In this document: one piece after another, positions 1-64,000 of the stretch
Layout of the letters: each line of letters opens with the position of its first letter
Position numbering within the stretch: the first letter of the stretch is position 1
Source of the DNA: Pseudooceanicola algae
GTDB lineage: Bacteria; Pseudomonadota; Alphaproteobacteria; Rhodobacterales; Rhodobacteraceae
Length of the DNA: 64,000 nucleotides
Assembly: GCF_003590145.2 (NCBI RefSeq)
Contig: NZ_CP060436.1
Span: 1,336,001 to 1,400,000, forward strand
Reading direction: 5' to 3'
The notes under the pieces: generated by a model
What the model saw: the letters and a program-made list of their open reading frames with translations, nothing else
What the model was told of the DNA's origin: nothing
The model's database searches: none
Position numbers and translations under genes: made by a program

Positions 1-146
1 GAGGCCACGTCGAAGGCGATTGCCGCGTAGATGAGATAGGCCAGCACCAGGATGGGCATGGCCAGCGACCACATCCGCTTGCGCCGGAACAACTCGGTTG
101 CCTGGTCCCGCAGATCTGGCCCCGCCTGGGCCGATGTCATGGTCAT
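1..146 (-). CDS. phnE: Phosphonate ABC transporter permease PhnE, second copy (partial, N-terminus only)
   Basis: Only about the first 48 codons lie in the window; the rest runs off the left edge. The start codon overlaps the stop of the preceding phnE by ATGA, which implies translational coupling (a second ATG two codons later is possible). The fragment has a short polar N-terminus, a basic patch (FRRKR) and the beginning of a hydrophobic membrane segment, as at the N-terminus of PhnE permeases. Two consecutive phnE genes after phnC and phnD are common in alphaproteobacteria, where two permease chains form the membrane channel. The identity rests on context plus the short N-terminus. Confidence 0.7.
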   Translation of the reverse strand, partial: MTMTSAQAGPDLRDQATELFRRKRMWSLAMPILVLAYLIYAAIAFDVA

Positions 147-1030
147 AGGAAGACGCCTTTCTTGCGGCCATGGGTCAGCATATCGCGGAAATAGCTGCTG
201 ATCTGGTCCACCGCGACGATGGTCAGGAACAACAGCAGGAAGATCGCGGCGGCCTCGTCGAACTTGCCGATGCCCCAGGACATGGAATTCTTGAGCTCGT
301 AGCCAATCCCGCCCGCACCGACGAAGCCGAGGATGGCCGAGGCCCGGATGTTGATTTCAAAGCGAAGCAGCGCATAGCTGAGGTAATTAGGCGCGACCTG
401 CGGCATGACGCCCAGCACCATGCGTTGCGTCCAGTTCGCCCCGACAGACGACAGCCCGTCGACCGGCTTGAGCGAGGCGTTCTCGTTCACTTCGGAGAAC
501 ATCTTGCCCAGCGCCCCGGAGGTATGGAAGGCAATGGCAATCATAGCCGGGACCGGGCCACCGCCCAGCACGAAGATCAGCACCAGCGCGATGACGATTT
601 CCGGCACCGCCCGCATCACGTCCATCAACCGGCGGAACACCGGGATCAGACGGGGCCAGCGCGCCATGCCCCGGGTGGAGAGCATCGACAGGCCGGTGCC
701 GAACAACGCCCCGATCAGCGTGGCGACGGCGGCGATATTGATCGTCTCGATCAACGCCGGGAAATAGCGGACGAGGTGACCGGGCAGCAGCGCGCGCTTT
801 TCCCAGGCTTCGGAAATCACCAGCGTGGGGAAGACGAAGACCGAACTCAGCCCTTCCCAGAAGCCGCCCGCGTTGCGCGCATCGGCTACCATGAACCCCG
901 ACACCATCAGGGCGAAGAAGATCACCAGCAGGATGGTGGAATAACTGCGCTTGCGGCGCATCTGGTCCAGGTAATCCGCGCGGATCTGCGCGACGGGCCC
1001 CGTGCCGGGGGAAGCGGTCAGGTCAGCCAT
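143..1030 (-). CDS. phnE: Phosphonate ABC transporter, permease protein PhnE
   Basis: A 295-residue inner-membrane permease of the phosphonate importer, passing substrate delivered by PhnD through the membrane with energy from PhnC. After a basic N-terminus (RRKR) there are several hydrophobic segments: around residues 30-50, 92-115, 140-165 and two near the C-terminus. The region around residues 170-235 (ALGKMFSEVNE, then GFVGAGGIGYEL) matches the EAA-type cytoplasmic loop and the following conserved stretch of PhnE/binding-protein-dependent permeases. It follows phnD on the same strand and overlaps the next phnE by four bases. Confidence 0.93.
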   Translation of the reverse strand: MADLTASPGTGPVAQIRADYLDQMRRKRSYSTILLVIFFALMVSGFMVADARNAGGFWEGLSSVFVFPTLVISEAWEKRALLPGHLVRYFPALIETINIAAVATLIGALFGTGLSMLSTRGMARWPRLIPVFRRLMDVMRAVPEIVIALVLIFVLGGGPVPAMIAIAFHTSGALGKMFSEVNENASLKPVDGLSSVGANWTQRMVLGVMPQVAPNYLSYALLRFEINIRASAILGFVGAGGIGYELKNSMSWGIGKFDEAAAIFLLLFLTIVAVDQISSYFRDMLTHGRKKGVFL

Positions 1031-1055
1031 GAAAATGCCTTTGGGGGAGACGTGT

Positions 1056-1082
1056 GAAGGGCCCGCGCAACGCAGGCCCTTC
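1056..1082 (-). promoter_or_regulatory. Intercistronic stem-loop between phnD and phnE
   Basis: An inverted repeat GAAGGGCC / GGCCCTTC (8 bp, loop of 11) lies about 15 bases after the phnD stop and before phnE. No T-run follows it on the minus strand. Such a hairpin after a binding-protein gene usually protects the upstream mRNA or attenuates the downstream permease genes; that role is inferred from its position. Confidence 0.5.
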
Positions 1083-1096
1083 CCGTAGTTTCAGGA

Positions 1097-2005
1097 TCAG
1101 TTGCTTTGCGACAGGCGCGCGGCGACGACCGATTCATAGGTCTCGTGGGTGACGGGGATGAAATCCTTGGCGTCGCCCGAGGCCACGCCATAGGCGCAAT
1201 CGGCGTCGTTTTCCCACAGGTCGGCGGTCAGCTGGGTGACGGTTTCGCGCACATCGGCCGGCAGGGCCTTGCGCACGACCATCGGGCCTTCGGGGATGAT
1301 GTTGGACTGCCAGATCTGCACCATGTCGTTCATGTCGACCAGGCCGCCGTCAACCGCCTTGCGCAGCGCACCGGAGTTGTAGCCGTCTTCCCAGTCACCC
1401 AGGCCGTCGGCCCAGGTCACGCCGCCGTCCACGTCGCCATTGGCCACGGCGACGATGGTCTGCTCATGCCCGCCGGTGAAGACGACATCCTTGAAGTAGT
1501 CGCCCGGCTCCATGGTGATCTCTTCGCCCGCCTTGGGGATCTCGATCGAGGGGATCAGGTAGCCCGAGGTCGAATTCGGATCGCCGAAGCCGAAGGTCTT
1601 GCCCTTCATGTCCGCCAGCGAGGTGATGCCGCTGTCCTTGCGCGCGAAACCGACCGAGTAGTAGCCGATCGAGCCGTCGAGGTTCTGCTTGACGAGCACC
1701 GGCTCGACCGCTTCGGGATCGGCGATATAGGTGGCGGCGTAACCCGAGGCGCCCATCCAGGCGAGGTCGATGGTGCCGCCCAGCAGGCCCTGGATGATGC
1801 CGTTGTAGTCGGCCGGGGTAAAGACGCGCACCGGCACGCCCAGCGCGTCGGCAATCTTGTCGGCGTAGCATTGGTTGGAGGCCATGCGGTCCTGGGCGTT
1901 TTCGCCGCCGAGGATGCCAAGGCGGAATTCGGTGATCTCCTGGGCGGAAGCGGCTCCGGTCAGGGCAGTGGTGGCCAGCGCGGCCGCGATCAGTTTCTTC
2001 ATCAT
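1097..2005 (-). CDS. phnD: Phosphonate ABC transporter, periplasmic substrate-binding protein PhnD
   Basis: A 302-residue periplasmic binding protein that captures phosphonates or phosphate esters and hands them to the PhnE permease. It begins with a Sec signal peptide: basic MMKK, a hydrophobic core and an A-S-A cleavage site before QEITEF. The mature part has the PhnD-family features: LGGENAQDR near the N-terminus, LLGGTIDLAWMG around residue 75-85 and FGDPNSTSGYLIP around residue 140-152. AAGGAG sits six bases before the first ATG; the second ATG one codon later is also possible. Hairpins flank it on both sides within the operon. Confidence 0.95.
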   Translation of the reverse strand: MMKKLIAAALATTALTGAASAQEITEFRLGILGGENAQDRMASNQCYADKIADALGVPVRVFTPADYNGIIQGLLGGTIDLAWMGASGYAATYIADPEAVEPVLVKQNLDGSIGYYSVGFARKDSGITSLADMKGKTFGFGDPNSTSGYLIPSIEIPKAGEEITMEPGDYFKDVVFTGGHEQTIVAVANGDVDGGVTWADGLGDWEDGYNSGALRKAVDGGLVDMNDMVQIWQSNIIPEGPMVVRKALPADVRETVTQLTADLWENDADCAYGVASGDAKDFIPVTHETYESVVAARLSQSN

Positions 2006-2026
2006 GGGAAGCTCCTTTGAAGAAAT

Positions 2027-2048
2027 CCCCGGACGATTGCGACCGGGG
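2027..2048 (-). promoter_or_regulatory. Intercistronic stem-loop between phnC and phnD
   Basis: CCCCGG (2027-2032) and CCGGGG (2043-2048) form a 6 bp stem in the 54-base gap between the phnC stop and the phnD start. There is no T-run. It may affect mRNA stability or the ratio of ATPase to binding protein. The function is inferred. Confidence 0.35.
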
Positions 2049-2059
2049 CGGGATTGTTT

Positions 2060-2869
2060 TCAGGCTGTGACGGGGGTGAGGCCGACGCGATCCAGCGCCC
2101 CGATCTCGGTCGAGGTCGCGGCTTCGGAAAAGCCGGCGTCCGCGCCGTAGATGTCGCGCGCGACACCGGTGGTCAGCTGCTCGGGCGTGCCGTCAAAGAC
2201 GATGCGACCGTCGCGCATGCCGATCACGCGGTCGCAATAGCGCCGCGCCGTGTCGAGCGTGTGAAGGTTGGCGATGACCATGCGGCCGTCTTCTTCGTGG
2301 ATGCGGCGCAGCGCCTCCATGACGACCTGGGCATTCATCGGATCGAGGCTGGCGATGGGTTCATCGGCCAGGATGATCCGGGGATCCTGCATCAGGGCGC
2401 GGGCAATGGCGACACGCTGCTGCTGGCCCCCCGAAAGCGCCTCGGCCCGCTTGGGTGCATGTTCGGCAATGCCGAGCCGTTCCAGGATGTCGATGGCACG
2501 ATGGATGTCTTCCTGCGGATAGAGATTCAGCAGCGAGGCAAAGGTCGAGCGCCGGTTCAGCGTACCATGCAGTACGTTGCTGACCACATCCATGCGCGGC
2601 ACCAGGTTGAACTGCTGGAAGATCATCGCGCATTGCGCCTGCCAGGCACGCTTTTCGCCGGTCTTGAGGCTGGTGATCTCGCGCCCCTCGAAGTGGATCG
2701 CACCCGAGGTGCTGTCCTCGAGCCGGTTGAGCATACGCAGCAGGGTCGACTTCCCCGCGCCGGAGCGCCCGATGATCCCGATCATCATCGATCGATCGAT
2801 GCTGATCGTGGCATTGTCCACCGCGTTGTTGCGGCCGAAGGTCTTCGTCAGTTGTTCTATCTGAAGCAC
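2060..2869 (-). CDS. phnC: Phosphonate ABC transporter, ATP-binding protein PhnC
   Basis: A 269-residue ATPase that drives the phosphonate importer at the inner face of the membrane. It shows Walker [10 protein letters not shown] (about residues 34-42), the Q-loop region IFQQFNLV, the ABC signature LSGGQQQR, Walker B IILADEP and a switch-histidine region NLHTLD. The frame stays open far upstream, but homology begins at [10 protein letters not shown], so the GTG at 2869 is chosen; a GGGGGA ribosome binding site lies just before it. This gives the normal family length. It is the first gene of phnC-phnD-phnE-phnE. Confidence 0.94.
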
Positions 2870-3311
2870 GCGGCATCCCCCAAGTCCTGTCCGGCGTCGT
2901 AGAAGCGGATCGAGACGAGTCTGTATCGTTTTCTTGAAACATTTGTGACGCGGGGCTCGCATGGCCTGCCCCCCTGCGATCAGGACCGACAGCGCCGGAA
3001 TGCGCGGCAGTGGATATCTGCCGCGCGGTCCCGGCCCGCGGTTCGCAACGCAGTCTCCAAGGTGGGCCGCAAGGTCGCCAAAGGGACGGTCCACCGCAGG
3101 CGCGCGGCTCGGGGACCTCACGTCATATCGCCGTGGATGGACCCAATTTGCCCTATCCCGCCCGGCCCGATTAACAGATCGGCAATGCCTGTTGTCTATT
3201 TCATAAGCCAGATCAGGGCTTCGGGGGGAGCCATCGGCATAAGATCACGCACTGGCAGGGCAACCGGCCAGGGTGCTGTCGCCCCGGGAGTCCCAGAATA
3301 GGGAACCAGGA
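2870..3311. other. Divergent intergenic region between phnC and a histidine kinase gene
   Basis: About 440 bases without a convincing gene. It must carry the promoter of the leftward phn operon and that of the rightward kinase gene. Open frames across it have no start signal or recognisable content. The only candidate element found is the Pho-box-like repeat at 2934-2951. Confidence 0.6.
2934..2951 (-). promoter_or_regulatory. Candidate Pho box upstream of phnC
   Basis: Read on the minus strand this is GCGTCAC-AAAT-GTTTCAA: two 7-mers with an 11-base period, each sharing the TCA core of the PhoB half-site CTGTCAT. It lies about 65 bases upstream of the phnC start. PhoB control of phn operons is well established in other proteobacteria. 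The match is partial (four to five of seven per half-site). Confidence 0.3.
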
Positions 3312-4871
3312 ATGACGCTTGCCTCGTCAACGACAAGTGGAGCCGCGGGTCGCTACCCGCCAGGTGCCCTGCATCAGGGGACGGAAGCCGGTTTTGCGAC
3401 CGCTGTCGCCCTGACACCGGTGCCCTCGCTGCTTGTCGCTCAGGACGGGCAGATCCTGCTGACCAACGCCCCGCTGGAACACTTGTTCGGCTACCCACCA
3501 GAGGCCTTGAACAATGCGCCCCTGGACCAACTTCTGCCCGGCAATATCCGTCAGCGCCATCCTGAGCTGATTCACGCCTTCTGGCGCGATCCGACACCGC
3601 GCAGGTTGGGCCAGGGCCGCGAATTGTTCGGCCGTCGCCTCGACGGCAGCCTGATCCCTCTGGAAATCGGCCTGACCCCGGTCCGGGTGGATGGACAGGC
3701 CCAGGTCTTTGTCACCATCTTCGACATTTCCGCACGGACGATCAGCGAAACCCGGCTGTTGGCCGCGCTCGACGCCTCGGCGGCGGCGATGGTGATGATC
3801 AACGACCAGGGGCGGATCGATCTGGTGAACCGGGCCGCCTGCGACATCTTCGGCCTCGAAGCCGCCGCACTGGCCGGAAGCCAGTTCGACCGCTATGTCG
3901 CCGATTCTGCCCTGCAGGTCTTTTATGCCTGCCGCGAAGCCTTTCTCACCCAATCCCGGCCCATTCGGATGAGCCAGGGACGCGTGATCGCGATCCGCCA
4001 TCCTTCGGGCAAGGAAACGCCGGTCCAGATATCGCTGGCGCCCATCGACGGTGGCACGGACGGCAATGTGATGGTGACGCTTGTGGATATGACCAACCGT
4101 TTGGCCCATGAACGCGAGTTGAAAAGCCGCAATGATTCTCTGGCCGCGCTGAACGATGAATTGCGCCAATTTTCTTATTCGGCCAGTCATGACCTGCGCG
4201 CGCCCCTGGCGACCATCGCCGGGCTCCTTGACCTCTGCCTTGAGGATTTCGACGCCGGTGACGATGTGGAATGCCGCCGCAATATCGCCGAAGCCCTGGC
4301 CACCAGCCACCACAACATTCACAAGGTCGAAGCGGTGCTGACCCTGGCCCGATCCGGGCAGGATCTTGAAAGACCGGAAACATTCGATCTGGCCCAGGCC
4401 ATCCGCAACTGCTGGGAAGACCTGCGTGCCGACCTTGAAGCCGAAGCCGAGGCGGCCGATGCGATCCACCCGACCGAGGAGACGGGCCCGTTTCCGACCT
4501 TCACCTTCACGATCACCGGAGAGGCCGTGGTCCGGACAGATTCCCAGATGCTGATGACCGCCATAGAAAACCTTCTGTCGAATGCCTGGAGGTTTCGGGA
4601 CCGCAAGAAGCGGCACCAATGGGTGACGGTCCGCCTGCGCCTTCATCCGCTGTCCATCGCCGTTTCGGACAACGGCCTGGGCATTGCGGAGGCCGAAATC
4701 CCGCGGGTTTTCGAGCTGTTTCGCCGATCCTCGGGCAGTTCCGGTCATGGGCTTGGCCTTGCGCTGGTCCAGAAACACGTGCGCCGCCTCGGCGGGTCCG
4801 TCGCCGTCAACAGCGGCCCGGACGGAACCAGTTTTATCCTGACTTTCCCAAGTATGGAGACCGTTTCATGA
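3312..4871 (+). CDS. PAS-domain sensor histidine kinase
   Basis: A 519-residue sensor kinase without obvious membrane segments, so probably cytoplasmic. Two PAS domains come first (about residues 33-140 and 150-262; FGYPPEAL and DGSLIPLEIGLTPV are typical PAS stretches). A HisKA domain with the H-box SHDLRAPL (phospho-acceptor His 293) follows, then an ATPase domain with N-box ENLLSNAW, G1 DNGLGI and G2 GHGLGLAL. The frame opens at a GTG at 3273, but the ATG at 3312 has AGGGAACCAGGA before it and precedes the first PAS. It overlaps the receiver gene by ATGA, so the two are probably a cognate pair. The signal is unknown. Confidence 0.9.
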   Translation: MTLASSTTSGAAGRYPPGALHQGTEAGFATAVALTPVPSLLVAQDGQILLTNAPLEHLFGYPPEALNNAPLDQLLPGNIRQRHPELIHAFWRDPTPRRLGQGRELFGRRLDGSLIPLEIGLTPVRVDGQAQVFVTIFDISARTISETRLLAALDASAAAMVMINDQGRIDLVNRAACDIFGLEAAALAGSQFDRYVADSALQVFYACREAFLTQSRPIRMSQGRVIAIRHPSGKETPVQISLAPIDGGTDGNVMVTLVDMTNRLAHERELKSRNDSLAALNDELRQFSYSASHDLRAPLATIAGLLDLCLEDFDAGDDVECRRNIAEALATSHHNIHKVEAVLTLARSGQDLERPETFDLAQAIRNCWEDLRADLEAEAEAADAIHPTEETGPFPTFTFTITGEAVVRTDSQMLMTAIENLLSNAWRFRDRKKRHQWVTVRLRLHPLSIAVSDNGLGIAEAEIPRVFELFRRSSGSSGHGLGLALVQKHVRRLGGSVAVNSGPDGTSFILTFPSMETVS

Positions 4872-5287
4872 TTCCGACTTACATCGTCGACGACGTCGGC
4901 TCGGATCGATACATCGCGCGTCGCCGGTTGCAGAAGGCCGGTCGGTTTGCACCACTGAACGAGGCGACCGATGGGCTGAATTTCCTGGCGACATTTTTTT
5001 CCGACGACAGCTTACCCACCGACTCCGGCATCCCGCCGTTGATCCTGATGGATATCAACATGCCCGAGCTGAACGGCTTCGAAACACTGAATGCCATGAA
5101 GATCCGCCTGTCCAAGGGAACCTCTGCCCGCCCGGTGGTTGCAATGTTCTCCTCTTCCGACAATGAACGGGACATCCAGCGGTCTGCCGCAACAGGCGTG
5201 GTCGAGCATTACTTCACCAAGCCCATCAATGACGAAGCCATCCAGACGATCCTGGAAACCTTCCGCGCCCGTGGCTTTGCGGTCTGA
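4868..5287 (+). CDS. Single-domain response regulator (CheY-like receiver)
   Basis: A 139-residue protein consisting only of a receiver domain. The acidic pocket (D8, D9 in IVDD), phospho-acceptor D62 (LILMDINMP), a Ser at the Thr/Ser switch position (MFSSSD) and K118 (FTKP) are all present, so it should be phosphorylatable. There is no DNA-binding or enzymatic output domain. The start codon overlaps the stop of the PAS kinase, which argues for coupled translation and direct phosphotransfer. Output would be by protein interaction or phosphorelay. Confidence 0.9.
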   Translation: MIPTYIVDDVGSDRYIARRRLQKAGRFAPLNEATDGLNFLATFFSDDSLPTDSGIPPLILMDINMPELNGFETLNAMKIRLSKGTSARPVVAMFSSSDNERDIQRSAATGVVEHYFTKPINDEAIQTILETFRARGFAV

Positions 5288-5483
5288 CCACACGATGCGA
5301 CGCCAGCCCTGCCGAACAGGTGCGCCTGCTTGGCCATGCAGAAAGTCTGCGCCAGCCGAGCGGTAGCGCTTTCAATCTCCGGCCTTGCCGGCGCGCGGAC
5401 TTGCAAAGGAGATCCGCCCGAAGACCGGCAAGGAAGGGGCTTTGCAGCACGCCCCTGCCCTGACTTCGGTCACAGGTGCGCCC

Positions 5484-6185
5484 TCAATGGGTTCGGAAAA
5501 CAAAGTTTGTTGCGGGGTTGCGGAAGATCTCTTCCCAATCCGTATCTCCATCCTCCGCGATCATGCCGTAGCTTTGCAGCACTTCGCGGATCTGGCCGGA
5601 CTCGCCCTTTTGACCAGAAATGCCCAGTTCCTGCCGGATCACATCGCGCATGGCCGAAACAATGTCCTGGCGCTGCGCATCCAAAGCCTCTTGCAGATTT
5701 GCCTTGTTGACCTGGGCCCCGACTTCCAACGCCCGCAGGATCAGCTGTCGCAGGGCATCGGGTGTCAGATCGGACTTTGCCTTGTAGTCGATACAGCCAC
5801 CCTTCATCGCCTCGACCGCAACGTCATGACGGGCCTCGCCACTGATCATCACAACCGGCGCGGATTCGTTCTGGCTACCGTCTTTCATCATCTCGCGTGC
5901 AGCCAGCCCGTCGCCGTCAGGCAGCAGGTAGTCGATGAAGACAAGATGATAGGGCCGTTTGGACAGCATCTCGCGAAACTTGGCCATGTCGGGGGCAATG
6001 GATACCCGAACCGGCAATTCGGTCCGGCGGCATTCGCGCTGGATGAACATCGCATCGAACCGGCTATCGTCAAGCACCAGAACGTCGATCACCTGCGGCT
6101 GGGGTTCACCCCGCGTGACGGTCACCGAGGTACCGGGGGTCATGGGCAGCACCTGTTTTTCACTTGTCTCACCTTGCAATCGCAT
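5484..6185 (-). CDS. Response regulator with receiver domain and C-terminal helical extension
   Basis: A 233-residue protein with a receiver at about residues 34-155: D39/D40 (VLDD), phospho-acceptor D85 (VFIDYLLPDGDG), a Ser switch residue (VMISG) and a Lys at about 137. The C-terminal 75 residues are charged, probably helical and match no output domain I recognise. An earlier ATG exists at 6191, but an AGGAGG at 6194-6199 has ideal 8-base spacing to the ATG at 6185. It is divergent from the small kinase at 6412 across about 226 bases, suggesting a second two-component pair. Confidence 0.85.
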   Translation of the reverse strand: MRLQGETSEKQVLPMTPGTSVTVTRGEPQPQVIDVLVLDDSRFDAMFIQRECRRTELPVRVSIAPDMAKFREMLSKRPYHLVFIDYLLPDGDGLAAREMMKDGSQNESAPVVMISGEARHDVAVEAMKGGCIDYKAKSDLTPDALRQLILRALEVGAQVNKANLQEALDAQRQDIVSAMRDVIRQELGISGQKGESGQIREVLQSYGMIAEDGDTDWEEIFRNPATNFVFRTH

Positions 6186-6411
6186 CGTCATTCCCTCCTG
6201 AATGCCGCCCCTCTGTTCAGGAAGGCGCGTACGCCCGAAAGTGTCCCCAAACCCGCTTTCCGAAAACTTAATCAAAACCTCCCGAATGGTTCGAATTCTC
6301 CCTTAATTCTGCAAAATTTTCTTTGGGATGAGCACGTATTCCCGGTCCAACCCCGGCCTTTTCTTCGGGATCTTGAACCAATGTTAGGGAAGTATCGCGC
6401 AACCTCGGCGC

Positions 6412-7146
6412 ATGTCGGATCAAATCACCACGTCGCACCAGATCACGCCCGCCGCCTCCGTCACCGCTGACGAGGTGGAAGAGCTGATTTATGTCATCAC
6501 CCACGACCTGCGCGGCAGTTTCCGCGCCATCCAGCTGATCCCCGACTTCATTCGGGAGGACCTCAGCGGGCTCCCCCCGCTTCAGCAAGAGGTGCTGGAT
6601 GGGCACGTCGGGATGCTGAAGACAATTGCCGGACGCTGCGACCGCATGCTTGTGGATCTGCGCGATTATTCCCGCATCGGGCGCTGTGCCGATCCCGTAT
6701 CCGATCATGCAGTCAGCGCATTGCTGGACCACGCACGGGCCGACCTGGCCCTGAGCGAAAGTTTTGATCTGACCTCTGCAGGCAGCGGAATCGTGACCGG
6801 ACCGCGCAACGAACTCAACCTGCTGTTCGCCTGCCTGATTTCCAACGCGGTCAAACATCACGATCAGGACAGGGGTACGATCCGGGTGGCGATCACGACC
6901 TCGGGCCAGATGCAGCAGATCAGCATCAGCGACGATGGCCCCGGCATCCCCGCGCATCTGCGCGAAGAGGCCTTCGGCGTACTCCGTACCCTGAAATCCC
7001 GCGATGTCTGCGAAGGCTCGGGCATGGGCCTGCCCATCGCACGCAAGATCATCACGCGCCTTGGCGGCTCCGTCACGATCGGTGACAATCCGGCCGGCCG
7101 GGGCACCCGGATCACCCTGACCTTGCCCGGTCATCCCGGACAATAG
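6412..7146 (+). CDS. Small histidine kinase lacking a sensory domain
   Basis: A 244-residue kinase made of a HisKA-like dimerisation domain (H-box THDLRGSF, His 31) and an HATPase domain (LISNAVKHH N-box, DDGPGIP G1 box, GSGMGLPI G2 box). No PAS, GAF or membrane segment precedes the H-box, so any input must come from a partner. It is divergent from the response regulator at 5484-6185. The family resembles the kinase modules of phytochrome-type sensors. No clear ribosome binding site is seen before the ATG. Confidence 0.85.
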   Translation: MSDQITTSHQITPAASVTADEVEELIYVITHDLRGSFRAIQLIPDFIREDLSGLPPLQQEVLDGHVGMLKTIAGRCDRMLVDLRDYSRIGRCADPVSDHAVSALLDHARADLALSESFDLTSAGSGIVTGPRNELNLLFACLISNAVKHHDQDRGTIRVAITTSGQMQQISISDDGPGIPAHLREEAFGVLRTLKSRDVCEGSGMGLPIARKIITRLGGSVTIGDNPAGRGTRITLTLPGHPGQ

Positions 7147-7305
7147 GTGCGCGTCTCCCATTCGCATCCGCACCAACGGCCGGATCGGCACGCAGGATAG
7201 GCTTGGCCGCAGCATTCCGGCCACGTCACGCCGCACGCCTGCCCCGCCCCCTTGGCGGCCTGACCTCCGCAGCCTATAAGCGCCCCAGTCAAACCGGAGA
7301 CCAGG

Positions 7306-7893
7306 ATGCGCAGCGCCGAGATCACCCGCACCACAGCGGAAACCAAGATTTCCGTCACCATCGACCTTGATGGCAGCGGCACCTACGACAATGACACCGG
7401 CGTGGGGTTCTTCGACCACATGCTGGATCAACTGTCGCGCCATTCGCTGATCGACATGACGATCCGTTGCGCCGGCGATACCTTCATCGACGATCACCAC
7501 AGCGTCGAGGATGTCGGCATCGCCCTTGGTCAGGCCCTGACCCAGGCGCTTGGCGACAAGCGTGGCATCCGGCGGTACGGCGATTGCCATCTTGCCATGG
7601 ACGACAGCCTTCTGCGCGCCGCCCTCGACCTGTCGGGCCGGCCCTTCCTGGTCTGGAATGTTGATTTCCCGACCCAGAAGATCGGCAATTTCGACACCGA
7701 ACTGGTGCGTGAATTCTTTCAGGCCTTTTCGACCCACGGTGGGATCACCCTGCATGTCGACAGGCTGCACGGGCTCAATTCCCACCATATCGCCGAGGCC
7801 GCTTTCAAGGCCGTCGCCCGCGCCCTGCGTGTCGCGGTCGAAGCCGATCCGCGCAAGGGTGACGCGATCCCGTCGACCAAAGGCACGCTTTGA
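7306..7893 (+). CDS. hisB: Imidazoleglycerol-phosphate dehydratase
   Basis: A 195-residue enzyme dehydrating imidazole-glycerol phosphate to imidazole-acetol phosphate in histidine biosynthesis. Both manganese-binding motifs are present: [10 protein letters not shown] (about residues 62-71) and [11 protein letters not shown] in the C-terminal half; the family opening FFDHMLDQL is near residue 35. It is the monofunctional form without a phosphatase domain. GGAGACCAGG precedes the ATG. hisH begins at the base immediately after its stop codon. Confidence 0.97.
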
Positions 7894-8538
7894 ATGCTGA
7901 CGGTTCTCATCGATTACGAAAGCGGCAACCTGCATTCCGCCGAAAAGGCCTTCCAGCGCATGGCCCGCGAGGTTGACGGCGGCGAAGTCATCGTCTCGGC
8001 CCGCCCCGAGGACGTGGCACGCGCCGACCGCATCGTGCTGCCCGGCGACGGGGCCTTTCCGGCCTGTCGCGGTGCACTCGCCGGAGCCGGTGCCGGGTCT
8101 GTCCTGGAAGCGCTGAGCGAAGCCGTGGAAACCCGCGGGCGGCCGTTTCTGGGGATCTGCGTCGGCATGCAGTTGATGGCGCGTCAGGGGCATGAATATG
8201 CCGAAACCCCCGGCCTTGGCTGGATCGACGGCGAAGTCGAAAAGATCCGCCCCGGCGATCCCGGCCTGAAGGTGCCGCACATGGGCTGGAACGACCTTGT
8301 GATCGACACACCCCATCCGGTGCTAGCGGGCATCGAAACCGGTCAGCATGCCTATTTCGTACATTCCTACCACATGGTGGTGAACAGCCCCGAACAGCGG
8401 CTGGCCCATGTCGATTACGGCCAGCCGGTGACGGCCATCGTCGGACGCGACACCATGATCGGCATGCAGTTCCACCCGGAGAAAAGCCAGGCGACGGGCC
8501 TGCGCCTGATCGCCAACTTCCTGACCTGGGCGCCCTGA
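7894..8538 (+). CDS. hisH: Imidazole glycerol phosphate synthase, glutamine amidotransferase subunit
   Basis: A 214-residue class I amidotransferase that makes ammonia from glutamine and channels it to HisF. The nucleophile is C89 in LGICVGMQLM, and the His/Glu of the triad are in QFHPEKS near the C-terminus. DYESGNLHS at the N-terminus is typical of HisH. It directly abuts hisB. Its partner hisF is about 1.8 kb downstream on the same strand, separated by a DUF2147 gene, hisA and a small membrane gene. Confidence 0.97.
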   Translation: MLTVLIDYESGNLHSAEKAFQRMAREVDGGEVIVSARPEDVARADRIVLPGDGAFPACRGALAGAGAGSVLEALSEAVETRGRPFLGICVGMQLMARQGHEYAETPGLGWIDGEVEKIRPGDPGLKVPHMGWNDLVIDTPHPVLAGIETGQHAYFVHSYHMVVNSPEQRLAHVDYGQPVTAIVGRDTMIGMQFHPEKSQATGLRLIANFLTWAP

Positions 8539-8548
8539 AACCGCACCA

Positions 8549-8570
8549 GCCGGGCCGCAACCGGCCCGGC
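8549..8570. terminator. GC-rich hairpin between convergent hisH and DUF2147 gene
   Basis: GCCGGGCC (8549-8556) and GGCCCGGC (8563-8570) form an 8 bp stem with a 6-base loop just after the hisH stop and before the stop of the opposite-strand gene. There is no T-run on either side. Its position between convergent genes suggests a bidirectional terminator. Confidence 0.5.
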
Positions 8571-8592
8571 CAGAAGACTTCTTGCACCCGGC

Positions 8593-8982
8593 TTATTGCA
8601 CCCGGCGCCAGCTCTGGCTCTTGCAGAAGGGCCCGACGCAGCCGGAGACCTCCAGCACATTACCCGTCATTTCCATCTTCGAGCGATAGACCTTGCCGGT
8701 CGAAGGTTGCCAGATCTTGCCCTCCGCATAGGCCCCGCCGCCCTTGGGCTGCATATCCCAGACGATGGGTTTACCCTTGTTTTCGCTGGAATATTCGCCG
8801 CCTGCATTGAAGGTTCGGCTGATCACGCCGCAATACTTGTCGGCGCATGGCGCGATCGTGACATGGGCATAGGCGCCCTCGTCGACCTCGGTCTGCCAGA
8901 TGCCTTCGACCGGATCGGCCAAGGCGCCCCCGGCGAAGACGGCCAGACCGGTGGCGGCCAGTATCCTGGTGAATTTTCTCAT
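8593..8982 (-). CDS. DUF2147 family secreted protein
   Basis: A 129-residue exported protein with a Sec signal peptide (basic MRKFTR, hydrophobic core, GGALA cleavage site). The mature part matches DUF2147: DPVEGIWQTE at the start, CADKYCGVI, GKIWQPSTGKVYRSK and the C-terminal GCVGPFCKSQSWRR with paired cysteines. The biochemical role is unknown. It lies on the strand opposite to the his genes, between hisH and hisA. Its end carries a short duplicated block: TTGCACCCGG occurs twice across the stop codon. Confidence 0.85.
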   Translation of the reverse strand: MRKFTRILAATGLAVFAGGALADPVEGIWQTEVDEGAYAHVTIAPCADKYCGVISRTFNAGGEYSSENKGKPIVWDMQPKGGGAYAEGKIWQPSTGKVYRSKMEMTGNVLEVSGCVGPFCKSQSWRRVQ

Positions 8983-9177
8983 GCGCGTGTCCTCCCTTGC
9001 GCCTCTCCTCGCCAAAAGGCTGCCCGCGCGGGGGCGATGCGGCAAGCAGAGCGCTGCGTCACAAGCACCGGCGCGCCCGTCTCCCGGTGCATTGCAATCC
9101 CCTGCCCGGCGTTGCAAAAGTCCTGAAAAGACCAGCCACCATGCCGGTCCCGTCAGACAAGCCGAAAGGGCAAGCCG

Positions 9178-9900
9178 ATGATCCTTTACCCCGCCATCGA
9201 CCTGAAGGACGGCCAGGCCGTACGACTGTTCAAGGGCGACATGGACAAGGCCACCGTGTTCAACGACGACCCCGCCGCCCAGGCGATGGAGTTTGTCGAG
9301 GCGGGTTGCGATTGGCTGCACCTGGTCGATCTGAACGGCGCCTTTGCCGGTGCCCCGGTCAATGCCGCCCCGGTCGAGGCGATCCTTGAGCGCACCAAGG
9401 TGCCCGCCCAGCTGGGTGGCGGCATTCGCGACATGGCCACGATCGAGACCTGGCTGAAGAAGGGCCTCGCGCGGGTCATCCTTGGCACCGTTGCGGTCGA
9501 GGATCCCGCGCTGGTGAAACAGGCCGCCGCCGCCTTCCCCGGTCAGGTTGCCGTGGGCATCGACGCCCGCAACGGCTTTGTCGCGACCAAGGGCTGGGCG
9601 ACCGAGACCGAGGTCACGGCGCTCGACCTTGCCCGCCGGTTCGAGGACGCGGGCGTCGCGGCGATCATCTACACAGACATCAACCGCGACGGCGCCATGC
9701 AGGGACCCAATACCGAGGCCACCGCCGATCTGGCCCGCGCGGTGTCGATCCCCGTCATCGCCTCGGGCGGGGTGTCGTCGCTGGCCGATCTTCAGGCGCT
9801 GAAGGATTGTGGCGCGGCGCTGAACGGCGCAATCTCCGGTCGCGCCCTCTACGATGGCGCCATCGACCTGCGCGAGGCGCTTGCGCTTCTCAAGGCCTGA
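9178..9900 (+). CDS. hisA: Phosphoribosylformimino-5-aminoimidazole carboxamide ribotide isomerase
   Basis: A 240-residue TIM-barrel isomerase converting ProFAR to PRFAR in histidine biosynthesis. The N-terminal YPAIDLKDG carries the catalytic Asp 8; the second half contains the matching VGIDARNG and TDINRDGA stretches, and GGI / ASGGVSS form phosphate-binding loops. Length is normal. An AAGGG-containing leader precedes the ATG. It is followed by a small membrane gene and hisF on the same strand. Confidence 0.97.
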
Positions 9901-9918
9901 GCGAAAGGGAACCGCGCA

Positions 9919-10260
9919 ATGAAACCTGTCCTGATCTCTACCCTGATGGTGCTGATCCCGGTGATCGCCTATTTCGCCGCGCGTTTTGCGCAAAGCCGCG
10001 TCGCCTGTTGGCTGCTGCGGATCGGCGGGCTGGTCTTTGCGCTGACGGTGGCGCTGTCGGTCATCGCCTCGAACCTCTGCGTCGGGGACCTGATGACCGG
10101 TTTCGCCGCCTGCTCCGGCCCCGGTTTCGTCGTGCAGGCCTTCAACATGTTCGCGCCCCTGATCCTGATGGGCATCGTTGCCTACCTGTCGCTGGGTCCG
10201 GTACTGCTGGTCGTCGCGCTGATTTTCGAGGCCCTCGCCCGCCGCAATCGGCCGGCCTGA
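9919..10260 (+). CDS. Small membrane protein of unknown function
   Basis: A 113-residue hydrophobic protein with about three membrane segments (around residues 4-22, 33-52 and 72-105), two cysteines (NLCVGD and AACSG) in the central loop, and a short basic C-terminus. I do not recognise the family. It lies 18 bases after hisA and 57 before hisF, so it is very probably co-transcribed with the his genes. No histidine-related function is evident. Confidence 0.65.
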   Translation: MKPVLISTLMVLIPVIAYFAARFAQSRVACWLLRIGGLVFALTVALSVIASNLCVGDLMTGFAACSGPGFVVQAFNMFAPLILMGIVAYLSLGPVLLVVALIFEALARRNRPA

Positions 10261-10317
10261 GGGCTGGCCAAGCCCGCCCGACGCCGTTAGACCGCGCAGC
10301 AACCCCGAGGAACGCCC

Positions 10318-11079
10318 ATGCTGAAGACCCGCATCATCCCCTGCCTCGACGTGGCCGATGGCCGCGTGGTCAAGGGCGTGAATTTCGTGGATCTGCGCGA
10401 TGCCGGCGATCCGGTGGACGCGGCCCGCGCCTATGATGCCGCCGGCGCGGATGAACTGTGCTTTCTCGACATCCATGCCACCCATGAAAACCGCGGCACC
10501 ATGTTCGATGTGGTCACCCGCACGGCCGAGCAATGCTATATCCCGCTGACAGTGGGCGGCGGTGTGCGCAGTGCGGCCGATGTGCGCGCCCTTCTGCTGG
10601 CGGGGGCGGACAAGGTCAGCTTCAACTCCGCCGCCGTGGCCGACCCGGACGTGATCGCGCGGTCCGCCGACCAGTTCGGCAGCCAATGCATTGTCTGCGC
10701 CATCGACGCCAAGACCGTGGCCCCCGGCAAGTGGGAAATCTTTACCCATGGCGGGCGCAAACCCACGGGTATCGACGCGGTGGAATTCGCCCGCCTGGTT
10801 GCCGCCAAGGGCGCGGGGGAAATCCTGCTGACCTCGATGGATCGCGACGGCACGCGGTCTGGATTCAACCTGCCCCTGACCCGTGCGATTTCCGATGCGG
10901 TCCCGGTGCCGGTAATCGCCTCGGGCGGGGTCGGCAACCTGGATCACCTGGTCGAAGGGGTCACCGAGGGCGGTGCCTCGGCCGTGCTGGCCGCCTCGAT
11001 CTTCCATTTCGGCGACTACACCGTCCGGCAGGCCAAGGACCACATGGCCGCCGCCGGCATCCCGATGAGGCTGACATGA
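10318..11079 (+). CDS. hisF: Imidazole glycerol phosphate synthase, cyclase subunit
   Basis: A 253-residue TIM-barrel cyclase that joins ammonia from HisH to PRFAR, giving IGP and AICAR. It starts with [10 protein letters not shown] (catalytic D11) and has the second catalytic region IVCAIDAK in the middle. TVGGGVRS and IASGGVGN are the phosphate loops, and [12 protein letters not shown] is characteristic of HisF. Its stop overlaps the hisE start by ATGA. Confidence 0.97.
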
Positions 11080-11396
11080 CCGACACCCTGACCCGCCTTG
11101 CCGCCACCATCGACGCCCGCAAGGCCGCTGATCCCGACAGCAGCTGGACCGCCCGGCTGCTGGCCAAGGGACCGGAAAAATGCGCCGAGAAATTCGGCGA
11201 AGAGGCCATCGAGGCGATCATCGAGGCCACCAAGGGCGACAGGACGCGCCTGACCTCGGAAGCGGCGGATGTGCTTTACCACCTGCTGGTGATGCTGGCG
11301 GCGCGCGACGTGCCGCTTGGCGATGTCCTGGCAGAACTGGACCGCCGTGACGGCACTTCTGGAATCGACGAAAAGGCCTCCCGCCCAAAGGGTTGA
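11076..11396 (+). CDS. hisE: Phosphoribosyl-ATP pyrophosphatase
   Basis: A 106-residue monofunctional pyrophosphohydrolase for the second step of histidine synthesis. The MazG-like helices are clear: [13 protein letters not shown] (metal-binding glutamates), then [14 protein letters not shown]. It overlaps hisF by ATGA. hisI, often fused to hisE elsewhere, is not present here, so the cyclohydrolase must be encoded elsewhere. Confidence 0.95.
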
Positions 11397-11424
11397 GCAT
11401 CGCTCCTGATGTCTGAAAGCCTGG

Positions 11425-11862
11425 TTAAGCTGCGCCGAGCAGTCGCGGATATTCGATCTTCGGGCAGCGATCCATCACCACACCCACGTCCCGCAGATGC
11501 GCCAGCGCCGCGCCCTCCGGACTGACGACGCCCAGTTGCATCCAGATCGCGGAGAGCTTGGGGAAACGCTCCAACGCCTCGGCGACGAGGTCCGGCACGG
11601 CCTCGGGGCGGCGGAAGATATCGATCATATCGACTTCCGGCCCGTGGTCGGCGGCCACCTCTTCCAGCGAGGCATATACTTTTTCCCCGAGGATCTTCTG
11701 GCCGGCCTGTCCGGGATTGACCGGCAGAACCCGATACCCCGCCGATTGCAGGAATCCCATGACGCCGTGACTGGGGCGATCCCGGCGCGGCGAGGCCCCG
11801 ACCATCACGATCACGCGGCTGCGTTGCAGAATCGATTTGAGATATGAATCGCTGTATTCCAT
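11425..11862 (-). CDS. CoA-binding domain protein (YccU-like)
   Basis: A 145-residue single-domain protein with a Rossmann fold of the CoA-binding family. The N-terminus has VIVMVGASPRRDRPSHGV, the nucleotide-binding turn; YRVLPVNPG and IDIFRRPE follow, and it ends with VVMDRCPKIE, where the conserved Cys and Glu lie. The family is widespread but poorly characterised. It is convergent with hisE and lies downstream of the strong terminator at 11931-11961, so it probably has its own promoter. Confidence 0.85.
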   Translation of the reverse strand: MEYSDSYLKSILQRSRVIVMVGASPRRDRPSHGVMGFLQSAGYRVLPVNPGQAGQKILGEKVYASLEEVAADHGPEVDMIDIFRRPEAVPDLVAEALERFPKLSAIWMQLGVVSPEGAALAHLRDVGVVMDRCPKIEYPRLLGAA

Positions 11863-11930
11863 TCACCAAATCTGGACTTCCGGACGCAAATGGCAATGCC
11901 TGCAGCGCCAAGAACCCGCTCTCAGCAAGC

Positions 11931-11961
11931 AAAAAAAAGGCGCCCAAGAAACTTGGGCGCC
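11931..11961 (-). terminator. Strong intrinsic terminator downstream of rlmB / candidate small RNA
   Basis: On the minus strand GGCGCCCAAG-TTT-CTTGGGCGCC forms a perfect 10 bp stem with a 3-base loop, followed immediately by eight T residues. It is the most canonical Rho-independent terminator in the window. It lies about 160 bases beyond the rlmB stop and 70 bases upstream of the CoA-binding gene, so it ends either a long rlmB 3' UTR or a separate small RNA. Confidence 0.9.
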
Positions 11962-12012
11962 AGTGCGGAACGAGGGACAGTGAAAGAAAGCTTCGGCGTT
12001 CCGGGCCGTCGC
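11931..12012 (-). ncRNA. Candidate small RNA downstream of rlmB
   Basis: The 256-base gap between rlmB and the next minus-strand gene contains no convincing coding sequence but ends in a perfect T8 terminator. A TATTGT -10-like hexamer lies at 12019-12024, placing a possible start near 12012 and giving a transcript of about 80 nucleotides. The predicted RNA contains CUGUCCCUCGUUCCG, a pyrimidine-rich stretch able to pair with a GAGGG-type ribosome binding site. No good -35 was found. It could instead be processed from the rlmB 3' UTR. Confidence 0.4.
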
Positions 12013-12118
12013 TTCACAACAATAGGTAATGAAAGCCCATTGGATGTGAATAGGTTGTAATATGAATGTGAACGAAACCTTGCACAAAAGACACGCTTAA
12101 GGTGACTTGGCCCGGGAA

Positions 12119-12904
12119 TTAACGAATTGTCGCGTAAAGCGAGACCGCCGCTGCATTGGACACGTTGAGCGATCCGAAAGCCCCGGCAAAGTCGATCCGT
12201 ACCAGAGCATCACAGGTCTCGCGGGTTTTCTGCCGCAAGCCCGGCCCTTCGGCGCCCAGCACCAGTGCGACAGCGCGGTCCTTCTGACCTTCAAGCGCGG
12301 TTTCGATCTCTTGCTCCGCTTCCCCGGCCAGTCCCAGCACCAGATAGCCCATCTTCTGCAACTCGGTGATCGCATCGGACAGGTTGCGCACCTGTAGATA
12401 GGGCTGGCGTTCCAGCGCCCCGCTTGCGGTTTTGGCCAGCGCGCCGGTTTCGGGGGCGGAATGATGGCGCGGCGCAATCACGGCACAGGCGCCGAAGACC
12501 TCGGCCGACCGCAGGATTGCGCCGACGTTATGCGGATCGGTCACCCGGTCCAGCAACAGCACGCGCGGCGGGCGCGTCCCGTCGCCAAGGCAGCAATCCG
12601 CGATTCCACCCCAATCCAGCGGTTTCACTTCCAGCGCGGCGCCCTGGTGCACCGATTGCGGATCAATGGGGGCGGCGAAATTACGCGGGTCGCTGATTTC
12701 GGGCTCGATCCCGGCCTGGGCAATCGCCTCGGCCAGCTTGTCGGCGGCGTTGCGGGTCAGCACAAGGCGCAGTTTTTCGCGCGCCGGGTTTTCAAGCGCA
12801 TCACGCACGGCATGCAATCCGAACAGCCAGACGGTTTCGGCCGCGCCGGCCCGTTTCGCCTGTTCCTTCTCGATCACCCATTTGGGTTTTTTCATCGTCT
12901 TCAC
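12119..12904 (-). CDS. rlmB: 23S rRNA (guanosine-2'-O)-methyltransferase RlmB / TrmH-family SPOUT methyltransferase
   Basis: A 261-residue SpoU-family methyltransferase that 2'-O-methylates rRNA guanosine (or a tRNA; family members are hard to separate by sequence). The N-terminal substrate-binding domain begins at VWLFGLHAVRDAL. The SPOUT knot has RVTDPHNVGAILRSA (motif 1), LVLGAEGPGLR (motif 2) and LNVSNAAAVSLY (motif 3). A second ATG three codons in is possible. It is divergent from tRNA-Tyr. Confidence 0.92.
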   Translation of the reverse strand: MKTMKKPKWVIEKEQAKRAGAAETVWLFGLHAVRDALENPAREKLRLVLTRNAADKLAEAIAQAGIEPEISDPRNFAAPIDPQSVHQGAALEVKPLDWGGIADCCLGDGTRPPRVLLLDRVTDPHNVGAILRSAEVFGACAVIAPRHHSAPETGALAKTASGALERQPYLQVRNLSDAITELQKMGYLVLGLAGEAEQEIETALEGQKDRAVALVLGAEGPGLRQKTRETCDALVRIDFAGAFGSLNVSNAAAVSLYATIR

Positions 12905-13049
12905 CCCATGCTGCGCAACGCCGCGATCCTGCCCTTATAACGGTCTGGACCCGGTCGGGTACAGTCGTGGATTTCCCACGATTTCAGGGCGTCTCGCCCT
13001 CTACGCGCTGCGCGTTTGCGCTGCAAGCTTCCCAAGTGCGAATTTCCTG

Positions 13050-13078
13050 TTGACGCCCCCCGGAGGCATCGGTAATCA
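13050..13078 (+). promoter_or_regulatory. Promoter of tRNA-Tyr
   Basis: TTGACG (13050-13055) and TAATCA (13073-13078) are separated by 17 bases and lie 40 bases before the mature tRNA 5' end. The -35 box is nearly consensus and the -10 is weaker. The tRNA-His gene in this window has a similarly spaced upstream pair. Confidence 0.6.
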
Positions 13079-13118
13079 CCCCCCACGGTCGACGGAGGCT
13101 GAGGCTTCCGACAGATCA

Positions 13119-13202
13119 GGGCGACGGGCTGCAAGGTGCGGCAGCGGACTGTAACTCCGCCGGGGAGACCCACGCCTGGTTCGATTCCAGGGTCGCCCAC
13201 CA
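13119..13202 (+). tRNA. tRNA-Tyr (anticodon GTA)
   Basis: An 84-base class II tRNA with encoded CCA. The acceptor stem GGGCGAC pairs with GTCGCCC. The D stem is GCTGC/GCAGC. The anticodon stem GCGGA/TCCGC encloses the loop CTGTAAC, with anticodon GTA at 34-36. A long variable arm follows, then the T arm CCTGG-TTCGATT-CCAGG and discriminator A plus CCA. No integrase or duplicated 3' end lies nearby. Confidence 0.97.
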
Positions 13203-13474
13203 TTCCCCCAGAATGGTGTCTGATGCAGAAATGGTTCAATCCCATAGGCATTTACGCCGACTTTCCCTTGCGGTTTACAGGCCTGGACAATAGGCGCGCT
13301 GCCTTGATCATGACGCGGTTTTGGCCGCCAGGGTCCGGCAGGGGGTAAAATTCTCTGGCAATTCCCTGATCGCGACAAACCGGCACTTTTCACAAGCGCA
13401 TTCGGCGGATATGCTCGAGCCTGTTAAATGTCTCGCTTTTTCACCGCCTTAGAGACCTGTTCCGGGGAACACGA

Positions 13475-14461
13475 ATGACCTCGAAATTCAACATCGTGAT
13501 TGTCGGGCAGAGCGGCCGACTGCAATATGAAGCGGTGCTTTTCGCCGCCTCGTTGCGTGCCAGTTCTCCGGGGTTCAAGGGCCGTCTTTTCGTGGCAGAG
13601 CCCCAGCCCGGCCCGCTCTGGTCGCGTGATCCGCGGATGAACGACCTGGCCGCGCGCGCGCTTCTTGTCGCCTACGGCGCCGAGATCCTGCCATTCGACA
13701 CGCATCATTTCGGTGACAGCTATCCCCATGGCAACAAGATCGAATGCCTTTCGGCCCTGCCGCCGGGCGAACCCTTCGTGTTCTTCGACACCGATACGCT
13801 GATCCTGGACGACATCACCTCGGTTCCCTTCGATTTCGACCGGCCCACCGCATCGCTCCGGCGTGAAGATACCTGGCCGGAGATCGAACTTTACGGCCCC
13901 GGATATACGCAGATCTGGAAAAGCCTTTACGACAAGTTCGGGCTGGATTTCGAAAGCTCGCTGGACCTGTCCTGGCCGGACGAATTCTGGCGACGGTACC
14001 TTTATTTCAACGCCGGCTTCTTCTATTTCAGCGATCCGGCGCAGTTCGGTGCCGTGTTCCGCGATTATGCCGTGGCGATCCGCGACGACCGCCCGGACGC
14101 GCTGGTCTGCCAGACGCTGCAGCCCTGGCTGGACCAGGTGACGTTGCCGCTGGTGGTGCACAAGCTGGGCGGCGGACGCGATGCCCTGCCCGAAGGCCAT
14201 CTGGATGGCCGGGTCAGCTGCCATTACCGTCATCTGCCGCTGCTTTATGCGCGGGAATCCGATCAGATCGTCAACTTCCTGCATGAGATCTCGCGCCCCA
14301 ACAAGATCAAGAAGGTGCTGAAGGCCCATGAGCCGATGAAGCGGATGATCTATCAGGAACGCGGACTGAAGGTCCGGGCGTTGTTCGACCGAAACAACCT
14401 GCCCGACAAGGAAAAGGCGATCCGCAACAAGATCCGGCGCGAAGGCTTCTGGATGCGCTGA
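13475..14461 (+). CDS. Putative glycosyltransferase (GT-A-like, DxD motif)
   Basis: A 328-residue cytoplasmic protein. The N-terminus NIVIVGQSGRLQYEA resembles the first beta-strand and loop of nucleotide-sugar enzymes, and VFFDTDTLIL (about residues 105-114) provides a DTD motif of the metal/nucleotide-sugar-binding type. YFNAGFFYF and a late HKLGGGRDALPEGH fit GT-A folds with a conserved Asn-Ala-Gly and a C-terminal His region. The C-terminus is basic. Donor and acceptor are unknown. GGGGA precedes the ATG. The glycosyltransferase assignment is inferred from motifs. Confidence 0.55.
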   Translation: MTSKFNIVIVGQSGRLQYEAVLFAASLRASSPGFKGRLFVAEPQPGPLWSRDPRMNDLAARALLVAYGAEILPFDTHHFGDSYPHGNKIECLSALPPGEPFVFFDTDTLILDDITSVPFDFDRPTASLRREDTWPEIELYGPGYTQIWKSLYDKFGLDFESSLDLSWPDEFWRRYLYFNAGFFYFSDPAQFGAVFRDYAVAIRDDRPDALVCQTLQPWLDQVTLPLVVHKLGGGRDALPEGHLDGRVSCHYRHLPLLYARESDQIVNFLHEISRPNKIKKVLKAHEPMKRMIYQERGLKVRALFDRNNLPDKEKAIRNKIRREGFWMR

Positions 14462-14621
14462 CCCGCGCGTCGGTGCCATGGGCGGAAACCATCCGGCGCA
14501 GTTGCGTTTTACTTTCGCGACACCCATCCTTACGCTATCCTCAGCCTTCTTCAGACCCCGCGCGGCCGCCTTACTGTCGGTTGCCTCGCTCGGCGGGTCG
14601 CAGCCATTCCGATGATCGAAC

Positions 14622-16892
14622 ATGCGCCCTGACCTTGCTCTGAAATTCTCTGAAACCGGCCTTGAGCTTCTGCGTCGCGACGACGCGGGATGGCTCAGCG
14701 TGGGCCGCGCCGACTTTGACGCCGCGGGCTTTGACGTCAAGGTCGCCGGCCTGTTGCGCCGTGCCGAGGCCGCCGGGTCCGGTCCGTCACGCAGCAAGGT
14801 CGTGATACCGGAAAACCAGGTGCGCTACTTCTCTGTCCCCACCAGCGCAGAGGAAACCGAGGCCCCTGACGAGGGCGCGCAGGCCCGCGCGGCGCTGGTC
14901 GGGGCGACCCCCTATGCCGCCGAGGACCTTGTGATCGACTGGGTCCGCGACGGCGCGACCCTGAAGATCGCCGCCGTGGCCCGCGAAACCCTGGCCGAGG
15001 CGGAAACCTTCGCGGCCCGCTGGGGCTTTATGCCGGTAGCCTTCGTCGCCGCACCCGAAGATCCCGCCGCCTTCCCGCGAGAGCCGTTTTTCGGCCCCAC
15101 CAGCCTGGCGGCCGGGCTTCTGGGCGAGACCCCGGTGGAGGGCGACGAAAGTCCCCTGCCCCGGATCACCGAAGACCTGCCCCCCCCGCCCGAGGCGGCG
15201 ACAATCGCCACCAGTCCGGCGCCGTCGAAAACCGCCGCACTTGCAGCAGACGCGCCGCCCGCGCCACAGGTGCAGCCCGTCTCGCCGACGCGTCCGGCAC
15301 AGGCCCCTGTGGAAGCGTCCGTGACACCTGTCGCCACCCAAGCGGCTGAACCCGAGACGTCGGAACCAGCCAAGACAGAACCGATTGGGCCCGAAACGAT
15401 TGGGCCCGAAACGATCGACAATGCTGCCCCCGCAACGGGTCCCGCAGATTCTGTCCCGGCCGAGACACCGACGCCTAGCGCGCCCTATGCCCCCCGCGTG
15501 GTGCCGCAGCCGGATAGCGAAAAGGATCGCATGACGATCTTCGGCGCACGCGAGGTCGAAAAGAAGAAAAACCGCCTTCTGCCGATGCTGGTGATCGCTG
15601 CGGCTCTGCTTCTGTGCGCCGCCGGGGCCTGGGCCCTGCTCAGCGGTGCGCCGTTGGCGATCTTCGACGAACCAGAGCAGCTGTCGACCCTTCAGCCTGA
15701 ACCGAACGTGTCGCCGGAAGCATCTGACGGAATCACCCCGGAAATCGGTGCGCCCCCGGAGGCACCTTCAGGGGATCTGCCGCGCCAAACCTTGCCAGAG
15801 GCCCGAACGACCGCTCCGGAGGCGCAATCGCCTGCGCCCGAAACGCCCGGCACCCTGGCCAACGCGCCCGCACCGACTGCGCCCGGCACGCCGCCGCAGC
15901 CCTCGGTGCCGGCCGCACCCTTTACCGAACCACCCGCCCGCGCCGCGCCTGCCACCCCGGTCGAGGCCGCCGCACGCTACGCCGCGACCGGCATCTGGCA
16001 ACGCGCGCCCATGCCTAGCATCGCCCCGCCGGGCAGCACGCTGGACGCGCCCGATATCGCTGTCGTCGCGGCTGTGGAACACCCGCCCGTGGTGACCGGT
16101 GCCCTGCCCGACCCGCTTGCGGTGCCGACCCCGGAAGCGGCGCTTCAGGAACCACCCCTGCCACCCGCGGCTGATCAAAGCTTTGCGCTGGATGATCGCG
16201 GCCTGGTGATTGCGACACCCGACGGGGCGGTCAGTCCGGCAGGGCACATGGTCTACCTAGGCCGCCCGGACAAGGTGCCGCCCGCGCGCTCCGTCCCGGA
16301 GGTCCCCGAGCATCAGACCGATCCCGCGACAAGCGCCGACGCGGACCGCGACCCCGAGGACCCGGCCTTCGACGGGCCGGAGACGCAAGTGGCCGAAAGC
16401 CCCCTGGGCGATGTCCGCCCCAAGGCCCGCCCGAACGACTTCCTGCCCGAACCGGAGGCCGAAGAGCTGGCCGATGCGGAACCCGATGCCGATGAACCGG
16501 AACTGGCCGTTCCGACGATCTTTGCCATCCGCCCCCATGCACGACCCCGGGATTTCGAAACACAGATCGCCGCTGCCCGTGCCGCCGCTGCAGCCGCCGA
16601 AGCCACAGCAGTCGCCGTTGCGCCCACGCAGACCACCACCCCGCCGTCCCCGTCGCAGGACAGCGTCACACGCGTGGCGACTGACAAACGTGCGCTGAAC
16701 CTGAAGGATCTCAACCTGATCGGGATCATGGGAAAAAGCTCTGACCGATCCGCGCTGATCCGGATGCCAAATGGGCGTATCCTGAAGGTGAAGGTCGGCG
16801 ACCGCCTTGACGGGGGCCGTGTCGCGGCCATCAGCGAGGACCAGTTGAGATACGTGAAATCCAACCGGAACCTTCTGCTGGAAATGCCCTGA
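14622..16892 (+). CDS. Proline-rich membrane protein with PilM/GspL-like N-terminus and PilP/GspC-like C-terminus
   Basis: A 756-residue protein in four parts. Residues 1-170 form a globular domain (LALKFSETGLELLRRDD, VVIPENQVRYFSVP, ALVGATPYAAEDLVIDW) that resembles the actin-like cytoplasmic head of PilM/GspL. Residues 170-310 are Pro/Ala/Glu-rich. A single membrane segment lies at about 319-342, after a KKKNR stop. Residues 343-690 are a long Pro/Ala-rich periplasmic linker containing the related units PKARPNDF and PHARPRDF. The last 65 residues (LNLIGIMGKSSDRSALIRM, KVKVGDRLDGGRVAAI) look like the homology region of PilP/GspC. It may act in a secretion or pilus system, but no other such genes are nearby. 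A 15-bp tandem repeat lies inside it. Confidence 0.6.
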   Translation: MRPDLALKFSETGLELLRRDDAGWLSVGRADFDAAGFDVKVAGLLRRAEAAGSGPSRSKVVIPENQVRYFSVPTSAEETEAPDEGAQARAALVGATPYAAEDLVIDWVRDGATLKIAAVARETLAEAETFAARWGFMPVAFVAAPEDPAAFPREPFFGPTSLAAGLLGETPVEGDESPLPRITEDLPPPPEAATIATSPAPSKTAALAADAPPAPQVQPVSPTRPAQAPVEASVTPVATQAAEPETSEPAKTEPIGPETIGPETIDNAAPATGPADSVPAETPTPSAPYAPRVVPQPDSEKDRMTIFGAREVEKKKNRLLPMLVIAAALLLCAAGAWALLSGAPLAIFDEPEQLSTLQPEPNVSPEASDGITPEIGAPPEAPSGDLPRQTLPEARTTAPEAQSPAPETPGTLANAPAPTAPGTPPQPSVPAAPFTEPPARAAPATPVEAAARYAATGIWQRAPMPSIAPPGSTLDAPDIAVVAAVEHPPVVTGALPDPLAVPTPEAALQEPPLPPAADQSFALDDRGLVIATPDGAVSPAGHMVYLGRPDKVPPARSVPEVPEHQTDPATSADADRDPEDPAFDGPETQVAESPLGDVRPKARPNDFLPEPEAEELADAEPDADEPELAVPTIFAIRPHARPRDFETQIAAARAAAAAAEATAVAVAPTQTTTPPSPSQDSVTRVATDKRALNLKDLNLIGIMGKSSDRSALIRMPNGRILKVKVGDRLDGGRVAAISEDQLRYVKSNRNLLLEMP
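15383..15412 (+). repeat. 15-bp tandem repeat (2 copies) in the Pro-rich linker
   Basis: GATTGGGCCCGAAAC is repeated exactly twice head to tail, encoding the duplicated peptide IGPET in frame within the cytoplasmic linker of the large membrane protein. Copy-number change would keep the frame. Confidence 0.9.
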
Positions 16893-16914
16893 CACGGCCC
16901 GCTGGCCTGTCAGG
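16888..16914 (+). terminator. Hairpin at the end of the PilM/PilP-like gene
   Basis: CCTGACA (16888-16894) pairs with TGTCAGG (16908-16914), and an inner GGCC/GGCC stem extends it around the loop CGCT. It overlaps the stop codon. There is no T-run, so it is a hairpin-only or mRNA-protecting terminator candidate. Confidence 0.45.
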
Positions 16915-17166
16915 AACGTGATCGCTCGGCCCTCGGCTGTTGCCAGTTGCCGCCAGATATCTATCATTCAAGACGGATACGTACCGGCGCAGGCATTGCC
17001 CCACGGCGCGCGGCGGGTCACGGCGCGGGCAACGAAAACACACAGCGCTGCCGGGGCCGTCAGGCGGCGCGAGATACCAAGCCTGCAGGGAAACCAAGCG
17101 GGCATGACGGGTTAGCCGGTGAGGTTAGTAACCTGACCGGAAAGGGAAAAGACAGCAAGGACGCGC

Positions 17167-19059
17167 ATGGAAAGTTTCCTCTATCAGGCCACGATCTATC
17201 TGACGGCTGCGGTGATCGCGGTGCCGATTGCCGCGCGGCTCGGGCTTGGCTCGGTCCTGGGTTACCTCGCCGCCGGGATGCTGATCGGCCCGGTGCTGCA
17301 TCTGGTCGGGCACGAGACCCACAGCCTGCAGCATTTTGCCGAATTCGGCGTCGTGATGATGCTGTTCCTGATCGGGCTGGAGCTTGAACCCCGTGCGCTT
17401 TGGGATATGCGGCACAAGTTGGTGGGGCTTGGGGGCCTGCAAGTGGTGCTGACCATGCTGGCGGTCATGGGCACCAGCATGGCCTTCGGTATGGTCTGGA
17501 ACAGGGCGCTGGCGATCGGGATGATCTTTGCGCTGTCCTCGACGGCCATCGTCCTGCAGACGCTTTCGGAAAAGGGGCTGATGCAGACGCAGGGGGGGCG
17601 GTCGGCATTTGCGGTGTTGCTGACCCAGGATATCGCGGTGATCCCGATGATCGCCTTCCTGCCCCTGCTCGCGCTCTCTGCCGCCACCGGCAGCCCGCAG
17701 GAGGCCGCAGTCCTGACAGAAGGCGTCGCGCCGGGCCCCGAAATCGTCACCGCCGCAACCGAAGCCGCCTCGCTGATCGGCAACCTGCCGGGCTGGGGCA
17801 TCACCCTGGTGACGCTGGCGGCTGTCGGTGCGATCATCCTGGCCGGGAATTACCTGGTTGGGCCGGTCTTCCGCTTCATTCATTCCGCCCGCCTGCCAGA
17901 GATGTACACGGCCCTTGCCCTGGCAATCCTGATCGGCACCGCGTCACTGATGAACATCGTCGGCCTGTCGCCGGCCCTCGGCGCCTTTTTGGCCGGGGTG
18001 GTGCTGGCCAACAGCGAATTCCGCCACGAGCTGGAAAGCGACATCCAGCCCTTCAAGGGTCTGCTGCTGGGGCTGTTCTTCATCACGGTCGGCGCCGGGA
18101 TCGACTTTGCGATCTTCCTCAATGATCCGGTCAGGATCGTCGGTATCGCGCTTTGCGTCATGGCGCTGAAAGGCGCGATCCTCTGTCTGCTCGGCTACAT
18201 CTTCAAGCTGCGTCACCGCAATCTGGTGCTGTTCACACTGGGACTGGCGCAGGCCGGTGAATTCGGCTTCGTGCTGATTGCCTTCTCGCGCCAGCTTGAG
18301 GTGCTGCCTGCGGATCTGGCGGAATCGGTGCTGTTGTCGATCACCCTGACCATGCTGCTGACTCCGTTGTTCTTCATCATCTACGATCTGATTTCACGCC
18401 GGATGGACGAAACCGCCGACCCGACCGAGGATGAGGCCTTTGAAGACGAAGGGATCGTCATCATCGCGGGCATCGGCCGTTTCGGGCAGATCGTGAACCG
18501 CATGGTGCAGAATTCGGGGTTCAAGACGGTGATCCTGGACAATGACCTGGAAACCATCGAGGTCATGCGCCGCTTCGGCTTCAAATGCTACTTCGGCGAC
18601 CCGACCCGCCCCGACATCCTGCATGCCGCCGGGTTGTCCAAGGCGCGGGTGCTGGTCGCGGCGATGGATGACAATGACGCGGTCACCAAGCTGGTCAAAT
18701 ACGCCCGCTCCGAAAGGCCTGAGCTGCATATCATTGCCCGCGCCTATGATCGCAGCCATGTCTACGGCCTGTTCCGCGCCGGTGCGGATGACATCGTGCG
18801 CGAGACGTTTGACAGTTCCGTGCGCGCCGGTCGCTATGTGCTGGAAAACATCGGGTTGACGAATTTCGAAGCGGCCGAGGCCGCCAAGATCTTTTACCAG
18901 CATGACCGCATGACCATGCGCGAACTGGCCGAGCTTTGGGATCCCGACACGCCCACCAAGCAGAACGCCGAATATATCGCCCGCTCCAACGAACTTGAAA
19001 AGGACCTTGAAGCGGCGCTGCTGGCGCGGCTGTCCCCGAACGAGGACGACGCCGCCTGA
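17167..19059 (+). CDS. Monovalent cation:proton antiporter, CPA2 family, with TrkA-N domain (KefB/KefC/YbaL-like)
   Basis: A 630-residue inner-membrane transporter. The first 400 residues hold about 12 hydrophobic segments with CPA2 features: GSVLGYLAAGMLIGP, FAEFGVVMMLFLIGLEL and ALGAFLAGVVLANSEFRHELE. A cytoplasmic TrkA-N (RCK) domain follows at about residues 420-545, with the NAD-binding turn GIGRFGQIVNRM and the acidic end of beta-2 (VILDND). It is thus a potassium- or sodium-proton exchanger gated by a nucleotide or ligand. About 270 bases without a gene precede it. No KefF/KefG accessory gene is adjacent. Confidence 0.9.
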   Translation: MESFLYQATIYLTAAVIAVPIAARLGLGSVLGYLAAGMLIGPVLHLVGHETHSLQHFAEFGVVMMLFLIGLELEPRALWDMRHKLVGLGGLQVVLTMLAVMGTSMAFGMVWNRALAIGMIFALSSTAIVLQTLSEKGLMQTQGGRSAFAVLLTQDIAVIPMIAFLPLLALSAATGSPQEAAVLTEGVAPGPEIVTAATEAASLIGNLPGWGITLVTLAAVGAIILAGNYLVGPVFRFIHSARLPEMYTALALAILIGTASLMNIVGLSPALGAFLAGVVLANSEFRHELESDIQPFKGLLLGLFFITVGAGIDFAIFLNDPVRIVGIALCVMALKGAILCLLGYIFKLRHRNLVLFTLGLAQAGEFGFVLIAFSRQLEVLPADLAESVLLSITLTMLLTPLFFIIYDLISRRMDETADPTEDEAFEDEGIVIIAGIGRFGQIVNRMVQNSGFKTVILDNDLETIEVMRRFGFKCYFGDPTRPDILHAAGLSKARVLVAAMDDNDAVTKLVKYARSERPELHIIARAYDRSHVYGLFRAGADDIVRETFDSSVRAGRYVLENIGLTNFEAAEAAKIFYQHDRMTMRELAELWDPDTPTKQNAEYIARSNELEKDLEAALLARLSPNEDDAA

Positions 19060-19065
19060 CCGTCC

Positions 19066-20076
19066 CTATCCGTCGGCAACACCCGCTTCGGCAAAGGTGG
19101 CCATACCGGACAGGCAGGCAATCGCAGCGCGGATCAGCGGGATCGCCAGCGCGGCCCCCGACCCTTCGCCAAGGCGCAGACCAAGGCCCAGAAGCGGCGG
19201 CTTGCCGAGCTTTTCCAGCAGCGCGGGATGCGCGCTTTCGGCGCTGGCGTGACCGGCAACCGCGTGATCCAGCGCCGTCGGGCTTTCCGCCGCAAGGCAG
19301 GCGGCCGCGGCGCAGCAGATGAAGCCATCGAGCAGCACCGGAATGCCCAGTACCCGCGCCCGCGCCATCGCCCCGGCCATCGCCACGATTTCACGCCCTC
19401 CCAGACACCGGAGCGTTTCCAGACCGGTCCCGGGGTGATGCAGGGCAACGGCGTCAGTCACCACGGCGGCCTTGCGCGCCACGCCGCTGTCATCCAGACC
19501 CGTGCCGCGCCCGACCCAATCAGCGGCCTCTCCGCCGAACAGCGCCAGGGCGATGGCGGCGGCCGAGGTCGTGTTGCCGATGCCCATTTCCCCCGTCACC
19601 AGCAGGTCGGCCTGCGGGTCGACGGCGTCCCAGCCGCAGCGCAGGGCTGCAAGCAGTTCATCTTCGTTCATCGCCGGGGCTTCGCAGAAATCCCGCGTGG
19701 GTCGGTCGAGATCCAGCGCATGCACGGTCAGTTCCGCGCCTGCAACCGCCGCCAACTGGTTGATCGCTGCGCCACCTACCTTGAAATTCGCCACCATCTG
19801 CACCGTCACCTCCGGCGGAAATGCCGAAATACCGCGCGCGGTTACCCCGTGATTCCCTGCAAAGATCAGCACCTGAGGCCGGTTCAGCGCCGGACGCTCG
19901 GCGCCCTGCCAGCCAGCGTACCAGATCGCCAGATCCTCAAGCCTGCCAAGCGATCCGGCGGGTTTGGTCAGCTGCGCATTGCGCGCACCCGCCGCCTGTT
20001 GCGCGGCGGCATCCGGGCCCGGAGCCTCCGCCAGAAGGCTGCGAAATTCGGCGAGCGAGGTAAAGTCCGGGGTCAT
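19066..20076 (-). CDS. cobT: Nicotinate-nucleotide--dimethylbenzimidazole phosphoribosyltransferase
   Basis: A 336-residue enzyme making alpha-ribazole phosphate for the lower ligand of cobalamin. Recognisable stretches are [41 protein letters not shown] (active-site region) and FICCAAA. The catalytic Glu is expected in the C-terminal [13 protein letters not shown]. The frame is open upstream, but the ATG at 20076 gives standard length and starts at MTPDFTSL. It is divergent from cobS. No cobalamin riboswitch was seen in the short shared upstream region. Confidence 0.95.
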
Positions 20077-20143
20077 GGCAGATCCATTGCAATTCGATGT
20101 GCCCCCGTGTCTAAAGCCCGTGAGACAGGGAGCAACCGGAAAG

Positions 20144-20899
20144 ATGACCCCACCCGACAAAGGCCCTTCGCCGGTGCAGGACCTGTTGGCCAGCCTCGGG
20201 CTGCTCAGTCGCCTGCCGCTGCCCACCCATGTGTCGCGTGGCGGCGCGGCAGCCTGGGCCTATCCGCTGGCCGGGGCAATCCTCGGGGCGCTGGCCGGAA
20301 TGGTCGGGCTGATCGCCACAGGGATTGGCCTGCCTGCCGAGGCCGCGGCGCTGCTGGCGCTTCTGACCGCGGTCCTGCTGACCGGTGGCCTGCACGAAGA
20401 CGGTCTGGCCGATAGCGCCGATGGGCTTTGGGGCGGGATGACAGTCGCGCGGCGGCTGGAAATCATGAAGGACAGCCATATAGGCGCCTATGGCACCATG
20501 GCGCTGATCCTTGGCCTGCTGGCGCGCTGGCTGGCCCTGACTGCCCTTTTCGAAGTCGGCGGGACCGAAGGTCTGGCGGCTATGTTCACCGCGGGCGCCC
20601 TGTCTCGCGCCGGGATCACCGGCCTGATGGCCCTGATGCCGCATGCGCGACCCGATGGCCTGTCCCGCTCGATCGGGCCCGTGGCGCGCGGGACCAGCGC
20701 CCTGGCACTTGGGCTGGGTGCGGTCATTGCGATTTTGCTCTTCGGGGGGGATGCCGTACCGGCCGTGCTGGCGGGCGGGGTCGTACTGTGGCTTTTTGCG
20801 CGGCTGGCCAAGGCCAAGATCGGTGGTCAGACTGGCGATATCCTCGGGGCCGGACAGCAGTTGGCCGAGATCGCCGTACTTTTCGCGCTGATCGCCTGA
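20144..20899 (+). CDS. cobS: Cobalamin (5'-phosphate) synthase / adenosylcobinamide-GDP ribazoletransferase
   Basis: A 251-residue polytopic membrane enzyme joining adenosylcobinamide-GDP with alpha-ribazole (phosphate), the final assembly step of cobalamin. It has the family motif [18 protein letters not shown] (about residues 75-92), the preceding FxR-like GLLSRLPLP start, and six or so hydrophobic segments. The ATG at 20144 follows a CCGGAAAG sequence. An in-frame ATG at 20075 would overlap the cobT start and add 23 unconserved residues, so it is not preferred. Confidence 0.93.
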
Positions 20900-20907
20900 G
20901 CCCAAAG

Positions 20908-20934
20908 AAAAAGGCCGCAGCTTGCACCACGGCC
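20908..20934 (-). terminator. Terminator downstream of carD
   Basis: On the minus strand GGCCG and CGGCC, separated by 12 bases, are followed by TTTTT (20912-20908), about 30 bases after the carD stop. The stem is short but GC-only, and the T-run is on the correct strand to end the carD transcript. Confidence 0.6.
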
Positions 20935-20963
20935 CGATCCTGGTAACGGTTGTCGCGCGCCGA

Positions 20964-21473
20964 TCAGGCGGCGCGGCTGACCAACACTTCGTCAACCTGA
21001 CGGGCTGCGGCCACTTCGTCGCCACCGGCAACGGCAGCCACTTCGCGGGTCAGGCGTTCCAGCGCGGCTTCGTAAAGCTGACGTTCGGAATAGCTTTGTT
21101 CGCGCTGATCGTCGCTGCGGTGCAGGTCGCGCACGACTTCGGCGATGGCGATCAGGTCACCGGAGTTGATCTTCTGTTCGTATTCCTGGGCACGGCGCGA
21201 CCACATGGCCCGCTTGACCTTGGCCTTGCCTTTCAGGGTCGTCATGGCGCGGCTGACCACATCCGGGCTGGAAAGCGAGCGCATGCCCACCTCGGTCGCC
21301 TTGTGGGTGGGGACGCGCAGGGTCATCTTGTCTTTTTCGAAGGAGATCACGAACAATTCCAGTTCGATACCAGCGATTTCCTGGCTTTCGATGGACATGA
21401 TCTGACCCACACCATGGGCCGGGTAGACAACATATTCGTTCGGGCGAAACTCGGATTTCTTCGTTTTGGTCAT
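20964..21473 (-). CDS. carD: CarD-family transcriptional regulator
   Basis: A 169-residue RNA-polymerase-binding transcription factor. The N-terminal CarD/TRCF-type domain is clear (YVVYPAHGVGQIMSIE, then FEKDKMTLRVPTHKA), followed by a helical C-terminal domain with RAMWSRRAQEYEQKINSGD, including the Trp expected to contact promoter DNA. CarD stabilises open promoter complexes and is well studied in Rhodobacter and mycobacteria. It follows fdxA on the same strand after about 230 bases, with its own candidate promoter. Confidence 0.95.
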   Translation of the reverse strand: MTKTKKSEFRPNEYVVYPAHGVGQIMSIESQEIAGIELELFVISFEKDKMTLRVPTHKATEVGMRSLSSPDVVSRAMTTLKGKAKVKRAMWSRRAQEYEQKINSGDLIAIAEVVRDLHRSDDQREQSYSERQLYEAALERLTREVAAVAGGDEVAAARQVDEVLVSRAA

Positions 21474-21632
21474 TCAGGTTCTTCCTCACAAACCCTCTCT
21501 TCCGAGGGCACGAAACCGTCCGGCGCCGACCAGCGGCACCAAACGCGATTCGATTGCTCATCAGATGTTGGTCCGGCGGTCAGCAGCGCCCGCGAACCGG
21601 CAAAGGGTCGTCATTGTCATATGTAACGACAA

Positions 21633-21661
21633 TATATACCACAGAATCGGGCATTCTGGAA
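21633..21661 (-). promoter_or_regulatory. Candidate carD promoter
   Basis: On the minus strand TTCCAG (21661-21656), 17 bases and TATATA (21638-21633) form a sigma-70-like promoter about 160 bases upstream of the carD start. The -10 is strong and the -35 weak. A palindrome-like GTCGT...ACGAC block lies just downstream in the leader. Confidence 0.5.
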
Positions 21662-21702
21662 GGGCACTGCTACGCGGCCCTTACCGATGGGTAAATGTGG
21701 CC

Positions 21703-22041
21703 TCAGCCGCCCTCGCCCGGCGCTTCCGAGAAATACTTTTCCAGCTTGCCGGATTCGCCGTCACGATCGGCAGCATCGGGCATCGGTTCTTTCTTGGAGA
21801 TGATCACCGGCCAGAGTTCGGCATATTTGCCGTTGAACTCGACCCACTTTTCCATGTCCGGCTCGGTATCCGGGCGGATCGCATCGGCCGGGCATTCCGG
21901 TTCACAGACGCCGCAATCAATGCATTCGTCGGGGTGGATCACCAGCGTGTTCTCGCCCTCGTAGAAGCAATCCACCGGGCAGACTTCGACGCAGTCGGTG
22001 TATTTGCAGGCGATGCAGTTATCGGTGACAACGTAGGTCAT
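21703..22041 (-). CDS. fdxA: Ferredoxin FdxA (7Fe-8S type)
   Basis: A 112-residue ferredoxin of the Azotobacter FdI / Rhodobacter FdII family carrying one 3Fe-4S and one 4Fe-4S cluster. The cysteine pattern is C-I-A-C-K-Y-T-D-C...CP near residue 9 and [12 protein letters not shown] near residue 40. A C-terminal extension ([14 protein letters not shown]) wraps the clusters in this family. It acts as a low-potential electron carrier. It sits between the S4 gene and carD on the same strand. Confidence 0.96.
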
Positions 22042-22091
22042 GGCTTACTCTTCAGGCTCGGTCAGAGGTCTAGCTAGACCAGCGCAACGGA

Positions 22092-22472
22092 TCATTCAAG
22101 CGCCCCACGGCGATCAAGATCGAGTTTCCTTCGGTCACGCTTGGTCGGACGAGAATTGCCCTCGATCCGGGCAATAGGTGGAACGGGTTTCTTCGGCGGA
22201 TCTTTCGGGCCGAGGTCTTCGTAAAGGCCCTGGGCTTCGGGCGCGGGACCGCGACGGGTGCCAAGGGCGGTGATACGGATCACCCGCACGGTGTCGCCCT
22301 GCGTAAATGTCAGAACATCGCCCAGCCCCACGGCCGAGGCCGCCTTGGTGGCATGGCGGCCATTGATCCGCAGATGGCCCCCGATGGCGCAACTGGCTGC
22401 CAGACCGCGGCTCTTGAAGAACCGGGCCTGCCAGAGCCATTTGTCCACGCGGAGCTTCTGCGTTTCAACCAA
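22092..22472 (-). CDS. S4-domain RNA-binding protein (Hsp15/HslR-like)
   Basis: A 126-residue basic protein with an N-terminal S4 domain: LRVDKWLWQARFFKSRGLA, then GHLRINGRHATKAASAVGLGD. The C-terminus is Lys/Arg-rich. This is the architecture of heat-shock protein 15, which binds nascent-chain-carrying 50S subunits. The start lies three bases after the helicase stop, so the two are translationally close. It probably belongs to the helicase-S4-fdxA operon. Confidence 0.88.
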   Translation of the reverse strand: MVETQKLRVDKWLWQARFFKSRGLAASCAIGGHLRINGRHATKAASAVGLGDVLTFTQGDTVRVIRITALGTRRGPAPEAQGLYEDLGPKDPPKKPVPPIARIEGNSRPTKRDRRKLDLDRRGALE

Positions 22473-22475
22473 GGA

Positions 22476-25400
22476 TCAGCTCTTGTCTTTCAGCCCCATC
22501 AGCGCCGCGGCGAAGGGGTTGTCGGGGTCGATCCGATCCTTCTTCTTCGGCGGAGCGGATTCAAAGACCTTGGCCTTGTTGCCACCCTGCGGCTTGCCAC
22601 CGGGTTTGCGCGGCTTGCCCTTGGAGCGGTTGTCGCGCCCGCGATCGCCGGACGCCTTGTCGCCCCCCTGCCGATCGCCACCCTGACCTGCGGATTTGTC
22701 GCCGCCGGTTTTCTGACCACGCGCCTGCGGCTTGCCGTCATTGCGGCGATTGCCGCGATCCCGGTTCTGCCGCGCCGCCCGTCCACCCCAGGTGAAGGTA
22801 AAGAAGGTCTCGGCTTCGGGCTCCTCAGCTGGAACAGAGGTCGCATCGGCAATGGCGTCGCTCGTCTCCGCAGGGGCCTCGGCCTCTGCGGGGGCTTCGG
22901 CGGCGGGCTCTGCTTGCGCAACTTCCGCTTCGGGCTTCGCGGCATCGGCATCGGAAACAGGTGTTTCCGTCGCAGCAACCGGGTCCGTCTCAGCGCCAGC
23001 TTCCGCAACCGGATCAGTCGAACCTTCTTCGGCTTGTTCCGTGTCAGGCTTTTCCGATTCCGCTTCGGTCGTGTCGGCTTTGGCGGCCTCGGGCGTCGCA
23101 GCCTCGGGTTTCACCTTGGCCCGCTCGCCCTTTTCGGCCTTGTAGCCAAGACCCTGCATGAGGTCGGCGAATTGTTCCAGCGTCATGCCGGTGATCGACA
23201 GCATATCGGCCTTGGCTTCGAAACCAGCCCGGCTGTCTTCGGGACGCAGCATGTCGGCCAGACGTTCCAGCATGTCGATGCGGATCGCCCGTTCGCCGGC
23301 GGCACGGTAGCCGGCCATGGCGTAATAGCCCTGCGGCAGGGATTTCTGCGCCACGACGGTCACCAGACCGGGGGGCGGCGCTTCGGGGAATTCCTGCAGA
23401 TCACGGGCCAGCGACCAGAGCACCAGGCGCAGGCGCGTCGGCGCGGGCTTCAGCAGCAGCGGCTGGAAGATCGTGTACTGACCGAAACGCACGCCATGCT
23501 TGCGCAGCGCGCCCCGGGCTTCCTGATCCAGCGCCTTCACGTCATCGGCCACCTCGCCACGCGGCAGGATGCCGAGCGCTTCGACCAGCCGGAAGGCAAA
23601 GCCGCGCGCCAGACCCGAAAGGGCCTCGTCACGGCCTAGATTCAGCAGCGGTTCGAACAGCGCGGCAATCTTGCGGTCGATGAAGTGCTGCAGGCGGCGC
23701 TGCACCTTCTGAGCCACGTCGGGACCGGCTTCGTCATCGACGAAGGCCACGATCTGCGGCTTCAGGGGCTCGTCGCCCTTGGCCAGCTTTCCGACCGCCT
23801 GGTCGCCCCACATGAGGCCCCCCTGCTCGGTAAAGTCGATCTCGGTGTCGGGGGCGTTGTAGAAACGGTCCGCGCGCAGGTTGAAATGCGGCACCAAAGC
23901 CTGAAGGCTTGCCTGGCGCAGCGTCTTGGCCTCCTGTCCGGAGGCCTCCTTGTCCTGACGGAACCGGAAGCCTTCCAGACGGCCTACGAATTCGCCTTCG
24001 ACGGTGACCTCTCCGGTCTCACTAACTTCGGCCAAGAGGGCCTCCTTCTGCTTGAGCCGCCGCAACAACACGCTGGTGCGCCGGTCCACAAATCTTTGGG
24101 TGAGACGCGCATGAAGCGCGTCCGACAAGCGGTCTTCTACCCCGCGCGTTTCGCCGCGCCAATGACTTTCGTCACGCAGCCAGTCTTTGCGCTGTGCGAC
24201 ATAGGTCCAGGTGCGGATGAAGGCCAGCCGCTTGGACAGCGCATCGATATCTCCGTCGACCCGGTCGATGCGCTTAACCTGCGTGGCAAGCCAATCGTCC
24301 GGCACCTGCCCCGATTCGTGCAGGAAACCGAAGATCCGCATCAAAAGGGAGGCGTGTTCACTATGACTGATTCCCCGGAAATCGGGAATGCGGCAGACGT
24401 CCCAAAGCAGGCGGACAGACGCCGGATCGCTGGCACGGGCGCTGACTTCGGCATCCGACGCCATGTTCTTGAGCGCCAGAATGTCATCCGCATCGCGGGC
24501 GCGCAGCAATCGCTCATGCGCCGGGGGCCGTTCCAGCGAGTCGATCAGCGATGTGATTCCCCCGAAGTTGAGCTTGTGGTTGCGCCACTGCAACTTGCGG
24601 ATCGGGGTAAAGCGGTGCTCGGTGATCGCCTCGATCACCTCCTCGTCCAGGGGCGAGGCTTCGCCGGTGACGCCGAAGGTGCCGTCGCTCATGCCCCGGC
24701 CCGCGCGCCCGGCGATCTGGGCCAGTTCGTTGGGGGCCAACATGCGCATCCCGCGGCCATCGAATTTCGTCAGCGACGAAAAGGCGACATGTTTGACATC
24801 AAGGTTCAGCCCCATGCCGATCGCATCGGTGGCCACCAGGTAATCGACATCACCGTTCTGATATAGTTCGACCTGGGCATTGCGGGTGCGGGGCGACAGC
24901 GCGCCCATGACGACCGCCGCGCCGCCCTTCTGGCGCCGGATCAGTTCGGCCATGGCATAGATGTTGTCGACCGAGAATCCGACGACCGCGCTGCGCGCCG
25001 GCATGCGCGAAATCTTGCGCGACCCGGTATAGCCAAGCTGCGACATCCGCTCTCGTTTCAGGAAAGAGGCCCCGGGGACCAGTTCCGCGATGACGCCGCG
25101 CATGGTCTCGGCCCCGAGGAACAGGGTCTCCTTCTGTCCGCGTGCCCGCAGCAACCGGTCGGTGAAGACATGGCCGCGCTCGGGATCAGCGCAAAGCTGG
25201 ATCTCGTCGATCGCCAGAAAATCGCAGCCCATCCCTTCGGGCATGGCTTCGACGGTGCAGACCCAATACTGGGTGCGCGGCGGAACGATCCGTTCCTCGC
25301 CGGTGACCAGCGCCACGACCGAAGGCCCCCGCGCCGCGACGATCTTGTCGTAAACCTCGCGCGCCAGCAAGCGTAGCGGCAAGCCGATGACGCCGGAACG

Positions 25401-25520
25401 ATAGCCCAGCATCCTGTCGATCGCATAATGGGTCTTGCCGGTGTTGGTCGGGCCAAGCACGGCCGTCACGCGGGCCTGTGCCGACATCGAAGCGGACGGG
25501 GCCGAAAAAGCTGCTGTCAC
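22476..25520 (-). CDS. SUV3-like superfamily 2 helicase with long acidic/basic C-terminal tail
   Basis: A 1014-residue helicase related to mitochondrial SUV3 RNA helicase. Walker A is GPTNTGKT (about residue 23), the DEAD-type box is DEIQ (FLAIDEIQLCADPERG), and motif VI is QIAGRAGRG (about residue 265). The middle (300-760) is helicase-associated. Beyond about residue 770 the protein is low-complexity: Glu/Ala-rich up to about 900, then Arg/Gly/Asn-rich, typical of an RNA-binding tail. The start is a GTG at 25520 preceded by AGGGAGG. It is followed by the S4 protein, consistent with RNA or ribosome metabolism. Confidence 0.88.
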   Translation of the reverse strand: MTAAFSAPSASMSAQARVTAVLGPTNTGKTHYAIDRMLGYRSGVIGLPLRLLAREVYDKIVAARGPSVVALVTGEERIVPPRTQYWVCTVEAMPEGMGCDFLAIDEIQLCADPERGHVFTDRLLRARGQKETLFLGAETMRGVIAELVPGASFLKRERMSQLGYTGSRKISRMPARSAVVGFSVDNIYAMAELIRRQKGGAAVVMGALSPRTRNAQVELYQNGDVDYLVATDAIGMGLNLDVKHVAFSSLTKFDGRGMRMLAPNELAQIAGRAGRGMSDGTFGVTGEASPLDEEVIEAITEHRFTPIRKLQWRNHKLNFGGITSLIDSLERPPAHERLLRARDADDILALKNMASDAEVSARASDPASVRLLWDVCRIPDFRGISHSEHASLLMRIFGFLHESGQVPDDWLATQVKRIDRVDGDIDALSKRLAFIRTWTYVAQRKDWLRDESHWRGETRGVEDRLSDALHARLTQRFVDRRTSVLLRRLKQKEALLAEVSETGEVTVEGEFVGRLEGFRFRQDKEASGQEAKTLRQASLQALVPHFNLRADRFYNAPDTEIDFTEQGGLMWGDQAVGKLAKGDEPLKPQIVAFVDDEAGPDVAQKVQRRLQHFIDRKIAALFEPLLNLGRDEALSGLARGFAFRLVEALGILPRGEVADDVKALDQEARGALRKHGVRFGQYTIFQPLLLKPAPTRLRLVLWSLARDLQEFPEAPPPGLVTVVAQKSLPQGYYAMAGYRAAGERAIRIDMLERLADMLRPEDSRAGFEAKADMLSITGMTLEQFADLMQGLGYKAEKGERAKVKPEAATPEAAKADTTEAESEKPDTEQAEEGSTDPVAEAGAETDPVAATETPVSDADAAKPEAEVAQAEPAAEAPAEAEAPAETSDAIADATSVPAEEPEAETFFTFTWGGRAARQNRDRGNRRNDGKPQARGQKTGGDKSAGQGGDRQGGDKASGDRGRDNRSKGKPRKPGGKPQGGNKAKVFESAPPKKKDRIDPDNPFAAALMGLKDKS

Positions 25521-25570
25521 CTGCTACCTCCCTCTCACCGGGCCACGGGGCGGGCCCTGATTGAGCGGTC

Positions 25571-26158
25571 TCAGATATCGCTGCCCCCGAGGCCGCGTGC
25601 AAGCCGATCCCTTCCGGCAAGGGCCTCTTCATGGGCCGGGTAGATCGCCAGGATCGCGGAATAGCCCGCAAAGGCGGCCTCGACACGGCCGGTCTGTTCC
25701 AGGATCAGCGCCATGCCGTAGACCGCCTGAAAGTTACGAGGATTGAGGGCAACGGCGTTTTCCAGGTCCGACAAGGCAAGGCCAAGTTCCTCTTGCTGGA
25801 AGAAGGCCTGCGCGCGCAAGTGCCAACCTTCGGCGAAATCCGGCGCATGGTCTATCAGGGCCGACAGATGACCGACAGCGGCCGGCAGATCGCCGGCCTC
25901 CAGCGCGTCCTTGCCCTGACGCAACAGCAGATCCATGGTCGGGGAACCGGATCGCGACCAGATCATCCCCAGTTCGCGCACGATTCTGCGCGCCTCAACC
26001 GGCTCGGCATCGGCCAGAGCGTCCATCAGGGCGATTTCCGGTTCAGTGGCGGGCGCCTGGCCCGAACCCTGGGCCAGCCCGCCCCCGGTTGAGGCGAGGA
26101 GTGACGCAGCGGCACATGCCGCCAGGACAAAATTGCGATATAACAACTGGGCGATCAT
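25571..26158 (-). CDS. Exported TPR-repeat protein
   Basis: A 195-residue protein with an N-terminal signal sequence (hydrophobic residues 8-28, then GGGLAQGS) and about three tetratricopeptide repeats from residue 75 to 180 (AAVGHLSALIDHAPDFAEG, ALSDLENAVALNPRN, AAFAGYSAILAIYPAHEE). It is probably a periplasmic scaffolding protein with no enzymatic motif. It sits 50 bases upstream of the helicase gene on the same strand and is divergent from the SCP2 gene across about 70 bases. Confidence 0.82.
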   Translation of the reverse strand: MIAQLLYRNFVLAACAAASLLASTGGGLAQGSGQAPATEPEIALMDALADAEPVEARRIVRELGMIWSRSGSPTMDLLLRQGKDALEAGDLPAAVGHLSALIDHAPDFAEGWHLRAQAFFQQEELGLALSDLENAVALNPRNFQAVYGMALILEQTGRVEAAFAGYSAILAIYPAHEEALAGRDRLARGLGGSDI

Positions 26159-26227
26159 ATTTTAGAAATTACCTTGTTCAGGATCGAATGTGACCCCCGA
26201 ACACTAATAATTGATGGAAGGCACAAG

Positions 26228-26524
26228 ATGAGCGACGTTATTTCGAAAGTCATTGCTGCTCTGAAGGACAAATTGAGCGGCGAGACCTTGGACGGGTCGG
26301 CCAAATTCATGATCGAGGAAGAAGGTGCCGTGATCGTCGACGGCTCCGACATCCGAGCCAGCGACGAGTCGGAGGCCGCAGATGTCACCCTGACGGCCGA
26401 TGCGGAAACTGTCGAGGACCTGCTTTCAGGGGATCTTAACCCGACCTCTGCATTCATGACCGGCAAGCTGAGCGTCGACGGTGATATGTCCAAGGCCATG
26501 CAACTGGCCGCAATCCTCAGCTGA
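26228..26524 (+). CDS. SCP2 sterol-binding domain protein
   Basis: A 98-residue single-domain protein of the SCP2 family, which binds lipids in a hydrophobic tunnel. Typical stretches are GSAKFMIEEEGAVIVDG, ADVTLTADAETVEDLLSGD and AFMTGKLSVDGDMSKAMQLA near the C-terminus. The ATG at 26228 has GGAAGG before it; the frame is open a little further up without support. The next gene downstream is a lysophospholipase-like hydrolase, which may share lipid substrates, but that link is only positional. Confidence 0.88.
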   Translation: MSDVISKVIAALKDKLSGETLDGSAKFMIEEEGAVIVDGSDIRASDESEAADVTLTADAETVEDLLSGDLNPTSAFMTGKLSVDGDMSKAMQLAAILS

Positions 26525-26682
26525 CGGGTCCCCTGGGACCGGCCCGGGCTTGCCGGGATGCGGTCCCTCGCCCCGTCCGGACCCTCCGGGCTGCTCGTAT
26601 GCCCGGATGGCGCCTCAGTCTGCGTGGATTGCGCCCCCGACGCTCTGCCACGACGCCAATTGACCGCAAACCGGATGTTTCC

Positions 26683-27621
26683 ATGGACCCTGCCCCGTTC
26701 TTTTCCGATATCGACGACGGCCCCGAAGGCGCTCATGCGGCCTGGTTGAAAACGCCGGACGGTCTACGCCTGCGGGTTGGGATCTGGCCTGTCGAGCAGG
26801 CGCGTGGGACAGTTCTGCTGTTCCCCGGCCGCACCGAATATGTCGAGAAGTACGGCCGTGCGGCGCAGGATCTGGCCGGGCGCGGCTACCAGACGCTGGC
26901 GATAGACTGGCGTGGCCAGGGCTTGTCGGATCGCGTGGCGGGGGATCCCGCCCTTGGCCATGTGGCGCAATTCGCCGATTACCAGATCGACGTGCAGACC
27001 CTGCTGGCCGCGCTGCCCGATCTTGGCATCACCGGCCCCTGCTACCTGCTGGCCCATTCCATGGGCGGCGCCATCGGGCTGCGGGCGCTATATGAAAACC
27101 TGCCGGTTCAGGCCGCCGCCTTTACCGCGCCGATGTGGGATATCGAACTGCATCCCCTGCTACGTCCCATCGCCTGGGCGATCAGTTCTGCCTCGACCTC
27201 CTTCGGCTTGCCCGAAGCGCTCTCCCCCGGCACGAGGTCCGACACCTATGTGCTTTACGAGGATTTCGCAGACAACAAGCTGACCACCAACGCCGAAATG
27301 TACGACTACATGCGAAGGCAGGCCCGCGCGCACCCGGAGCTGATGATCGGTGGGCCGACGATGAAATGGCTGTTCGAGGCGCTGCGGGAGACCCGCGATC
27401 TGGCCCAGATGTCCGCCCCACCGGTCCCCGCATTGGCCATCCTCGGCACCGGGGAATCCATCATCTCGTCCGAGCGGGTGGTAAAGCGCATCACCGCCTG
27501 GTCCGGGGCGCGGCTTGAATGGGTAAAAGGCGCGCGCCACGAGGTCATGATGGAGGGGCCGGCCATCCGTGCCTTCACCTTTGACCAATGCGCGGCCCTT
27601 TTCGACAGCCATCCCGCTTAG
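26683..27621 (+). CDS. Alpha/beta hydrolase, lysophospholipase (PldB) family
   Basis: A 312-residue serine hydrolase. The oxyanion region FPGRTEYVEKYG and the nucleophile elbow AHSMGG (Ser at about residue 125) match monoglyceride lipase/PldB enzymes. The catalytic His is in GARHEVMMEG near the C-terminus, and an Asp/Glu is expected around ILGTGESI. There is no signal peptide. The start at MDPAPFF is chosen over in-frame upstream codons because homology begins shortly after. It probably acts on lysophospholipids or monoacylglycerols. Confidence 0.85.
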   Translation: MDPAPFFSDIDDGPEGAHAAWLKTPDGLRLRVGIWPVEQARGTVLLFPGRTEYVEKYGRAAQDLAGRGYQTLAIDWRGQGLSDRVAGDPALGHVAQFADYQIDVQTLLAALPDLGITGPCYLLAHSMGGAIGLRALYENLPVQAAAFTAPMWDIELHPLLRPIAWAISSASTSFGLPEALSPGTRSDTYVLYEDFADNKLTTNAEMYDYMRRQARAHPELMIGGPTMKWLFEALRETRDLAQMSAPPVPALAILGTGESIISSERVVKRITAWSGARLEWVKGARHEVMMEGPAIRAFTFDQCAALFDSHPA

Positions 27622-27656
27622 GACGGCCCGCCCGACGGGTCAGGCGCCCAAGTCAC

Positions 27657-27690
27657 GCGGGCGGCAGGCCGGACCTGGCCCGCCGCCCGC
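27657..27690. terminator. Strong hairpin between convergent hydrolase and FAH genes
   Basis: GCGGGCGGC (27657-27665) pairs with GCCGCCCGC (27682-27690); inside, GGCC pairs with GGCC around a 6-base loop, with one mismatch between the stems. It lies between two convergent genes and probably terminates both. There is no T-run. Confidence 0.55.
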
Positions 27691-27697
27691 GCGCGTC

Positions 27698-28525
27698 CTA
27701 ATCCTGACGGACCTCCTGGCGCTGATGGCCGAGGCGCTCGATCCGCAAATCCATCACATCGCCTTCCCGCAGATAGCGGGGCGGGGTCATCCCCATGCCG
27801 ACGCCCGGCGGGGTGCCCGTGGCGATCACGTCGCCGGGTTCCAGCCGCATCATCTGGCTGAGGTAGGACACGATCTGACGGACCGAAAAGATCATCTTGG
27901 CGCTCGATCCGGTCTGGGCGCGTTCACCGTTCAGGTCAAGCTCCAGCGCAAGGGACTGCGGGTCACCGACCTCATCCGCACTGACCAGCCAGGGACCGAT
28001 CGGCCCGAAGGTGTCACAGCTCTTGCCCTTGGTCCAATTGCCACCGCGTTCGATCTGGAAGGCCCGTTCCGAGACATCGTTGACGATGGTGTAACCGGCG
28101 ACGTAGTCCAACGCGTCCTGTTCCGAGACGTATTTGGCTTCGCGCCCGATCACGATGCCCAGCTCGACTTCCCAATCTCCCTTCAGGGCGCCGCGCGGCA
28201 GGTAGACCGGATCATAGGGGCCGGAAATGCAACTGGTCGCCTTCATGAAGACGATGGGTTCGCTGGGTTCGGCCATGCCCGCCTCGGCGGCATGATCGGA
28301 GTAGTTCAGGCCGATGGCGACCAGCTTGCCGATCCCGGCAACCGGCACGCCGATCCGCGGGGAACCTTCGACCAGCGGCAGGCTTTCGGGATCGGGTTGG
28401 GGCAGCGCGCCCAGAACCTTGCCCGAGAGATCGCCGATCACGCCGGACAGGTCACGGATGCGGCCTTCGCCGTCGAGCAGGCCGGGTTTCTCGGCCCCGA
28501 TCTCTCCGTATCGCAGATAGCGCAT
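27698..28525 (-). CDS. Fumarylacetoacetate hydrolase (FAH) family protein
   Basis: A 275-residue enzyme of the FAH superfamily (hydrolases, decarboxylases or acylpyruvases acting on C-C bonds). Family signatures are GLNYSDHAAEAG, DWEVELGIVIG (metal-ligand glutamates), TIVNDVSER and GDVIATGTPPGVGMG. The ATG giving MRYLRYGEIG is preceded by AAGGAGA at good spacing, while an earlier in-frame ATG at 28576 adds unconserved residues. The substrate cannot be told. It is divergent from the oligopeptidase gene. Confidence 0.88.
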   Translation of the reverse strand: MRYLRYGEIGAEKPGLLDGEGRIRDLSGVIGDLSGKVLGALPQPDPESLPLVEGSPRIGVPVAGIGKLVAIGLNYSDHAAEAGMAEPSEPIVFMKATSCISGPYDPVYLPRGALKGDWEVELGIVIGREAKYVSEQDALDYVAGYTIVNDVSERAFQIERGGNWTKGKSCDTFGPIGPWLVSADEVGDPQSLALELDLNGERAQTGSSAKMIFSVRQIVSYLSQMMRLEPGDVIATGTPPGVGMGMTPPRYLREGDVMDLRIERLGHQRQEVRQD

Positions 28526-28684
28526 TGATGTCTCCTTCATCACTTCGGCCATAGGTATGCGGCGCAGCTTGGCCATTCTCGGGCCGATGACAAGGCACTT
28601 GGCAGGCAGATTGGCCTGCCGCCCTTGCTGGATGACCGGTCAGGGCCTATGTCCAAGACCCGGAATGACTTGATCGGAGTATCC

Positions 28685-30547
28685 ATGCGACCCATGACAC
28701 TGACCGCCCGCGCCCTGCCCCTTCAGGATCGGGCCCTTCCGGTCCGGGATGCCAATGCAGGTGGCGGCGACGACGCCAGCCCCTTCGGCGCCCTGCCCGA
28801 ATGGGATCTGACCGACCTTTACGCCGCCCCCGACGCGCCCGAGATGAAGCGCGATCTGGACTGGCTGGAAGAGGCCTGCCGCAGCTTTGCCGAGGATTAC
28901 GAAGGCAAGCTGGCCGATCTTGGCGCCGAGGCCTTTCTTGATTGCGTCAAGCGCAACGAGCGCATCGACGCCATCGCCGGGCGCATCATGTCCTACGCCG
29001 GCCTGCGCTATTACCAGCTGACCACCGCCGGGGACCGGGTCAAGTTCATGTCCGACATGCAGGATCGGATCACCACCTTTACCACTCCGTTGGTCTTCTT
29101 CACGCTGGAACTGAACCGCCTGCCCGACGACCATCTGGACGGTCTTTTCGCCGAAAACGCCGAACTGGCACGTTACAAACCGGTTTTCGACCGCATCCGC
29201 GCCATGAAGCCCTATCAACTGTCCGATGAGCTGGAAAAATTCCTGCATGACCTCGGCGTGGTCGGGGATGCCTGGCAGAAGCTGTTCGATGAAACCATGG
29301 CCGGGCTCAGCTTTTACGTCGACGGCGACGAAATGGGCATCGAATCCATCCTGACCCTGTTCCAGGACCACGACCGCGATACGCGCGAGGCAGCGGCCCG
29401 CGAAGTCGCTCGTGTCATGGCCGACAACCTGCGCACCTTTGCCCGCGTTCACAACACGCAGGCCAAGGAGAAGGAGGTCATCGATCGCTGGCGCGGCATG
29501 CCGAACGCCCAGACCGGTCGCCACCTGTCGAACCACGTCGAACCCGAGGTGGTCGAGGCCCTGCGCAATGCTGTCGTGAACGCCTATCCCCGCCTCAGCC
29601 ACCGGTATTACGAGCTGAAGCGCAAGTGGCTCGGGCTGGACCGAATGCAGGTCTGGGACCGCAACGCTCCGCTGCCCGGCGGCGACCAACGGGCCATCGG
29701 TTGGGAAGAGGCGCAGGAAACCGTGCTCTCCGCCTATGCGGGCTTTTCGCCCAGGATGGCCGAGATCGCGCAGCCCTTCTTCGACAAGGGCTGGATCGAC
29801 GCTGCCGTGAAGCCGGGCAAGGCCCCCGGTGCCTTTGCCCACCCCACGGTGACAGAGGTCCATCCCTACGTGATGCTGAACTACCTCGGCAAACCGCGGG
29901 ACGTGATGACCCTGGCGCATGAACTGGGCCACGGCGTGCACCAGGTGCTGGCTGCCGGGCAAGGCGAAATGCTGTCTTCGACCCCGCTGACCCTGGCCGA
30001 AACGGCATCGGTCTTTGGCGAGATGCTGACCTTCCGCGCCCTGCTGGCCAAGGCCGAGACCCAAGCGGAACGCAAGACCATGCTCGCCGCCAAGGTCGAG
30101 GACATGATCAACACGGTCGTGCGCCAGATCGCCTTCTACGACTTTGAATGCAAGCTGCACGAGGCCCGGCGCGGCGGCGAACTGACCCCCGAGGATATCA
30201 ACGCGATCTGGATGTCCGTGCAGGCCGAAAGCCTGGGCCCGGCCTTCGATTTCATGGATGGCTACGAGACCTACTGGGCCTATGTCCCGCACTTCGTGCA
30301 TTCACCCTTCTATGTCTACGCCTATGCCTTCGGTGACAGCCTTGTAAACGCGCTCTATGCCGTTTACGAAGACCAGCCCGCAGGTTTCCAGGACAAGTAC
30401 TTCGACATGCTGAAGGCCGGAGGGTCTAAGCACCACAAGGAGCTTCTGGCGCCCTTCGGTCTGGATGCCACCGACCCGGCCTTCTGGGACAAGGGACTGT
30501 CGATGATCGAAGGCTTCATCGACGAACTTGAAGCCATGGAAAACTGA
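28685..30547 (+). CDS. pepF: Oligoendopeptidase F, M3 family zinc metallopeptidase
   Basis: A 620-residue cytoplasmic peptidase cleaving medium-length oligopeptides. The zinc motif HELGH is at about residues 412-416 (TLAHELGHGVHQ), with the third ligand Glu in the following LAETASVFGE. The N-terminal part matches the M3B/PepF family (EWDLTDLYAAPDAPEM). GGAG lies five bases before the ATG at 28685; a further start three codons in (MTLTARA) is possible. No signal peptide. Confidence 0.95.
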   Translation: MRPMTLTARALPLQDRALPVRDANAGGGDDASPFGALPEWDLTDLYAAPDAPEMKRDLDWLEEACRSFAEDYEGKLADLGAEAFLDCVKRNERIDAIAGRIMSYAGLRYYQLTTAGDRVKFMSDMQDRITTFTTPLVFFTLELNRLPDDHLDGLFAENAELARYKPVFDRIRAMKPYQLSDELEKFLHDLGVVGDAWQKLFDETMAGLSFYVDGDEMGIESILTLFQDHDRDTREAAAREVARVMADNLRTFARVHNTQAKEKEVIDRWRGMPNAQTGRHLSNHVEPEVVEALRNAVVNAYPRLSHRYYELKRKWLGLDRMQVWDRNAPLPGGDQRAIGWEEAQETVLSAYAGFSPRMAEIAQPFFDKGWIDAAVKPGKAPGAFAHPTVTEVHPYVMLNYLGKPRDVMTLAHELGHGVHQVLAAGQGEMLSSTPLTLAETASVFGEMLTFRALLAKAETQAERKTMLAAKVEDMINTVVRQIAFYDFECKLHEARRGGELTPEDINAIWMSVQAESLGPAFDFMDGYETYWAYVPHFVHSPFYVYAYAFGDSLVNALYAVYEDQPAGFQDKYFDMLKAGGSKHHKELLAPFGLDATDPAFWDKGLSMIEGFIDELEAMEN

Positions 30548-30554
30548 GCAGCCC

Positions 30555-30812
30555 TTGACCGAGACCCCGCGCCGCACGGTCAGATCACGATTACGGCGCG
30601 GGCTGGTCAGGCTGCGCCGACGCATCCCGCCGGGCTATCGCGGCCCGGCCGGGGTCCTGCTGGTGATCGGCGGGATCTTCGGGTTCCTGCCGATCCTCGG
30701 GTTCTGGATGATCCCGCTAGGCGTCGCGCTGATTGTCATGGATGTAAAGTCGCTTCGGGCGCGCTCTGCCCCGCGCCCGAAACCACTTGAAGATACGCCA
30801 TCAAGTCCCTGA
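30555..30812 (+). CDS. Small basic membrane protein
   Basis: About 85 residues: an Arg-rich N-terminus (RRTVRSRLRRG), a hydrophobic hairpin of one or two membrane segments (VLLVIGGIFGFLPILGF and MIPLGVALIVMD) and a polar tail. The GGIFGFLPILGFWMIPLG stretch resembles small Gly/Pro-containing membrane families of the PGPGW type. There is no ATG in frame; a TTG at 30555 (eight bases after pepF) or one at 30528 within pepF must be used. Function unknown. Confidence 0.6.
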   Translation: MTETPRRTVRSRLRRGLVRLRRRIPPGYRGPAGVLLVIGGIFGFLPILGFWMIPLGVALIVMDVKSLRARSAPRPKPLEDTPSSP

Positions 30813-31793
30813 AACTGCTGCATCAAGTGACGCGATTGCATCGTCGATCATGGCTTGCGTGCCCTTCGCCTTCTCCAGCGGCCAGGGCCATTCCGCCTGC
30901 CCCCGGATCGCCGCGCCGAAGGCTTCGACCTGCAGCACATATTGATCCATACCGTTGAACCGCTCGCTGAGAACCGTCTTGTCGGGGCGTATCAGATGCA
31001 CCTCGGACTGGGCAAAAAGCCCCGGATTGAAGGGGCTCGGCAGCGCGATTTCCCCGTCCGCTCCATGGAAACGAAGCGATTGACGCCGCCCCATCCGCGT
31101 GCTGACCAGGGACGACAGGGAAAACCCATCGAAATCAAAAACGTTGTAGGAATAGGTGTCGACGCCATTGACCGTCTCGGCCTTGGTATGGGCCAGACGG
31201 ATCGGCTCCGCCCCGGTGGCATGGCGAACCGAGCCAAAGGTATAAACGCCCACGTCCCGCAATCCGCCACCACCGGTTTCAGGGCGGTTCCTGATATCCC
31301 CCATATCATCATTCATATAGGTAAATTCGGCGCTTACATGGCGAAGCTCACCTATCGCACCATCTTGCAACAAGGCGCGCACGCGGGCCCATTGGGGGTG
31401 GTGCACAATCATGAAGGCTTCGGAGATCAGCTTGCCGGTTTCGTCACGCAGGGCGATAAGATCATCAATCTCGGCTGCCTTCATCGCGATCGGTTTCTCG
31501 CACAACACATGCTTGCCCGCGCGCAGCGCCTTTCCCGCCCATTCAACATGAAGATGGTTGGGCAGCGGAATATAGACCGCGTCGATACCCGGATCGGCCA
31601 ACAACGCCTCATAGCTTTCGACATAGCGCGTCGCCGGGGAAAAGGCCTGAAATGGTGCGACCTTGGCCGCGGCGCTGGAAGCGACGGCGACAAGCTCCGC
31701 CCCCCTGGCGGCGTGGATTGCCGGTGCCATGGCGCCCAGTGCGAAATTTGCAGCGCCCAGAATGCCCCAGCGGATCGGAGTCGGATTGGCCAT
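30801..31793 (-). CDS. Gfo/Idh/MocA family NAD(P)-dependent oxidoreductase
   Basis: A 330-residue oxidoreductase with an N-terminal Rossmann fold (IRWGILGAANFALG) and the family motif EKPIA (about residue 100), whose Lys takes part in catalysis. The C-terminal half is the substrate domain (GGGGLRDVGVYTFG). The substrate is probably a sugar or polyol. The ATG at 31793 has AAGGGAG seven bases upstream, but that sequence is the 3' arm of a perfect 14-bp hairpin, so initiation may be restrained. rpoH lies upstream on the same strand. Confidence 0.88.
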   Translation of the reverse strand: MANPTPIRWGILGAANFALGAMAPAIHAARGAELVAVASSAAAKVAPFQAFSPATRYVESYEALLADPGIDAVYIPLPNHLHVEWAGKALRAGKHVLCEKPIAMKAAEIDDLIALRDETGKLISEAFMIVHHPQWARVRALLQDGAIGELRHVSAEFTYMNDDMGDIRNRPETGGGGLRDVGVYTFGSVRHATGAEPIRLAHTKAETVNGVDTYSYNVFDFDGFSLSSLVSTRMGRRQSLRFHGADGEIALPSPFNPGLFAQSEVHLIRPDKTVLSERFNGMDQYVLQVEAFGAAIRGQAEWPWPLEKAKGTQAMIDDAIASLDAAVSGT

Positions 31794-31794
31794 G

Positions 31795-31832
31795 AAAAAG
31801 CTCCCTTGCGAAACGGCGTCGCAAGGGAGCTT
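31795..31832 (-). terminator. rpoH terminator hairpin overlapping the ribosome binding site of the next gene
   Basis: A perfect 14-bp stem, AAGCTCCCTTGCGA (31798-31811) against its complement at 31819-31832, with a 7-base loop. Read on the minus strand it is followed by TTTTT (31799-31795). It lies about 60 bases after the rpoH stop and ends two bases before the oxidoreductase ATG. It is a textbook intrinsic terminator for rpoH, and its 3' arm contains the AAGGGAG ribosome binding site of the next gene. Confidence 0.85.
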
Positions 31833-31891
31833 AGGCAGGCTTGTCACCAAGCGCAAACCGATCCGGTCAGATGGCCCTGACCCGGCTTCTA

Positions 31892-32788
31892 TCAGGCCGA
31901 GGCAACCATGCCCTTGTCATCGGCCAATTCGCGCATCCGGCTTTGCAATTTTTCAAAGGCGCGGACCTCGATCTGGCGGATGCGTTCGCGGCTGACCTCG
32001 TAGCGCGAACTCAGGTCTTCCAATGTCACGGTTTCCTCGGACAGACGGCGTTGGGTCAGGATGTCCTTCTCGCGCTCGTTCAGCACATCCATTGCCTCAG
32101 CCAGCATCGCACGGCGTGCGTCCAGCTCGTCGCGCTCCTCGTAATCCGTGGCCTGGTCGGCATTGTCGTCTTCCAGCCAGTCCTGCCATTGCATCGTGCT
32201 GTCGGCATCCGACCCGACGGTGGCATTCAACGAGGCATCGGACCCCGCCATGCGGCGGTTCATCGAAATCACCTCGGCCTCGGTCACGCCAAGGTCGGTG
32301 GCGATGCGCTTGACGTTGTCGGGATGCAGGTCGCCTTCTTCCAGCGCGCCGATACGGGCCTTGGCCTTGCGCAGGTTGAAGAACAGCTTTTTCTGACCCG
32401 AGGTCGTGCCAAGTTTCACCAGGCTCCAGGACCGCAAGATGTATTCCTGGATCGAGGCGCGGATCCACCACATGGCATATGTCGCCAGGCGGAAACCCTT
32501 TTCGGGGTCGAAACGCTTGACCGCCTGCATCAGACCGACATTGGCCTCGGAAATCACTTCGGCCTGCGGCAGACCATAGCCTCGATAGCCCATGGCGATC
32601 TTGGCGGCGAGCCGCAGGTGAGAGGTGACCAGCTTGTGTGCGGCCGCGGTATCCTGATCCTCGACCCAACGCTTGGCGAGCATGTATTCCTGCTCCGGTT
32701 CAAGCATGGGGAACTTGCGGATCTCCTGCATGTAGCGGTTCAGCCCACCTTCGGGCGTCGGCGCAGGGAGGTTCTTGTAATTGCTCAA
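31892..32788 (-). CDS. rpoH: RNA polymerase sigma-32 factor (heat shock) RpoH
   Basis: A 298-residue sigma factor directing RNA polymerase to heat-shock promoters. Region 1.2/2.1 starts at LNRYMQEIRKFPML. Region 2.4 has FRLATYAMWWIRASIQEYI, and the RpoH box region QKKLFFNLRKAKARI follows directly. Region 4.2 (LEDLSSRYEVSRERIRQIE) is near the C-terminus. Rhodobacterales often carry two rpoH genes; this one resembles the RpoHI type. A heat-shock-like promoter lies upstream and a strong terminator downstream. Confidence 0.97.
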   Translation of the reverse strand: MSNYKNLPAPTPEGGLNRYMQEIRKFPMLEPEQEYMLAKRWVEDQDTAAAHKLVTSHLRLAAKIAMGYRGYGLPQAEVISEANVGLMQAVKRFDPEKGFRLATYAMWWIRASIQEYILRSWSLVKLGTTSGQKKLFFNLRKAKARIGALEEGDLHPDNVKRIATDLGVTEAEVISMNRRMAGSDASLNATVGSDADSTMQWQDWLEDDNADQATDYEERDELDARRAMLAEAMDVLNEREKDILTQRRLSEETVTLEDLSSRYEVSRERIRQIEVRAFEKLQSRMRELADDKGMVASA

Positions 32789-32839
32789 TTCCTCGTCCTT
32801 CCCCTGTATATGGCCTTCATGTAAAGACCGTTAACATAA

Positions 32840-32868
32840 AGATAGGTGTGGTGGAAAATGCTTTCAAG
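32840..32868 (-). promoter_or_regulatory. Candidate heat-shock-type promoter of rpoH
   Basis: On the minus strand CTTGAAAG (32868-32861) and CTATCT (32845-32840), separated by about 15 bases, lie roughly 50 bases upstream of the rpoH start. The CTTGAAA -35 is that of sigma-32 promoters; the -10 fits the CTAT-type used in alphaproteobacteria. This suggests autoregulation of rpoH. Confidence 0.45.
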
Positions 32869-33072
32869 CACTTGCCATGGTTCATTTAACGAATGCTGTA
32901 CTGTTTTCCGTCGCGGCGATTTCACGAGACCAGCAAGATGTCGCCGCGGGCCGCAAGACAGGAATACGCCCTCAGGCGGCACCGGCACAAGGACAGAGAC
33001 CCTGCACATTTGCACAACGGCCCGCGCTTTTTGGTTTAAGTGAGCGAATGCGCAGGGTTAGCGCAAACAACG

Positions 33073-34104
33073 TCACGCGCTGCGCGGCAGGCTTTTGATC
33101 AACGCGGCCATGTCGGAAGGCAGGTTTGCATCAAAGCGCAGCGCCTCGCCCGTCACCGGATGCACGAAACCCAGGGTGGCGGCATGCAGGGCCTGGCGCG
33201 GGAATGCATCGACCAAAGCGGCCACATCGGCGCCAAGCGCCCTGGCCGAGGCCTTGCGCCGCCCGCCATAGACAGGGTCACCGACCAGCGCATGACCGGC
33301 ATGGGCCATATGGACACGGATCTGGTGGGTGCGCCCGGTTTCCAGCCGACATTCCAGCAGCGCCAGCGCCGGAGGCGTCCCGAAACGGTCAAGCGACCGG
33401 GAACGGGTCACCGAATGGCGCCCCTGGGTAAAGCTGACCGCCTGTTTCTGGCGGTCGCTGCGGTGGCGCCCCAGCAGCGTGGTGATCTTGAGCACCCCGC
33501 CCGGCTCGAACGACGTCCCCTTGATGCCACGCAGGCGTGGATCGCCAGGATCGGGCACCCCGTGGCACAGCGCAAGATAGGCGCGCTCGGCGGTATGCGC
33601 CTCGAACTGGGCAGCAAGGGCATGGTGGGCGCGGTCGGATTTCGCGACCACCAGCAGGCCGGAGGTTTCCTTGTCGATGCGGTGCACGATGCCGGGGCGT
33701 TTTTCGCCCCCGATCCCCGACAGGGTATCGCCGCAATGGGCCAGCAGCGCGTTCACCAAGGTCCCCGAAGGCGATCCCGGCGCCGGATGCACCACCATGC
33801 CGGCGGGCTTGTTGACCACGATCAGCTCGTCGTCCTCGTAGGCGATGTCGAGCGGGATGTTCTGGGCCAGGGTCTCGATCTCGGTGGCTTCGGGCAGCGT
33901 GATCTCGATCACGTCCCCCTCGGCCACCCGCGCCTTTGGATCGCTCAGCACCGCGCCGTTCCGCGTCACCTGCCCGTCCCCGATCAGCCGCGCAAGGCGG
34001 GTGCGCGACAGGGAGGCCTGCTCTGGCACATCGCGGGAAAGCGCCTTATCAAGGCGGGCGGGCGGATCTTCCGAGATCGTGACGGTAAGGACGTTAAGAG
34101 GCAT
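33073..34104 (-). CDS. rluD: Ribosomal large subunit pseudouridine synthase, RluD-type
   Basis: A 343-residue pseudouridine synthase of the RluA family. An N-terminal S4 domain (RLDKALSRDV, SRTRLARLIGDGQVTRNG) is followed by the catalytic domain with IVNKPAGMVVHP and the active-site HRIDKETSGLLVVAK (catalytic Asp). The C-terminal RTHQIRVHMAHAGH is typical. The S4 domain and length favour RluD over RluA or RluC. The ATG at 34104 is chosen; its CATG palindrome also provides the start of the divergent gene at 34103. Confidence 0.92.
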   Translation of the reverse strand: MPLNVLTVTISEDPPARLDKALSRDVPEQASLSRTRLARLIGDGQVTRNGAVLSDPKARVAEGDVIEITLPEATEIETLAQNIPLDIAYEDDELIVVNKPAGMVVHPAPGSPSGTLVNALLAHCGDTLSGIGGEKRPGIVHRIDKETSGLLVVAKSDRAHHALAAQFEAHTAERAYLALCHGVPDPGDPRLRGIKGTSFEPGGVLKITTLLGRHRSDRQKQAVSFTQGRHSVTRSRSLDRFGTPPALALLECRLETGRTHQIRVHMAHAGHALVGDPVYGGRRKASARALGADVAALVDAFPRQALHAATLGFVHPVTGEALRFDANLPSDMAALIKSLPRSA

Positions 34105-34399
34105 GCAAGATAATCCAGAGGCGGAACCGGCGAATTTGCGGCTGTTGCGGCGGCTGGTGACCGCGCTTATGTTGGTGATGATCTTCGGCCTTCTAAGCCT
34201 GGTCGGCCTGATTGTCATCCGCTTTGCGCAAAGCCCCGCCCCGGCCCTGCCCGCGCAGATTTCCCTGCCCGATGGCGTCACCGCCGAGGCCGTGACCATG
34301 GGCAGCGGCTGGTTCGCCGTCGTGACGAAGGACCAGCGCATCCTGATTTTCGATGCCGACAGCGGCAAGCTGCGCCAGGAGATCGATATCGCGCAGTAG
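34103..34399 (+). CDS. Small single-pass membrane protein (DUF6476-like)
   Basis: A 98-residue protein with one membrane segment (about residues 18-42, LVTALMLVMIFGLLSLVGL) and a C-terminal extracytoplasmic part ending in MGSGWFAVVTKDQRILIFDADSGKLRQEI, which looks like a single beta-propeller blade. I recall the family as a short conserved Rhodobacterales protein. Function unknown. Its ATG shares the palindrome GCATGC with the rluD start, so the two divergent coding regions overlap by two bases. Confidence 0.75.
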   Translation: MQDNPEAEPANLRLLRRLVTALMLVMIFGLLSLVGLIVIRFAQSPAPALPAQISLPDGVTAEAVTMGSGWFAVVTKDQRILIFDADSGKLRQEIDIAQ

Positions 34400-34432
34400 A
34401 CAGCGCCAGGCCCGTAACCTGCGAAACCCGGT

Positions 34433-35530
34433 TCAGGGCCGGACAAGGCCCAGCCTGAAGGCAATCGCGATCACCTCCGGCAAGGTCCGCGCGCCCATCT
34501 TGCGGCGCAGGCTGTTGCTGTGGAAATCCACCGTCGGCACGGACACTCCAAGGTCGTGGGCCAACTGGTCCCGGCGGCGCCCCCGGATCAAGCCATTCAG
34601 GATGTCGCATTCCCGCCTGGTCAGCCGGATCTGGTCTTCGGGGGTCTCGAAGCTCGCCCGCAGGCCGACCTCTTCCCGCGTGGTGACAATGACCAGCACG
34701 CGGCGGCCACCTTCGTAGCGCGGTAAAAAGTTCAGCCGCAGCCCCGGCAGGATCCGACCATCCGCAGCGCGCTGCTGCGCCAGGTCCAGACACCCGGCCG
34801 TACATTCCTTTTCGCGCGTTGCACGGCCGACGGATTGGCGAAAAGCCTTCAGCACCGGCCCGCCGATGCTCAGCACGCCGTCGGACTGCAATCTGAGGAG
34901 GGGATGCAGCATCAACAGCTTTTCCCCCATGCCATTGACCCGCAGCAGCCGGCAGTCGTGATCCAGTTCGAAGATCGGCACGTCGTCGGCCAAGGTCCGG
35001 TCCGCATCGGCAATCGCGCGGATATTGTTGCGCACCAATTCCCGGCGAATGGCATGCAGCCGGCCAAGATCGCGGGCATGGCGATTGACGTATTTCAACT
35101 GGGCGTCGGAAAAGTCCCCGGCGCTCTTTCCCTTGTGAAAGGCGCTGACGACCATGCCGTCGCGGGTACCCTGAACCATCCCGAGGCACCAATACCGTTC
35201 AAGCCGGTTCTCGACGATGTAATCATTGTACATCGCGCTTTTCTCGAACACCTTCGGCGAGACGTAATCAGTCAGCCGGAAAGCCCCGATCCCCATACGC
35301 TCATCCTTGACCTCGGCCATCCAGAGATCCTGACGCAGGAATTCCTCGTAGTGCGAATTGGCCTCGGGCTGGGTGCCGGCCGAGACCTCTTGCACATCGC
35401 CCGGATGGATCCAGAAGAACATGGCCGAGGGCACCTGCATCTCTCCGGCCATGCGGAGAGGAAGCAATTGGAACAGGTCGTCATCCAGCGCCGCGTCGTA
35501 GATTTCGTGGTGCGAAAGCGATAGGGTCAT
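34433..35530 (-). CDS. LuxR-family transcriptional regulator
   Basis: A 365-residue regulator. The C-terminal 65 residues are a LuxR-type helix-turn-helix (IRLTRRECDILNGLIRGRRRDQLAHDLGVSV, with the TVDFHSNSLRRKMG recognition region). The first 280 residues form a long sensory part with no domain I can name firmly; it lacks an obvious autoinducer-binding WxYDP signature, and a middle segment (FELDHDCRLLRVNGMGEKLL) is PAS-like. It lies downstream of the Slam-type gene on the same strand after about 210 bases. Its targets are unknown. Confidence 0.82.
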   Translation of the reverse strand: MTLSLSHHEIYDAALDDDLFQLLPLRMAGEMQVPSAMFFWIHPGDVQEVSAGTQPEANSHYEEFLRQDLWMAEVKDERMGIGAFRLTDYVSPKVFEKSAMYNDYIVENRLERYWCLGMVQGTRDGMVVSAFHKGKSAGDFSDAQLKYVNRHARDLGRLHAIRRELVRNNIRAIADADRTLADDVPIFELDHDCRLLRVNGMGEKLLMLHPLLRLQSDGVLSIGGPVLKAFRQSVGRATREKECTAGCLDLAQQRAADGRILPGLRLNFLPRYEGGRRVLVIVTTREEVGLRASFETPEDQIRLTRRECDILNGLIRGRRRDQLAHDLGVSVPTVDFHSNSLRRKMGARTLPEVIAIAFRLGLVRP

Positions 35531-35742
35531 GCGTTCGATAGCTCGTGTCTTCAGGGCGTCTCAGCCACCGCCAGACGTCTGGCATTCAAAGGTCGGGACC
35601 TCACCTTATCCCTGCCAAAGTCAAGTTTTCAATCATTTATGCCAGCCAGGCGCTTGCCTCGTCGCGCCCGACAGGCATGGCACGGCGACCAGCCCGCCCG
35701 GCACCGAAGCGAAAAGACGAGACAGAGCGCGGAAACCTCCGG

Positions 35743-36990
35743 TCAGAACCGGTAGGACCATCCGATACGGCAATTCACGGAAGACATCGTGTAAAGCGCG
35801 ATGTTGGAGTTCTGAATCTGGTATTCACAGGACAATTTCGGGGTGCCCCCCATCACCTTGATGCGACTGTCGGACAGTGACAGGCCCGGTCGATAGACCA
35901 CATCCTTGCGGCTGAAGTTCACGGCGGCAAAATCCGTGTCGTATTGCCGAAAACTGGCCCGCATGCTCAGCCCGCCCCGCAGGGTCCGCGTCAGGTTCTG
36001 TTCATAACCGGCCCGAAGATCCCCCCCCCAATACCGATGGTAATCCAGCCGGGGGCGCAGCCGCTCGACCGAAGCCCCAAGGGTCAGGGTGCCGCTGTCT
36101 CCGATACGCCTGGACCAGTTCAGGCCGACCTTGCCGAAGGGGCCGGTGAAACTGGGTCGGTTCAGGTAGTCGCGAAATTCCGTCAGGCCGTAGACGGCAA
36201 TCCTGTTTCGCGCGTCCAGCACCCATGACCAGCTGCCATGCACCCCCGTCGCCGTGCGATCCGGGCTGGACCGGGCAATATCGGGATAGAATGTCCGGTC
36301 GTAATGCAGCCCTACCCGGCTTTCGCCGACGGGCGTCAAACGCCTTATGTCCACAGTCACCCGGCCCTGCCAGAGCCGCAGTTCGGGGGCATCGTACCAT
36401 GTATGGGAAACCGCGCCGCCAAGTTCCAGGGACAGCCCATCGTCGAGCGCAAATCGATAGCTGCCCTGCCCGCTCACCTCGACCCCGATACCGGAGACCG
36501 CATTGCCACCATTTTCAATCGTGAACCGGCCGAGCAACGTGTCGAAATAGGGGCTGGATGAAGCGTTCGCGACATTCGTACTGGGCAGGATCGCAAAGCT
36601 GCCGGCACCGGTGACCGGATAGCGGTCCTGCAAGATGCGGATGGCCGCAAGGTAGGCCGCGGAATTGGCGCGTCGTGCAGGATCCAACAGCAGATGGCGC
36701 AGATAGGCTTCGGCCCGGCGGACCTGCTTCTGGCGGGCAAAGGCCTCGGCCAGGGAAAGTTGCGCCCGAAGGCTGCCTGGCGCAAGGCGCAAGGCCTGAC
36801 TGAAATAGGCTTCGCCCTGTTTCGGGTCACCTTCGGACAGGGACGCCTGCCCCAGTTGCATGAGATCGCTGAAGACCTCGAAAGGCGTCTTGCCGTCCTC
36901 GGCCAGAACACCCAGCGGAAAAATCGCCAGTAAAATGACCACGAGCATGCGGTGCGGGGACTGACACCAGGCGAAAAATATACGCAACAT
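35743..36990 (-). CDS. Slam-type surface lipoprotein assembly modifier (outer-membrane beta-barrel with TPR)
   Basis: A 415-residue outer-membrane protein. A signal sequence (hydrophobic residues 15-30, ending LGVLAED) is followed by a TPR-like periplasmic domain at about 38-120 (GDPKQGEAYFSQALRLAPGS, RRAEAYLRHLLLDP). From about residue 125 alternating beta-strands build a barrel ending in the aromatic terminal residue Phe (GWSYRF). This TPR plus DUF560-type barrel architecture is that of Slam, which moves lipoproteins to the cell surface. The gene directly upstream encodes a small lipoprotein, its likely client. No strong ribosome binding site is seen. Confidence 0.75.
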   Translation of the reverse strand: MLRIFFAWCQSPHRMLVVILLAIFPLGVLAEDGKTPFEVFSDLMQLGQASLSEGDPKQGEAYFSQALRLAPGSLRAQLSLAEAFARQKQVRRAEAYLRHLLLDPARRANSAAYLAAIRILQDRYPVTGAGSFAILPSTNVANASSSPYFDTLLGRFTIENGGNAVSGIGVEVSGQGSYRFALDDGLSLELGGAVSHTWYDAPELRLWQGRVTVDIRRLTPVGESRVGLHYDRTFYPDIARSSPDRTATGVHGSWSWVLDARNRIAVYGLTEFRDYLNRPSFTGPFGKVGLNWSRRIGDSGTLTLGASVERLRPRLDYHRYWGGDLRAGYEQNLTRTLRGGLSMRASFRQYDTDFAAVNFSRKDVVYRPGLSLSDSRIKVMGGTPKLSCEYQIQNSNIALYTMSSVNCRIGWSYRF

Positions 36991-37019
36991 GCTCGGGTCT
37001 ATTCAAAAGGACTTCGCTG

Positions 37020-37059
37020 AAAATCGCGTGCCGCCGGATTGGGGATGGCGGCACGCGAT
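37020..37059 (-). terminator. Hairpin between the lipoprotein and Slam genes
   Basis: ATCGCGTGCCGCC (37023-37035) and GGCGGCACGCGAT (37047-37059) form a perfect 13-bp stem, 20 bases after the lipoprotein stop, with TTTT at its minus-strand exit (37023-37020). It could act as a partial terminator, lowering Slam expression relative to its client, or as a 3' stabiliser. Confidence 0.6.
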
Positions 37060-37078
37060 GGGTTGCGGGATCAGGGGA

Positions 37079-37636
37079 TCAGTCTTCGATGGCCGCAAAG
37101 CCCCCCTCGACATCCTCGCCGTCGATGGTGCCGGTGACATCGCCATAGGTCGCCAGATCACCTTCGTAATCATAGAAGCTGCCGTCCAGATGCAGATCGA
37201 GCGCGTGGTCTTCATCGTCGCTGAGCGTCCCGATCGCGGTGGCCGCAAGGCCGCTGCCCGAAATCGTGCCTGCCACGTTCAGCGCCCCGGCAAGGCTGGT
37301 GTCCAGCTCCTGCGTGTCCTCATCGTAGAGGCCGACATCGGTGACAGATCCCGTCAGGGTCCCGCTGGTGAAATCCGCCGAAAGATCGAGATCGCCCAAG
37401 GCGGCCAGACCTTCACCGACATCGCTGACTTCCAGCGCACCGGACAAGGTCGCGGTGCCCGTCATCATCCCGGCATCGGCATGGGCAAGGGAGTCGTCTT
37501 CGACCGCTGCCACGAAGCCTTCAAGATAATCATACTTGGCCGGCAGGTCGACCTCCGACATATCATCATCGCTGGAAGAACAAGCCGCGAGGCCGAGCGT
37601 GACAACCGAAAGGGCCGCAATGGAGAAATTCCGCAT
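37079..37636 (-). CDS. TbpB-like lipoprotein, candidate Slam client
   Basis: A 185-residue lipoprotein. The signal peptide ends with the lipobox LAAC (lipidated Cys 19), followed by an acidic serine/aspartate tether. The body is acidic and Gly/Thr/Asp-rich with repeated beta-hairpin-like segments (GTATLSGALEV, LTGSVTDVGL, GTISGSGLAATAIGTL). It ends VTGTIDGEDVEGGFAAIED, similar to the C-terminal barrel of transferrin-binding protein B-like domains. AGGA lies eight bases before this ATG. The Slam-type gene follows 88 bases downstream on the same strand, so surface display is likely. The ligand is unknown. Confidence 0.7.
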   Translation of the reverse strand: MRNFSIAALSVVTLGLAACSSSDDDMSEVDLPAKYDYLEGFVAAVEDDSLAHADAGMMTGTATLSGALEVSDVGEGLAALGDLDLSADFTSGTLTGSVTDVGLYDEDTQELDTSLAGALNVAGTISGSGLAATAIGTLSDDEDHALDLHLDGSFYDYEGDLATYGDVTGTIDGEDVEGGFAAIED

Positions 37637-37958
37637 CTTCAAATTCCTATGGCTATGCAACCTCCGGGTGAGGTCGTCCTAGATACACCGGAAGTCTTCC
37701 ATCGCTCGGAAATTGGAACAACCTATGGAAAGTCATAGGTAGACGAAGGCCCACTGACCTGCCACGGCACAGCGCCCCCTCCCTCGGCAAGGCCAGGTCG
37801 CCGTATCGCGGTCGGCCGCGCTTTGGGATGTCATGATGCCGTCGCGCCGCCTCCCGAAGCTTTGGGGAACCGGGCCGCGCGAACCAGGCGCCCCCAGCAT
37901 CGGAAGCGGCCTCAAGGGAACCGCCATGCGTTTCTGAAAATCCGATGGGGGGGGGAGA
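37637..37958. other. Intergenic region upstream of the lipoprotein-Slam operon
   Basis: About 320 bases between the lipoprotein start and tRNA-His, with no convincing gene. It holds the palindrome at 37721-37740 and presumably the operon promoter; a possible -10 (TATCTA) lies around 37678-37683 on the minus strand. A run of nine G residues precedes the tRNA 3' end. Confidence 0.55.
37721..37740. promoter_or_regulatory. Palindromic operator candidate upstream of the lipoprotein gene
   Basis: ACCTATG-GAAAGT-CATAGGT: a perfect 7-bp inverted repeat with a 6-base spacer, 85-105 bases upstream of the lipoprotein start. It is the size of a dimeric regulator site. It does not match the Fur or iron-Rhodo box as I know them. 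The regulator is unknown. Confidence 0.45.
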
Positions 37959-38035
37959 TGGTACCGCCTTCCCGGTTTGAACGGGAGACCTCTGGATCCA
38001 CAATCCAGCGCTCTAACCAACTGAGCTAAGGCGGC
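37959..38035 (-). tRNA. tRNA-His (anticodon GTG)
   Basis: A 77-base tRNA with encoded CCA. Acceptor GCCGCCT pairs with AGGCGGT. The D arm is GCTCAGTTGGTTAGAGC, the anticodon stem CTGGA/TCCAG encloses TTGTGGA (GTG), and the T arm contains TTCAAAC. The base before position 1 is T, so G-1 is not encoded, and the discriminator is A73. Both are known peculiarities of alphaproteobacterial tRNA-His. Confidence 0.97.
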
Positions 38036-38046
38036 ACTTGGGGGCT

Positions 38047-38075
38047 CACTTACCGAGGCCGCCCGACGATTGCAA
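38047..38075 (-). promoter_or_regulatory. Candidate promoter of tRNA-His
   Basis: On the minus strand TTGCAA (38075-38070), a 17-base spacer and TAAGTG (38052-38047), ending 11 bases before the tRNA 5' end. The spacing matches that of the tRNA-Tyr promoter. The -10 is weak. Confidence 0.4.
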
Positions 38076-38222
38076 GAGGTCCCTTGGCGAAAAATGACAG
38101 TCCTGCGACTTGCCCGGCCAAGCGGCGCGGCGCCGGGGTGGTTCCGGCGCGCCGGCATGGCACGACTTGAAAAAACCCGCGCCAGGTTGTAGCGCAATCC
38201 GATCACTCTGGGAGAATGCGCA

Positions 38223-38423
38223 ATGGGAATCGACACAGAACGCGAAATCGAAGCCAACCTGCAGATCGGCCCCACCGATGCGGGCATGGTTCGACTTTTC
38301 ATCGAAGCCACCGGCATCGAGATCCCGATGGATTTCGAACCCGAAGAAGCCGAAGAGATCGCCGAGGAAATCCGTGCCGCCGCGCAGGCGGCAAGAAGCG
38401 CGGGCGGCAAGAAGCGGCGCTAG
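38223..38423 (+). CDS. Small acidic protein (DUF6324-like)
   Basis: A 66-residue soluble protein: an acidic body (DTEREIEANLQIGPTDAGMV, MDFEPEEAEEIAEEI) with a basic C-terminal tail (GGKKRR). CTGGGAGA lies just before the ATG. I recall it as a short conserved family (DUF6324) in Rhodobacterales. Function unknown. It is convergent with mmcB and overlaps its end by four bases. Confidence 0.75.
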   Translation: MGIDTEREIEANLQIGPTDAGMVRLFIEATGIEIPMDFEPEEAEEIAEEIRAAAQAARSAGGKKRR

Positions 38424-38875
38424 ACCCTCGGGTCGCGCCAGCCCTGCAGCCGGCGGGCCGCGTCGCGGGCAAACTTCAGCGTCAGCGCCTTGCGCCGCGC
38501 CCCGGCCAGCTTGCTTTCGTCCGGCATGCGGATGATTTCACCGCCGTAGCTGTCGGCCAGGATCAGGCCGGTGCCCCCGGGCAGCAGATCCAGCGGGAAA
38601 TCCGCATCCACGGCCCAGAAAAAGCGGTCGCACCAGTCAAGATAGCCCTGCCATTTACCGTCGGACAGGAAATCCGCGCGCGAGCTCTTGCACTCCACGC
38701 ACCAGATTTCGCCTTTCGGGCCAAGGCCCAGCACATCCATGCGCTTGCCGCGCTCGGGGACAAATTCCTCGAGGCTGGCAAAGCCATGGGTGATCAGCAT
38801 TCGGCAGACGCCGCGGGCCAGCAACTGGCCCGGTTGCGGCGCGGCGGGGTCGGGAACAAGGGTGGTAATCGGCAT
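38420..38875 (-). CDS. mmcB: MmcB family DNA repair protein
   Basis: A 151-residue nuclease-fold protein of the MmcB family, linked in Caulobacter to mitomycin C resistance. The core LEEFVPERGKRMDVLGLGPKGEIWCVECKSS contains a PD-(D/E)xK-like arrangement (D...E-x-K). An earlier in-frame ATG exists at 38914, but a LexA box at 38887-38901 would fall inside that longer form, so the ATG at 38875 is preferred. Expression should be SOS-controlled. Confidence 0.88.
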   Translation of the reverse strand: MPITTLVPDPAAPQPGQLLARGVCRMLITHGFASLEEFVPERGKRMDVLGLGPKGEIWCVECKSSRADFLSDGKWQGYLDWCDRFFWAVDADFPLDLLPGGTGLILADSYGGEIIRMPDESKLAGARRKALTLKFARDAARRLQGWRDPRV

Positions 38876-38886
38876 GGGCACATTCT

Positions 38887-38901
38887 GAACATTCCGCGAA
38901 C
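38887..38901 (-). promoter_or_regulatory. LexA (SOS) box upstream of mmcB
   Basis: On the minus strand GTTC-GCGGAAT-GTTC: an exact match to the alphaproteobacterial LexA direct repeat GTTC-N7-GTTC, 11 bases before the mmcB ATG. Direct repression of mmcB by LexA is expected. Confidence 0.85.
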
Positions 38902-39018
38902 AAAGGCAAGACACATGGTGTTTGCCGCCAGAACCCCTATCTTTTACCCCGACGGACCTAAATCCGGCCCGGTCCGGTTCCAGGACCGCACCAGAGTGAC
39001 AGAGGAGGAGAAACCGAC

Positions 39019-40479
39019 TTGAGCGATCAGGACAGCAATGCCCGGCAAGACCATGACGCCGCGACCGCAGGCAACAGGCGCGGGGCCCCCGGGGCCCGGA
39101 TGGCGCGGGAACTGGAAGGGCACCTGGGGTTTCTCGAAACCTTCACCGGCACGGCCCTTGGCGTGCTTTCAGTCGCCTCGGGGATCTATACCTACCTCGG
39201 CGTATCCTCGCTGCTGGACGGGGACGGCGCCATGCTGGTCTTCGCGGCCATCGCCTATTCGGTGGCGGTCTCGACCGGGATCTTCGTCTTCTGGTCCTAC
39301 ATGATCCGGCTGTTTCCCGCGATGCAGACCGCGCGCGCCCGGGTCGGGCTGCTGGGAGCCATGGGGCTGGGGTCGCTGGCCATCGTCGCCATGTCGTCCT
39401 GGCTGAATGCCGCCGCGCTGGCCGGCGGGGCCGCCGTCGAACAGCACCTTGCCGAGACCGTGCAGGACTATCAGGAGGCGCTGGAGCGCACCCATGAGAT
39501 CGCCCTGTCGGCGCAAGGTCTGGAACGCGACGTGGCCCGCGCGCAACAAAGCTTTGCCGATCTCAGCGAACAGGAGGCGGCGGGCGGGCTGTCGGGTCTT
39601 GCCGGACGTGGCGCGGTCTTTCGCGTGCTGCGACAGAAAAGTCAGGAGCTGACCGCGCTTCAGGCCCAGATCGCCGAACAGGCGCCGCTGGTCGACAGCG
39701 CCTTCACCGAAGGCAACCGCCTGCTGAGCGAGATGCGCGCCCTGACGGTCGAACCCGGCCCGGTCGAGGCCCGGTCGGTCGAGTTCAGCGAAAAGGCCGT
39801 GCGCCTGGCAGGTATCCTTGCAGAACTGCGCCAGCTGAGCGTCGCCCCTCTGGTCGCCCGCGCCGCGCAGGATCTGTCGGCTTCGGTCGTACTGCCCGAA
39901 CTGGACGGGACGACAGAGGAAATGCGCGGTACTCAGGGCGCTACCATCACTTCGGTCCTTGACGTTCTGGTGCAGCGCGCCGCCACCCTCGACACCGCCG
40001 CGCAAGAGGTCATGGCGATGCAACCGGCCGAGGAAACCACCTATACGCCGATCTCCTCGGCGGATGCGGTGATCCGGTATGCCGGGAACTTCATCCCCTC
40101 CTGGGCCGGGGCGATTGCCATCGACCTGCTGCCGGCGGTGCTGGTGCTGATCCTTGCGGTGACGCAAAGCGCGATCCGCGCCGGGCGCGATACCGCCCCG
40201 ATCGAGGAACGGATGACCATCGCCGACCTGCGGGCCGCGCTGGCCGCCGCGCGCGATGTGGATGCCGCCCTGATCGAAGGGCGGCAAAGTGCGCGGGCCG
40301 AAGCCGCCTACCCGCCTGCCCCGCAGCCGCCCGCGCCGTCAGAGCCGCCCCTGCGCCCTGACCCAAGCGCGCCGGAGGCACCGGAGACCAGAGAAAGAGA
40401 CACTGGCCCTGGCAACCGCTCTGGCACTGGCGCAGGCAGTGGCAGTGGCAGTGGCAGTGGCAACGAGGCAAGCTCGTGA
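39019..40479 (+). CDS. Membrane protein with coiled-coil periplasmic/cytoplasmic domain, partner of a ClpP-like protease
   Basis: A 486-residue protein with three membrane segments near the N-terminus (about residues 45-65, 72-93, 108-130), a long Glu/Ala/Gln-rich helical region (135-330, probably coiled coil), a fourth membrane segment (about 355-378) and a Pro-rich tail ending in a Gly/Ser run. The start is a TTG at 39019 with GAGGAGG before it. I do not recognise the family. The next gene begins at a GTG overlapping its stop, so the pair is translationally coupled and probably forms a complex. Confidence 0.65.
   Translation: MSDQDSNARQDHDAATAGNRRGAPGARMARELEGHLGFLETFTGTALGVLSVASGIYTYLGVSSLLDGDGAMLVFAAIAYSVAVSTGIFVFWSYMIRLFPAMQTARARVGLLGAMGLGSLAIVAMSSWLNAAALAGGAAVEQHLAETVQDYQEALERTHEIALSAQGLERDVARAQQSFADLSEQEAAGGLSGLAGRGAVFRVLRQKSQELTALQAQIAEQAPLVDSAFTEGNRLLSEMRALTVEPGPVEARSVEFSEKAVRLAGILAELRQLSVAPLVARAAQDLSASVVLPELDGTTEEMRGTQGATITSVLDVLVQRAATLDTAAQEVMAMQPAEETTYTPISSADAVIRYAGNFIPSWAGAIAIDLLPAVLVLILAVTQSAIRAGRDTAPIEERMTIADLRAALAAARDVDAALIEGRQSARAEAAYPPAPQPPAPSEPPLRPDPSAPEAPETRERDTGPGNRSGTGAGSGSGSGSGNEASS
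40435..40458 (+). repeat. GGCAGT hexanucleotide repeat (4 copies)
   Basis: Four head-to-tail copies of GGCAGT encode alternating Gly-Ser at the C-terminal tail of the membrane coiled-coil protein. Changes in copy number stay in frame. Confidence 0.9.
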
Positions 40480-41243
40480 GCGCCAGCAAGGAAGGGCGCA
40501 ATATCGGGCGCATCATGGCCGGGGTGCTGCTGTTTCAGCTGGTGCTTGGCCTGCTGCTGTTCTTCGGGGATCTCGGGCGTGGGTTTTCGCTGCCCAGTCG
40601 CGGCCCCGCCGCGCCAGGGTTCGACCTGCCGGTCAGCCCCGGCGACCAGACCCGCAAATACGACCCCGCCGAAATGCCTGTCACCGGCCCCGGCCCATCT
40701 GGCCCCATGCCCGACAGGCTGGTGCTGGAGGAATTGACCGGGGCCTGGCGTCTTACCGGACGGATCGCCGAAGGCGACGCGGAGCGGATCGCGGCCCAAC
40801 TGACCGAGCGCCTGCAACCCGAGACCGCCGCGCAGGCCCCCGACACCCTGTTCCTGAACTCGCCCGGCGGCGCGGTCGCCGAGGCGTTGCAACTGGGCCG
40901 GGTGATCCGCGACGCGGGGCTGTCCACCGACATGGGCGCACGCGACATCTGCCTGTCTGCCTGCCCCTACCTGCTGGCCTCCGGCGTGACCCGCAGCGCC
41001 GATACGGGCGCCCGCATCGGTGTGCACCAGCATTATTTCGGGGAAAATACGCTGTTGCCCGCCTTCACCGCCGTCAAGGATATCCAGCGCGGACAGGGCC
41101 AGGTGATGCGCTACCTTCAGGATATGGGCGTCGACCCCATGCTGATGAGCCACGGCCTGCTGACCCCGCCGGACCAGATCTATCTGCTGTCGCGGGATGA
41201 GCTGGAAACCTATGCGTTGCTGACCCCTGATGAGGACGGCTAA
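40476..41243 (+). CDS. Membrane-anchored ClpP/SppA-like serine protease
   Basis: A 255-residue protein with an N-terminal signal anchor (about residues 13-31) and a ClpP/crotonase-fold domain facing the periplasm. LFLNSPGGAVAEALQLG is the oxyanion-loop motif. S161 (CLSACPY), H184 (GVHQH) and D233 (TPPDQ) are spaced 23 and 49 residues apart, close to Ser, His and Asp of ClpP, so the enzyme is predicted active. The family is the COG3904-type periplasmic proteins. The GTG start overlaps the stop of the preceding coiled-coil gene. Confidence 0.75.
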   Translation: MSASKEGRNIGRIMAGVLLFQLVLGLLLFFGDLGRGFSLPSRGPAAPGFDLPVSPGDQTRKYDPAEMPVTGPGPSGPMPDRLVLEELTGAWRLTGRIAEGDAERIAAQLTERLQPETAAQAPDTLFLNSPGGAVAEALQLGRVIRDAGLSTDMGARDICLSACPYLLASGVTRSADTGARIGVHQHYFGENTLLPAFTAVKDIQRGQGQVMRYLQDMGVDPMLMSHGLLTPPDQIYLLSRDELETYALLTPDEDG

Positions 41244-41647
41244 GGCCCCATCCAGAGGCGGGGGAGATTTCGCCGAAACCACCCCCGCCCCTTGCCCTGC
41301 GCCATGCAAAGCCCTAGATGCAGTCGAGGCGGGTTCTGCCCTTCTCGTGAACGGTTACATTCCAGTGGCCTTAAGCAAATCCGAGGGAGCTGGCTCTGTC
41401 CGGGCCCTGGTCCGGTTATCTGGCGCCCACCTGTACAACAGGTCCTCGGGAATGCACTAACCAAACGGCCGCGTGCGGGCCCGCCACTTTCCCCACCCGA
41501 ATACGGCCGACACCATCAGGCAGGTGCACTGCCGCGCGATGACAGCGGGTGCCTCTGCAAGGCAGCCCCGCCTGCTTTCGCGCCAGCACCTTCTGCGAAG
41601 AAGCCCTGGGCGCGGCTATACCGACGCCCGGACCAACCAGCCTGCGA
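41244..41647. other. Gene-free stretch between the ClpP-like gene and a small membrane gene
   Basis: About 400 bases between convergent genes. Open frames here have atypical composition and no initiation signals. No RNA gene, repeat or terminator with a T-run was found. Confidence 0.5.
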
Positions 41648-41959
41648 TCAGAAGCGGCGCTTGTTTTCGGACTTGGTTTCCACCCGGACCGGCAGAAGTT
41701 CATGGGTCATCTCGCGCAGCCCGCTGCGCGGGGTGCCATCGTCGCGCAGCGCCATGACGGCAATCGCGAACTGGACGCCGCCAAAGACGATGCCGTTGAA
41801 GAAGAATATCATGAAGGCCGCCAGGGGTCCGTCGCGGGTTTCCAGCACCAGGTGACGCAGCCCAGCCACGTCGAAACCGATCAGCGCCACGGTGAACAGC
41901 GCTGAAATCGCGAAGCCGATGGCGATCTGGGTGATGTAGAGACGGACGAGCTTTGGCAT
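41648..41959 (-). CDS. Small two-pass membrane protein
   Basis: A 103-residue protein: a short basic N-terminus (MPKLVR), two hydrophobic segments (about residues 8-30 and 47-68), and a polar cytoplasmic tail rich in Arg and Glu. A GGGAGGT element is near the start. I do not recognise the family. It stands alone between the ClpP-like gene and nusB. Confidence 0.65.
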   Translation of the reverse strand: MPKLVRLYITQIAIGFAISALFTVALIGFDVAGLRHLVLETRDGPLAAFMIFFFNGIVFGGVQFAIAVMALRDDGTPRSGLREMTHELLPVRVETKSENKRRF

Positions 41960-42080
41960 CGGGACCTCCCGCAGATGACCTCTGGCCAGCTATCCGAAGT
42001 GATTCCGGACGTCGCGCCAGAGAATGCCCCTAGGATAGTCTGTAACGCGCAGATGTCATCCCTTTGCGTCTGATGCGCCT

Positions 42081-42107
42081 TGTCGCAGGTTGGATTACGT
42101 TGCGACA
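42081..42107. repeat. Inverted repeat upstream of the small membrane gene
   Basis: TGTCGCA (42081-42087) and TGCGACA (42101-42107) form a perfect 7-bp inverted repeat with a 13-base spacer, in the 256-base gap between the small membrane gene and nusB. It could be an operator or a hairpin. Confidence 0.35.
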
Positions 42108-42215
42108 CCTTTTACGTGAAGGGGTCGGCGGGGCTGTCTGCCCTGCCGAAACACCGAGAAAGTCACAGAAATTCGCTGAAAACGGGCAAATTCTGCCCCG
42201 GTCACCCCGCCCCGA

Positions 42216-42707
42216 TCAGAAGGCTTCGGGCTTGGCCTCGCGGGCCATGTGGTCGAGCACGGCATTGACGAAGGCCGGCTCTTTCGTTTCCGGGAAGAAG
42301 GCCTGGGCAACGCCGACATATTCCACGATCACCACCTTGGGCGGGGCATCGCCTTGCAGAAGCTCGGCCCCGGCGGCGCGGAACAGCGCCCGCAGGGTCG
42401 GGTCGATCCGGGCGATCGGCCATTTCGCCACCAGCGCGCGGTCGGTCATCTGGTCGATCCGGGCCTGCCAACTGACGGCTTCGCCAAGGATCATGCGGAA
42501 CAAGGTCACATCGCCTTCGGCAAATTCACCCTCGTCATAGGTGGCGCCGAAACGGTGATCTTCGAATTCCACCTGGATCTTCTCGACCGTCTGACCGGAG
42601 GCTTCCATCTGGAACAGCGCCTGCACGGCATAAAGACGCGACGCCGAGCGCATCTTGCGCTTCTGGTTGCCCGAAAGGGGCTGCGGGATCTGGGGTTCGT
42701 CGCTCAT
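42216..42707 (-). CDS. nusB: Transcription antitermination factor NusB
   Basis: A 163-residue all-helical protein that binds boxA RNA with NusE during rRNA transcription. Family stretches are ASRLYAVQALFQMEASGQ, RALVAKWPIARIDPTLRALFRAA and the C-terminal VVIVEYVGVAQAFFPETKEPAFVNAVLD. It is the last gene of the ribE-unknown-ribB-ribH-nusB run; nusB beside ribH is a conserved arrangement. Confidence 0.96.
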   Translation of the reverse strand: MSDEPQIPQPLSGNQKRKMRSASRLYAVQALFQMEASGQTVEKIQVEFEDHRFGATYDEGEFAEGDVTLFRMILGEAVSWQARIDQMTDRALVAKWPIARIDPTLRALFRAAGAELLQGDAPPKVVIVEYVGVAQAFFPETKEPAFVNAVLDHMAREAKPEAF

Positions 42708-42738
42708 TACTGGCCTATCGGGTCACGAAGGTGGGGCC

Positions 42739-43281
42739 TTACGCAGGGGTGCTTCCCCCGGCAAGGCGGTATTCCTCAGTGGCGGGACGAAAGCCCACGC
42801 CGCTTTTCGGAGCGCCCCATTTGCGCGAAAGCGCCAGAAGATGCAAGGCCGCAGCGGCCGCGCCCGCACCTTTGTTCTGATCCGCCACACGGGCGCGTAC
42901 CAGCGCCTGTTCGCGGGTCTCGACCGTCAGGATGCCATTGCCGATGCAGAAGCCCTGCAGGCCCATCAGGGTCAGCGCGCGCGAACTGTCGTTGCAGACC
43001 GTGTCGTAATGGGTCGTCTCGCCCCGGATCACGCAGCCAAGCGCGACATAGGCGTCGAAATTCGACATCCGCCCGGCGATGGCGATCGCCGAGGGCACCT
43101 CGAGCGCGCCGGGCACTTCGATCAGCTCCTGCGTGGCGCCCCAGGCGTCGATTTCGGCACTGGCGCCTTCGATCAGCTGATCGGCCACGTCCCGGTAATA
43201 TGGCGCGACGACGATCAGGACCTTCGCGGGCTTGTCGAGGCTGCCGCGCGGCAGGGAATAATGAAGTTCATTGGCAGCCAT
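42739..43281 (-). CDS. ribH: 6,7-dimethyl-8-ribityllumazine synthase
   Basis: A 180-residue lumazine synthase condensing ribityl-amino-uracil with 3,4-dihydroxy-2-butanone 4-phosphate. Signatures: VVAPYYRDVADQLIEGA at the N-terminus, VPGALEVPSAIA, ALGCVIRGETTHYD (catalytic His) and GFCIGNGILTVET. The C-terminus is a little longer than usual. Only three bases separate it from ribB upstream. Confidence 0.96.
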   Translation of the reverse strand: MAANELHYSLPRGSLDKPAKVLIVVAPYYRDVADQLIEGASAEIDAWGATQELIEVPGALEVPSAIAIAGRMSNFDAYVALGCVIRGETTHYDTVCNDSSRALTLMGLQGFCIGNGILTVETREQALVRARVADQNKGAGAAAAALHLLALSRKWGAPKSGVGFRPATEEYRLAGGSTPA

Positions 43282-43284
43282 GTC

Positions 43285-44415
43285 TCAGTCTCCGATCCGG
43301 CGGGTGCCGGTGATTTCCAGCCCGTAGGCCTCCAGCCCGACAACGGTGGGTTGCGGCGAATTGGTCAACAGGATCAGCTGTGACAGCCCGAGCGAAGACA
43401 GGATCTGGGCCCCCAGCCCGTATTGGCGCAGGGTGTGGGGCGATACCTCGCCTGCCGTCACCAGCTTCATGTGCAGATCGCGCAGCAGCACGACAACGCC
43501 GCGACCTTCGTCGGCCACCGCCATCATCGCATCGCGGAACTCATCCGCCCGCCCTGCCGGGCCCGCGCCAATCACGTCCTTCATCGGGTCCAGCGCATGC
43601 ATCCGCACCAGCACCGGTTCCGGGGTCGAGATATCGCCCTTGCTCAGCACGATATGTTCGGCCCCCTGGGTTTCGTCGACATAGATCCGCAGATCCCAGT
43701 CCCCGCCGAATTCTGTGTTGATGCTGCATTCCTTTTCGATCCGCACCAGATTGTCGTAGCGGCGGCGATAGGCGATCAGATCCGAAATCGTGCCGATCTT
43801 CAGCCCGTGCAATTGCGCGAAGGCGATCAGTTCGGGCAGGCGCGACATGGTGCCGTCCTCGTTCATGATCTCGCAGATCACGCCCGAGGGGTTCAGCCCG
43901 GCCAACCGCGACACATCGACAGCCGCTTCGGTATGCCCGGCGCGCACCAACACGCCGCCGGTGCGCGAGCGCAGCGGAAAGACGTGGCCCGGCGTCGCGA
44001 TGTCGGCCGCGCCCTTGCCCCCATCGATGGCCACGGCCACGGTCCGCGCCCGGTCATGGGCCGAAATCCCGGTGGAAACCCCTTCGCGGGCCTCGATGGA
44101 CACGGTGAAATTGGTCTCGTGGCGCGACGAATTCTGCGACGACATCAGCGGCAGGCCCAACTGGTCGACACGGTCGCCGGTCAGGGACAGGCAGATCAGG
44201 CCCCGCCCGTGGGTCGCCATGAAGTTGATCGCCTCAGGCGTTGCCATCTGCGCCGGGATCACCAGATCGCCTTCGTTTTCACGGCTTTCGTGATCGACCA
44301 GAATGAACATGCGGCCGTTGCGGGCGTCCTCGATGATGTCCTCGACCGAGGAAATCGCATCGGACCAGCTTTGCTCGACGGGTCCCGGCTGTTCAAATGT
44401 ATTGTCATTGGGCAT
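43285..44415 (-). CDS. ribB: 3,4-dihydroxy-2-butanone 4-phosphate synthase with degenerate GTP cyclohydrolase II-like domain
   Basis: A 376-residue RibBA-shaped protein. The N-terminal domain is intact DHBP synthase (LVDHESRENEGDLVIPAQ, FMATHGRGLICL, GHVFPLRSRTGGVLVRAGHTEA). The C-terminal GTP cyclohydrolase II region keeps the fold but has lost the zinc cysteines: where active enzymes have C-L-T-G-D...CDC, this one reads VRMHALDPMKDVIGAG. It probably makes only the butanone phosphate. The ATG at 44415 is chosen because an upstream extension is unconserved. It is in operon with ribH. Confidence 0.92.
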   Translation of the reverse strand: MPNDNTFEQPGPVEQSWSDAISSVEDIIEDARNGRMFILVDHESRENEGDLVIPAQMATPEAINFMATHGRGLICLSLTGDRVDQLGLPLMSSQNSSRHETNFTVSIEAREGVSTGISAHDRARTVAVAIDGGKGAADIATPGHVFPLRSRTGGVLVRAGHTEAAVDVSRLAGLNPSGVICEIMNEDGTMSRLPELIAFAQLHGLKIGTISDLIAYRRRYDNLVRIEKECSINTEFGGDWDLRIYVDETQGAEHIVLSKGDISTPEPVLVRMHALDPMKDVIGAGPAGRADEFRDAMMAVADEGRGVVVLLRDLHMKLVTAGEVSPHTLRQYGLGAQILSSLGLSQLILLTNSPQPTVVGLEAYGLEITGTRRIGD

Positions 44416-44553
44416 GGTATGATCCTCGTGTTGCCCGAGCAGATACCGCAGGCGGATTTGGAAAGCCAGTCCGACGGGGCGTGCATCGTCGGACAGCCTC
44501 TGTGCATCGGCCCCATCGGCGCGCGGCACAGCACCGCGCCCGCGGCGCCGCGT

Positions 44554-45135
44554 TCAACATGCACTGGCCGGGAAAAGGGCCTCTGCCCCCAAAGCGCCGC
44601 CCAGGCGGCCTGCAGCGACCCAGTCGCGTTCCAGCGCATGGCCCGAAATCAGCACCAGTCCCGCCGGTGGCAGCCCGCAGCCCGCCCGCGCCAGGGCATC
44701 GCGCATCCGCGGGAACGCCCCAAGCAGCGGCGGGGCGGCAAAGACCGCATCCAGGCCGGCCACCCCGTCCAGAAGCGCCTCGGGGCGCAGCGGTGGCAGG
44801 GCCAGACCGATACGGCGCACATGGCGCAGGCCTTCGAGCCGCTCGACCGTGCCCTCCTGCGGGGCAGTATGATGGGCATAGACCCCGAGCGCGTTCGAGG
44901 AAATCAGGTAGCCCGCGATATCACGCCCCGAGACGGCCCGGATCGCGGCGTAGTCACGATATCTCAGCCCCAGTTCGCGGGCCCGCGCGATCCGCAGACG
45001 TACCAGTTCGACCGGCAGGTGGGCCTCAGAGTGCTGCTGACGCGCCTTTGTCCATTGGTGCACGCGCCAGGCGTGCCCGGGATCCATCGAGGGGCCAAGG
45101 TTGTGGCCCATGCCATGCAGGGGTTTGTCGGCCAT
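44554..45135 (-). CDS. Unknown protein encoded inside the riboflavin operon
   Basis: A 193-residue soluble protein between ribE and ribB on the same strand. It has a His-rich N-terminus (LHGMGHNLGPSMDPGHAWRVHQW) and an Arg-rich helical middle (VRLRIARARELGLRYRDYAAI). GRDIAGYLISSNALGVYAHH is the most conserved-looking part, and the C-terminal half is Ala/Leu-rich. I recognise no domain. AAGGA precedes the ATG at 45135; another ATG at 45156 is less well placed. Co-transcription with rib genes is likely from position. Confidence 0.6.
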   Translation of the reverse strand: MADKPLHGMGHNLGPSMDPGHAWRVHQWTKARQQHSEAHLPVELVRLRIARARELGLRYRDYAAIRAVSGRDIAGYLISSNALGVYAHHTAPQEGTVERLEGLRHVRRIGLALPPLRPEALLDGVAGLDAVFAAPPLLGAFPRMRDALARAGCGLPPAGLVLISGHALERDWVAAGRLGGALGAEALFPASAC

Positions 45136-45220
45136 GCCGTCCTTCAGAGAGGTCATCTGCGCAAGGGACCAGCCGGCAAACGGGCGGTGCGCAAGCGGCG
45201 CATGCCTGGCCCCGGCCCGC

Positions 45221-45811
45221 TCAGATCGCGGTCTCTTGCAGGCGGGCGACGTAGCGCGCCATGGTATCGACTTCCAGGTTGATCTGGTCGCCGGTCTTCA
45301 CCAGCCCCCAGGTCGTGGCGATCTTGGTATGCGGGATCAGGTTGACGCCAAAGACCGCCCCCTGAACCTCGTTCACCGTCAGCGAGGTGCCGTTCAGCGC
45401 GACGGACCCTTTGGGGGCGATGAAACGCGCCAGATCTTTGGGCGCGCGGAACCGCACGCGGGTGCTGTCACCGTCCTGCTCCATCGAGATCACCTCGGCG
45501 AGGCCATCGACATGACCCGAGACGATATGCCCGCCCAGTTCATCCCCGACCTTCAGGGCGCGTTCCAGGTTGATCTGCTTGCCATCGGACCAGCCGCCAA
45601 GACTGGTCTTGGACAGGGTCTCGGCACTAATTTCGACCGCGAACCAGTCGGTGCCCAGTTCGACCACCGTCAGGCAGACCCCGTCGCAGCAGATCGAGGC
45701 GCCAAGGTCGATACCGTCGATGTCATAGCTGCACTCGATCTCGGCCCGCAGATCGCCCTGCTGGTCCAGACGGCGGATGGTGCCGATATCAGTGACAATT
45801 CCGGTGAACAT
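45221..45811 (-). CDS. ribE: Riboflavin synthase, alpha subunit
   Basis: A 196-residue enzyme dismutating two lumazines to riboflavin. It starts with the invariant MFTGIV and contains the two tandem lumazine-binding halves (GASICCDGVCLTVVELG, then GSVALNGTSLTVNEVQG), each with its LGGHIVSGHVDG-type segment. No FMN riboswitch was seen upstream. It begins the ribE-unknown-ribB-ribH-nusB run and is divergent from kpsS. Confidence 0.96.
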   Translation of the reverse strand: MFTGIVTDIGTIRRLDQQGDLRAEIECSYDIDGIDLGASICCDGVCLTVVELGTDWFAVEISAETLSKTSLGGWSDGKQINLERALKVGDELGGHIVSGHVDGLAEVISMEQDGDSTRVRFRAPKDLARFIAPKGSVALNGTSLTVNEVQGAVFGVNLIPHTKIATTWGLVKTGDQINLEVDTMARYVARLQETAI

Positions 45812-46077
45812 GGAAAGCCCCGTCGCATTTTCATTTCCTCTGGCCTAGCGTCAATGCATGCGGGTCGCAAGCGGGCTTTACCTTCTGTAAGTATCCGGTA
45901 CGAAATAGTGATCCTGCCGCGCCGGGGTCCCGCGCGGCACGGCGCCCGGCATGGAACAGGCCCTGCGACGCCCATGAAGCGCAGTCAGACCGGATGGTAC
46001 CGGGACACGTCAGGTCGCGCCGTGACAAGACGAAACCGGGAGCAATCCCGCAGGAAAGAGGCGAAAGGCGGCATGAA

Positions 46078-47358
46078 TTGACGACGAAACGTGTGTTTCT
46101 GTTCCTTCAAGGGCCCCATGGCCCCTATTTCCGCCAGCTTGCCCATGTGCTGCGCCTGGCCGGTGCCGACGCCTGGCGCGTGGGGTTCAATACCGGGGAT
46201 GCCATGTTCTGGGGCCAGAAGGACAGCTACATCCCCTTTCCCGGCCCGTTAGAGGACTGGGACGCCACCCTGATCGGCATCCTTGAAGACAAATCCGTCA
46301 CGGACATCGTCCTTTATGGCGATTCCCGCCCCATTCACGCCCGCGCCCTTGCCTGTGCCCGCGAACGGGGTCTGGGTATCCACGTCTTCGAAGAAGGTTA
46401 TCTGCGGCCCTATTGGGTCAGCTATGAACGGGATGGTTCCAACGGGAATTCCCGCCTGATGCAGATGCAGGTGCCGGACATGCGCGCGGTGCTGGCCAGT
46501 ACTGCGGCCGAACCCCCTGTATCCCCTGCGCGGTGGGGCGACATGCGCCAGCATATCTTCTATGGCGCGCTCTACCATTTCTTCGTCATGGTCGCCAATC
46601 GCCGCTACGGCGCGCTTCCGCCGCATCGCGGAGTGCCCGTCAGCCGGGAATTCCTGGGCTATCTGAAGGGTCTGCTGCTCATGCCGGTCAGCGGGGCGGA
46701 GCGGCGCATCGCCTCCTGGCGCATCCGAAGGGGGCGCTTTCCCTATCACCTGGCGCTGCTGCAACTGGATCACGATTCCTCGTTCCAGATGCATTCGCCC
46801 TTTGCCACTTCGATGGAGTTCCTGACCGAGGTGCTGCAGGCCTTTGCGGCAGGCGCACCGCAACACCATCACCTTGTCATCAAGACCCATCCGCTGGACG
46901 ACGGCGGCGCCGGCCTGCGCCGCGACATCCGCCGCCTGACCCGGCAGGTCGGGTTGACCGGGCGGGTGCATTTCCTGCGCGGGGGCAAGTTGGCGCAATT
47001 GCTGGCCGATACCCGAAGCGCGGTCACGGTGAATTCCACCTCCGGACAGCAGGTGCTGTATCGCGGCATCCCGTTGCGCAGCTTCGGGGCTGCGGTCTAC
47101 AACAAGCCGGAATTCATCTCGACCCAACCCCTGCCGGACTTCTTTGCCGGGGCGCTGCGGCCCGACCGTCAGGCCTATGGCGATTACCGGCGCTATCTTC
47201 TGGAAACCAGCCAGGTCGCCGGAGGGTTCTATTCCGCCCGCGCACGCCGCCAGCTTTTGCGTCAGATCGTCGACATGATGCTGGCCCCGGAAGACCCCTA
47301 CGACGCCCTCAAATCAGGCAAAGCCGCGCCACGCCAACAATTGCGGCTTCTACCCTGA
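46078..47358 (+). CDS. kpsS: Capsular polysaccharide export/Kdo transfer protein KpsS
   Basis: A 426-residue cytoplasmic protein of the KpsS family, which with KpsC builds the poly-Kdo linker on the lipid anchor of group-2-type capsules. Family stretches are FLFLQGPHGPYFRQLA at the start, HVFEEGYLRPYWVSYER (about residue 105), KTHPLDDGG and NSTSGQQVLYRGIP. No ATG is in frame before the homology; a TTG at 46078 is used here. It is first in kpsS-wza-kpsC, divergent from ribE. Confidence 0.88.
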   Translation: MTTKRVFLFLQGPHGPYFRQLAHVLRLAGADAWRVGFNTGDAMFWGQKDSYIPFPGPLEDWDATLIGILEDKSVTDIVLYGDSRPIHARALACARERGLGIHVFEEGYLRPYWVSYERDGSNGNSRLMQMQVPDMRAVLASTAAEPPVSPARWGDMRQHIFYGALYHFFVMVANRRYGALPPHRGVPVSREFLGYLKGLLLMPVSGAERRIASWRIRRGRFPYHLALLQLDHDSSFQMHSPFATSMEFLTEVLQAFAAGAPQHHHLVIKTHPLDDGGAGLRRDIRRLTRQVGLTGRVHFLRGGKLAQLLADTRSAVTVNSTSGQQVLYRGIPLRSFGAAVYNKPEFISTQPLPDFFAGALRPDRQAYGDYRRYLLETSQVAGGFYSARARRQLLRQIVDMMLAPEDPYDALKSGKAAPRQQLRLLP

Positions 47359-47460
47359 CAAGAGCAAGCAGCACACTAGTCAAGACGACGACGCTCTGAC
47401 AGGATACAGTCAGTGGCGCGCCGCCCCAGGCCGGCTACGTCCTGCAAGGGAGAGATTACA

Positions 47461-48585
47461 TTGACAAATTCCAGAACCGCTTGGGTCAAGTCCGCGACGA
47501 TGCTCGCCACGACTTTGCTGCTGGCGTCCTGCGCGGCACTACCTCAGGTTGGGCCGAACAAGGACCAGATCTATTCCGGTTCCACCCTGGAACAGGGCAA
47601 TGCCCATATCGTTGCCGTCGACAGCCGCATCGCCAAGGTCACGGACACCACGCCGGCGCTCGGGTTTTCCAGCGGGTTCCGCAATGTCGACGTTCTCGGC
47701 CCGGACACGATCCGCCCCGGCGACATCCTGAGCCTGACCATCTGGGAAAATGTCGATGACGGCCTGCTTGTGGGCGAAGGCCTGAACGCCACGCAGCTTA
47801 CCGGCGTGCAGGTGGATGGGGACGGCTTCATCTTCGTTCCCTATGCCGGCCGTATCGAGGCAGCCGGAAATACCCCCGAAGCCATCCGCCGGATCATCAC
47901 CGAGAAACTGCAGGAACAGACCCCCGAACCGCAGGTCGAAGTGCGGCGCGATTCCGGCGACGGGGCCACGGTGACCATCACCGGGTCCGTCGGTGCGCAG
48001 GGGGTCTATCCGATCGAACGACCGACCCGCACCCTGTCGTCGATGATCGCGGCCTCGGGCGGTGTACTAATCGATCCGCAGACCGCCATCGTCACCATCC
48101 TGCGCAGCAACCAGCGCTCGGCGATCTGGTACGAGGATATCTTTGAAATCCCCGACTACGACATCGCCCTGCGCGATGGCGACCGCATCAACATCAAGGA
48201 GGACGAACGCGAATTCACCGTGCTCGGCGCCATTGGCGCGCAATCGGTGATCCGCTTCCAAAGCCCGGACCTGACCGCGATCGAAGCCCTGGCACAGGCC
48301 GGTGGCCTGCGCACCAACGCCGCCGATCCGACCGGCATCTTCATCCTGCGCAAGGAAGATCAGGCCGTCGCCCAGGCCGTGCTGGGTCAGGCCACCACGG
48401 GCGAGCAGAACATGGTCTACGTCCTGAACCTGACCGAGCCCAACGGGTTGTTCACCGCACGCGATTTCAAGATGCGGGACGGAGACCTCGTCTACGTGAC
48501 CGAAGCGCCCTTCACCCAGTGGGACAAGGCCATCTCGGCAATCTTCGGATCCCTGGCAACCGCCGGGTCGATCTCCAGCCTGTAA
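47461..48585 (+). CDS. Polysaccharide export outer-membrane lipoprotein (Wza/KpsD-like)
   Basis: A 374-residue lipoprotein (lipobox LLASC about 25 residues in) forming the outer-membrane part of a capsule export channel. A polysaccharide-export domain (LGPDTIRPGDILSLTIWENV, DGFIFVPYAGRIEAAG) is followed by two SLBB-type domains (VTITGSVGAQGVYPI and FTVLGAIGAQSVIRF). The start is a TTG at 47461 with GGGAGA seven bases upstream. It lies between kpsS and kpsC. No inner-membrane ABC genes (kpsM, kpsT, kpsE) are in the window. Confidence 0.9.
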   Translation: MTNSRTAWVKSATMLATTLLLASCAALPQVGPNKDQIYSGSTLEQGNAHIVAVDSRIAKVTDTTPALGFSSGFRNVDVLGPDTIRPGDILSLTIWENVDDGLLVGEGLNATQLTGVQVDGDGFIFVPYAGRIEAAGNTPEAIRRIITEKLQEQTPEPQVEVRRDSGDGATVTITGSVGAQGVYPIERPTRTLSSMIAASGGVLIDPQTAIVTILRSNQRSAIWYEDIFEIPDYDIALRDGDRINIKEDEREFTVLGAIGAQSVIRFQSPDLTAIEALAQAGGLRTNAADPTGIFILRKEDQAVAQAVLGQATTGEQNMVYVLNLTEPNGLFTARDFKMRDGDLVYVTEAPFTQWDKAISAIFGSLATAGSISSL

Positions 48586-48601
48586 CCGCCGGGACCGGGC
48601 C

Positions 48602-50689
48602 ATGTCCAAGCCCCCGCGCGCCCCCGCCCCGCCAGAGGCCGTCTTGCCTGAAGGCGGCCCCTGGGGGCGCGACGGACGTGGCACCGGGGCCCTGATTCCC
48701 CTGCATGTCCGCTCGGCCGGCTTCCTGACCCAGGCGCCCCTGCGCCGGATGCTGCGACTGGCGGGCTACCGCGTCACGCTCGGCAAGCCCGGTCCCGGCG
48801 ATCTGGTGGCGGTCTGGGGCCATGCGCCCTCGGCCCGGCGGGCCGAAGCGCTGGCCAAGCGAACCGGAGCCAAGCTGCTGCGCATCGAAGACAGCTTCCT
48901 GCGCTCGCTGTTTCCGGGGCGGGCCAGGGGCTCGGCAGGGGATCCCCCCGTGGGGCTGACCCTGGCGCGGCAGGGCTGCCATTTCGACGCCACCGGCCCG
49001 TCTGACCTGGAAACACTGCTGCGCGACCATCCTCTGGACGACCCTGCACTGCTGGCCCGCGCAGAAGGCCTTTGCGCCCGCCTTCAAGACGCCCATCTGT
49101 CGAAATACGCCGCCACCCTGCCCGCCGGAGATCCCGGCGCGGGCGACCTGCCGGCGCCCGGCTATGTGCTGGTCATCGACCAGACCCGCGGCGATGCTTC
49201 GATACGGCTGGGCGGCGCGGATGCCGGGACCTTCACGACCATGCTCGCCGCCGCCCGTGCCGAACATCCGGGCCGTGACATCCTGCTGCGCGGTCACCCC
49301 GAAACCGCCGCCGGCCTGCGCCCCGGTCATTTCGACGACATCCCCGGCGTTATCCGGCACAGCGCGCCCATAAGTCCCCGGGACCTGATGCGCGGCGCCC
49401 ATGCGATTTATTGCGTGACCTCCCAGATGGGGTTCGAGGCGATCCTGGCGGGCCACCGCCCGCAGGTCTTCGGCCGGCCCTTCTACGCCGGCTGGGGGCT
49501 GAGCGATGATCGCCACCCAAGCCCGCTGACGCGCCGCAACCGACTGCTCGGCCGCGCGCAACTGGTGGCCGGGGCCCTGATCCTTTACCCGCTGTGGTAT
49601 GACCCCGCACGGGACCGGCTTTGCAGCCCCGAAGAGGCGGTCGAGGGCCTTGCCGCCCGGGCCCGCGCCTGGCGCGAGGATCACCAGGGCTGGAACGGCG
49701 ACAACATCCGCCTGTGGAAGCGGGGGCATTTCCAGGCCTTCTTCGGCGGTACAAAGCGGATGACCTTCGAGAGGGAGACAGCCCGCCGAACGCTCCACTG
49801 GGGGCCAAGCGAGGCACCGGTCACACGGGTCGAGGACGGCTTCCTGCGCTCGCGCGGGCTTGGCGCCGAACTGGTGCCGCCGCTGTCGCTGGTGCTTGAC
49901 GATCTTGGCGTGCACTACGATCCGAACCGCGAAAGCCGGCTGGAGCGCTTGATCGCGGATCGCGCCGTTCTGCGCCCCGATCAACTGGTCCGCATCCGTG
50001 CGGTGATCGACCGGCTGATCCGCGACGGGCTGACCAAGTACAATACCGGCGGCCCGCCCCCGGATCTGCCACAAGGGCAGCGCATTCTGGTGCCGGGTCA
50101 GGTCGAAGACGATGCCTCGATCCGGTTCGGCGCCGGACAGATCGCCACCAATGCCGCGTTGCTGCGCCGTGTGCGGCAGGCCAATCCGGGCGCCGTGATC
50201 CTGTTCAAGCCCCATCCGGACGTCGAAGCCGGCTTGCGCCCCGGCGCGGTAGACCGCCCCGGCGACTGGGCCGACATGGTGCTGAGCGACACGGATACCG
50301 GCGCGCTTCTGGCCGAGGTGCAGGAGGTATGGACCATGACCTCAGGCCTGGGGTTCGAGGCGCTGATCCGCGGCCTGCCCATCACCGTGACCGGCCGGCC
50401 CTTCTACGCGGGTTGGGGACTGACCCGCGACCTCGGCGCGTCGATCCCGCGTCGGGCCGCGCTTGTGCAGGGACCTTCCGGAAGCCTGTCGCTGGAAAGC
50501 CTGGCCCATGCGGTGCTGATCGATTACCCACGCTATCGCGATCCGGTCAGCGGTTTGGCATGTCCGGTCGAAACGGTTCTGGATCGGCTGGCCAGCGGCA
50601 AGACAGGTCGCCGGGGACCTGCCCTGCGCCTGTTGGCAAAGACCCAGGGGGTGTTGGCCTCGCGCCCGGGCCTCTGGCGCCGAGGGTAG
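48602..50689 (+). CDS. kpsC: Capsule polysaccharide beta-Kdo transferase KpsC
   Basis: A 695-residue protein made of two related halves, as in KpsC. Each half contains RIEDSFLRS/RVEDGFLRS, an LVIDQTRGDASIR/LVPGQVEDDASIR core and GRPFYAGWGL near its end (around residues 290 and 598). KpsC is the bifunctional transferase that builds the beta-Kdo linker on lysophosphatidylglycerol for ABC-exported capsules. It is convergent with ribD, only four bases apart. Confidence 0.9.
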   Translation: MSKPPRAPAPPEAVLPEGGPWGRDGRGTGALIPLHVRSAGFLTQAPLRRMLRLAGYRVTLGKPGPGDLVAVWGHAPSARRAEALAKRTGAKLLRIEDSFLRSLFPGRARGSAGDPPVGLTLARQGCHFDATGPSDLETLLRDHPLDDPALLARAEGLCARLQDAHLSKYAATLPAGDPGAGDLPAPGYVLVIDQTRGDASIRLGGADAGTFTTMLAAARAEHPGRDILLRGHPETAAGLRPGHFDDIPGVIRHSAPISPRDLMRGAHAIYCVTSQMGFEAILAGHRPQVFGRPFYAGWGLSDDRHPSPLTRRNRLLGRAQLVAGALILYPLWYDPARDRLCSPEEAVEGLAARARAWREDHQGWNGDNIRLWKRGHFQAFFGGTKRMTFERETARRTLHWGPSEAPVTRVEDGFLRSRGLGAELVPPLSLVLDDLGVHYDPNRESRLERLIADRAVLRPDQLVRIRAVIDRLIRDGLTKYNTGGPPPDLPQGQRILVPGQVEDDASIRFGAGQIATNAALLRRVRQANPGAVILFKPHPDVEAGLRPGAVDRPGDWADMVLSDTDTGALLAEVQEVWTMTSGLGFEALIRGLPITVTGRPFYAGWGLTRDLGASIPRRAALVQGPSGSLSLESLAHAVLIDYPRYRDPVSGLACPVETVLDRLASGKTGRRGPALRLLAKTQGVLASRPGLWRRG

Positions 50690-50693
50690 CCTG

Positions 50694-51809
50694 TCAGGCG
50701 ATGGGCCGGCGCCAGCGGGTCATCACGTCCGGGCCGATGATCCGGCTTTCCACCAGATCCAGGCGCGGGGCTTCGGCCAGCCGGTCAATCCCCATGGCGC
50801 CAAGCGCCGGGCGCCCTTCGGCCCCCAGCAGCAGGCCGGCGGACATCACGACAAGCTCATCGACCAGATCGGCGCCGAGCAGGGTCGCGGCCAGCGCCCC
50901 GCCGCCTTCGCAAAAGACCCGCGTCAACCCCGCCGTACCAAGCGCGCCCAGGACCGAGGCAACTTCAAGCTGCCGCCCCGAAACCTCGCAGGGCAGCAAC
51001 GTCGCGCCCAGGCCCTGCCAGGCCTCGACAAGGCTTGGATCGGCGTCGCGACCATGGCAGATCCAGACCGGGATATCCTTCGCGGTGCGGGCCAGATGGC
51101 CCATCAACGGCAGGTCGATCCGGCGCGAGACCACCACGCGCACGGGCTGCCGGGTGACGCCAAGGCCGCGCACGGTCAGCGACGGGTCGTCGATCCGCGC
51201 GGTGCCGGCCCCGACCATCACCGCGTCATGGCGCGCGCGCATGGCATGGACCTGACGGCGGGCTTCGGGGCCGGTAATCCACTGGCTTTCGCCGGTCGCG
51301 GTGGCGATCCGGCCATCCAGCGTCAGCGCCAGTTTCAGTGTCAGCAGGGGCCGCCCCTGTTCCCGATTCAAAAAGAACCCGGCGTGATCCTGCGCTGCTT
51401 CCGCCGCCCGGACGCCGGTGGTGACAGCGATCCCGGCGGCGCGCAGCATGGCAAATCCCTTGCCTTCGACACGAGGGTCCACATCTTCCAGCGGGGCCAC
51501 GACACGGACAATACCCGCCGCGATCAGGGCCTCGGCACAGGGCGGTGTGCGACCATGATGGGCGCAGGGTTCAAGACTGACGTAAGCGGTGGCGCCGCGG
51601 GCGTTCGGCCCGGCCTGGGCCAGCGCCTGTACTTCGGCATGGGGACGCCCGCCCGGGCTGGTCCAGCCGCGGCCCACGACGCGCCCATTTGCGACGATGA
51701 CGCACCCAACCGCCGGATTGGGCCAGGTCTGCCCCTGCCCGCGCCGCCCCAGCGACAGGGCCAGCGCCAGATAGCGGTCGTCCTCGGCCTTGGTGGCTCC
51801 GACAATCAC
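50694..51809 (-). CDS. ribD: Bifunctional riboflavin biosynthesis deaminase/reductase
   Basis: A 371-residue enzyme that deaminates then reduces the pyrimidine intermediate of riboflavin synthesis. The N-terminal deaminase has the zinc sites HAEVQAL and PCAHHGRTPPCAEAL. The C-terminal reductase domain has RPLLTLKLALTLDGRIA and VFCEGGGALAATLL. The start is a GTG at 51809 with a GGAGGG run upstream. It follows nrdR on the same strand but is separated from ribE by the capsule genes. Confidence 0.95.
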   Translation of the reverse strand: MIVGATKAEDDRYLALALSLGRRGQGQTWPNPAVGCVIVANGRVVGRGWTSPGGRPHAEVQALAQAGPNARGATAYVSLEPCAHHGRTPPCAEALIAAGIVRVVAPLEDVDPRVEGKGFAMLRAAGIAVTTGVRAAEAAQDHAGFFLNREQGRPLLTLKLALTLDGRIATATGESQWITGPEARRQVHAMRARHDAVMVGAGTARIDDPSLTVRGLGVTRQPVRVVVSRRIDLPLMGHLARTAKDIPVWICHGRDADPSLVEAWQGLGATLLPCEVSGRQLEVASVLGALGTAGLTRVFCEGGGALAATLLGADLVDELVVMSAGLLLGAEGRPALGAMGIDRLAEAPRLDLVESRIIGPDVMTRWRRPIA

Positions 51810-51866
51810 GGATGCGCCCCCCTCCCTGCCGGCCCCGATGCGTTCACCGGGCCGGATGCATTGCGA

Positions 51867-52334
51867 TCATTCGTCTTTCGGCAGGTTCGGGCGCAATTCA
51901 CTGACGAACTTGTCGAAATCATCGGCCGCCTGGAAATTCTTGTAGACGCTCGCGAAACGGACATAGGCCACGGTATCGATCCGCGCCAGCGCCTCCATCA
52001 CGATTTCACCGATGGCCTTGGACGGAATATCGGTTTCGCCCATGCTTTCCAGCCGCCGCACGATCCCCGAGATCATCTGATCGATCCGTTCCTGTTCGAC
52101 GGGCCGTTTCTGCATCGAGATCCGGATCGAACGTTCCAGCTTGCTGCGGTCGAAATCCTCGCGCCGGCCATTGGACTTTATGACCACGAGGTCGCGCAGC
52201 TGCACCCGTTCATAGGTGGTAAAGCGCCCGCCGCAAGCCGGGCAGAACCGGCGCCGACGGATGGAAACATGATCCTCCGCTGGTCGCGAATCCTTAACCT
52301 GCGTGTCGATATTGCCGCAAAATGGACAGCGCAT
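51867..52334 (-). CDS. nrdR: Transcriptional repressor NrdR
   Basis: A 155-residue regulator of ribonucleotide reductase genes. The N-terminal zinc ribbon ([22 protein letters not shown]) is followed by an ATP-cone ([20 protein letters not shown]) that senses ATP/dATP. Length is standard. nrdR next to ribD is a conserved alphaproteobacterial arrangement. A perfect DnaA box lies about 50 bases upstream. Confidence 0.97.
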
Positions 52335-52384
52335 CGCCTGGCACCCCTTTTCGTCCGACCCCGCCGATAGGGGGCCTCCCCGAT

Positions 52385-52393
52385 TTATCCACA
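52385..52393 (+). promoter_or_regulatory. DnaA box sequence upstream of nrdR
   Basis: TTATCCACA, an exact consensus DnaA box, 51 bases upstream of the nrdR start in the divergent region with cydA. A single copy could occur by chance in a window this size. No cluster of boxes or AT-rich unwinding region is seen, so this is not an origin. Confidence 0.35.
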
Positions 52394-52606
52394 GCCACTA
52401 TAGGGGGTCTACCGTAAATTGGGTAGCAGGGAATTCCCCTGGCCAGATATATGAAAAATAGCCTGAATTCCCCCCGAATTGCCTGAATACCACCAGGAAA
52501 GCACAGTGTTCCGGGCCGCTACAATCTGTCCTGTCGCCCTTGCCCGTCAGAGGGTTAAGATTACCATGATGACAAACGATACAGTCAAGCTGGCAAGGAT
52601 CCACCG

Positions 52607-54016
52607 ATGCTCGAAAGCTTCTCCGCCGAGACCCTGGCGCGAATGCAATTCGCCTTCACCGTTTCGTTCCATATCATCTTTCCCGCCTTTTCAATCGGTC
52701 TGGCCAGCTACCTGGCCGTGCTGAATGCGCTCTGGCTGAAGACCCGGGACGAGACCTATCTGCATCTGTTCACCTATTGGAAAAAAATCTTCGCCATGGC
52801 CTTCGGCATGGGCGTCGTCTCGGGCATCGTGATGTCCTACCAGTTCGGAACCAACTGGGCGGTCTTTTCGGACAAGGCCGGCCCGGTGATCGGCCCATTG
52901 ATGGGATACGAAGTCCTGTCGGCCTTCTTCCTGGAGGCCGGTTTCCTTGGCATCATGCTGTTCGGGCGCAACCGTGTCGGCGATGGCCTGCATATGTTCG
53001 CCACCGCCATGGTGGCGGCGGGCACGCTGTTCTCGGCCACCTGGATCATCGCGGTGAACAGCTGGATGCAGACCCCGCAGGGCCATGGGATCAACGAACT
53101 GGGGCAATTCGTGCCCGAGGACTGGATGGCAATCATCTTCAGCCCCTCCTTCCCCTACCGGCTGGTGCACATGGTGCTGGCGGCCTACCTGACCACCGCG
53201 CTGGTGGTGGGCGGTGTCGGCGCCTGGCACCTGCTGCGCGACCGGCTGGACCCGACGGCGCGGCGGATGTTCTCCATGGCGATGTGGATGATCCTGTTCG
53301 TGGCGCCTCTGCAGATCTTTGCGGGCGACCAGCACGGGCTGAACACCCTGGAACACCAGCCCACCAAGGTCATGGCGATGGAGGGGCATTTCGAAAGCCA
53401 TCCGGATGGCGCCCCGCTGATCCTGTTCGGCTGGCCCGATCAGGAGGCGCAGGAGATGAAATATTCGGTCGAGATTCCCAAGCTGTCGAGCCTGATCCTG
53501 AAGCACTCCTGGGACGCGCCGCTGGACGGGCTGGATACGGTCGCCCGCGAAGATCAGCCGCCCGTGGCAATCGTCTTCTGGTCCTTCCGGGTCATGGTCG
53601 GGCTTGGGTTCTGCTTCCTGGGCCTGGCGATCTGGTCGGTGACGAAACGTGCCATGGGACGGCTTTACGACAGCCCCTGGCTGCAACGGGTGGCGGTGCT
53701 GCTTGGACCGACCGGTTTCATCGCCGTGCTGGCCGGCTGGATCACGACCGAGGTCGGGCGCCAGCCCTTCACGGTCTACGGGCTGCTGCGCACCTCCGAC
53801 AGCCTGTCGCCGGTGCAGGCCCCGGCCGTCGCCGCATCGCTGGCCGGCTTCGCGGTGGTCTATTTCTTCGTCTTCGGGGCGGGCACGATCTATATCCTCG
53901 CGATGATGGCCAAGCCTGCCGCAACCCCCCGCCTTGGTCTGCGCGACGGACCGATCCGTACCGCCGGGCTGACACCCGCGCAGCAAAGCAACCCCGATGC
54001 CCTGCATGATGATTGA
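52607..54016 (+). CDS. cydA: Cytochrome bd-type (cyanide-insensitive) ubiquinol oxidase subunit I
   Basis: A 469-residue membrane protein carrying the hemes of a bd-type quinol oxidase. It begins RMQFAFTVSFHIIFPAFSIG with the axial heme-ligand His, followed by MGVVSGIVMSYQFGTNW and VLSAFFLEAGFLGIMLFG. It is shorter than E. coli CydA and lacks the long Q-loop insert, which places it in the CioA class. It is followed 12 bases on by cydB. No FNR box was seen in the 272 bases upstream. Confidence 0.95.
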   Translation: MLESFSAETLARMQFAFTVSFHIIFPAFSIGLASYLAVLNALWLKTRDETYLHLFTYWKKIFAMAFGMGVVSGIVMSYQFGTNWAVFSDKAGPVIGPLMGYEVLSAFFLEAGFLGIMLFGRNRVGDGLHMFATAMVAAGTLFSATWIIAVNSWMQTPQGHGINELGQFVPEDWMAIIFSPSFPYRLVHMVLAAYLTTALVVGGVGAWHLLRDRLDPTARRMFSMAMWMILFVAPLQIFAGDQHGLNTLEHQPTKVMAMEGHFESHPDGAPLILFGWPDQEAQEMKYSVEIPKLSSLILKHSWDAPLDGLDTVAREDQPPVAIVFWSFRVMVGLGFCFLGLAIWSVTKRAMGRLYDSPWLQRVAVLLGPTGFIAVLAGWITTEVGRQPFTVYGLLRTSDSLSPVQAPAVAASLAGFAVVYFFVFGAGTIYILAMMAKPAATPRLGLRDGPIRTAGLTPAQQSNPDALHDD

Positions 54017-54028
54017 GGAAACAGACCC

Positions 54029-55033
54029 ATGATCTTTGAACTCTCCTTCATCTTCGCCGGGATTATCGCCTTTTCGGTGCTGACCTATGTCGTGCTCGAC
54101 GGCTTCGACCTTGGCCTCGGCATCCTGTTCCCGCTGGCACGGGACCACAAGGAACGCGGCGTCATGATGAATTCCGTCGCCCCGGTCTGGGACGGCAACG
54201 AAACCTGGCTGGTGCTGGGCGGCGGCGGGCTGTTCGCGGTCTTTCCGCTGGCCTATGCGGTGGTCATGCCAGCGCTCTACATGCCGATCATCGTGATGCT
54301 GCTGGCCCTGGTGTTCCGCGGCGTCGGTTTTGAGTATCGTTGGCGGTCAGAGCGTTGGCGCCCCTTCTGGGACATGGCCTTCTTTGGGGGGTCGCTGGTG
54401 GCGACCCTGATGCAGGGCATCTCGCTCGGAGCGCTGGTGCAGGGCATCCAGGTCGAGGGGCGTGCCTATGCGGGCGGCTGGTGGGACTGGCTTTCGCCGT
54501 TTTCCATCGGTACAGGCATCGCGCTGGTGCTGGGCTATGGCCTGCTGGGCGCGACCTGGCTGGTGATGAAGACCGAGGGGCCGCTTCAGGCCCGCATGCG
54601 CGGCCTTGCGATCTGGCTGGGCATCGGTACGCTGCTGGCCATCGGCGCGGTCAGCCTGGCGACGCCTTTCCTGCATCCGCAGTATCTGAGCCGCTGGTTC
54701 ACCTTCCCCGCCGCCTGGTACAGCGCCGCCGTTCCGCTGCTGCTGCTGATCGCGGCCTTCCTGCTGTTCACGGGGCTGCGCCGGGGCAAGGACATCCAAC
54801 CGTTCCTGGCTGCGCAGAGCCTTTTCGTGCTCAGCTTCATCGGCATCGGAATCAGCTTCTATCCCTATATCGTGCCCCCGGACCTGACCATCGCCGCCGC
54901 CGCCGCACCAGATGAAAGCCTGCGCTTCATTCTGGTCGGCACGGTGATCCTGGTGCCGATCATCCTGGGCTATACCGCCTATGCCTATTGGGTGTTCCGC
55001 GGCAAGGTCGATCCCAATGAGGGCTATCACTGA
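54029..55033 (+). CDS. cydB: Cytochrome bd-type (cyanide-insensitive) ubiquinol oxidase subunit II
   Basis: A 334-residue, eight- or nine-helix membrane subunit pairing with CydA. Family features are LTYVVLDGFDLGLGILFPLARD near the N-terminus, PVWDGNETWLVLGGGGLFAVFP and VFRGVGFEYRWR. It is followed by a 35-codon DUF2474-type gene, as usual for the Cio subclass. Together they form an oxidase relatively resistant to cyanide and nitric oxide. Confidence 0.95.
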   Translation: MIFELSFIFAGIIAFSVLTYVVLDGFDLGLGILFPLARDHKERGVMMNSVAPVWDGNETWLVLGGGGLFAVFPLAYAVVMPALYMPIIVMLLALVFRGVGFEYRWRSERWRPFWDMAFFGGSLVATLMQGISLGALVQGIQVEGRAYAGGWWDWLSPFSIGTGIALVLGYGLLGATWLVMKTEGPLQARMRGLAIWLGIGTLLAIGAVSLATPFLHPQYLSRWFTFPAAWYSAAVPLLLLIAAFLLFTGLRRGKDIQPFLAAQSLFVLSFIGIGISFYPYIVPPDLTIAAAAAPDESLRFILVGTVILVPIILGYTAYAYWVFRGKVDPNEGYH

Positions 55034-55100
55034 TGCGGTCAAAGGTCGGACATCGCGGCGCGTGGGTGCGGACAGGATCGGCATTGATCGGGGCAGGCAC

Positions 55101-55208
55101 ATGAAAAGCGGGCCAAAACGTCTGCTGTGGTTTGCCGGTCTCTGGCTGATCAGCGTCGCAGCGCTGACAGTCGTGGCTTTGCTGATCCGGATGGCCTTGC
55201 CGACCTAG
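55101..55208 (+). CDS. DUF2474-type small membrane peptide of the bd oxidase (CydX-like)
   Basis: A 35-residue single-span peptide: a basic start (MKSGPKR), then a hydrophobic helix beginning LLWFAGLWLISVAAL and a short end. It lies 67 bases after cydB. DUF2474 peptides accompany Cio-type bd oxidases and are thought to fill the role of CydX in stabilising heme binding. The length and position support it strongly; sequence alone would not. Confidence 0.75.
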   Translation: MKSGPKRLLWFAGLWLISVAALTVVALLIRMALPT

Positions 55209-55240
55209 GCCAGGCCGAGGCCAAACGCCGTCGCCCGGCC

Positions 55241-56299
55241 TCAGCCCGCGTTGCGCCCTTCATCGGGGCGCGCGACGGGGTCCGGGTCAAAGAACCTGTG
55301 CTGCGCCCTGCCTGCCTTCTTCGACAGGTAAAGCGCGCGATCCGCATCGGCCAGCATCTGCTCGGCCCGAGGAGGATCGTAGAAGGTCGACAGGGTCGTG
55401 CCCATGGAACAGGAAATCCGGCAGATCCGCCCATCGTATTGCACCGGCACCTCCAGCCGGTCGATCAGGCGGCGCGCGATTTCCTCGATCCGGTGACGTT
55501 TGATCAGGCGCGGGAAGATCAACACGAATTCATCGCCCCCCACCCGCGCCACGATATCGGCCTCGCGGGTTTCGCCGACCATCAGGGCTGCGACATGCTG
55601 CAACACGAAATCCCCGGCGGCATGTCCATGGGAATCGTTGACCTGCTTGAAGTAATCCAGATCCAGATGCGTCAGGGAAAAGCTCTGCCCGCTGCGGATC
55701 AGCCGCGCCAGGACATGATCCATCGCGCGGCGGTTCTTCAACCCGGTCAGCGTATCGGTATAGGCCTGTTCCTCGGCGGCGATCTTGGCGCCCTGCAGGC
55801 GCAGGCCGAGCTTGCGATAGGCCTGGGTCACAGCGGCATTCGCCTCGGCCAGATACAACAGTTCGATCGTCAGGTCGGTCGGGGCAAAATCGCCCGAATG
55901 CAGCGGGTACGTGCGCAGGGCATCGCCAAAAGAAATCCCGAAAGAGGCATTCAGGATCGCGCCGCCATCCTCGACCGGCACAACCAAGCCCTTCAGCGCC
56001 GTACGCGGCGCATCGCGCAACCGCAGCCGCAGTTTTCGCCCCACTTCGGCCAGCAGATCCGGCATCGAGGCGATGGCGCGTCTTTGGGTCAACTCGAACA
56101 TGTCAAGGAAAGCCCGCCCGACGAAGGCCTGATCGGGGCGCAGTTTCTGCATGGTCGGGCCAGCGTGGCAGATCATGCCCGCCGCATCGATGCGCAGATG
56201 CATCGGAAACAGCATGTCCAACGCTTTGGCCGAGAGCTTTGCCGGGTCGGCAGCCTCGGCAAAGGCTCCGGCAGGTGGCAAACGGTCCTGCCCCGTCAT
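55241..56299 (-). CDS. Diguanylate cyclase with N-terminal HNOBA domain
   Basis: A 352-residue signalling enzyme. Residues 28-155 match the H-NOX-associated (HNOBA) PAS-like domain of guanylate cyclases: FPMHLRIDAAGMI at the start and LKGLVVPVEDGGAIL in the middle. A helical linker (155-178) leads to a GGDEF domain with LTGLKNRRAMD, the active-site GGDEF at 254-258 and an inhibitory RxxD site (R245-D248). It should make cyclic di-GMP. Its start overlaps the stop of the H-NOX-like gene by ATGA, so the two are partners. Confidence 0.9.
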   Translation of the reverse strand: MTGQDRLPPAGAFAEAADPAKLSAKALDMLFPMHLRIDAAGMICHAGPTMQKLRPDQAFVGRAFLDMFELTQRRAIASMPDLLAEVGRKLRLRLRDAPRTALKGLVVPVEDGGAILNASFGISFGDALRTYPLHSGDFAPTDLTIELLYLAEANAAVTQAYRKLGLRLQGAKIAAEEQAYTDTLTGLKNRRAMDHVLARLIRSGQSFSLTHLDLDYFKQVNDSHGHAAGDFVLQHVAALMVGETREADIVARVGGDEFVLIFPRLIKRHRIEEIARRLIDRLEVPVQYDGRICRISCSMGTTLSTFYDPPRAEQMLADADRALYLSKKAGRAQHRFFDPDPVARPDEGRNAG

Positions 56300-56883
56300 A
56301 CCGCCCGCGCCCCGAGTTCAAAGGTGCGGCCTTCGGCGAATTCGGTTTCGATCAGGGTGATCTCGATCGCTTCGCCCTCCTGCCCCTCGCCCAGGTGGTC
56401 CAGCATCACCAGCGCGCCGTAGTCATCCGCCATGGCCCGCAGCACCCCGACCAGCACATGCCCCAGCCCCGGCAGCCCGGCGTCGCAGGTCAGCCGGAAC
56501 CGGTTTACCCCCTGCTGACGCAGGTCGAGCCGGGGCAGGTCCAGGTCTGAAACCGCAAGGCGGGTGCGGTCCGGCAGATCCTCGAGCGAGAACAGGAAAT
56601 CCTCGTAGCTGAGCCCGGCAAAGCGCAGCAAGCGACGCAGCCCTTCGTTGTTGGCATGTGACACGAGATAGGTCCCGATATCCTCGAGCAGGCCCTCGGG
56701 CGGGCGGCCAAGGCGGATCGCCGCAGCCGCAAGAACCCGTTGCGTGATATCGTCCTCGTAGGTCAGCATCGCCTCGAAGTCGCCAAACGGCAGATCGGCG
56801 GCCAGCACCACATCGCTCCAGACCGCTTCACCATAGGTGTCGCGCAGGAAGGACTGGATGGATTTGTTGATCAGACCGTGCAT
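56296..56883 (-). CDS. H-NOX-like (HNOB) protein lacking the heme-ligand histidine
   Basis: A 195-residue protein with the H-NOX fold: MHGLINKSIQSFLRDTYG at the start, a helical region (VLAAAAIRLGRPPEGLLEDIG) and RLLRFAGLSYEDFLFSLEDL. In heme-binding members this last segment continues into the proximal His (LDALHDHL-like); here it reads LEDLPDRT, placing Pro 104 where the His should be. The YxSxR motif is also gone (R130, T132, D134 at those positions). It may sense something other than NO or heme. It is the upstream partner of the HNOBA-GGDEF cyclase. Confidence 0.8.
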   Translation of the reverse strand: MHGLINKSIQSFLRDTYGEAVWSDVVLAADLPFGDFEAMLTYEDDITQRVLAAAAIRLGRPPEGLLEDIGTYLVSHANNEGLRRLLRFAGLSYEDFLFSLEDLPDRTRLAVSDLDLPRLDLRQQGVNRFRLTCDAGLPGLGHVLVGVLRAMADDYGALVMLDHLGEGQEGEAIEITLIETEFAEGRTFELGARAV

Positions 56884-57047
56884 GTCGCCTGTGCCCGCTT
56901 CATTTGGCGCAGCATGGGCCTCAGAGACTTAAGATAGTTTCAACAGCCGCGGTGCCGATTGGGTGACGTGGCGACGATCGGCGCCCTTTTGCCCGCGCAA
57001 CATGCTGCAGGTGGCGGGGCCGATCTGCGTCGCCCCGACGCGCGCGC

Positions 57048-58676
57048 CTAGTAATCGGTCGGCGCGCCACCTTCCTGCTTGCGGCGGATGACGAAGTCTT
57101 CCAGCGCACCCCGGCAGCTGTCCGGCATCGGCGGCGGGGTGAAATCATCTAGGATCTGCAGGTACTTGGTATGGGCCCGCTCGGGCGTCCAGACGGCGCC
57201 GGATTGTTCCCAGGATTCATAGTTGCGCCAGTCCGACAGGAAGGGCTGGTAAAAGGCCGTGGCATAGCGGTCCTGGGTATGCTGAATGCCGAAAAAGTGA
57301 CCATCCTGGCGGACTTCGCGCATCGCCTCCAGCGCCAGGTCTTCGGGGGTCGTGGCGCAGATCGTGGGTTCCAGATAGCGCTGGATCTGCTGGATCACCT
57401 CGCAATCCATGATGAATTTCTCAGGCGAGGCGATCAGCCCGCCTTCCAGCCAACCCGCCGCATGATAAACGAAATTCGCCCCCGATTGTACCGCCGACCA
57501 CAGCGCGTTGGAGGTTTCCCACATCGCCTGCCCATCCGGGACATTGGCCGCGCAGGACCCGGAGGCGCGCATCGGCAACCCGTAGTGGCGGCACATCTGA
57601 CCGGTCATCTGGGTGGCGCGCATGTATTCCGGCGTGCCAAAGGCAGGCGCGCCGCTTTTCATGTCGACGTTGGAGGTAAAGGTGCCAAAGGCGCAGGCCA
57701 CGCCGGGGTTGATGTATTGCGCAAGCGCAATGGCCGACAGCCCTTCGGCCAGGCTTTGCACCACGGCGCCCGCCATGGTCACCGGCGCCATGGCCCCGGC
57801 CAGGGTAAAGGGCGACACGATCAGCCCCTGACCGCGCCGCGCCAGCCGCATCCAGCCGTCCAGCATCGGGTAGTCGTGCTTCAGCGGCGAGGTGGAATTG
57901 ATATTGGTGTACATATGCGGCGTGGCATCGAATTCCGCCTGGTCCCAACCGCCGGCAAGGCGGACCATCTCGATCACGTCCTCGACCCGCTCGGCACCAA
58001 GGGAATAGGCATGGGGAACCTTGTCCGTCAGGGTCAGCTTGTCGAACAGCACGTCGAGATGCCGGACCGAGGCATGAATATCCACCGGCTCTACCGGGTA
58101 GCCACCGGCGAAATGGATGCAGTTGAAATACTGCGTCAGGCGCAACAGGTTGGCGCAGTGTTCGCGGGTGCCGGGCACCTTGCGGCCCAGGGTCATGTCC
58201 CAGTAATTCGGCGGCGACGAGACGTTGCCGAACAGGATATGCCGCCCGCCGATCGGCAGGGTCCGGTCGGGATTGCGCGGCGTCAGGGTCCATTCCGAGG
58301 GCGCATGGGACAGCATCTCGATGATGAAATCGCGGCCCATGCGGACGATCTCGCCTTCGACGATACAGCCTGCTTCGGCCAGGATCGCACGTGCCTCGGG
58401 GTTGAGAAAGGCGATGCCGATCTCTTCCAGCACCTGCATGGCGGCGTCATGGATCGCCGCGATGCCTTCGGCTGTCAGAGGTTCGGTGGGGGCATCGGTA
58501 TTGACCGGGATGCGCCAGGGTGATTGCTGGATCGCCGCTGTGCCGCGCCGCGCTGCCGATCCGGCCCGCCCCCCGCTGCGCCGCCGCACGGGTTTGTCGG
58601 GGGCCGCCCCGGTCGGGGCCGATTGCTGCGTCGAGGGGCTGTGATGTGCCGCCGTGTCCGGTCCTGCCTTCTCCAT
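57048..58676 (-). CDS. Trimethylamine methyltransferase (MttB) family protein, non-pyrrolysine type
   Basis: A 542-residue member of the MttB/COG5598 superfamily, which demethylates quaternary or tertiary amines onto a corrinoid protein. Typical stretches are LEEIGIAFLNPEARAIL, HFAGGYPVEP, YTNINSTSPLKHD and ALAQYINPGVACAFGTF. There is no in-frame amber codon, so it belongs to the pyrrolysine-less branch (glycine-betaine-type). The first 55 residues are an unusual Ser/Pro/Arg-rich extension (PVRRRSGGRAGSAARRG). GGAGG lies six bases before the ATG. No corrinoid protein gene is adjacent. Confidence 0.85.
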   Translation of the reverse strand: MEKAGPDTAAHHSPSTQQSAPTGAAPDKPVRRRSGGRAGSAARRGTAAIQQSPWRIPVNTDAPTEPLTAEGIAAIHDAAMQVLEEIGIAFLNPEARAILAEAGCIVEGEIVRMGRDFIIEMLSHAPSEWTLTPRNPDRTLPIGGRHILFGNVSSPPNYWDMTLGRKVPGTREHCANLLRLTQYFNCIHFAGGYPVEPVDIHASVRHLDVLFDKLTLTDKVPHAYSLGAERVEDVIEMVRLAGGWDQAEFDATPHMYTNINSTSPLKHDYPMLDGWMRLARRGQGLIVSPFTLAGAMAPVTMAGAVVQSLAEGLSAIALAQYINPGVACAFGTFTSNVDMKSGAPAFGTPEYMRATQMTGQMCRHYGLPMRASGSCAANVPDGQAMWETSNALWSAVQSGANFVYHAAGWLEGGLIASPEKFIMDCEVIQQIQRYLEPTICATTPEDLALEAMREVRQDGHFFGIQHTQDRYATAFYQPFLSDWRNYESWEQSGAVWTPERAHTKYLQILDDFTPPPMPDSCRGALEDFVIRRKQEGGAPTDY

Positions 58677-58808
58677 GTCGCGCCTCCGCTGCCATGGGGT
58701 CAGCAGAGCGCCCAAGCTGGGCCACTTCCGTTCCGGATGCGACGCGAAAGGTCGGTTTCGGGTCAAAATTGGGGCCAGACCCCGGTGTTTGACCCCGGCT
58801 GCGCAGGC

Positions 58809-59522
58809 TCAGCCGGTTGGCGTGGCCCGGTCCGTGCGGGCCAGCCATGCGGGCAGATGGCCGATATGGGGCAGGATCACATCGGCGATCGGGGACAGTT
58901 CCTGCGATCCGGCGAGGCCGGTCAGCACCGCGACGGTGGTCATTCCGGCCGCGCGCCCGGCCAGCAGGTCATGGGTGCTGTCGCCAACCATCAGCGCATC
59001 ACCCGCCGCATGACCGCCCCCGGTCAGGAAGGCCCGCAGCGGCGCCGGATCGGGCTTCGCCCCATGGCCGCTGTCGGACCCGGCGACAAAACTGAACAGC
59101 TCCAGGATGCCCGCCCTGGTCAATTGCGCCACCGCGCTGGCCTCGCTGTCATTGGTCATCACGCCCAAAGCGATGCCCTGACCGGCGAGGTCCTCAAGCA
59201 AGGGTTCAAGCGGCACGACCGGCACCAGTGGCACTTCGGCGGCGCTGCGGCTGAGGTAGGTCTCGATCTCTTCGAGCGGCGCGCCGGGCAGGACGGTGCC
59301 GATCAACTCGGCCACCTCGCGGTTGCTGCCCGCGATCACCGGGCTGTCGGCGTGGAAGCTGCCTGAGGCCAGATCAAAGCGCAGGGCCCCGGCCAGGGTA
59401 TCGGCCAGATGCGCCTCTCCGCCCGACAGTTCCGCGATCACGACCTGCGCCCAGGCGTTCCAGCTGGCGCCGAATTCGAACAGGGTGCCGTCCTTGTCGA
59501 ACAGAATTGCCGTCACCGCCAT
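58809..59522 (-). CDS. HAD-superfamily hydrolase (phosphoglycolate phosphatase-like)
   Basis: A 237-residue phosphatase with all HAD motifs: LFDKDGTL (nucleophile D9, acid/base D11), VMTND (motif II), a Lys in GAKPDPAP (motif III) and VGDSTHD (motif IV). The cap domain lies between motifs I and II. GGAGG is six bases before the ATG at 59522; a GTG one codon earlier is less well spaced. The substrate is unknown but phosphoglycolate-like sugars are usual. Confidence 0.87.
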   Translation of the reverse strand: MAVTAILFDKDGTLFEFGASWNAWAQVVIAELSGGEAHLADTLAGALRFDLASGSFHADSPVIAGSNREVAELIGTVLPGAPLEEIETYLSRSAAEVPLVPVVPLEPLLEDLAGQGIALGVMTNDSEASAVAQLTRAGILELFSFVAGSDSGHGAKPDPAPLRAFLTGGGHAAGDALMVGDSTHDLLAGRAAGMTTVAVLTGLAGSQELSPIADVILPHIGHLPAWLARTDRATPTG

Positions 59523-59663
59523 CACGCGCCTCCCTCTGGGTCAGGGGAACCTGAGGCATCTTGTGCGGCGATACAAGACAGACCGTCGCCAATGCCCGCG
59601 TCAAAGAGCGCGACCGGATCTGTCACGCTTGACTTTCCCCGTCCGGTCGGGCTGAAAACCTGC

Positions 59664-60122
59664 ATGAATTCCCAACCCCCCGGATATCGCCTGCACCAGT
59701 CTCTTGGCTATTGGTTGTCGCTTGCCGCCCGCCTGCAGGAACGCCGGCTGGATGAAAAGCTGCGCGAAATCGGCCTGACCCGGATCAATTGGTGCATTCT
59801 GCTGGGGCTGGCCAACGAAGGGCTGACGCAGCCTTCCGAACTGGCGGACTTCGTCGGCATCGACCGCACAGCCACGTCCCGCGCCCTGCGCCAGATGGAG
59901 GCCGCCCGCCTGATCGAACGCCGCTTCGGCACCGACGACCGGCGCACGCGGCTGATCACCCTGACCGACGCGGGCCGCGACGCCGTCCGGCTGGGCACCC
60001 CCTTTGCCCAGGCCAATTCCGAGGTCATGACAGAGCGTCTTGGACCAGAGGACGCCGCGCAGTTGCGCCAGCTGCTTCAGGCGTTGACAGAGGGCGAAGA
60101 GGCCAAGCTGCGCCACCTTTGA
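59664..60122 (+). CDS. MarR-family transcriptional regulator
   Basis: A 152-residue dimeric regulator with a winged helix: LTQPSELADFVGIDRTATSRALRQME is the recognition part, and LIERRFGTDDRRTRLITLT is the wing with its typical D-x-R-R-x-R. The open frame extends upstream, but the ATG at 59664 fits the family start. It is divergent from the HAD gene, which it may regulate. The ligand is unknown. Confidence 0.9.
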   Translation: MNSQPPGYRLHQSLGYWLSLAARLQERRLDEKLREIGLTRINWCILLGLANEGLTQPSELADFVGIDRTATSRALRQMEAARLIERRFGTDDRRTRLITLTDAGRDAVRLGTPFAQANSEVMTERLGPEDAAQLRQLLQALTEGEEAKLRHL

Positions 60123-60150
60123 TAAGGGTGACGCAAGGTCCTGCGGACCG

Positions 60151-60438
60151 TCAGGTCCAATGCACCTGTTCGCCGCCCGGCAAACTGGCCCGCGCCTGCA
60201 TCGGCAGGTCATAGCCAAGATTGCCCGCCTCGCAGCAGGCCCGGACCCAGGCATCGTCCATCAGGATGAAATCCAGCACCGCCCCAAGGAATTCAGGGGT
60301 TTGCGCCGCCTGTCGCAGTTCGTCGACGGCCAGGCCACTGGCCCCCAGAAAGACCGGAAGCAGGTCTTCGTTGCCGGCCAGCCAAGTCAGGCAGGACAGG
60401 GCGATTTCTTCGGCGCGGCGCTCGCTCAGCATCATCAT
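60151..60438 (-). CDS. DUF3572 family protein
   Basis: A 95-residue helical protein matching DUF3572: ERRAEEIALSCLTWLAGNEDLLPVFLGASG, then FLGAVLDFILMDDAWVRACCEAGN. It is often found beside pleD-like genes in alphaproteobacteria, as here (divergent from the cyclase at 60551). GGGAG precedes a run of three in-frame ATG codons, so the exact start may be one of three. Function unknown. Confidence 0.85.
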   Translation of the reverse strand: MMMLSERRAEEIALSCLTWLAGNEDLLPVFLGASGLAVDELRQAAQTPEFLGAVLDFILMDDAWVRACCEAGNLGYDLPMQARASLPGGEQVHWT

Positions 60439-60550
60439 CGCAGGGCTCCCACCTTCTTGTGACTTCGGGAAGAAATGGATTCTTAACCAATTTCACCAAT
60501 TTCTAGGTCAAGCAAGCCGCAACCCAGATCAGAAAAAGACCGGGACCGAT

Positions 60551-61987
60551 ATGCCAGGAAGAATTCTAATTGTTGACGACGACGTGTCGCGCCGCATCAC
60601 GCTGGCGGCCCGCTTGTCCGGGGCGTTCTACGACATCCGCATCGCCGGGTCGGATGAAGAGGCCTTTGCCCTGATGCAGCAATGGAAGCCTGGGGTGATC
60701 CTGGTTTCCGACCAGTTGGCCGCGCCGCCGATCCTGTCGTTCCTGCGGATCGTGCGCAAGGATCCCCGCTGCAGTGACACGACGATTTTCGTGGTAACCG
60801 CCGCCTGGGCCCAGGGGGGGCGTGCCGCGCTGCTGGCGGCTGGGGCGGATGATGTCATCCCGCGCAGCGAACCAGAAGAGGTCTTTCATGCCCGTCTGCG
60901 GTCCCATGAGCGCGCGCGCGCCATGATCGAGGCGTTGCAATTGCGCGGCGATGACGGCGATACCCCGCCGCTGCCCGGTTTCTTCGAGGCACCGGCCCAT
61001 TTCCCCGGCCTTATCCCGGTCACCATCGTGCCGCCGGATTCCGCCGCCTCCGCGGAATGGGAAATCGCGCTGTCCGATCAGAAGGCCCTGAGCTTGCGCA
61101 TGGTGCCCGTCGACCGGATCGCCACCCGCAGCAGCGTCGCCGAGGAAATGGACGACAAGCCACGTCTGCTGGTCCTCGGTCTTGCGCCTGGCAATGAACG
61201 CAAGATGCTGCGCGCCATCGCAGAACTGCGGTCACAGCGCAACGCCCCGGAAACCGAGATCCTGCTGATCGCCCCCGATGCCACGCCCGAAACCGTTCGT
61301 CAGGGGTATGACATCGGCGCAAGTTCGGTCATGATCGGCCAATTCGAGCCGGTCGAGGTCATCGCGCGGCTTGGCAATCTGCAACGGCGCATGTCGCGGC
61401 GCAAATGCCTGCGTATGGCGCTGACGGACGGGATGCGCGCCTCGGTGATCGACCCGCTGACCGGGCTCTACAATCGCCGTTTCGCCCTGCCCCGGCTCAG
61501 CCAACTTGCCCAGAACGCGGGGCGCAACGCATCGCCCTATGCCGTCTGCGTGTTGGATATCGACCATTTCAAGACCGTGAATGACCGTTTCGGCCATATC
61601 GTCGGGGACATCGCCTTGCAGAACCTGGCCGGCCTGTTGCGCGACAACCTGCGGCCCTGCGATCTGCTGGCACGGATCGGGGGCGAGGAATTCCTTGTCA
61701 TGCTGCCGGAGACCGGGCCGAATGAATCGCTCTATATCGCCGGGCAATTGTGCGAGACGATCCGCCGGTCCCCGATCCCGATCGGCGAAGGACAGGCGCC
61801 GCTGAACCTGACGATCTCTCTGGGGCTGACCATCGGCCATCGGGGTCAGCGCAGTGCCGAAGAACTGATCGCGGATGCCGACAGCGCGCTTTACTCCGCC
61901 AAGCGCAGCGGGCGCGATCAGGTCGCGCTGCATGCCCGGACCAGCTATCTCTGCAATCCCGGCACCCAGTTGCGTGCCACGTCCTGA
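60551..61987 (+). CDS. pleD: PleD-like diguanylate cyclase with degenerate receiver domains
   Basis: A 478-residue REC-REC-GGDEF protein. The first receiver keeps the acidic pocket (ILIVDDD, D9/D10) but has Ser 53 where PleD has phospho-acceptor D53 (VILVSDQLA) and Arg 105 in place of the conserved Lys. The second receiver (about 204-280) is also degenerate. The GGDEF domain is intact, with DPLTGLYNRR, DIDHFKTVND, GGEEF at 377-381 and an RxxD inhibitory site at 368-371. It should make cyclic di-GMP, but classical phosphorylation control looks lost. Confidence 0.88.
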   Translation: MPGRILIVDDDVSRRITLAARLSGAFYDIRIAGSDEEAFALMQQWKPGVILVSDQLAAPPILSFLRIVRKDPRCSDTTIFVVTAAWAQGGRAALLAAGADDVIPRSEPEEVFHARLRSHERARAMIEALQLRGDDGDTPPLPGFFEAPAHFPGLIPVTIVPPDSAASAEWEIALSDQKALSLRMVPVDRIATRSSVAEEMDDKPRLLVLGLAPGNERKMLRAIAELRSQRNAPETEILLIAPDATPETVRQGYDIGASSVMIGQFEPVEVIARLGNLQRRMSRRKCLRMALTDGMRASVIDPLTGLYNRRFALPRLSQLAQNAGRNASPYAVCVLDIDHFKTVNDRFGHIVGDIALQNLAGLLRDNLRPCDLLARIGGEEFLVMLPETGPNESLYIAGQLCETIRRSPIPIGEGQAPLNLTISLGLTIGHRGQRSAEELIADADSALYSAKRSGRDQVALHARTSYLCNPGTQLRATS

Positions 61988-62124
61988 GCCCCATGCCTGC
62001 GGCCCGACCAGAACCGAGGGTCGCCAGCGCCGATATGCAACTATCCTGACGGACTGAACACATCCCCCGTCAGCGCAGGACAGTGCAGTCAGGTGAAACA
62101 GTCAGGCACAGCGATTTCGCGCCC

Positions 62125-62685
62125 TCACTTGTGGCGGTCTGCGGGTGGCTGGCTCAGGGCCTCTTCCAGCCGGTCGGCGACGGCCAGGCGATCGGCGCGG
62201 GACATGCCGGCGATCCGTTCCAGCAGAACCTTCTGGCCAAGGGCCTGACGCCGCATCGCCTCGTCCAGCTGCCGCTGCACGCTCACCTCCAGGGCATCGG
62301 GGTCGAAAGGCTCGGCGCGCAGGACCATCAGCAACTTGTCGAACTCGGCCCTGACGTCGTCCCGTTCCGGACGGTCAGAGCGCAGCTCGCGACCGATTTC
62401 ACGTCCGATTTCGCGGCGATCCTCGCGGCTGAGCGCATAGGCGATCACGCCCCCGACCCGATCCGCGGGGGGCGGGGCGCTGCCCGGTCCCGGCCCGCTC
62501 GGGCCGCGCATCACAGCGCCGATCACCAAACCGGCAACGGCCAGGTTCAGCGCCAGCGAAATGAAGAAGGCGATCCGGAGCCCCATGCTCTGCGTCGGGC
62601 TCTGCGTCGGCTCTTGCTTCGGGCCGGGTGTCTGTTCGGGGCCGCCTGTGCCACCTGCCTGACCCGCCGTCTTGTTCTCGACCAT
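62125..62685 (-). CDS. Membrane-anchored Spy/CnrX-like periplasmic protein (heavy-metal sensor family)
   Basis: A 186-residue protein: a polar Gln/Thr/Pro-rich cytoplasmic N-terminus, one membrane segment (about residues 34-56) and a periplasmic helical domain rich in Arg, Glu and Asp (SREDRREIGREIGRELRSDRP, then EVSVQRQLDEAMRRQALGQ). This is the helical-hairpin architecture of the Spy/CpxP/CnrX group. GAGGG lies eight bases before the ATG. It is the third gene of an ECF sigma / anti-sigma-like / sensor set. Confidence 0.65.
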   Translation of the reverse strand: MVENKTAGQAGGTGGPEQTPGPKQEPTQSPTQSMGLRIAFFISLALNLAVAGLVIGAVMRGPSGPGPGSAPPPADRVGGVIAYALSREDRREIGREIGRELRSDRPERDDVRAEFDKLLMVLRAEPFDPDALEVSVQRQLDEAMRRQALGQKVLLERIAGMSRADRLAVADRLEEALSQPPADRHK

Positions 62686-62689
62686 GCGC

Positions 62690-63157
62690 TTAACCCTCAA
62701 CCTGACCGAAATCGTAGAAATCCGTGCTGTCGACCACATAATATTCGAACAATTCCTCGTTCGACGTGGACCCGATCATGGCTTGCATGCCGGTCTGCAA
62801 GGCCGTTGGCGGCGTGATCCCGATCCAGACCCCGGCCATGGTGGCAGCCGCCAGACCCGCCAGCGCCGGTGCGCCGCCGATCGCCCCCAGGATCCGGGCC
62901 CAAAGCCCCCTGAGCCCGGTCTGGCGCGCCGGTTCCCGGTCCACCGCACCCGACGCTGCCCGGTCCGCCGTCGCCCGATCGGCCAACGCGGTCTCGGCAT
63001 CGGCCAGGATGCGCGCCGTCAGTGTATCTGGCAAAGACCCGGTCTGGCCGCCGGCCCGACCCGCCTCCTGTTCGCTGCGCATTTCGGCAAAGAACGCCTC
63101 CATCGCGGCGTCCGAAAGCCCGGTGGAAAGCCCGGTGTCGTTGCTTCGGTCAGTCAT
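62690..63157 (-). CDS. Single-pass membrane protein, probable anti-sigma factor
   Basis: A 155-residue protein with a cytoplasmic N-terminal half (DAAMEAFFAEMRSEQEAG, then LTARILADAETAL), one membrane segment (about residues 93-115) and a short periplasmic end rich in acidic and aromatic residues (NEELFEYYVVDSTDFYDF). It has no zinc-binding HxxxCxxC motif. Its start overlaps the end of the ECF sigma gene by eight bases; anti-sigma genes very commonly sit so. The role is inferred from position and topology. Confidence 0.65.
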   Translation of the reverse strand: MTDRSNDTGLSTGLSDAAMEAFFAEMRSEQEAGRAGGQTGSLPDTLTARILADAETALADRATADRAASGAVDREPARQTGLRGLWARILGAIGGAPALAGLAAATMAGVWIGITPPTALQTGMQAMIGSTSNEELFEYYVVDSTDFYDFGQVEG

Positions 63158-63743
63158 CCTGATACCCCAATTCATCGCGCCGTCCTGCCAGGATCTGGCT
63201 GAGCGCCCTCTTGCCCCGCGCCGTGAGACTTTCCACGGCTTCGGTGCTGATCTCCATGATCTCGGCGATCTCAGGATTGCCGAGTCCTTCCAGGTGACGC
63301 AAGATCACCGCCTGTTTCTGTCGGTCGGGCAGCGCATCGAGCGCGCCCTGCAGGGCCGCCATGCGGCTGCGCTGCTGCATTTGTTCGTCCACCGGTTTGG
63401 CCGGATCGGCCGGTTCCGGCACATCGTCGATATCCGTGGTGCCGCCCCGCCGACGACGCAGCCGGTCGGTGCACAGGTTTGCCGTGACCCGGTAGAGCCA
63501 GGTGGTCACCCGCGCTTCGCCCTGGCGCCAGTCCGGAGCGATCTTCCACAGGCGCATCATGGCTTCCTGGGTGACATCCTCGGCTTCGGCCCGGTCGCCC
63601 AGCATGCGCCAGGCCTGCGACAGGACCCGCGGGCCAAGGCGCGCCGTCAGGATTGCCGCGGCCGCCTGGTCACCATTGGAGAACAGCACCAGAAGCGCGT
63701 CGTCCGGTATGGCATCTGGGTCATCGAAGGCCATGTCATTCAT
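63150..63743 (-). CDS. ECF-type RNA polymerase sigma factor
   Basis: A 197-residue extracytoplasmic-function sigma factor. Region 2 spans about residues 15-90 (AWRMLGDRAEAEDVTQEAMMRLW, ARVTTWLYRVTANLCTDRLRRRRG). Region 4 is near the C-terminus (LDALPDRQKQAVILRHLEGLGNPEIAEIMEI, then VESLTARGKRAL). The likely start is the ATG at 63743 (MNDMAFDD); another ATG three codons in is possible. It leads the operon with the anti-sigma-like and Spy-like genes. Confidence 0.92.
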   Translation of the reverse strand: MNDMAFDDPDAIPDDALLVLFSNGDQAAAAILTARLGPRVLSQAWRMLGDRAEAEDVTQEAMMRLWKIAPDWRQGEARVTTWLYRVTANLCTDRLRRRRGGTTDIDDVPEPADPAKPVDEQMQQRSRMAALQGALDALPDRQKQAVILRHLEGLGNPEIAEIMEISTEAVESLTARGKRALSQILAGRRDELGYQDD

Positions 63744-63940
63744 GCCTTGGCGAGGTATCCGTTCGCGCAAGTCCTGGCAATCGGTTCCGTTTGAAAAGAC
63801 GTCATGTGCTGTCCTTCGGCTGTCGTGCCGGGCCGGGTGGCGCGGCTGTCTATTGGTGGTGACCCAACCTGCAGGGACTGGGGATGCAGGCTCTGCAGGT
63901 CGGATCACCGTTCTTCGGAAGGTACGCCCCGAAGAAAATC

Positions 63941-63985
63941 CCGGCCCCGTCCCGCGCGGTGTTACCTGGTGCGGGACGGGGCCGG
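63941..63985 (-). terminator. Long GC-rich hairpin upstream of the ECF sigma operon
   Basis: CCGGCCCCGTCCCGC (63941-63955) pairs perfectly with GCGGGACGGGGCCGG (63971-63985), a 15-bp stem with a 15-base loop. On the minus strand GATTTTCTTC follows, a weak T-run, so it may terminate a leftward gene located beyond the window edge. Confidence 0.55.
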
Positions 63986-64000
63986 ATATTGCTGCGGCTT

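Follow-up and report, generated by a model that had tools for sequence, protein, structure and literature searches.

An H-NOX gene and a diguanylate cyclase gene overlap on the minus strand of the window, the 64,000-nucleotide stretch of the Pseudooceanicola algae genome analysed here. The two genes and their features are as follows.

56296..56883, minus strand: H-NOX-fold protein of 195 residues, of the Group 5 type (without the proximal His)
56674..56676, minus strand: Gly70, a presumed hinge Gly, assigned by position
56623..56637, minus strand: RRLLR (R83, R84, R87), the signature of the derived family described below
56572..56574, minus strand: codon 104 (Pro), aligned with the proximal heme His; the residue lies in helix 93-110 of the predicted model
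56473..56487, minus strand: residues 133-137, aligned with the missing YxSxR motif (here C133, A135 and L137 at the Y, S and R)
56446..56448, minus strand: Gly146, a presumed hinge Gly, assigned by position
56296..56299, minus strand: ATGA overlap of the H-NOX stop and the cyclase start, read from the sequence
55241..56299, minus strand: HNOBA/PAS-GGDEF diguanylate cyclase of 352 residues (Dgc1/DgcA type), an open reading frame whose GGDEF match scores 131 bits
55805..56239, minus strand: HNOBA (PAS-like) input region, residues ~21-165, with a weak Pfam match of its own, below cut-off, and a family-level profile match
55526..55567, minus strand: RxxD site (R245, D248) and GGDEF motif (residues 254-258), placed by a 54-row alignment

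The first-pass annotation of this locus had described an H-NOX fold in which Pro104 occupies the column of the proximal heme ligand and from which YxSxR is gone; sequence and alignment confirmed both statements. The window protein therefore lacks the two sequence marks of canonical heme-based NO sensing, the proximal His and YxSxR. The same annotation had described a translationally coupled cyclase with intact HNOBA input, GGDEF site and RxxD site. Coupling through ATGA and both motifs stood, and the GGDEF-domain residues of the window cyclase are the invariant ones of the 54-row alignment; the input region is present but divergent. Pfam HNOBA is matched by 39 of 54 members of the cyclase family, the window copy by itself falling under the cut-off, and a family profile of the input region matches sGC beta-1 chains and 2p04/2p08. 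By its motifs and the profile of its input domain, the window cyclase can be placed in the HNOBA-GGDEF family and is predicted to synthesise c-di-GMP.

Distribution of the H-NOX/cyclase pair

A protein search found an H-NOX match in 21 of the 22 genomes of the genus, the window's own included, and in 290 of 395 genomes of the family, where at least two of the matches (G025, G281) are of the canonical or basal type. Family loci were taken from ~178 of the 290 matching genomes (the window's own, G013, 46 of 50, 79 of 80, and 51). G047, G077, G274, G337 and G181 were excluded as fragmentary or close to a contig end. The resulting sets, pooled from several searches and non-random, comprised 308 loci, or 286 distinct H-NOX proteins once 22 duplicates were removed by their first 150 residues; one gappy row (L218) was left out of the H-NOX tree.

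A strong cyclase on the same strand accompanied H-NOX proteins of all kinds at 260 of these 286 loci. The other 26 were 24 His-bearing H-NOX proteins and two derived rows, L158 and L166, whose fetched stretches stop ~110 and 140 bases past the H-NOX gene. Three of the 260 cyclase-linked rows (L148, L180 and L181) are basal; removing them gives what we call the derived family (n = 257), and adding them to the 24 His-bearing rows gives a canonical-type set (n = 27). The canonical-type rows came from the window genome's own second copy, two low-scoring matches of the protein search, and the best Pfam matches (30 loci of 238 matching genomes).

The cyclase-linked loci encode GGDEF in 260/260 cases and RxxD in 255/260, and the 4-base ATGA-type overlap of the two genes recurs in 189/260. 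All 19 tested genomes that carry this H-NOX have the HNOBA region. Of 21 tested genomes that lack this H-NOX (20 of the 105 family non-matchers and one from the genus), 20 also lacked the region and the remaining one gave a weak match (E 3.4e-4). Recurrent neighbours within 3 kb at 80 named loci were MTTB (61/80), HAD (52/80) and DUF3572 (38/80). The first-pass interpretation is borne out in part: the cyclase partnership persists although the heme-holding residues have gone, and this describes most of a large clade. Loss of heme itself, and the new ligand or constitutive switch that the annotation proposed, stay hypothetical.

Mutual information between H-NOX and cyclase (257 pairs) reached a maximum of 0.26 between the proteins, versus 0.36 within a protein. 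The highest-ranking pairs between the two proteins involved variable columns, and the signal was treated as noise.

Loss of heme-holding residues and conservation of the protein body

Among the 260 distinct cyclase-linked proteins, of which the window's is one, residue 104 is Pro in 184, His in 20, Ser in 15, Gln in 10, Ala in 9, Arg in 7, Asn in 6, Gly in 4, Glu in 3, and Thr and Asp in one each. In the derived family His104 persists in 17/257 (6.6%); the other 240 members carry ten different residues. YxSxR occurs in 0/257, the 17 with His among them, and its Y, S and R columns have drifted, such that the commonest residue accounts for 157, 55 and 86 of 257. The canonical-type rows, by comparison, have His in 27/27 and YxSxR in 26/27. 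The one exception is the second H-NOX of the window genome (L001/L309), which keeps His and whose motif reads YSSANR, YxSxR with the spacing off by one. L148, L180 and L181, which are cyclase-linked and keep both His and YxSxR, branch before the derived family on a tree rooted on kinase-type rows and look like a heme-binding precursor form.

Other positions are held tightly. Arg occupies positions 83, 84 and 87 together in 254/257 derived members and in 0/27 canonical-type proteins, and E67, D68 and Y155 are similarly family-specific (253, 252 and 255 of 257, versus 0, 0 and 1 of 27). Pro117 is present in 257/257 derived members. The glycines to which we assign a hinge role by position are shared by both sets: Gly70 in 256/257 and 27/27, Gly146 in 257/257 and 27/27. 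By model and alignment, helix 93-110, which bears residue 104, is still conserved despite the loss of the ligand. Candidates for another heme-holding residue include His2 (226/257) and His76 (167/257), and Cys133 stands in the Tyr column in 157/257; no His or Cys column is universal among the 257 derived members, these maxima being 226 for His and 157 for Cys.

Ka/Ks of H-NOX across 55 His-less pairs (identity 80-98.5%, Ks < 2) has a median of 0.073 and a maximum of 0.234, and the cyclase has a median of 0.069. From the H-NOX median we conclude that the gene is maintained by purifying selection and not decaying. Because a residue other than His at 104 marks most of a large clade, a recent defect of the window copy does not account for Pro104. 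The doubt attached to the first-pass annotation, that relatives keep the His and this copy has only lately lost it, did not survive alignment of the homologues, with Pro outnumbering His by 184 to 20. A recent local defect or a decaying gene has next to no probability: it is refuted by the Pro104 count, by Ka/Ks and by the matches, a few of them canonical-type, in 290 of the 395 family genomes, and we found no point in its favour.

Assignment to the Group 5 H-NOX proteins

A fifth, very large cluster of H-NOX proteins, Group 5, appears in a network built from the P. denitrificans protein and published in 2022 (PMC8738867); the review states that the proximal His is found in fewer than 10% of its members and that Pro stands there in most, and raises the question of how such proteins might sense NO or any other signal. 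The absence of the His from P. denitrificans H-NOX, and likewise from that of R. sphaeroides, had been noted by Kumar and Spiro in 2017, citing Iyer 2003 (PMC5588039). In the named record (L310), P. denitrificans H-NOX has Pro104, R83, R84 and R87, lacks YxSxR, has Ala at 133, and is followed by a frame with GGDEF and RxxD; the window protein is 37.9% identical to it (E 1e-25). Since Pro104, the Args of RRLLR and the adjoining cyclase are shared, the window pair is an ordinary Group 5 member, and its H-NOX almost certainly belongs to the published class. Pro for the proximal His in most members and an adjoining GGDEF cyclase are features of Group 5 and of the window pair alike, and species is the sole difference that we find between the window pair and P. 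denitrificans HnoX/DgcA. GGDEF, MTTB and HAD, neighbours in our loci, are also among the neighbour families in a legend of PMC8738867, where the group is unstated. One point differs: PMC8738867 describes Group 5 as having no conserved Cys, and Cys133 occurs in 157/257 of our derived set.

The H-NOX/cyclase oddity is therefore real, old, conserved and already published as Group 5. The loss of His, mostly to Pro, and the question of what is sensed are not new; our analysis adds that YxSxR is missing from 257/257 derived members, that RRLLR marks the family, and that this H-NOX and HNOBA tend to be absent together. The terms H-NOX, HNOX and HNOB do not occur in the main text of PMC9756655, on c-di-GMP genes in five alphaproteobacterial orders.

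Genetic data bearing on function come from P. denitrificans, in which an hnoX mutant is reported to be poor in biofilm and without BapA and a dgcAB mutant to overproduce biofilm; in the authors' view DgcA may be inhibited by H-NOX, and they propose NO as the signal despite the missing His (PMC5588039). Later authors report that c-di-GMP could not be measured in this species (PMC12582929), so the inhibition is a genetic inference.

Related systems and the His104 minority

D. shibae H-NOX is described as a heme NO sensor whose NO-bound form inhibits Dgc1 (PMC7232146, PMC8846402). The D. shibae pair shares its operon arrangement and cyclase family with the window pair, and there H-NOX is an inhibitor of the cyclase. 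Locus L107 (genome G051), which we take to be the D. shibae orthologue, has His104, where the window protein has Pro, and lacks YxSxR; on the concatenated tree it sits in a cluster of 7 members, 5 of them with His. The alpha subunit of soluble guanylate cyclase (sGC) offers a comparison: its H-NOX domain lacks the heme His and persists next to HNOBA in a structural or regulatory role. Profile A1 gives a weak match to an sGC alpha-1 chain (E 9.8e-4). The likeness to sGC alpha is one of working and not of membership, as the window H-NOX is a separate polypeptide and the output is GGDEF, not guanylate cyclase. The second H-NOX of the window genome, of the canonical, histidine-kinase type, has the same HNOB fold as the window protein but retains His. 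It lies on a 202-kb contig (C2) and is followed by a hybrid histidine kinase with HisKA, HATPase, REC and Hpt domains (both within 4194-6558 of L309); the opposite strand carries a gene for a receiver-SpoIIE protein at 2568-3758.

Tips with His104 are scattered over the tree as a minority state. Exchange between His and non-His required a minimum of 15 changes on the combined H-NOX and cyclase tree, 13 on the cyclase tree and 16 on the H-NOX tree; these counts, from FastTree trees with many weak nodes, do not distinguish gain from loss. A strong cytochrome d1 (NirS-type) match was found in 9 of 16 genomes with His104 versus 11 of 50 without (Fisher p 0.014), where strong means E < 1e-90, a threshold of our own choice that leaves weaker matches uncounted, and where the 50 genomes were hand-picked, mostly from high-similarity rows. 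A link between His104 and NO production was unsupported under phylogenetic control, the independent pairs being few (2, or 9 on starred branches) and the median p being 1. We treat the association with cytochrome d1 as a lead only.

A proposed heme-free brake on the cyclase

Our best overall explanation, to which we give a probability of about 0.42, is that the H-NOX is heme-free and serves as a dedicated regulatory partner that brakes the HNOBA-GGDEF cyclase of its operon. In this scheme the H-NOX would dock on the HNOBA/PAS domain with its two-lobed body and the helix that binds partners, and would be locked in a conformation resembling that of an ordinary H-NOX when NO is bound and the protein inhibits. 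In H-NOX proteins NO breaks the Fe-His bond; a protein with no proximal His has no such bond to break, and we propose that the inhibiting-like conformation would for that reason be permanent. Synthesis of c-di-GMP would then be braked, with a strength set by the amount of protein and the state of the partner, and not by NO on heme. The components of this explanation are of unequal strength. The window H-NOX very probably does not sense NO through a His-ligated heme, and we lean toward its restraining this cyclase; that the brake works without a small-molecule ligand is a tentative suggestion. Besides the residue losses, conservation, coupling and co-occurrence given above, the explanation is favoured by the separate His-bearing H-NOX of the window genome, with a histidine kinase next to it, and by the lack there of a cytochrome d1 (NirS family) match and of any NirK match above the cut-off.

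Published contacts and motions offer a framework for such docking and locking: H-NOX is described as meeting its kinase via helices A-C and F (PMC7108781), and its activation as a rotation about two Gly hinges (PMC8738867). We compared the predicted model with known structures, counting Z differences below 1 as ties. Against human sGC beta1, the NO-activated forms scored 22.0 (8hbh) and 21.3 (6jt2) and the inactive or unliganded forms 20.7 (8hbe) and 20.0 (6jt0). Manduca sGC gave a tie (active 6pat 16.8, inactive 6pas 16.7), as did the Fe(II) and NO forms of S. oneidensis H-NOX (19.6 and 19.2). The slightly closer match of the model to NO-activated human sGC beta1 may be a weak hint toward an inhibitory-like state. 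A His-to-Gly S. oneidensis H-NOX (2kil, H103G) has reportedly served to imitate the inhibitory state, and a permanent brake arising from a natural His-to-Pro change would, by analogy, fit the P. denitrificans genetics.

Alternative explanations

The main rival to the brake holds that a non-heme ligand (a metabolite, nucleotide or lipid) or the redox state of Cys133 replaced heme as the input that switches the effect on the cyclase; we consider this possible, though on the unlikely side. The three Args found in 254/257 derived and 0/27 canonical-type proteins, the family-specific E67, D68 and Y155 and the retained presumed Gly hinges all speak for a ligand, and near-invariant Args in a body that is strongly conserved throughout are as compatible with a bound ligand as with a brake. 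Such a ligand is so far hypothetical, and the conserved residues could equally form a partner interface or the fold core. Redox input draws on Cys133 and on a heme-free V. cholerae H-NOX reported to respond to oxidants (PMC7108781), but Cys133 is not universal and is Ala in P. denitrificans. It would be a long shot that RRLLR receives an anion (a nucleotide or c-di-GMP) in place of heme, so that the former NO sensor would respond to a metabolite or to the product of its cyclase, with NO control kept or regained in scattered His104 lineages, D. shibae among them.

Retention of heme, held loosely or through another residue, would make this H-NOX an NO sensor after all, which we judge improbable. 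His2, His76 and the invariant Pro117 can be cited for it, as can the NO control reported in D. shibae, where the presumed copy has His104 without YxSxR. The P. denitrificans protein, too, is treated in print as an NO sensor (PMC5588039). Against these stand the loss of the proximal His from 240/257 and of YxSxR from 257/257 derived members, the lack of any His column above 226/257 or Cys column above 157/257, and the window genome itself, in which searches for two NO sources found no cytochrome d1 (NirS family) and nothing above the NirK cut-off. A purely structural or stabilising subunit, which the cyclase needs in order to fold or act and which senses nothing, would suit the translational coupling by overlap and the agreement of H-NOX and HNOBA presence or absence in 39 of 40 genomes tested, the fortieth being a weak match. 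We find it quite improbable, because the hnoX and dgcAB mutants of P. denitrificans have opposite biofilm phenotypes (PMC5588039), whereas loss of a required activator should resemble loss of the cyclase.

Genomic setting and implications

Across the window genome, four matches to GGDEF and three to EAL were found. Two of the GGDEF proteins lack EAL, and both are encoded in the window, inside a stretch of 7 kb. Since H-NOX is common in the family and its partner here is one of these two proteins, the pair bears on c-di-GMP control, and its input or fixed state matters for that control in a major marine group. For most of these proteins, the label of NO sensor that their domain name suggests is probably incorrect. 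With the same partner, His104 in the presumed D. shibae copy and Pro104 in P. denitrificans and the window provide a natural contrast by which the published question can be tested.

The other GGDEF protein without EAL, a receiver-GGDEF protein (60221-61987, plus strand), lies 3.3 kb from the H-NOX gene, and a DUF3572 gene (60151-60438, minus strand) is located at its start. On the other side of the pair, a 35-residue open reading frame (55101-55208, plus strand) that matches Pfam DUF2474 (36.8 bits) and is easily missed in annotation directly follows the cytochrome bd oxidase genes (52607-55033).
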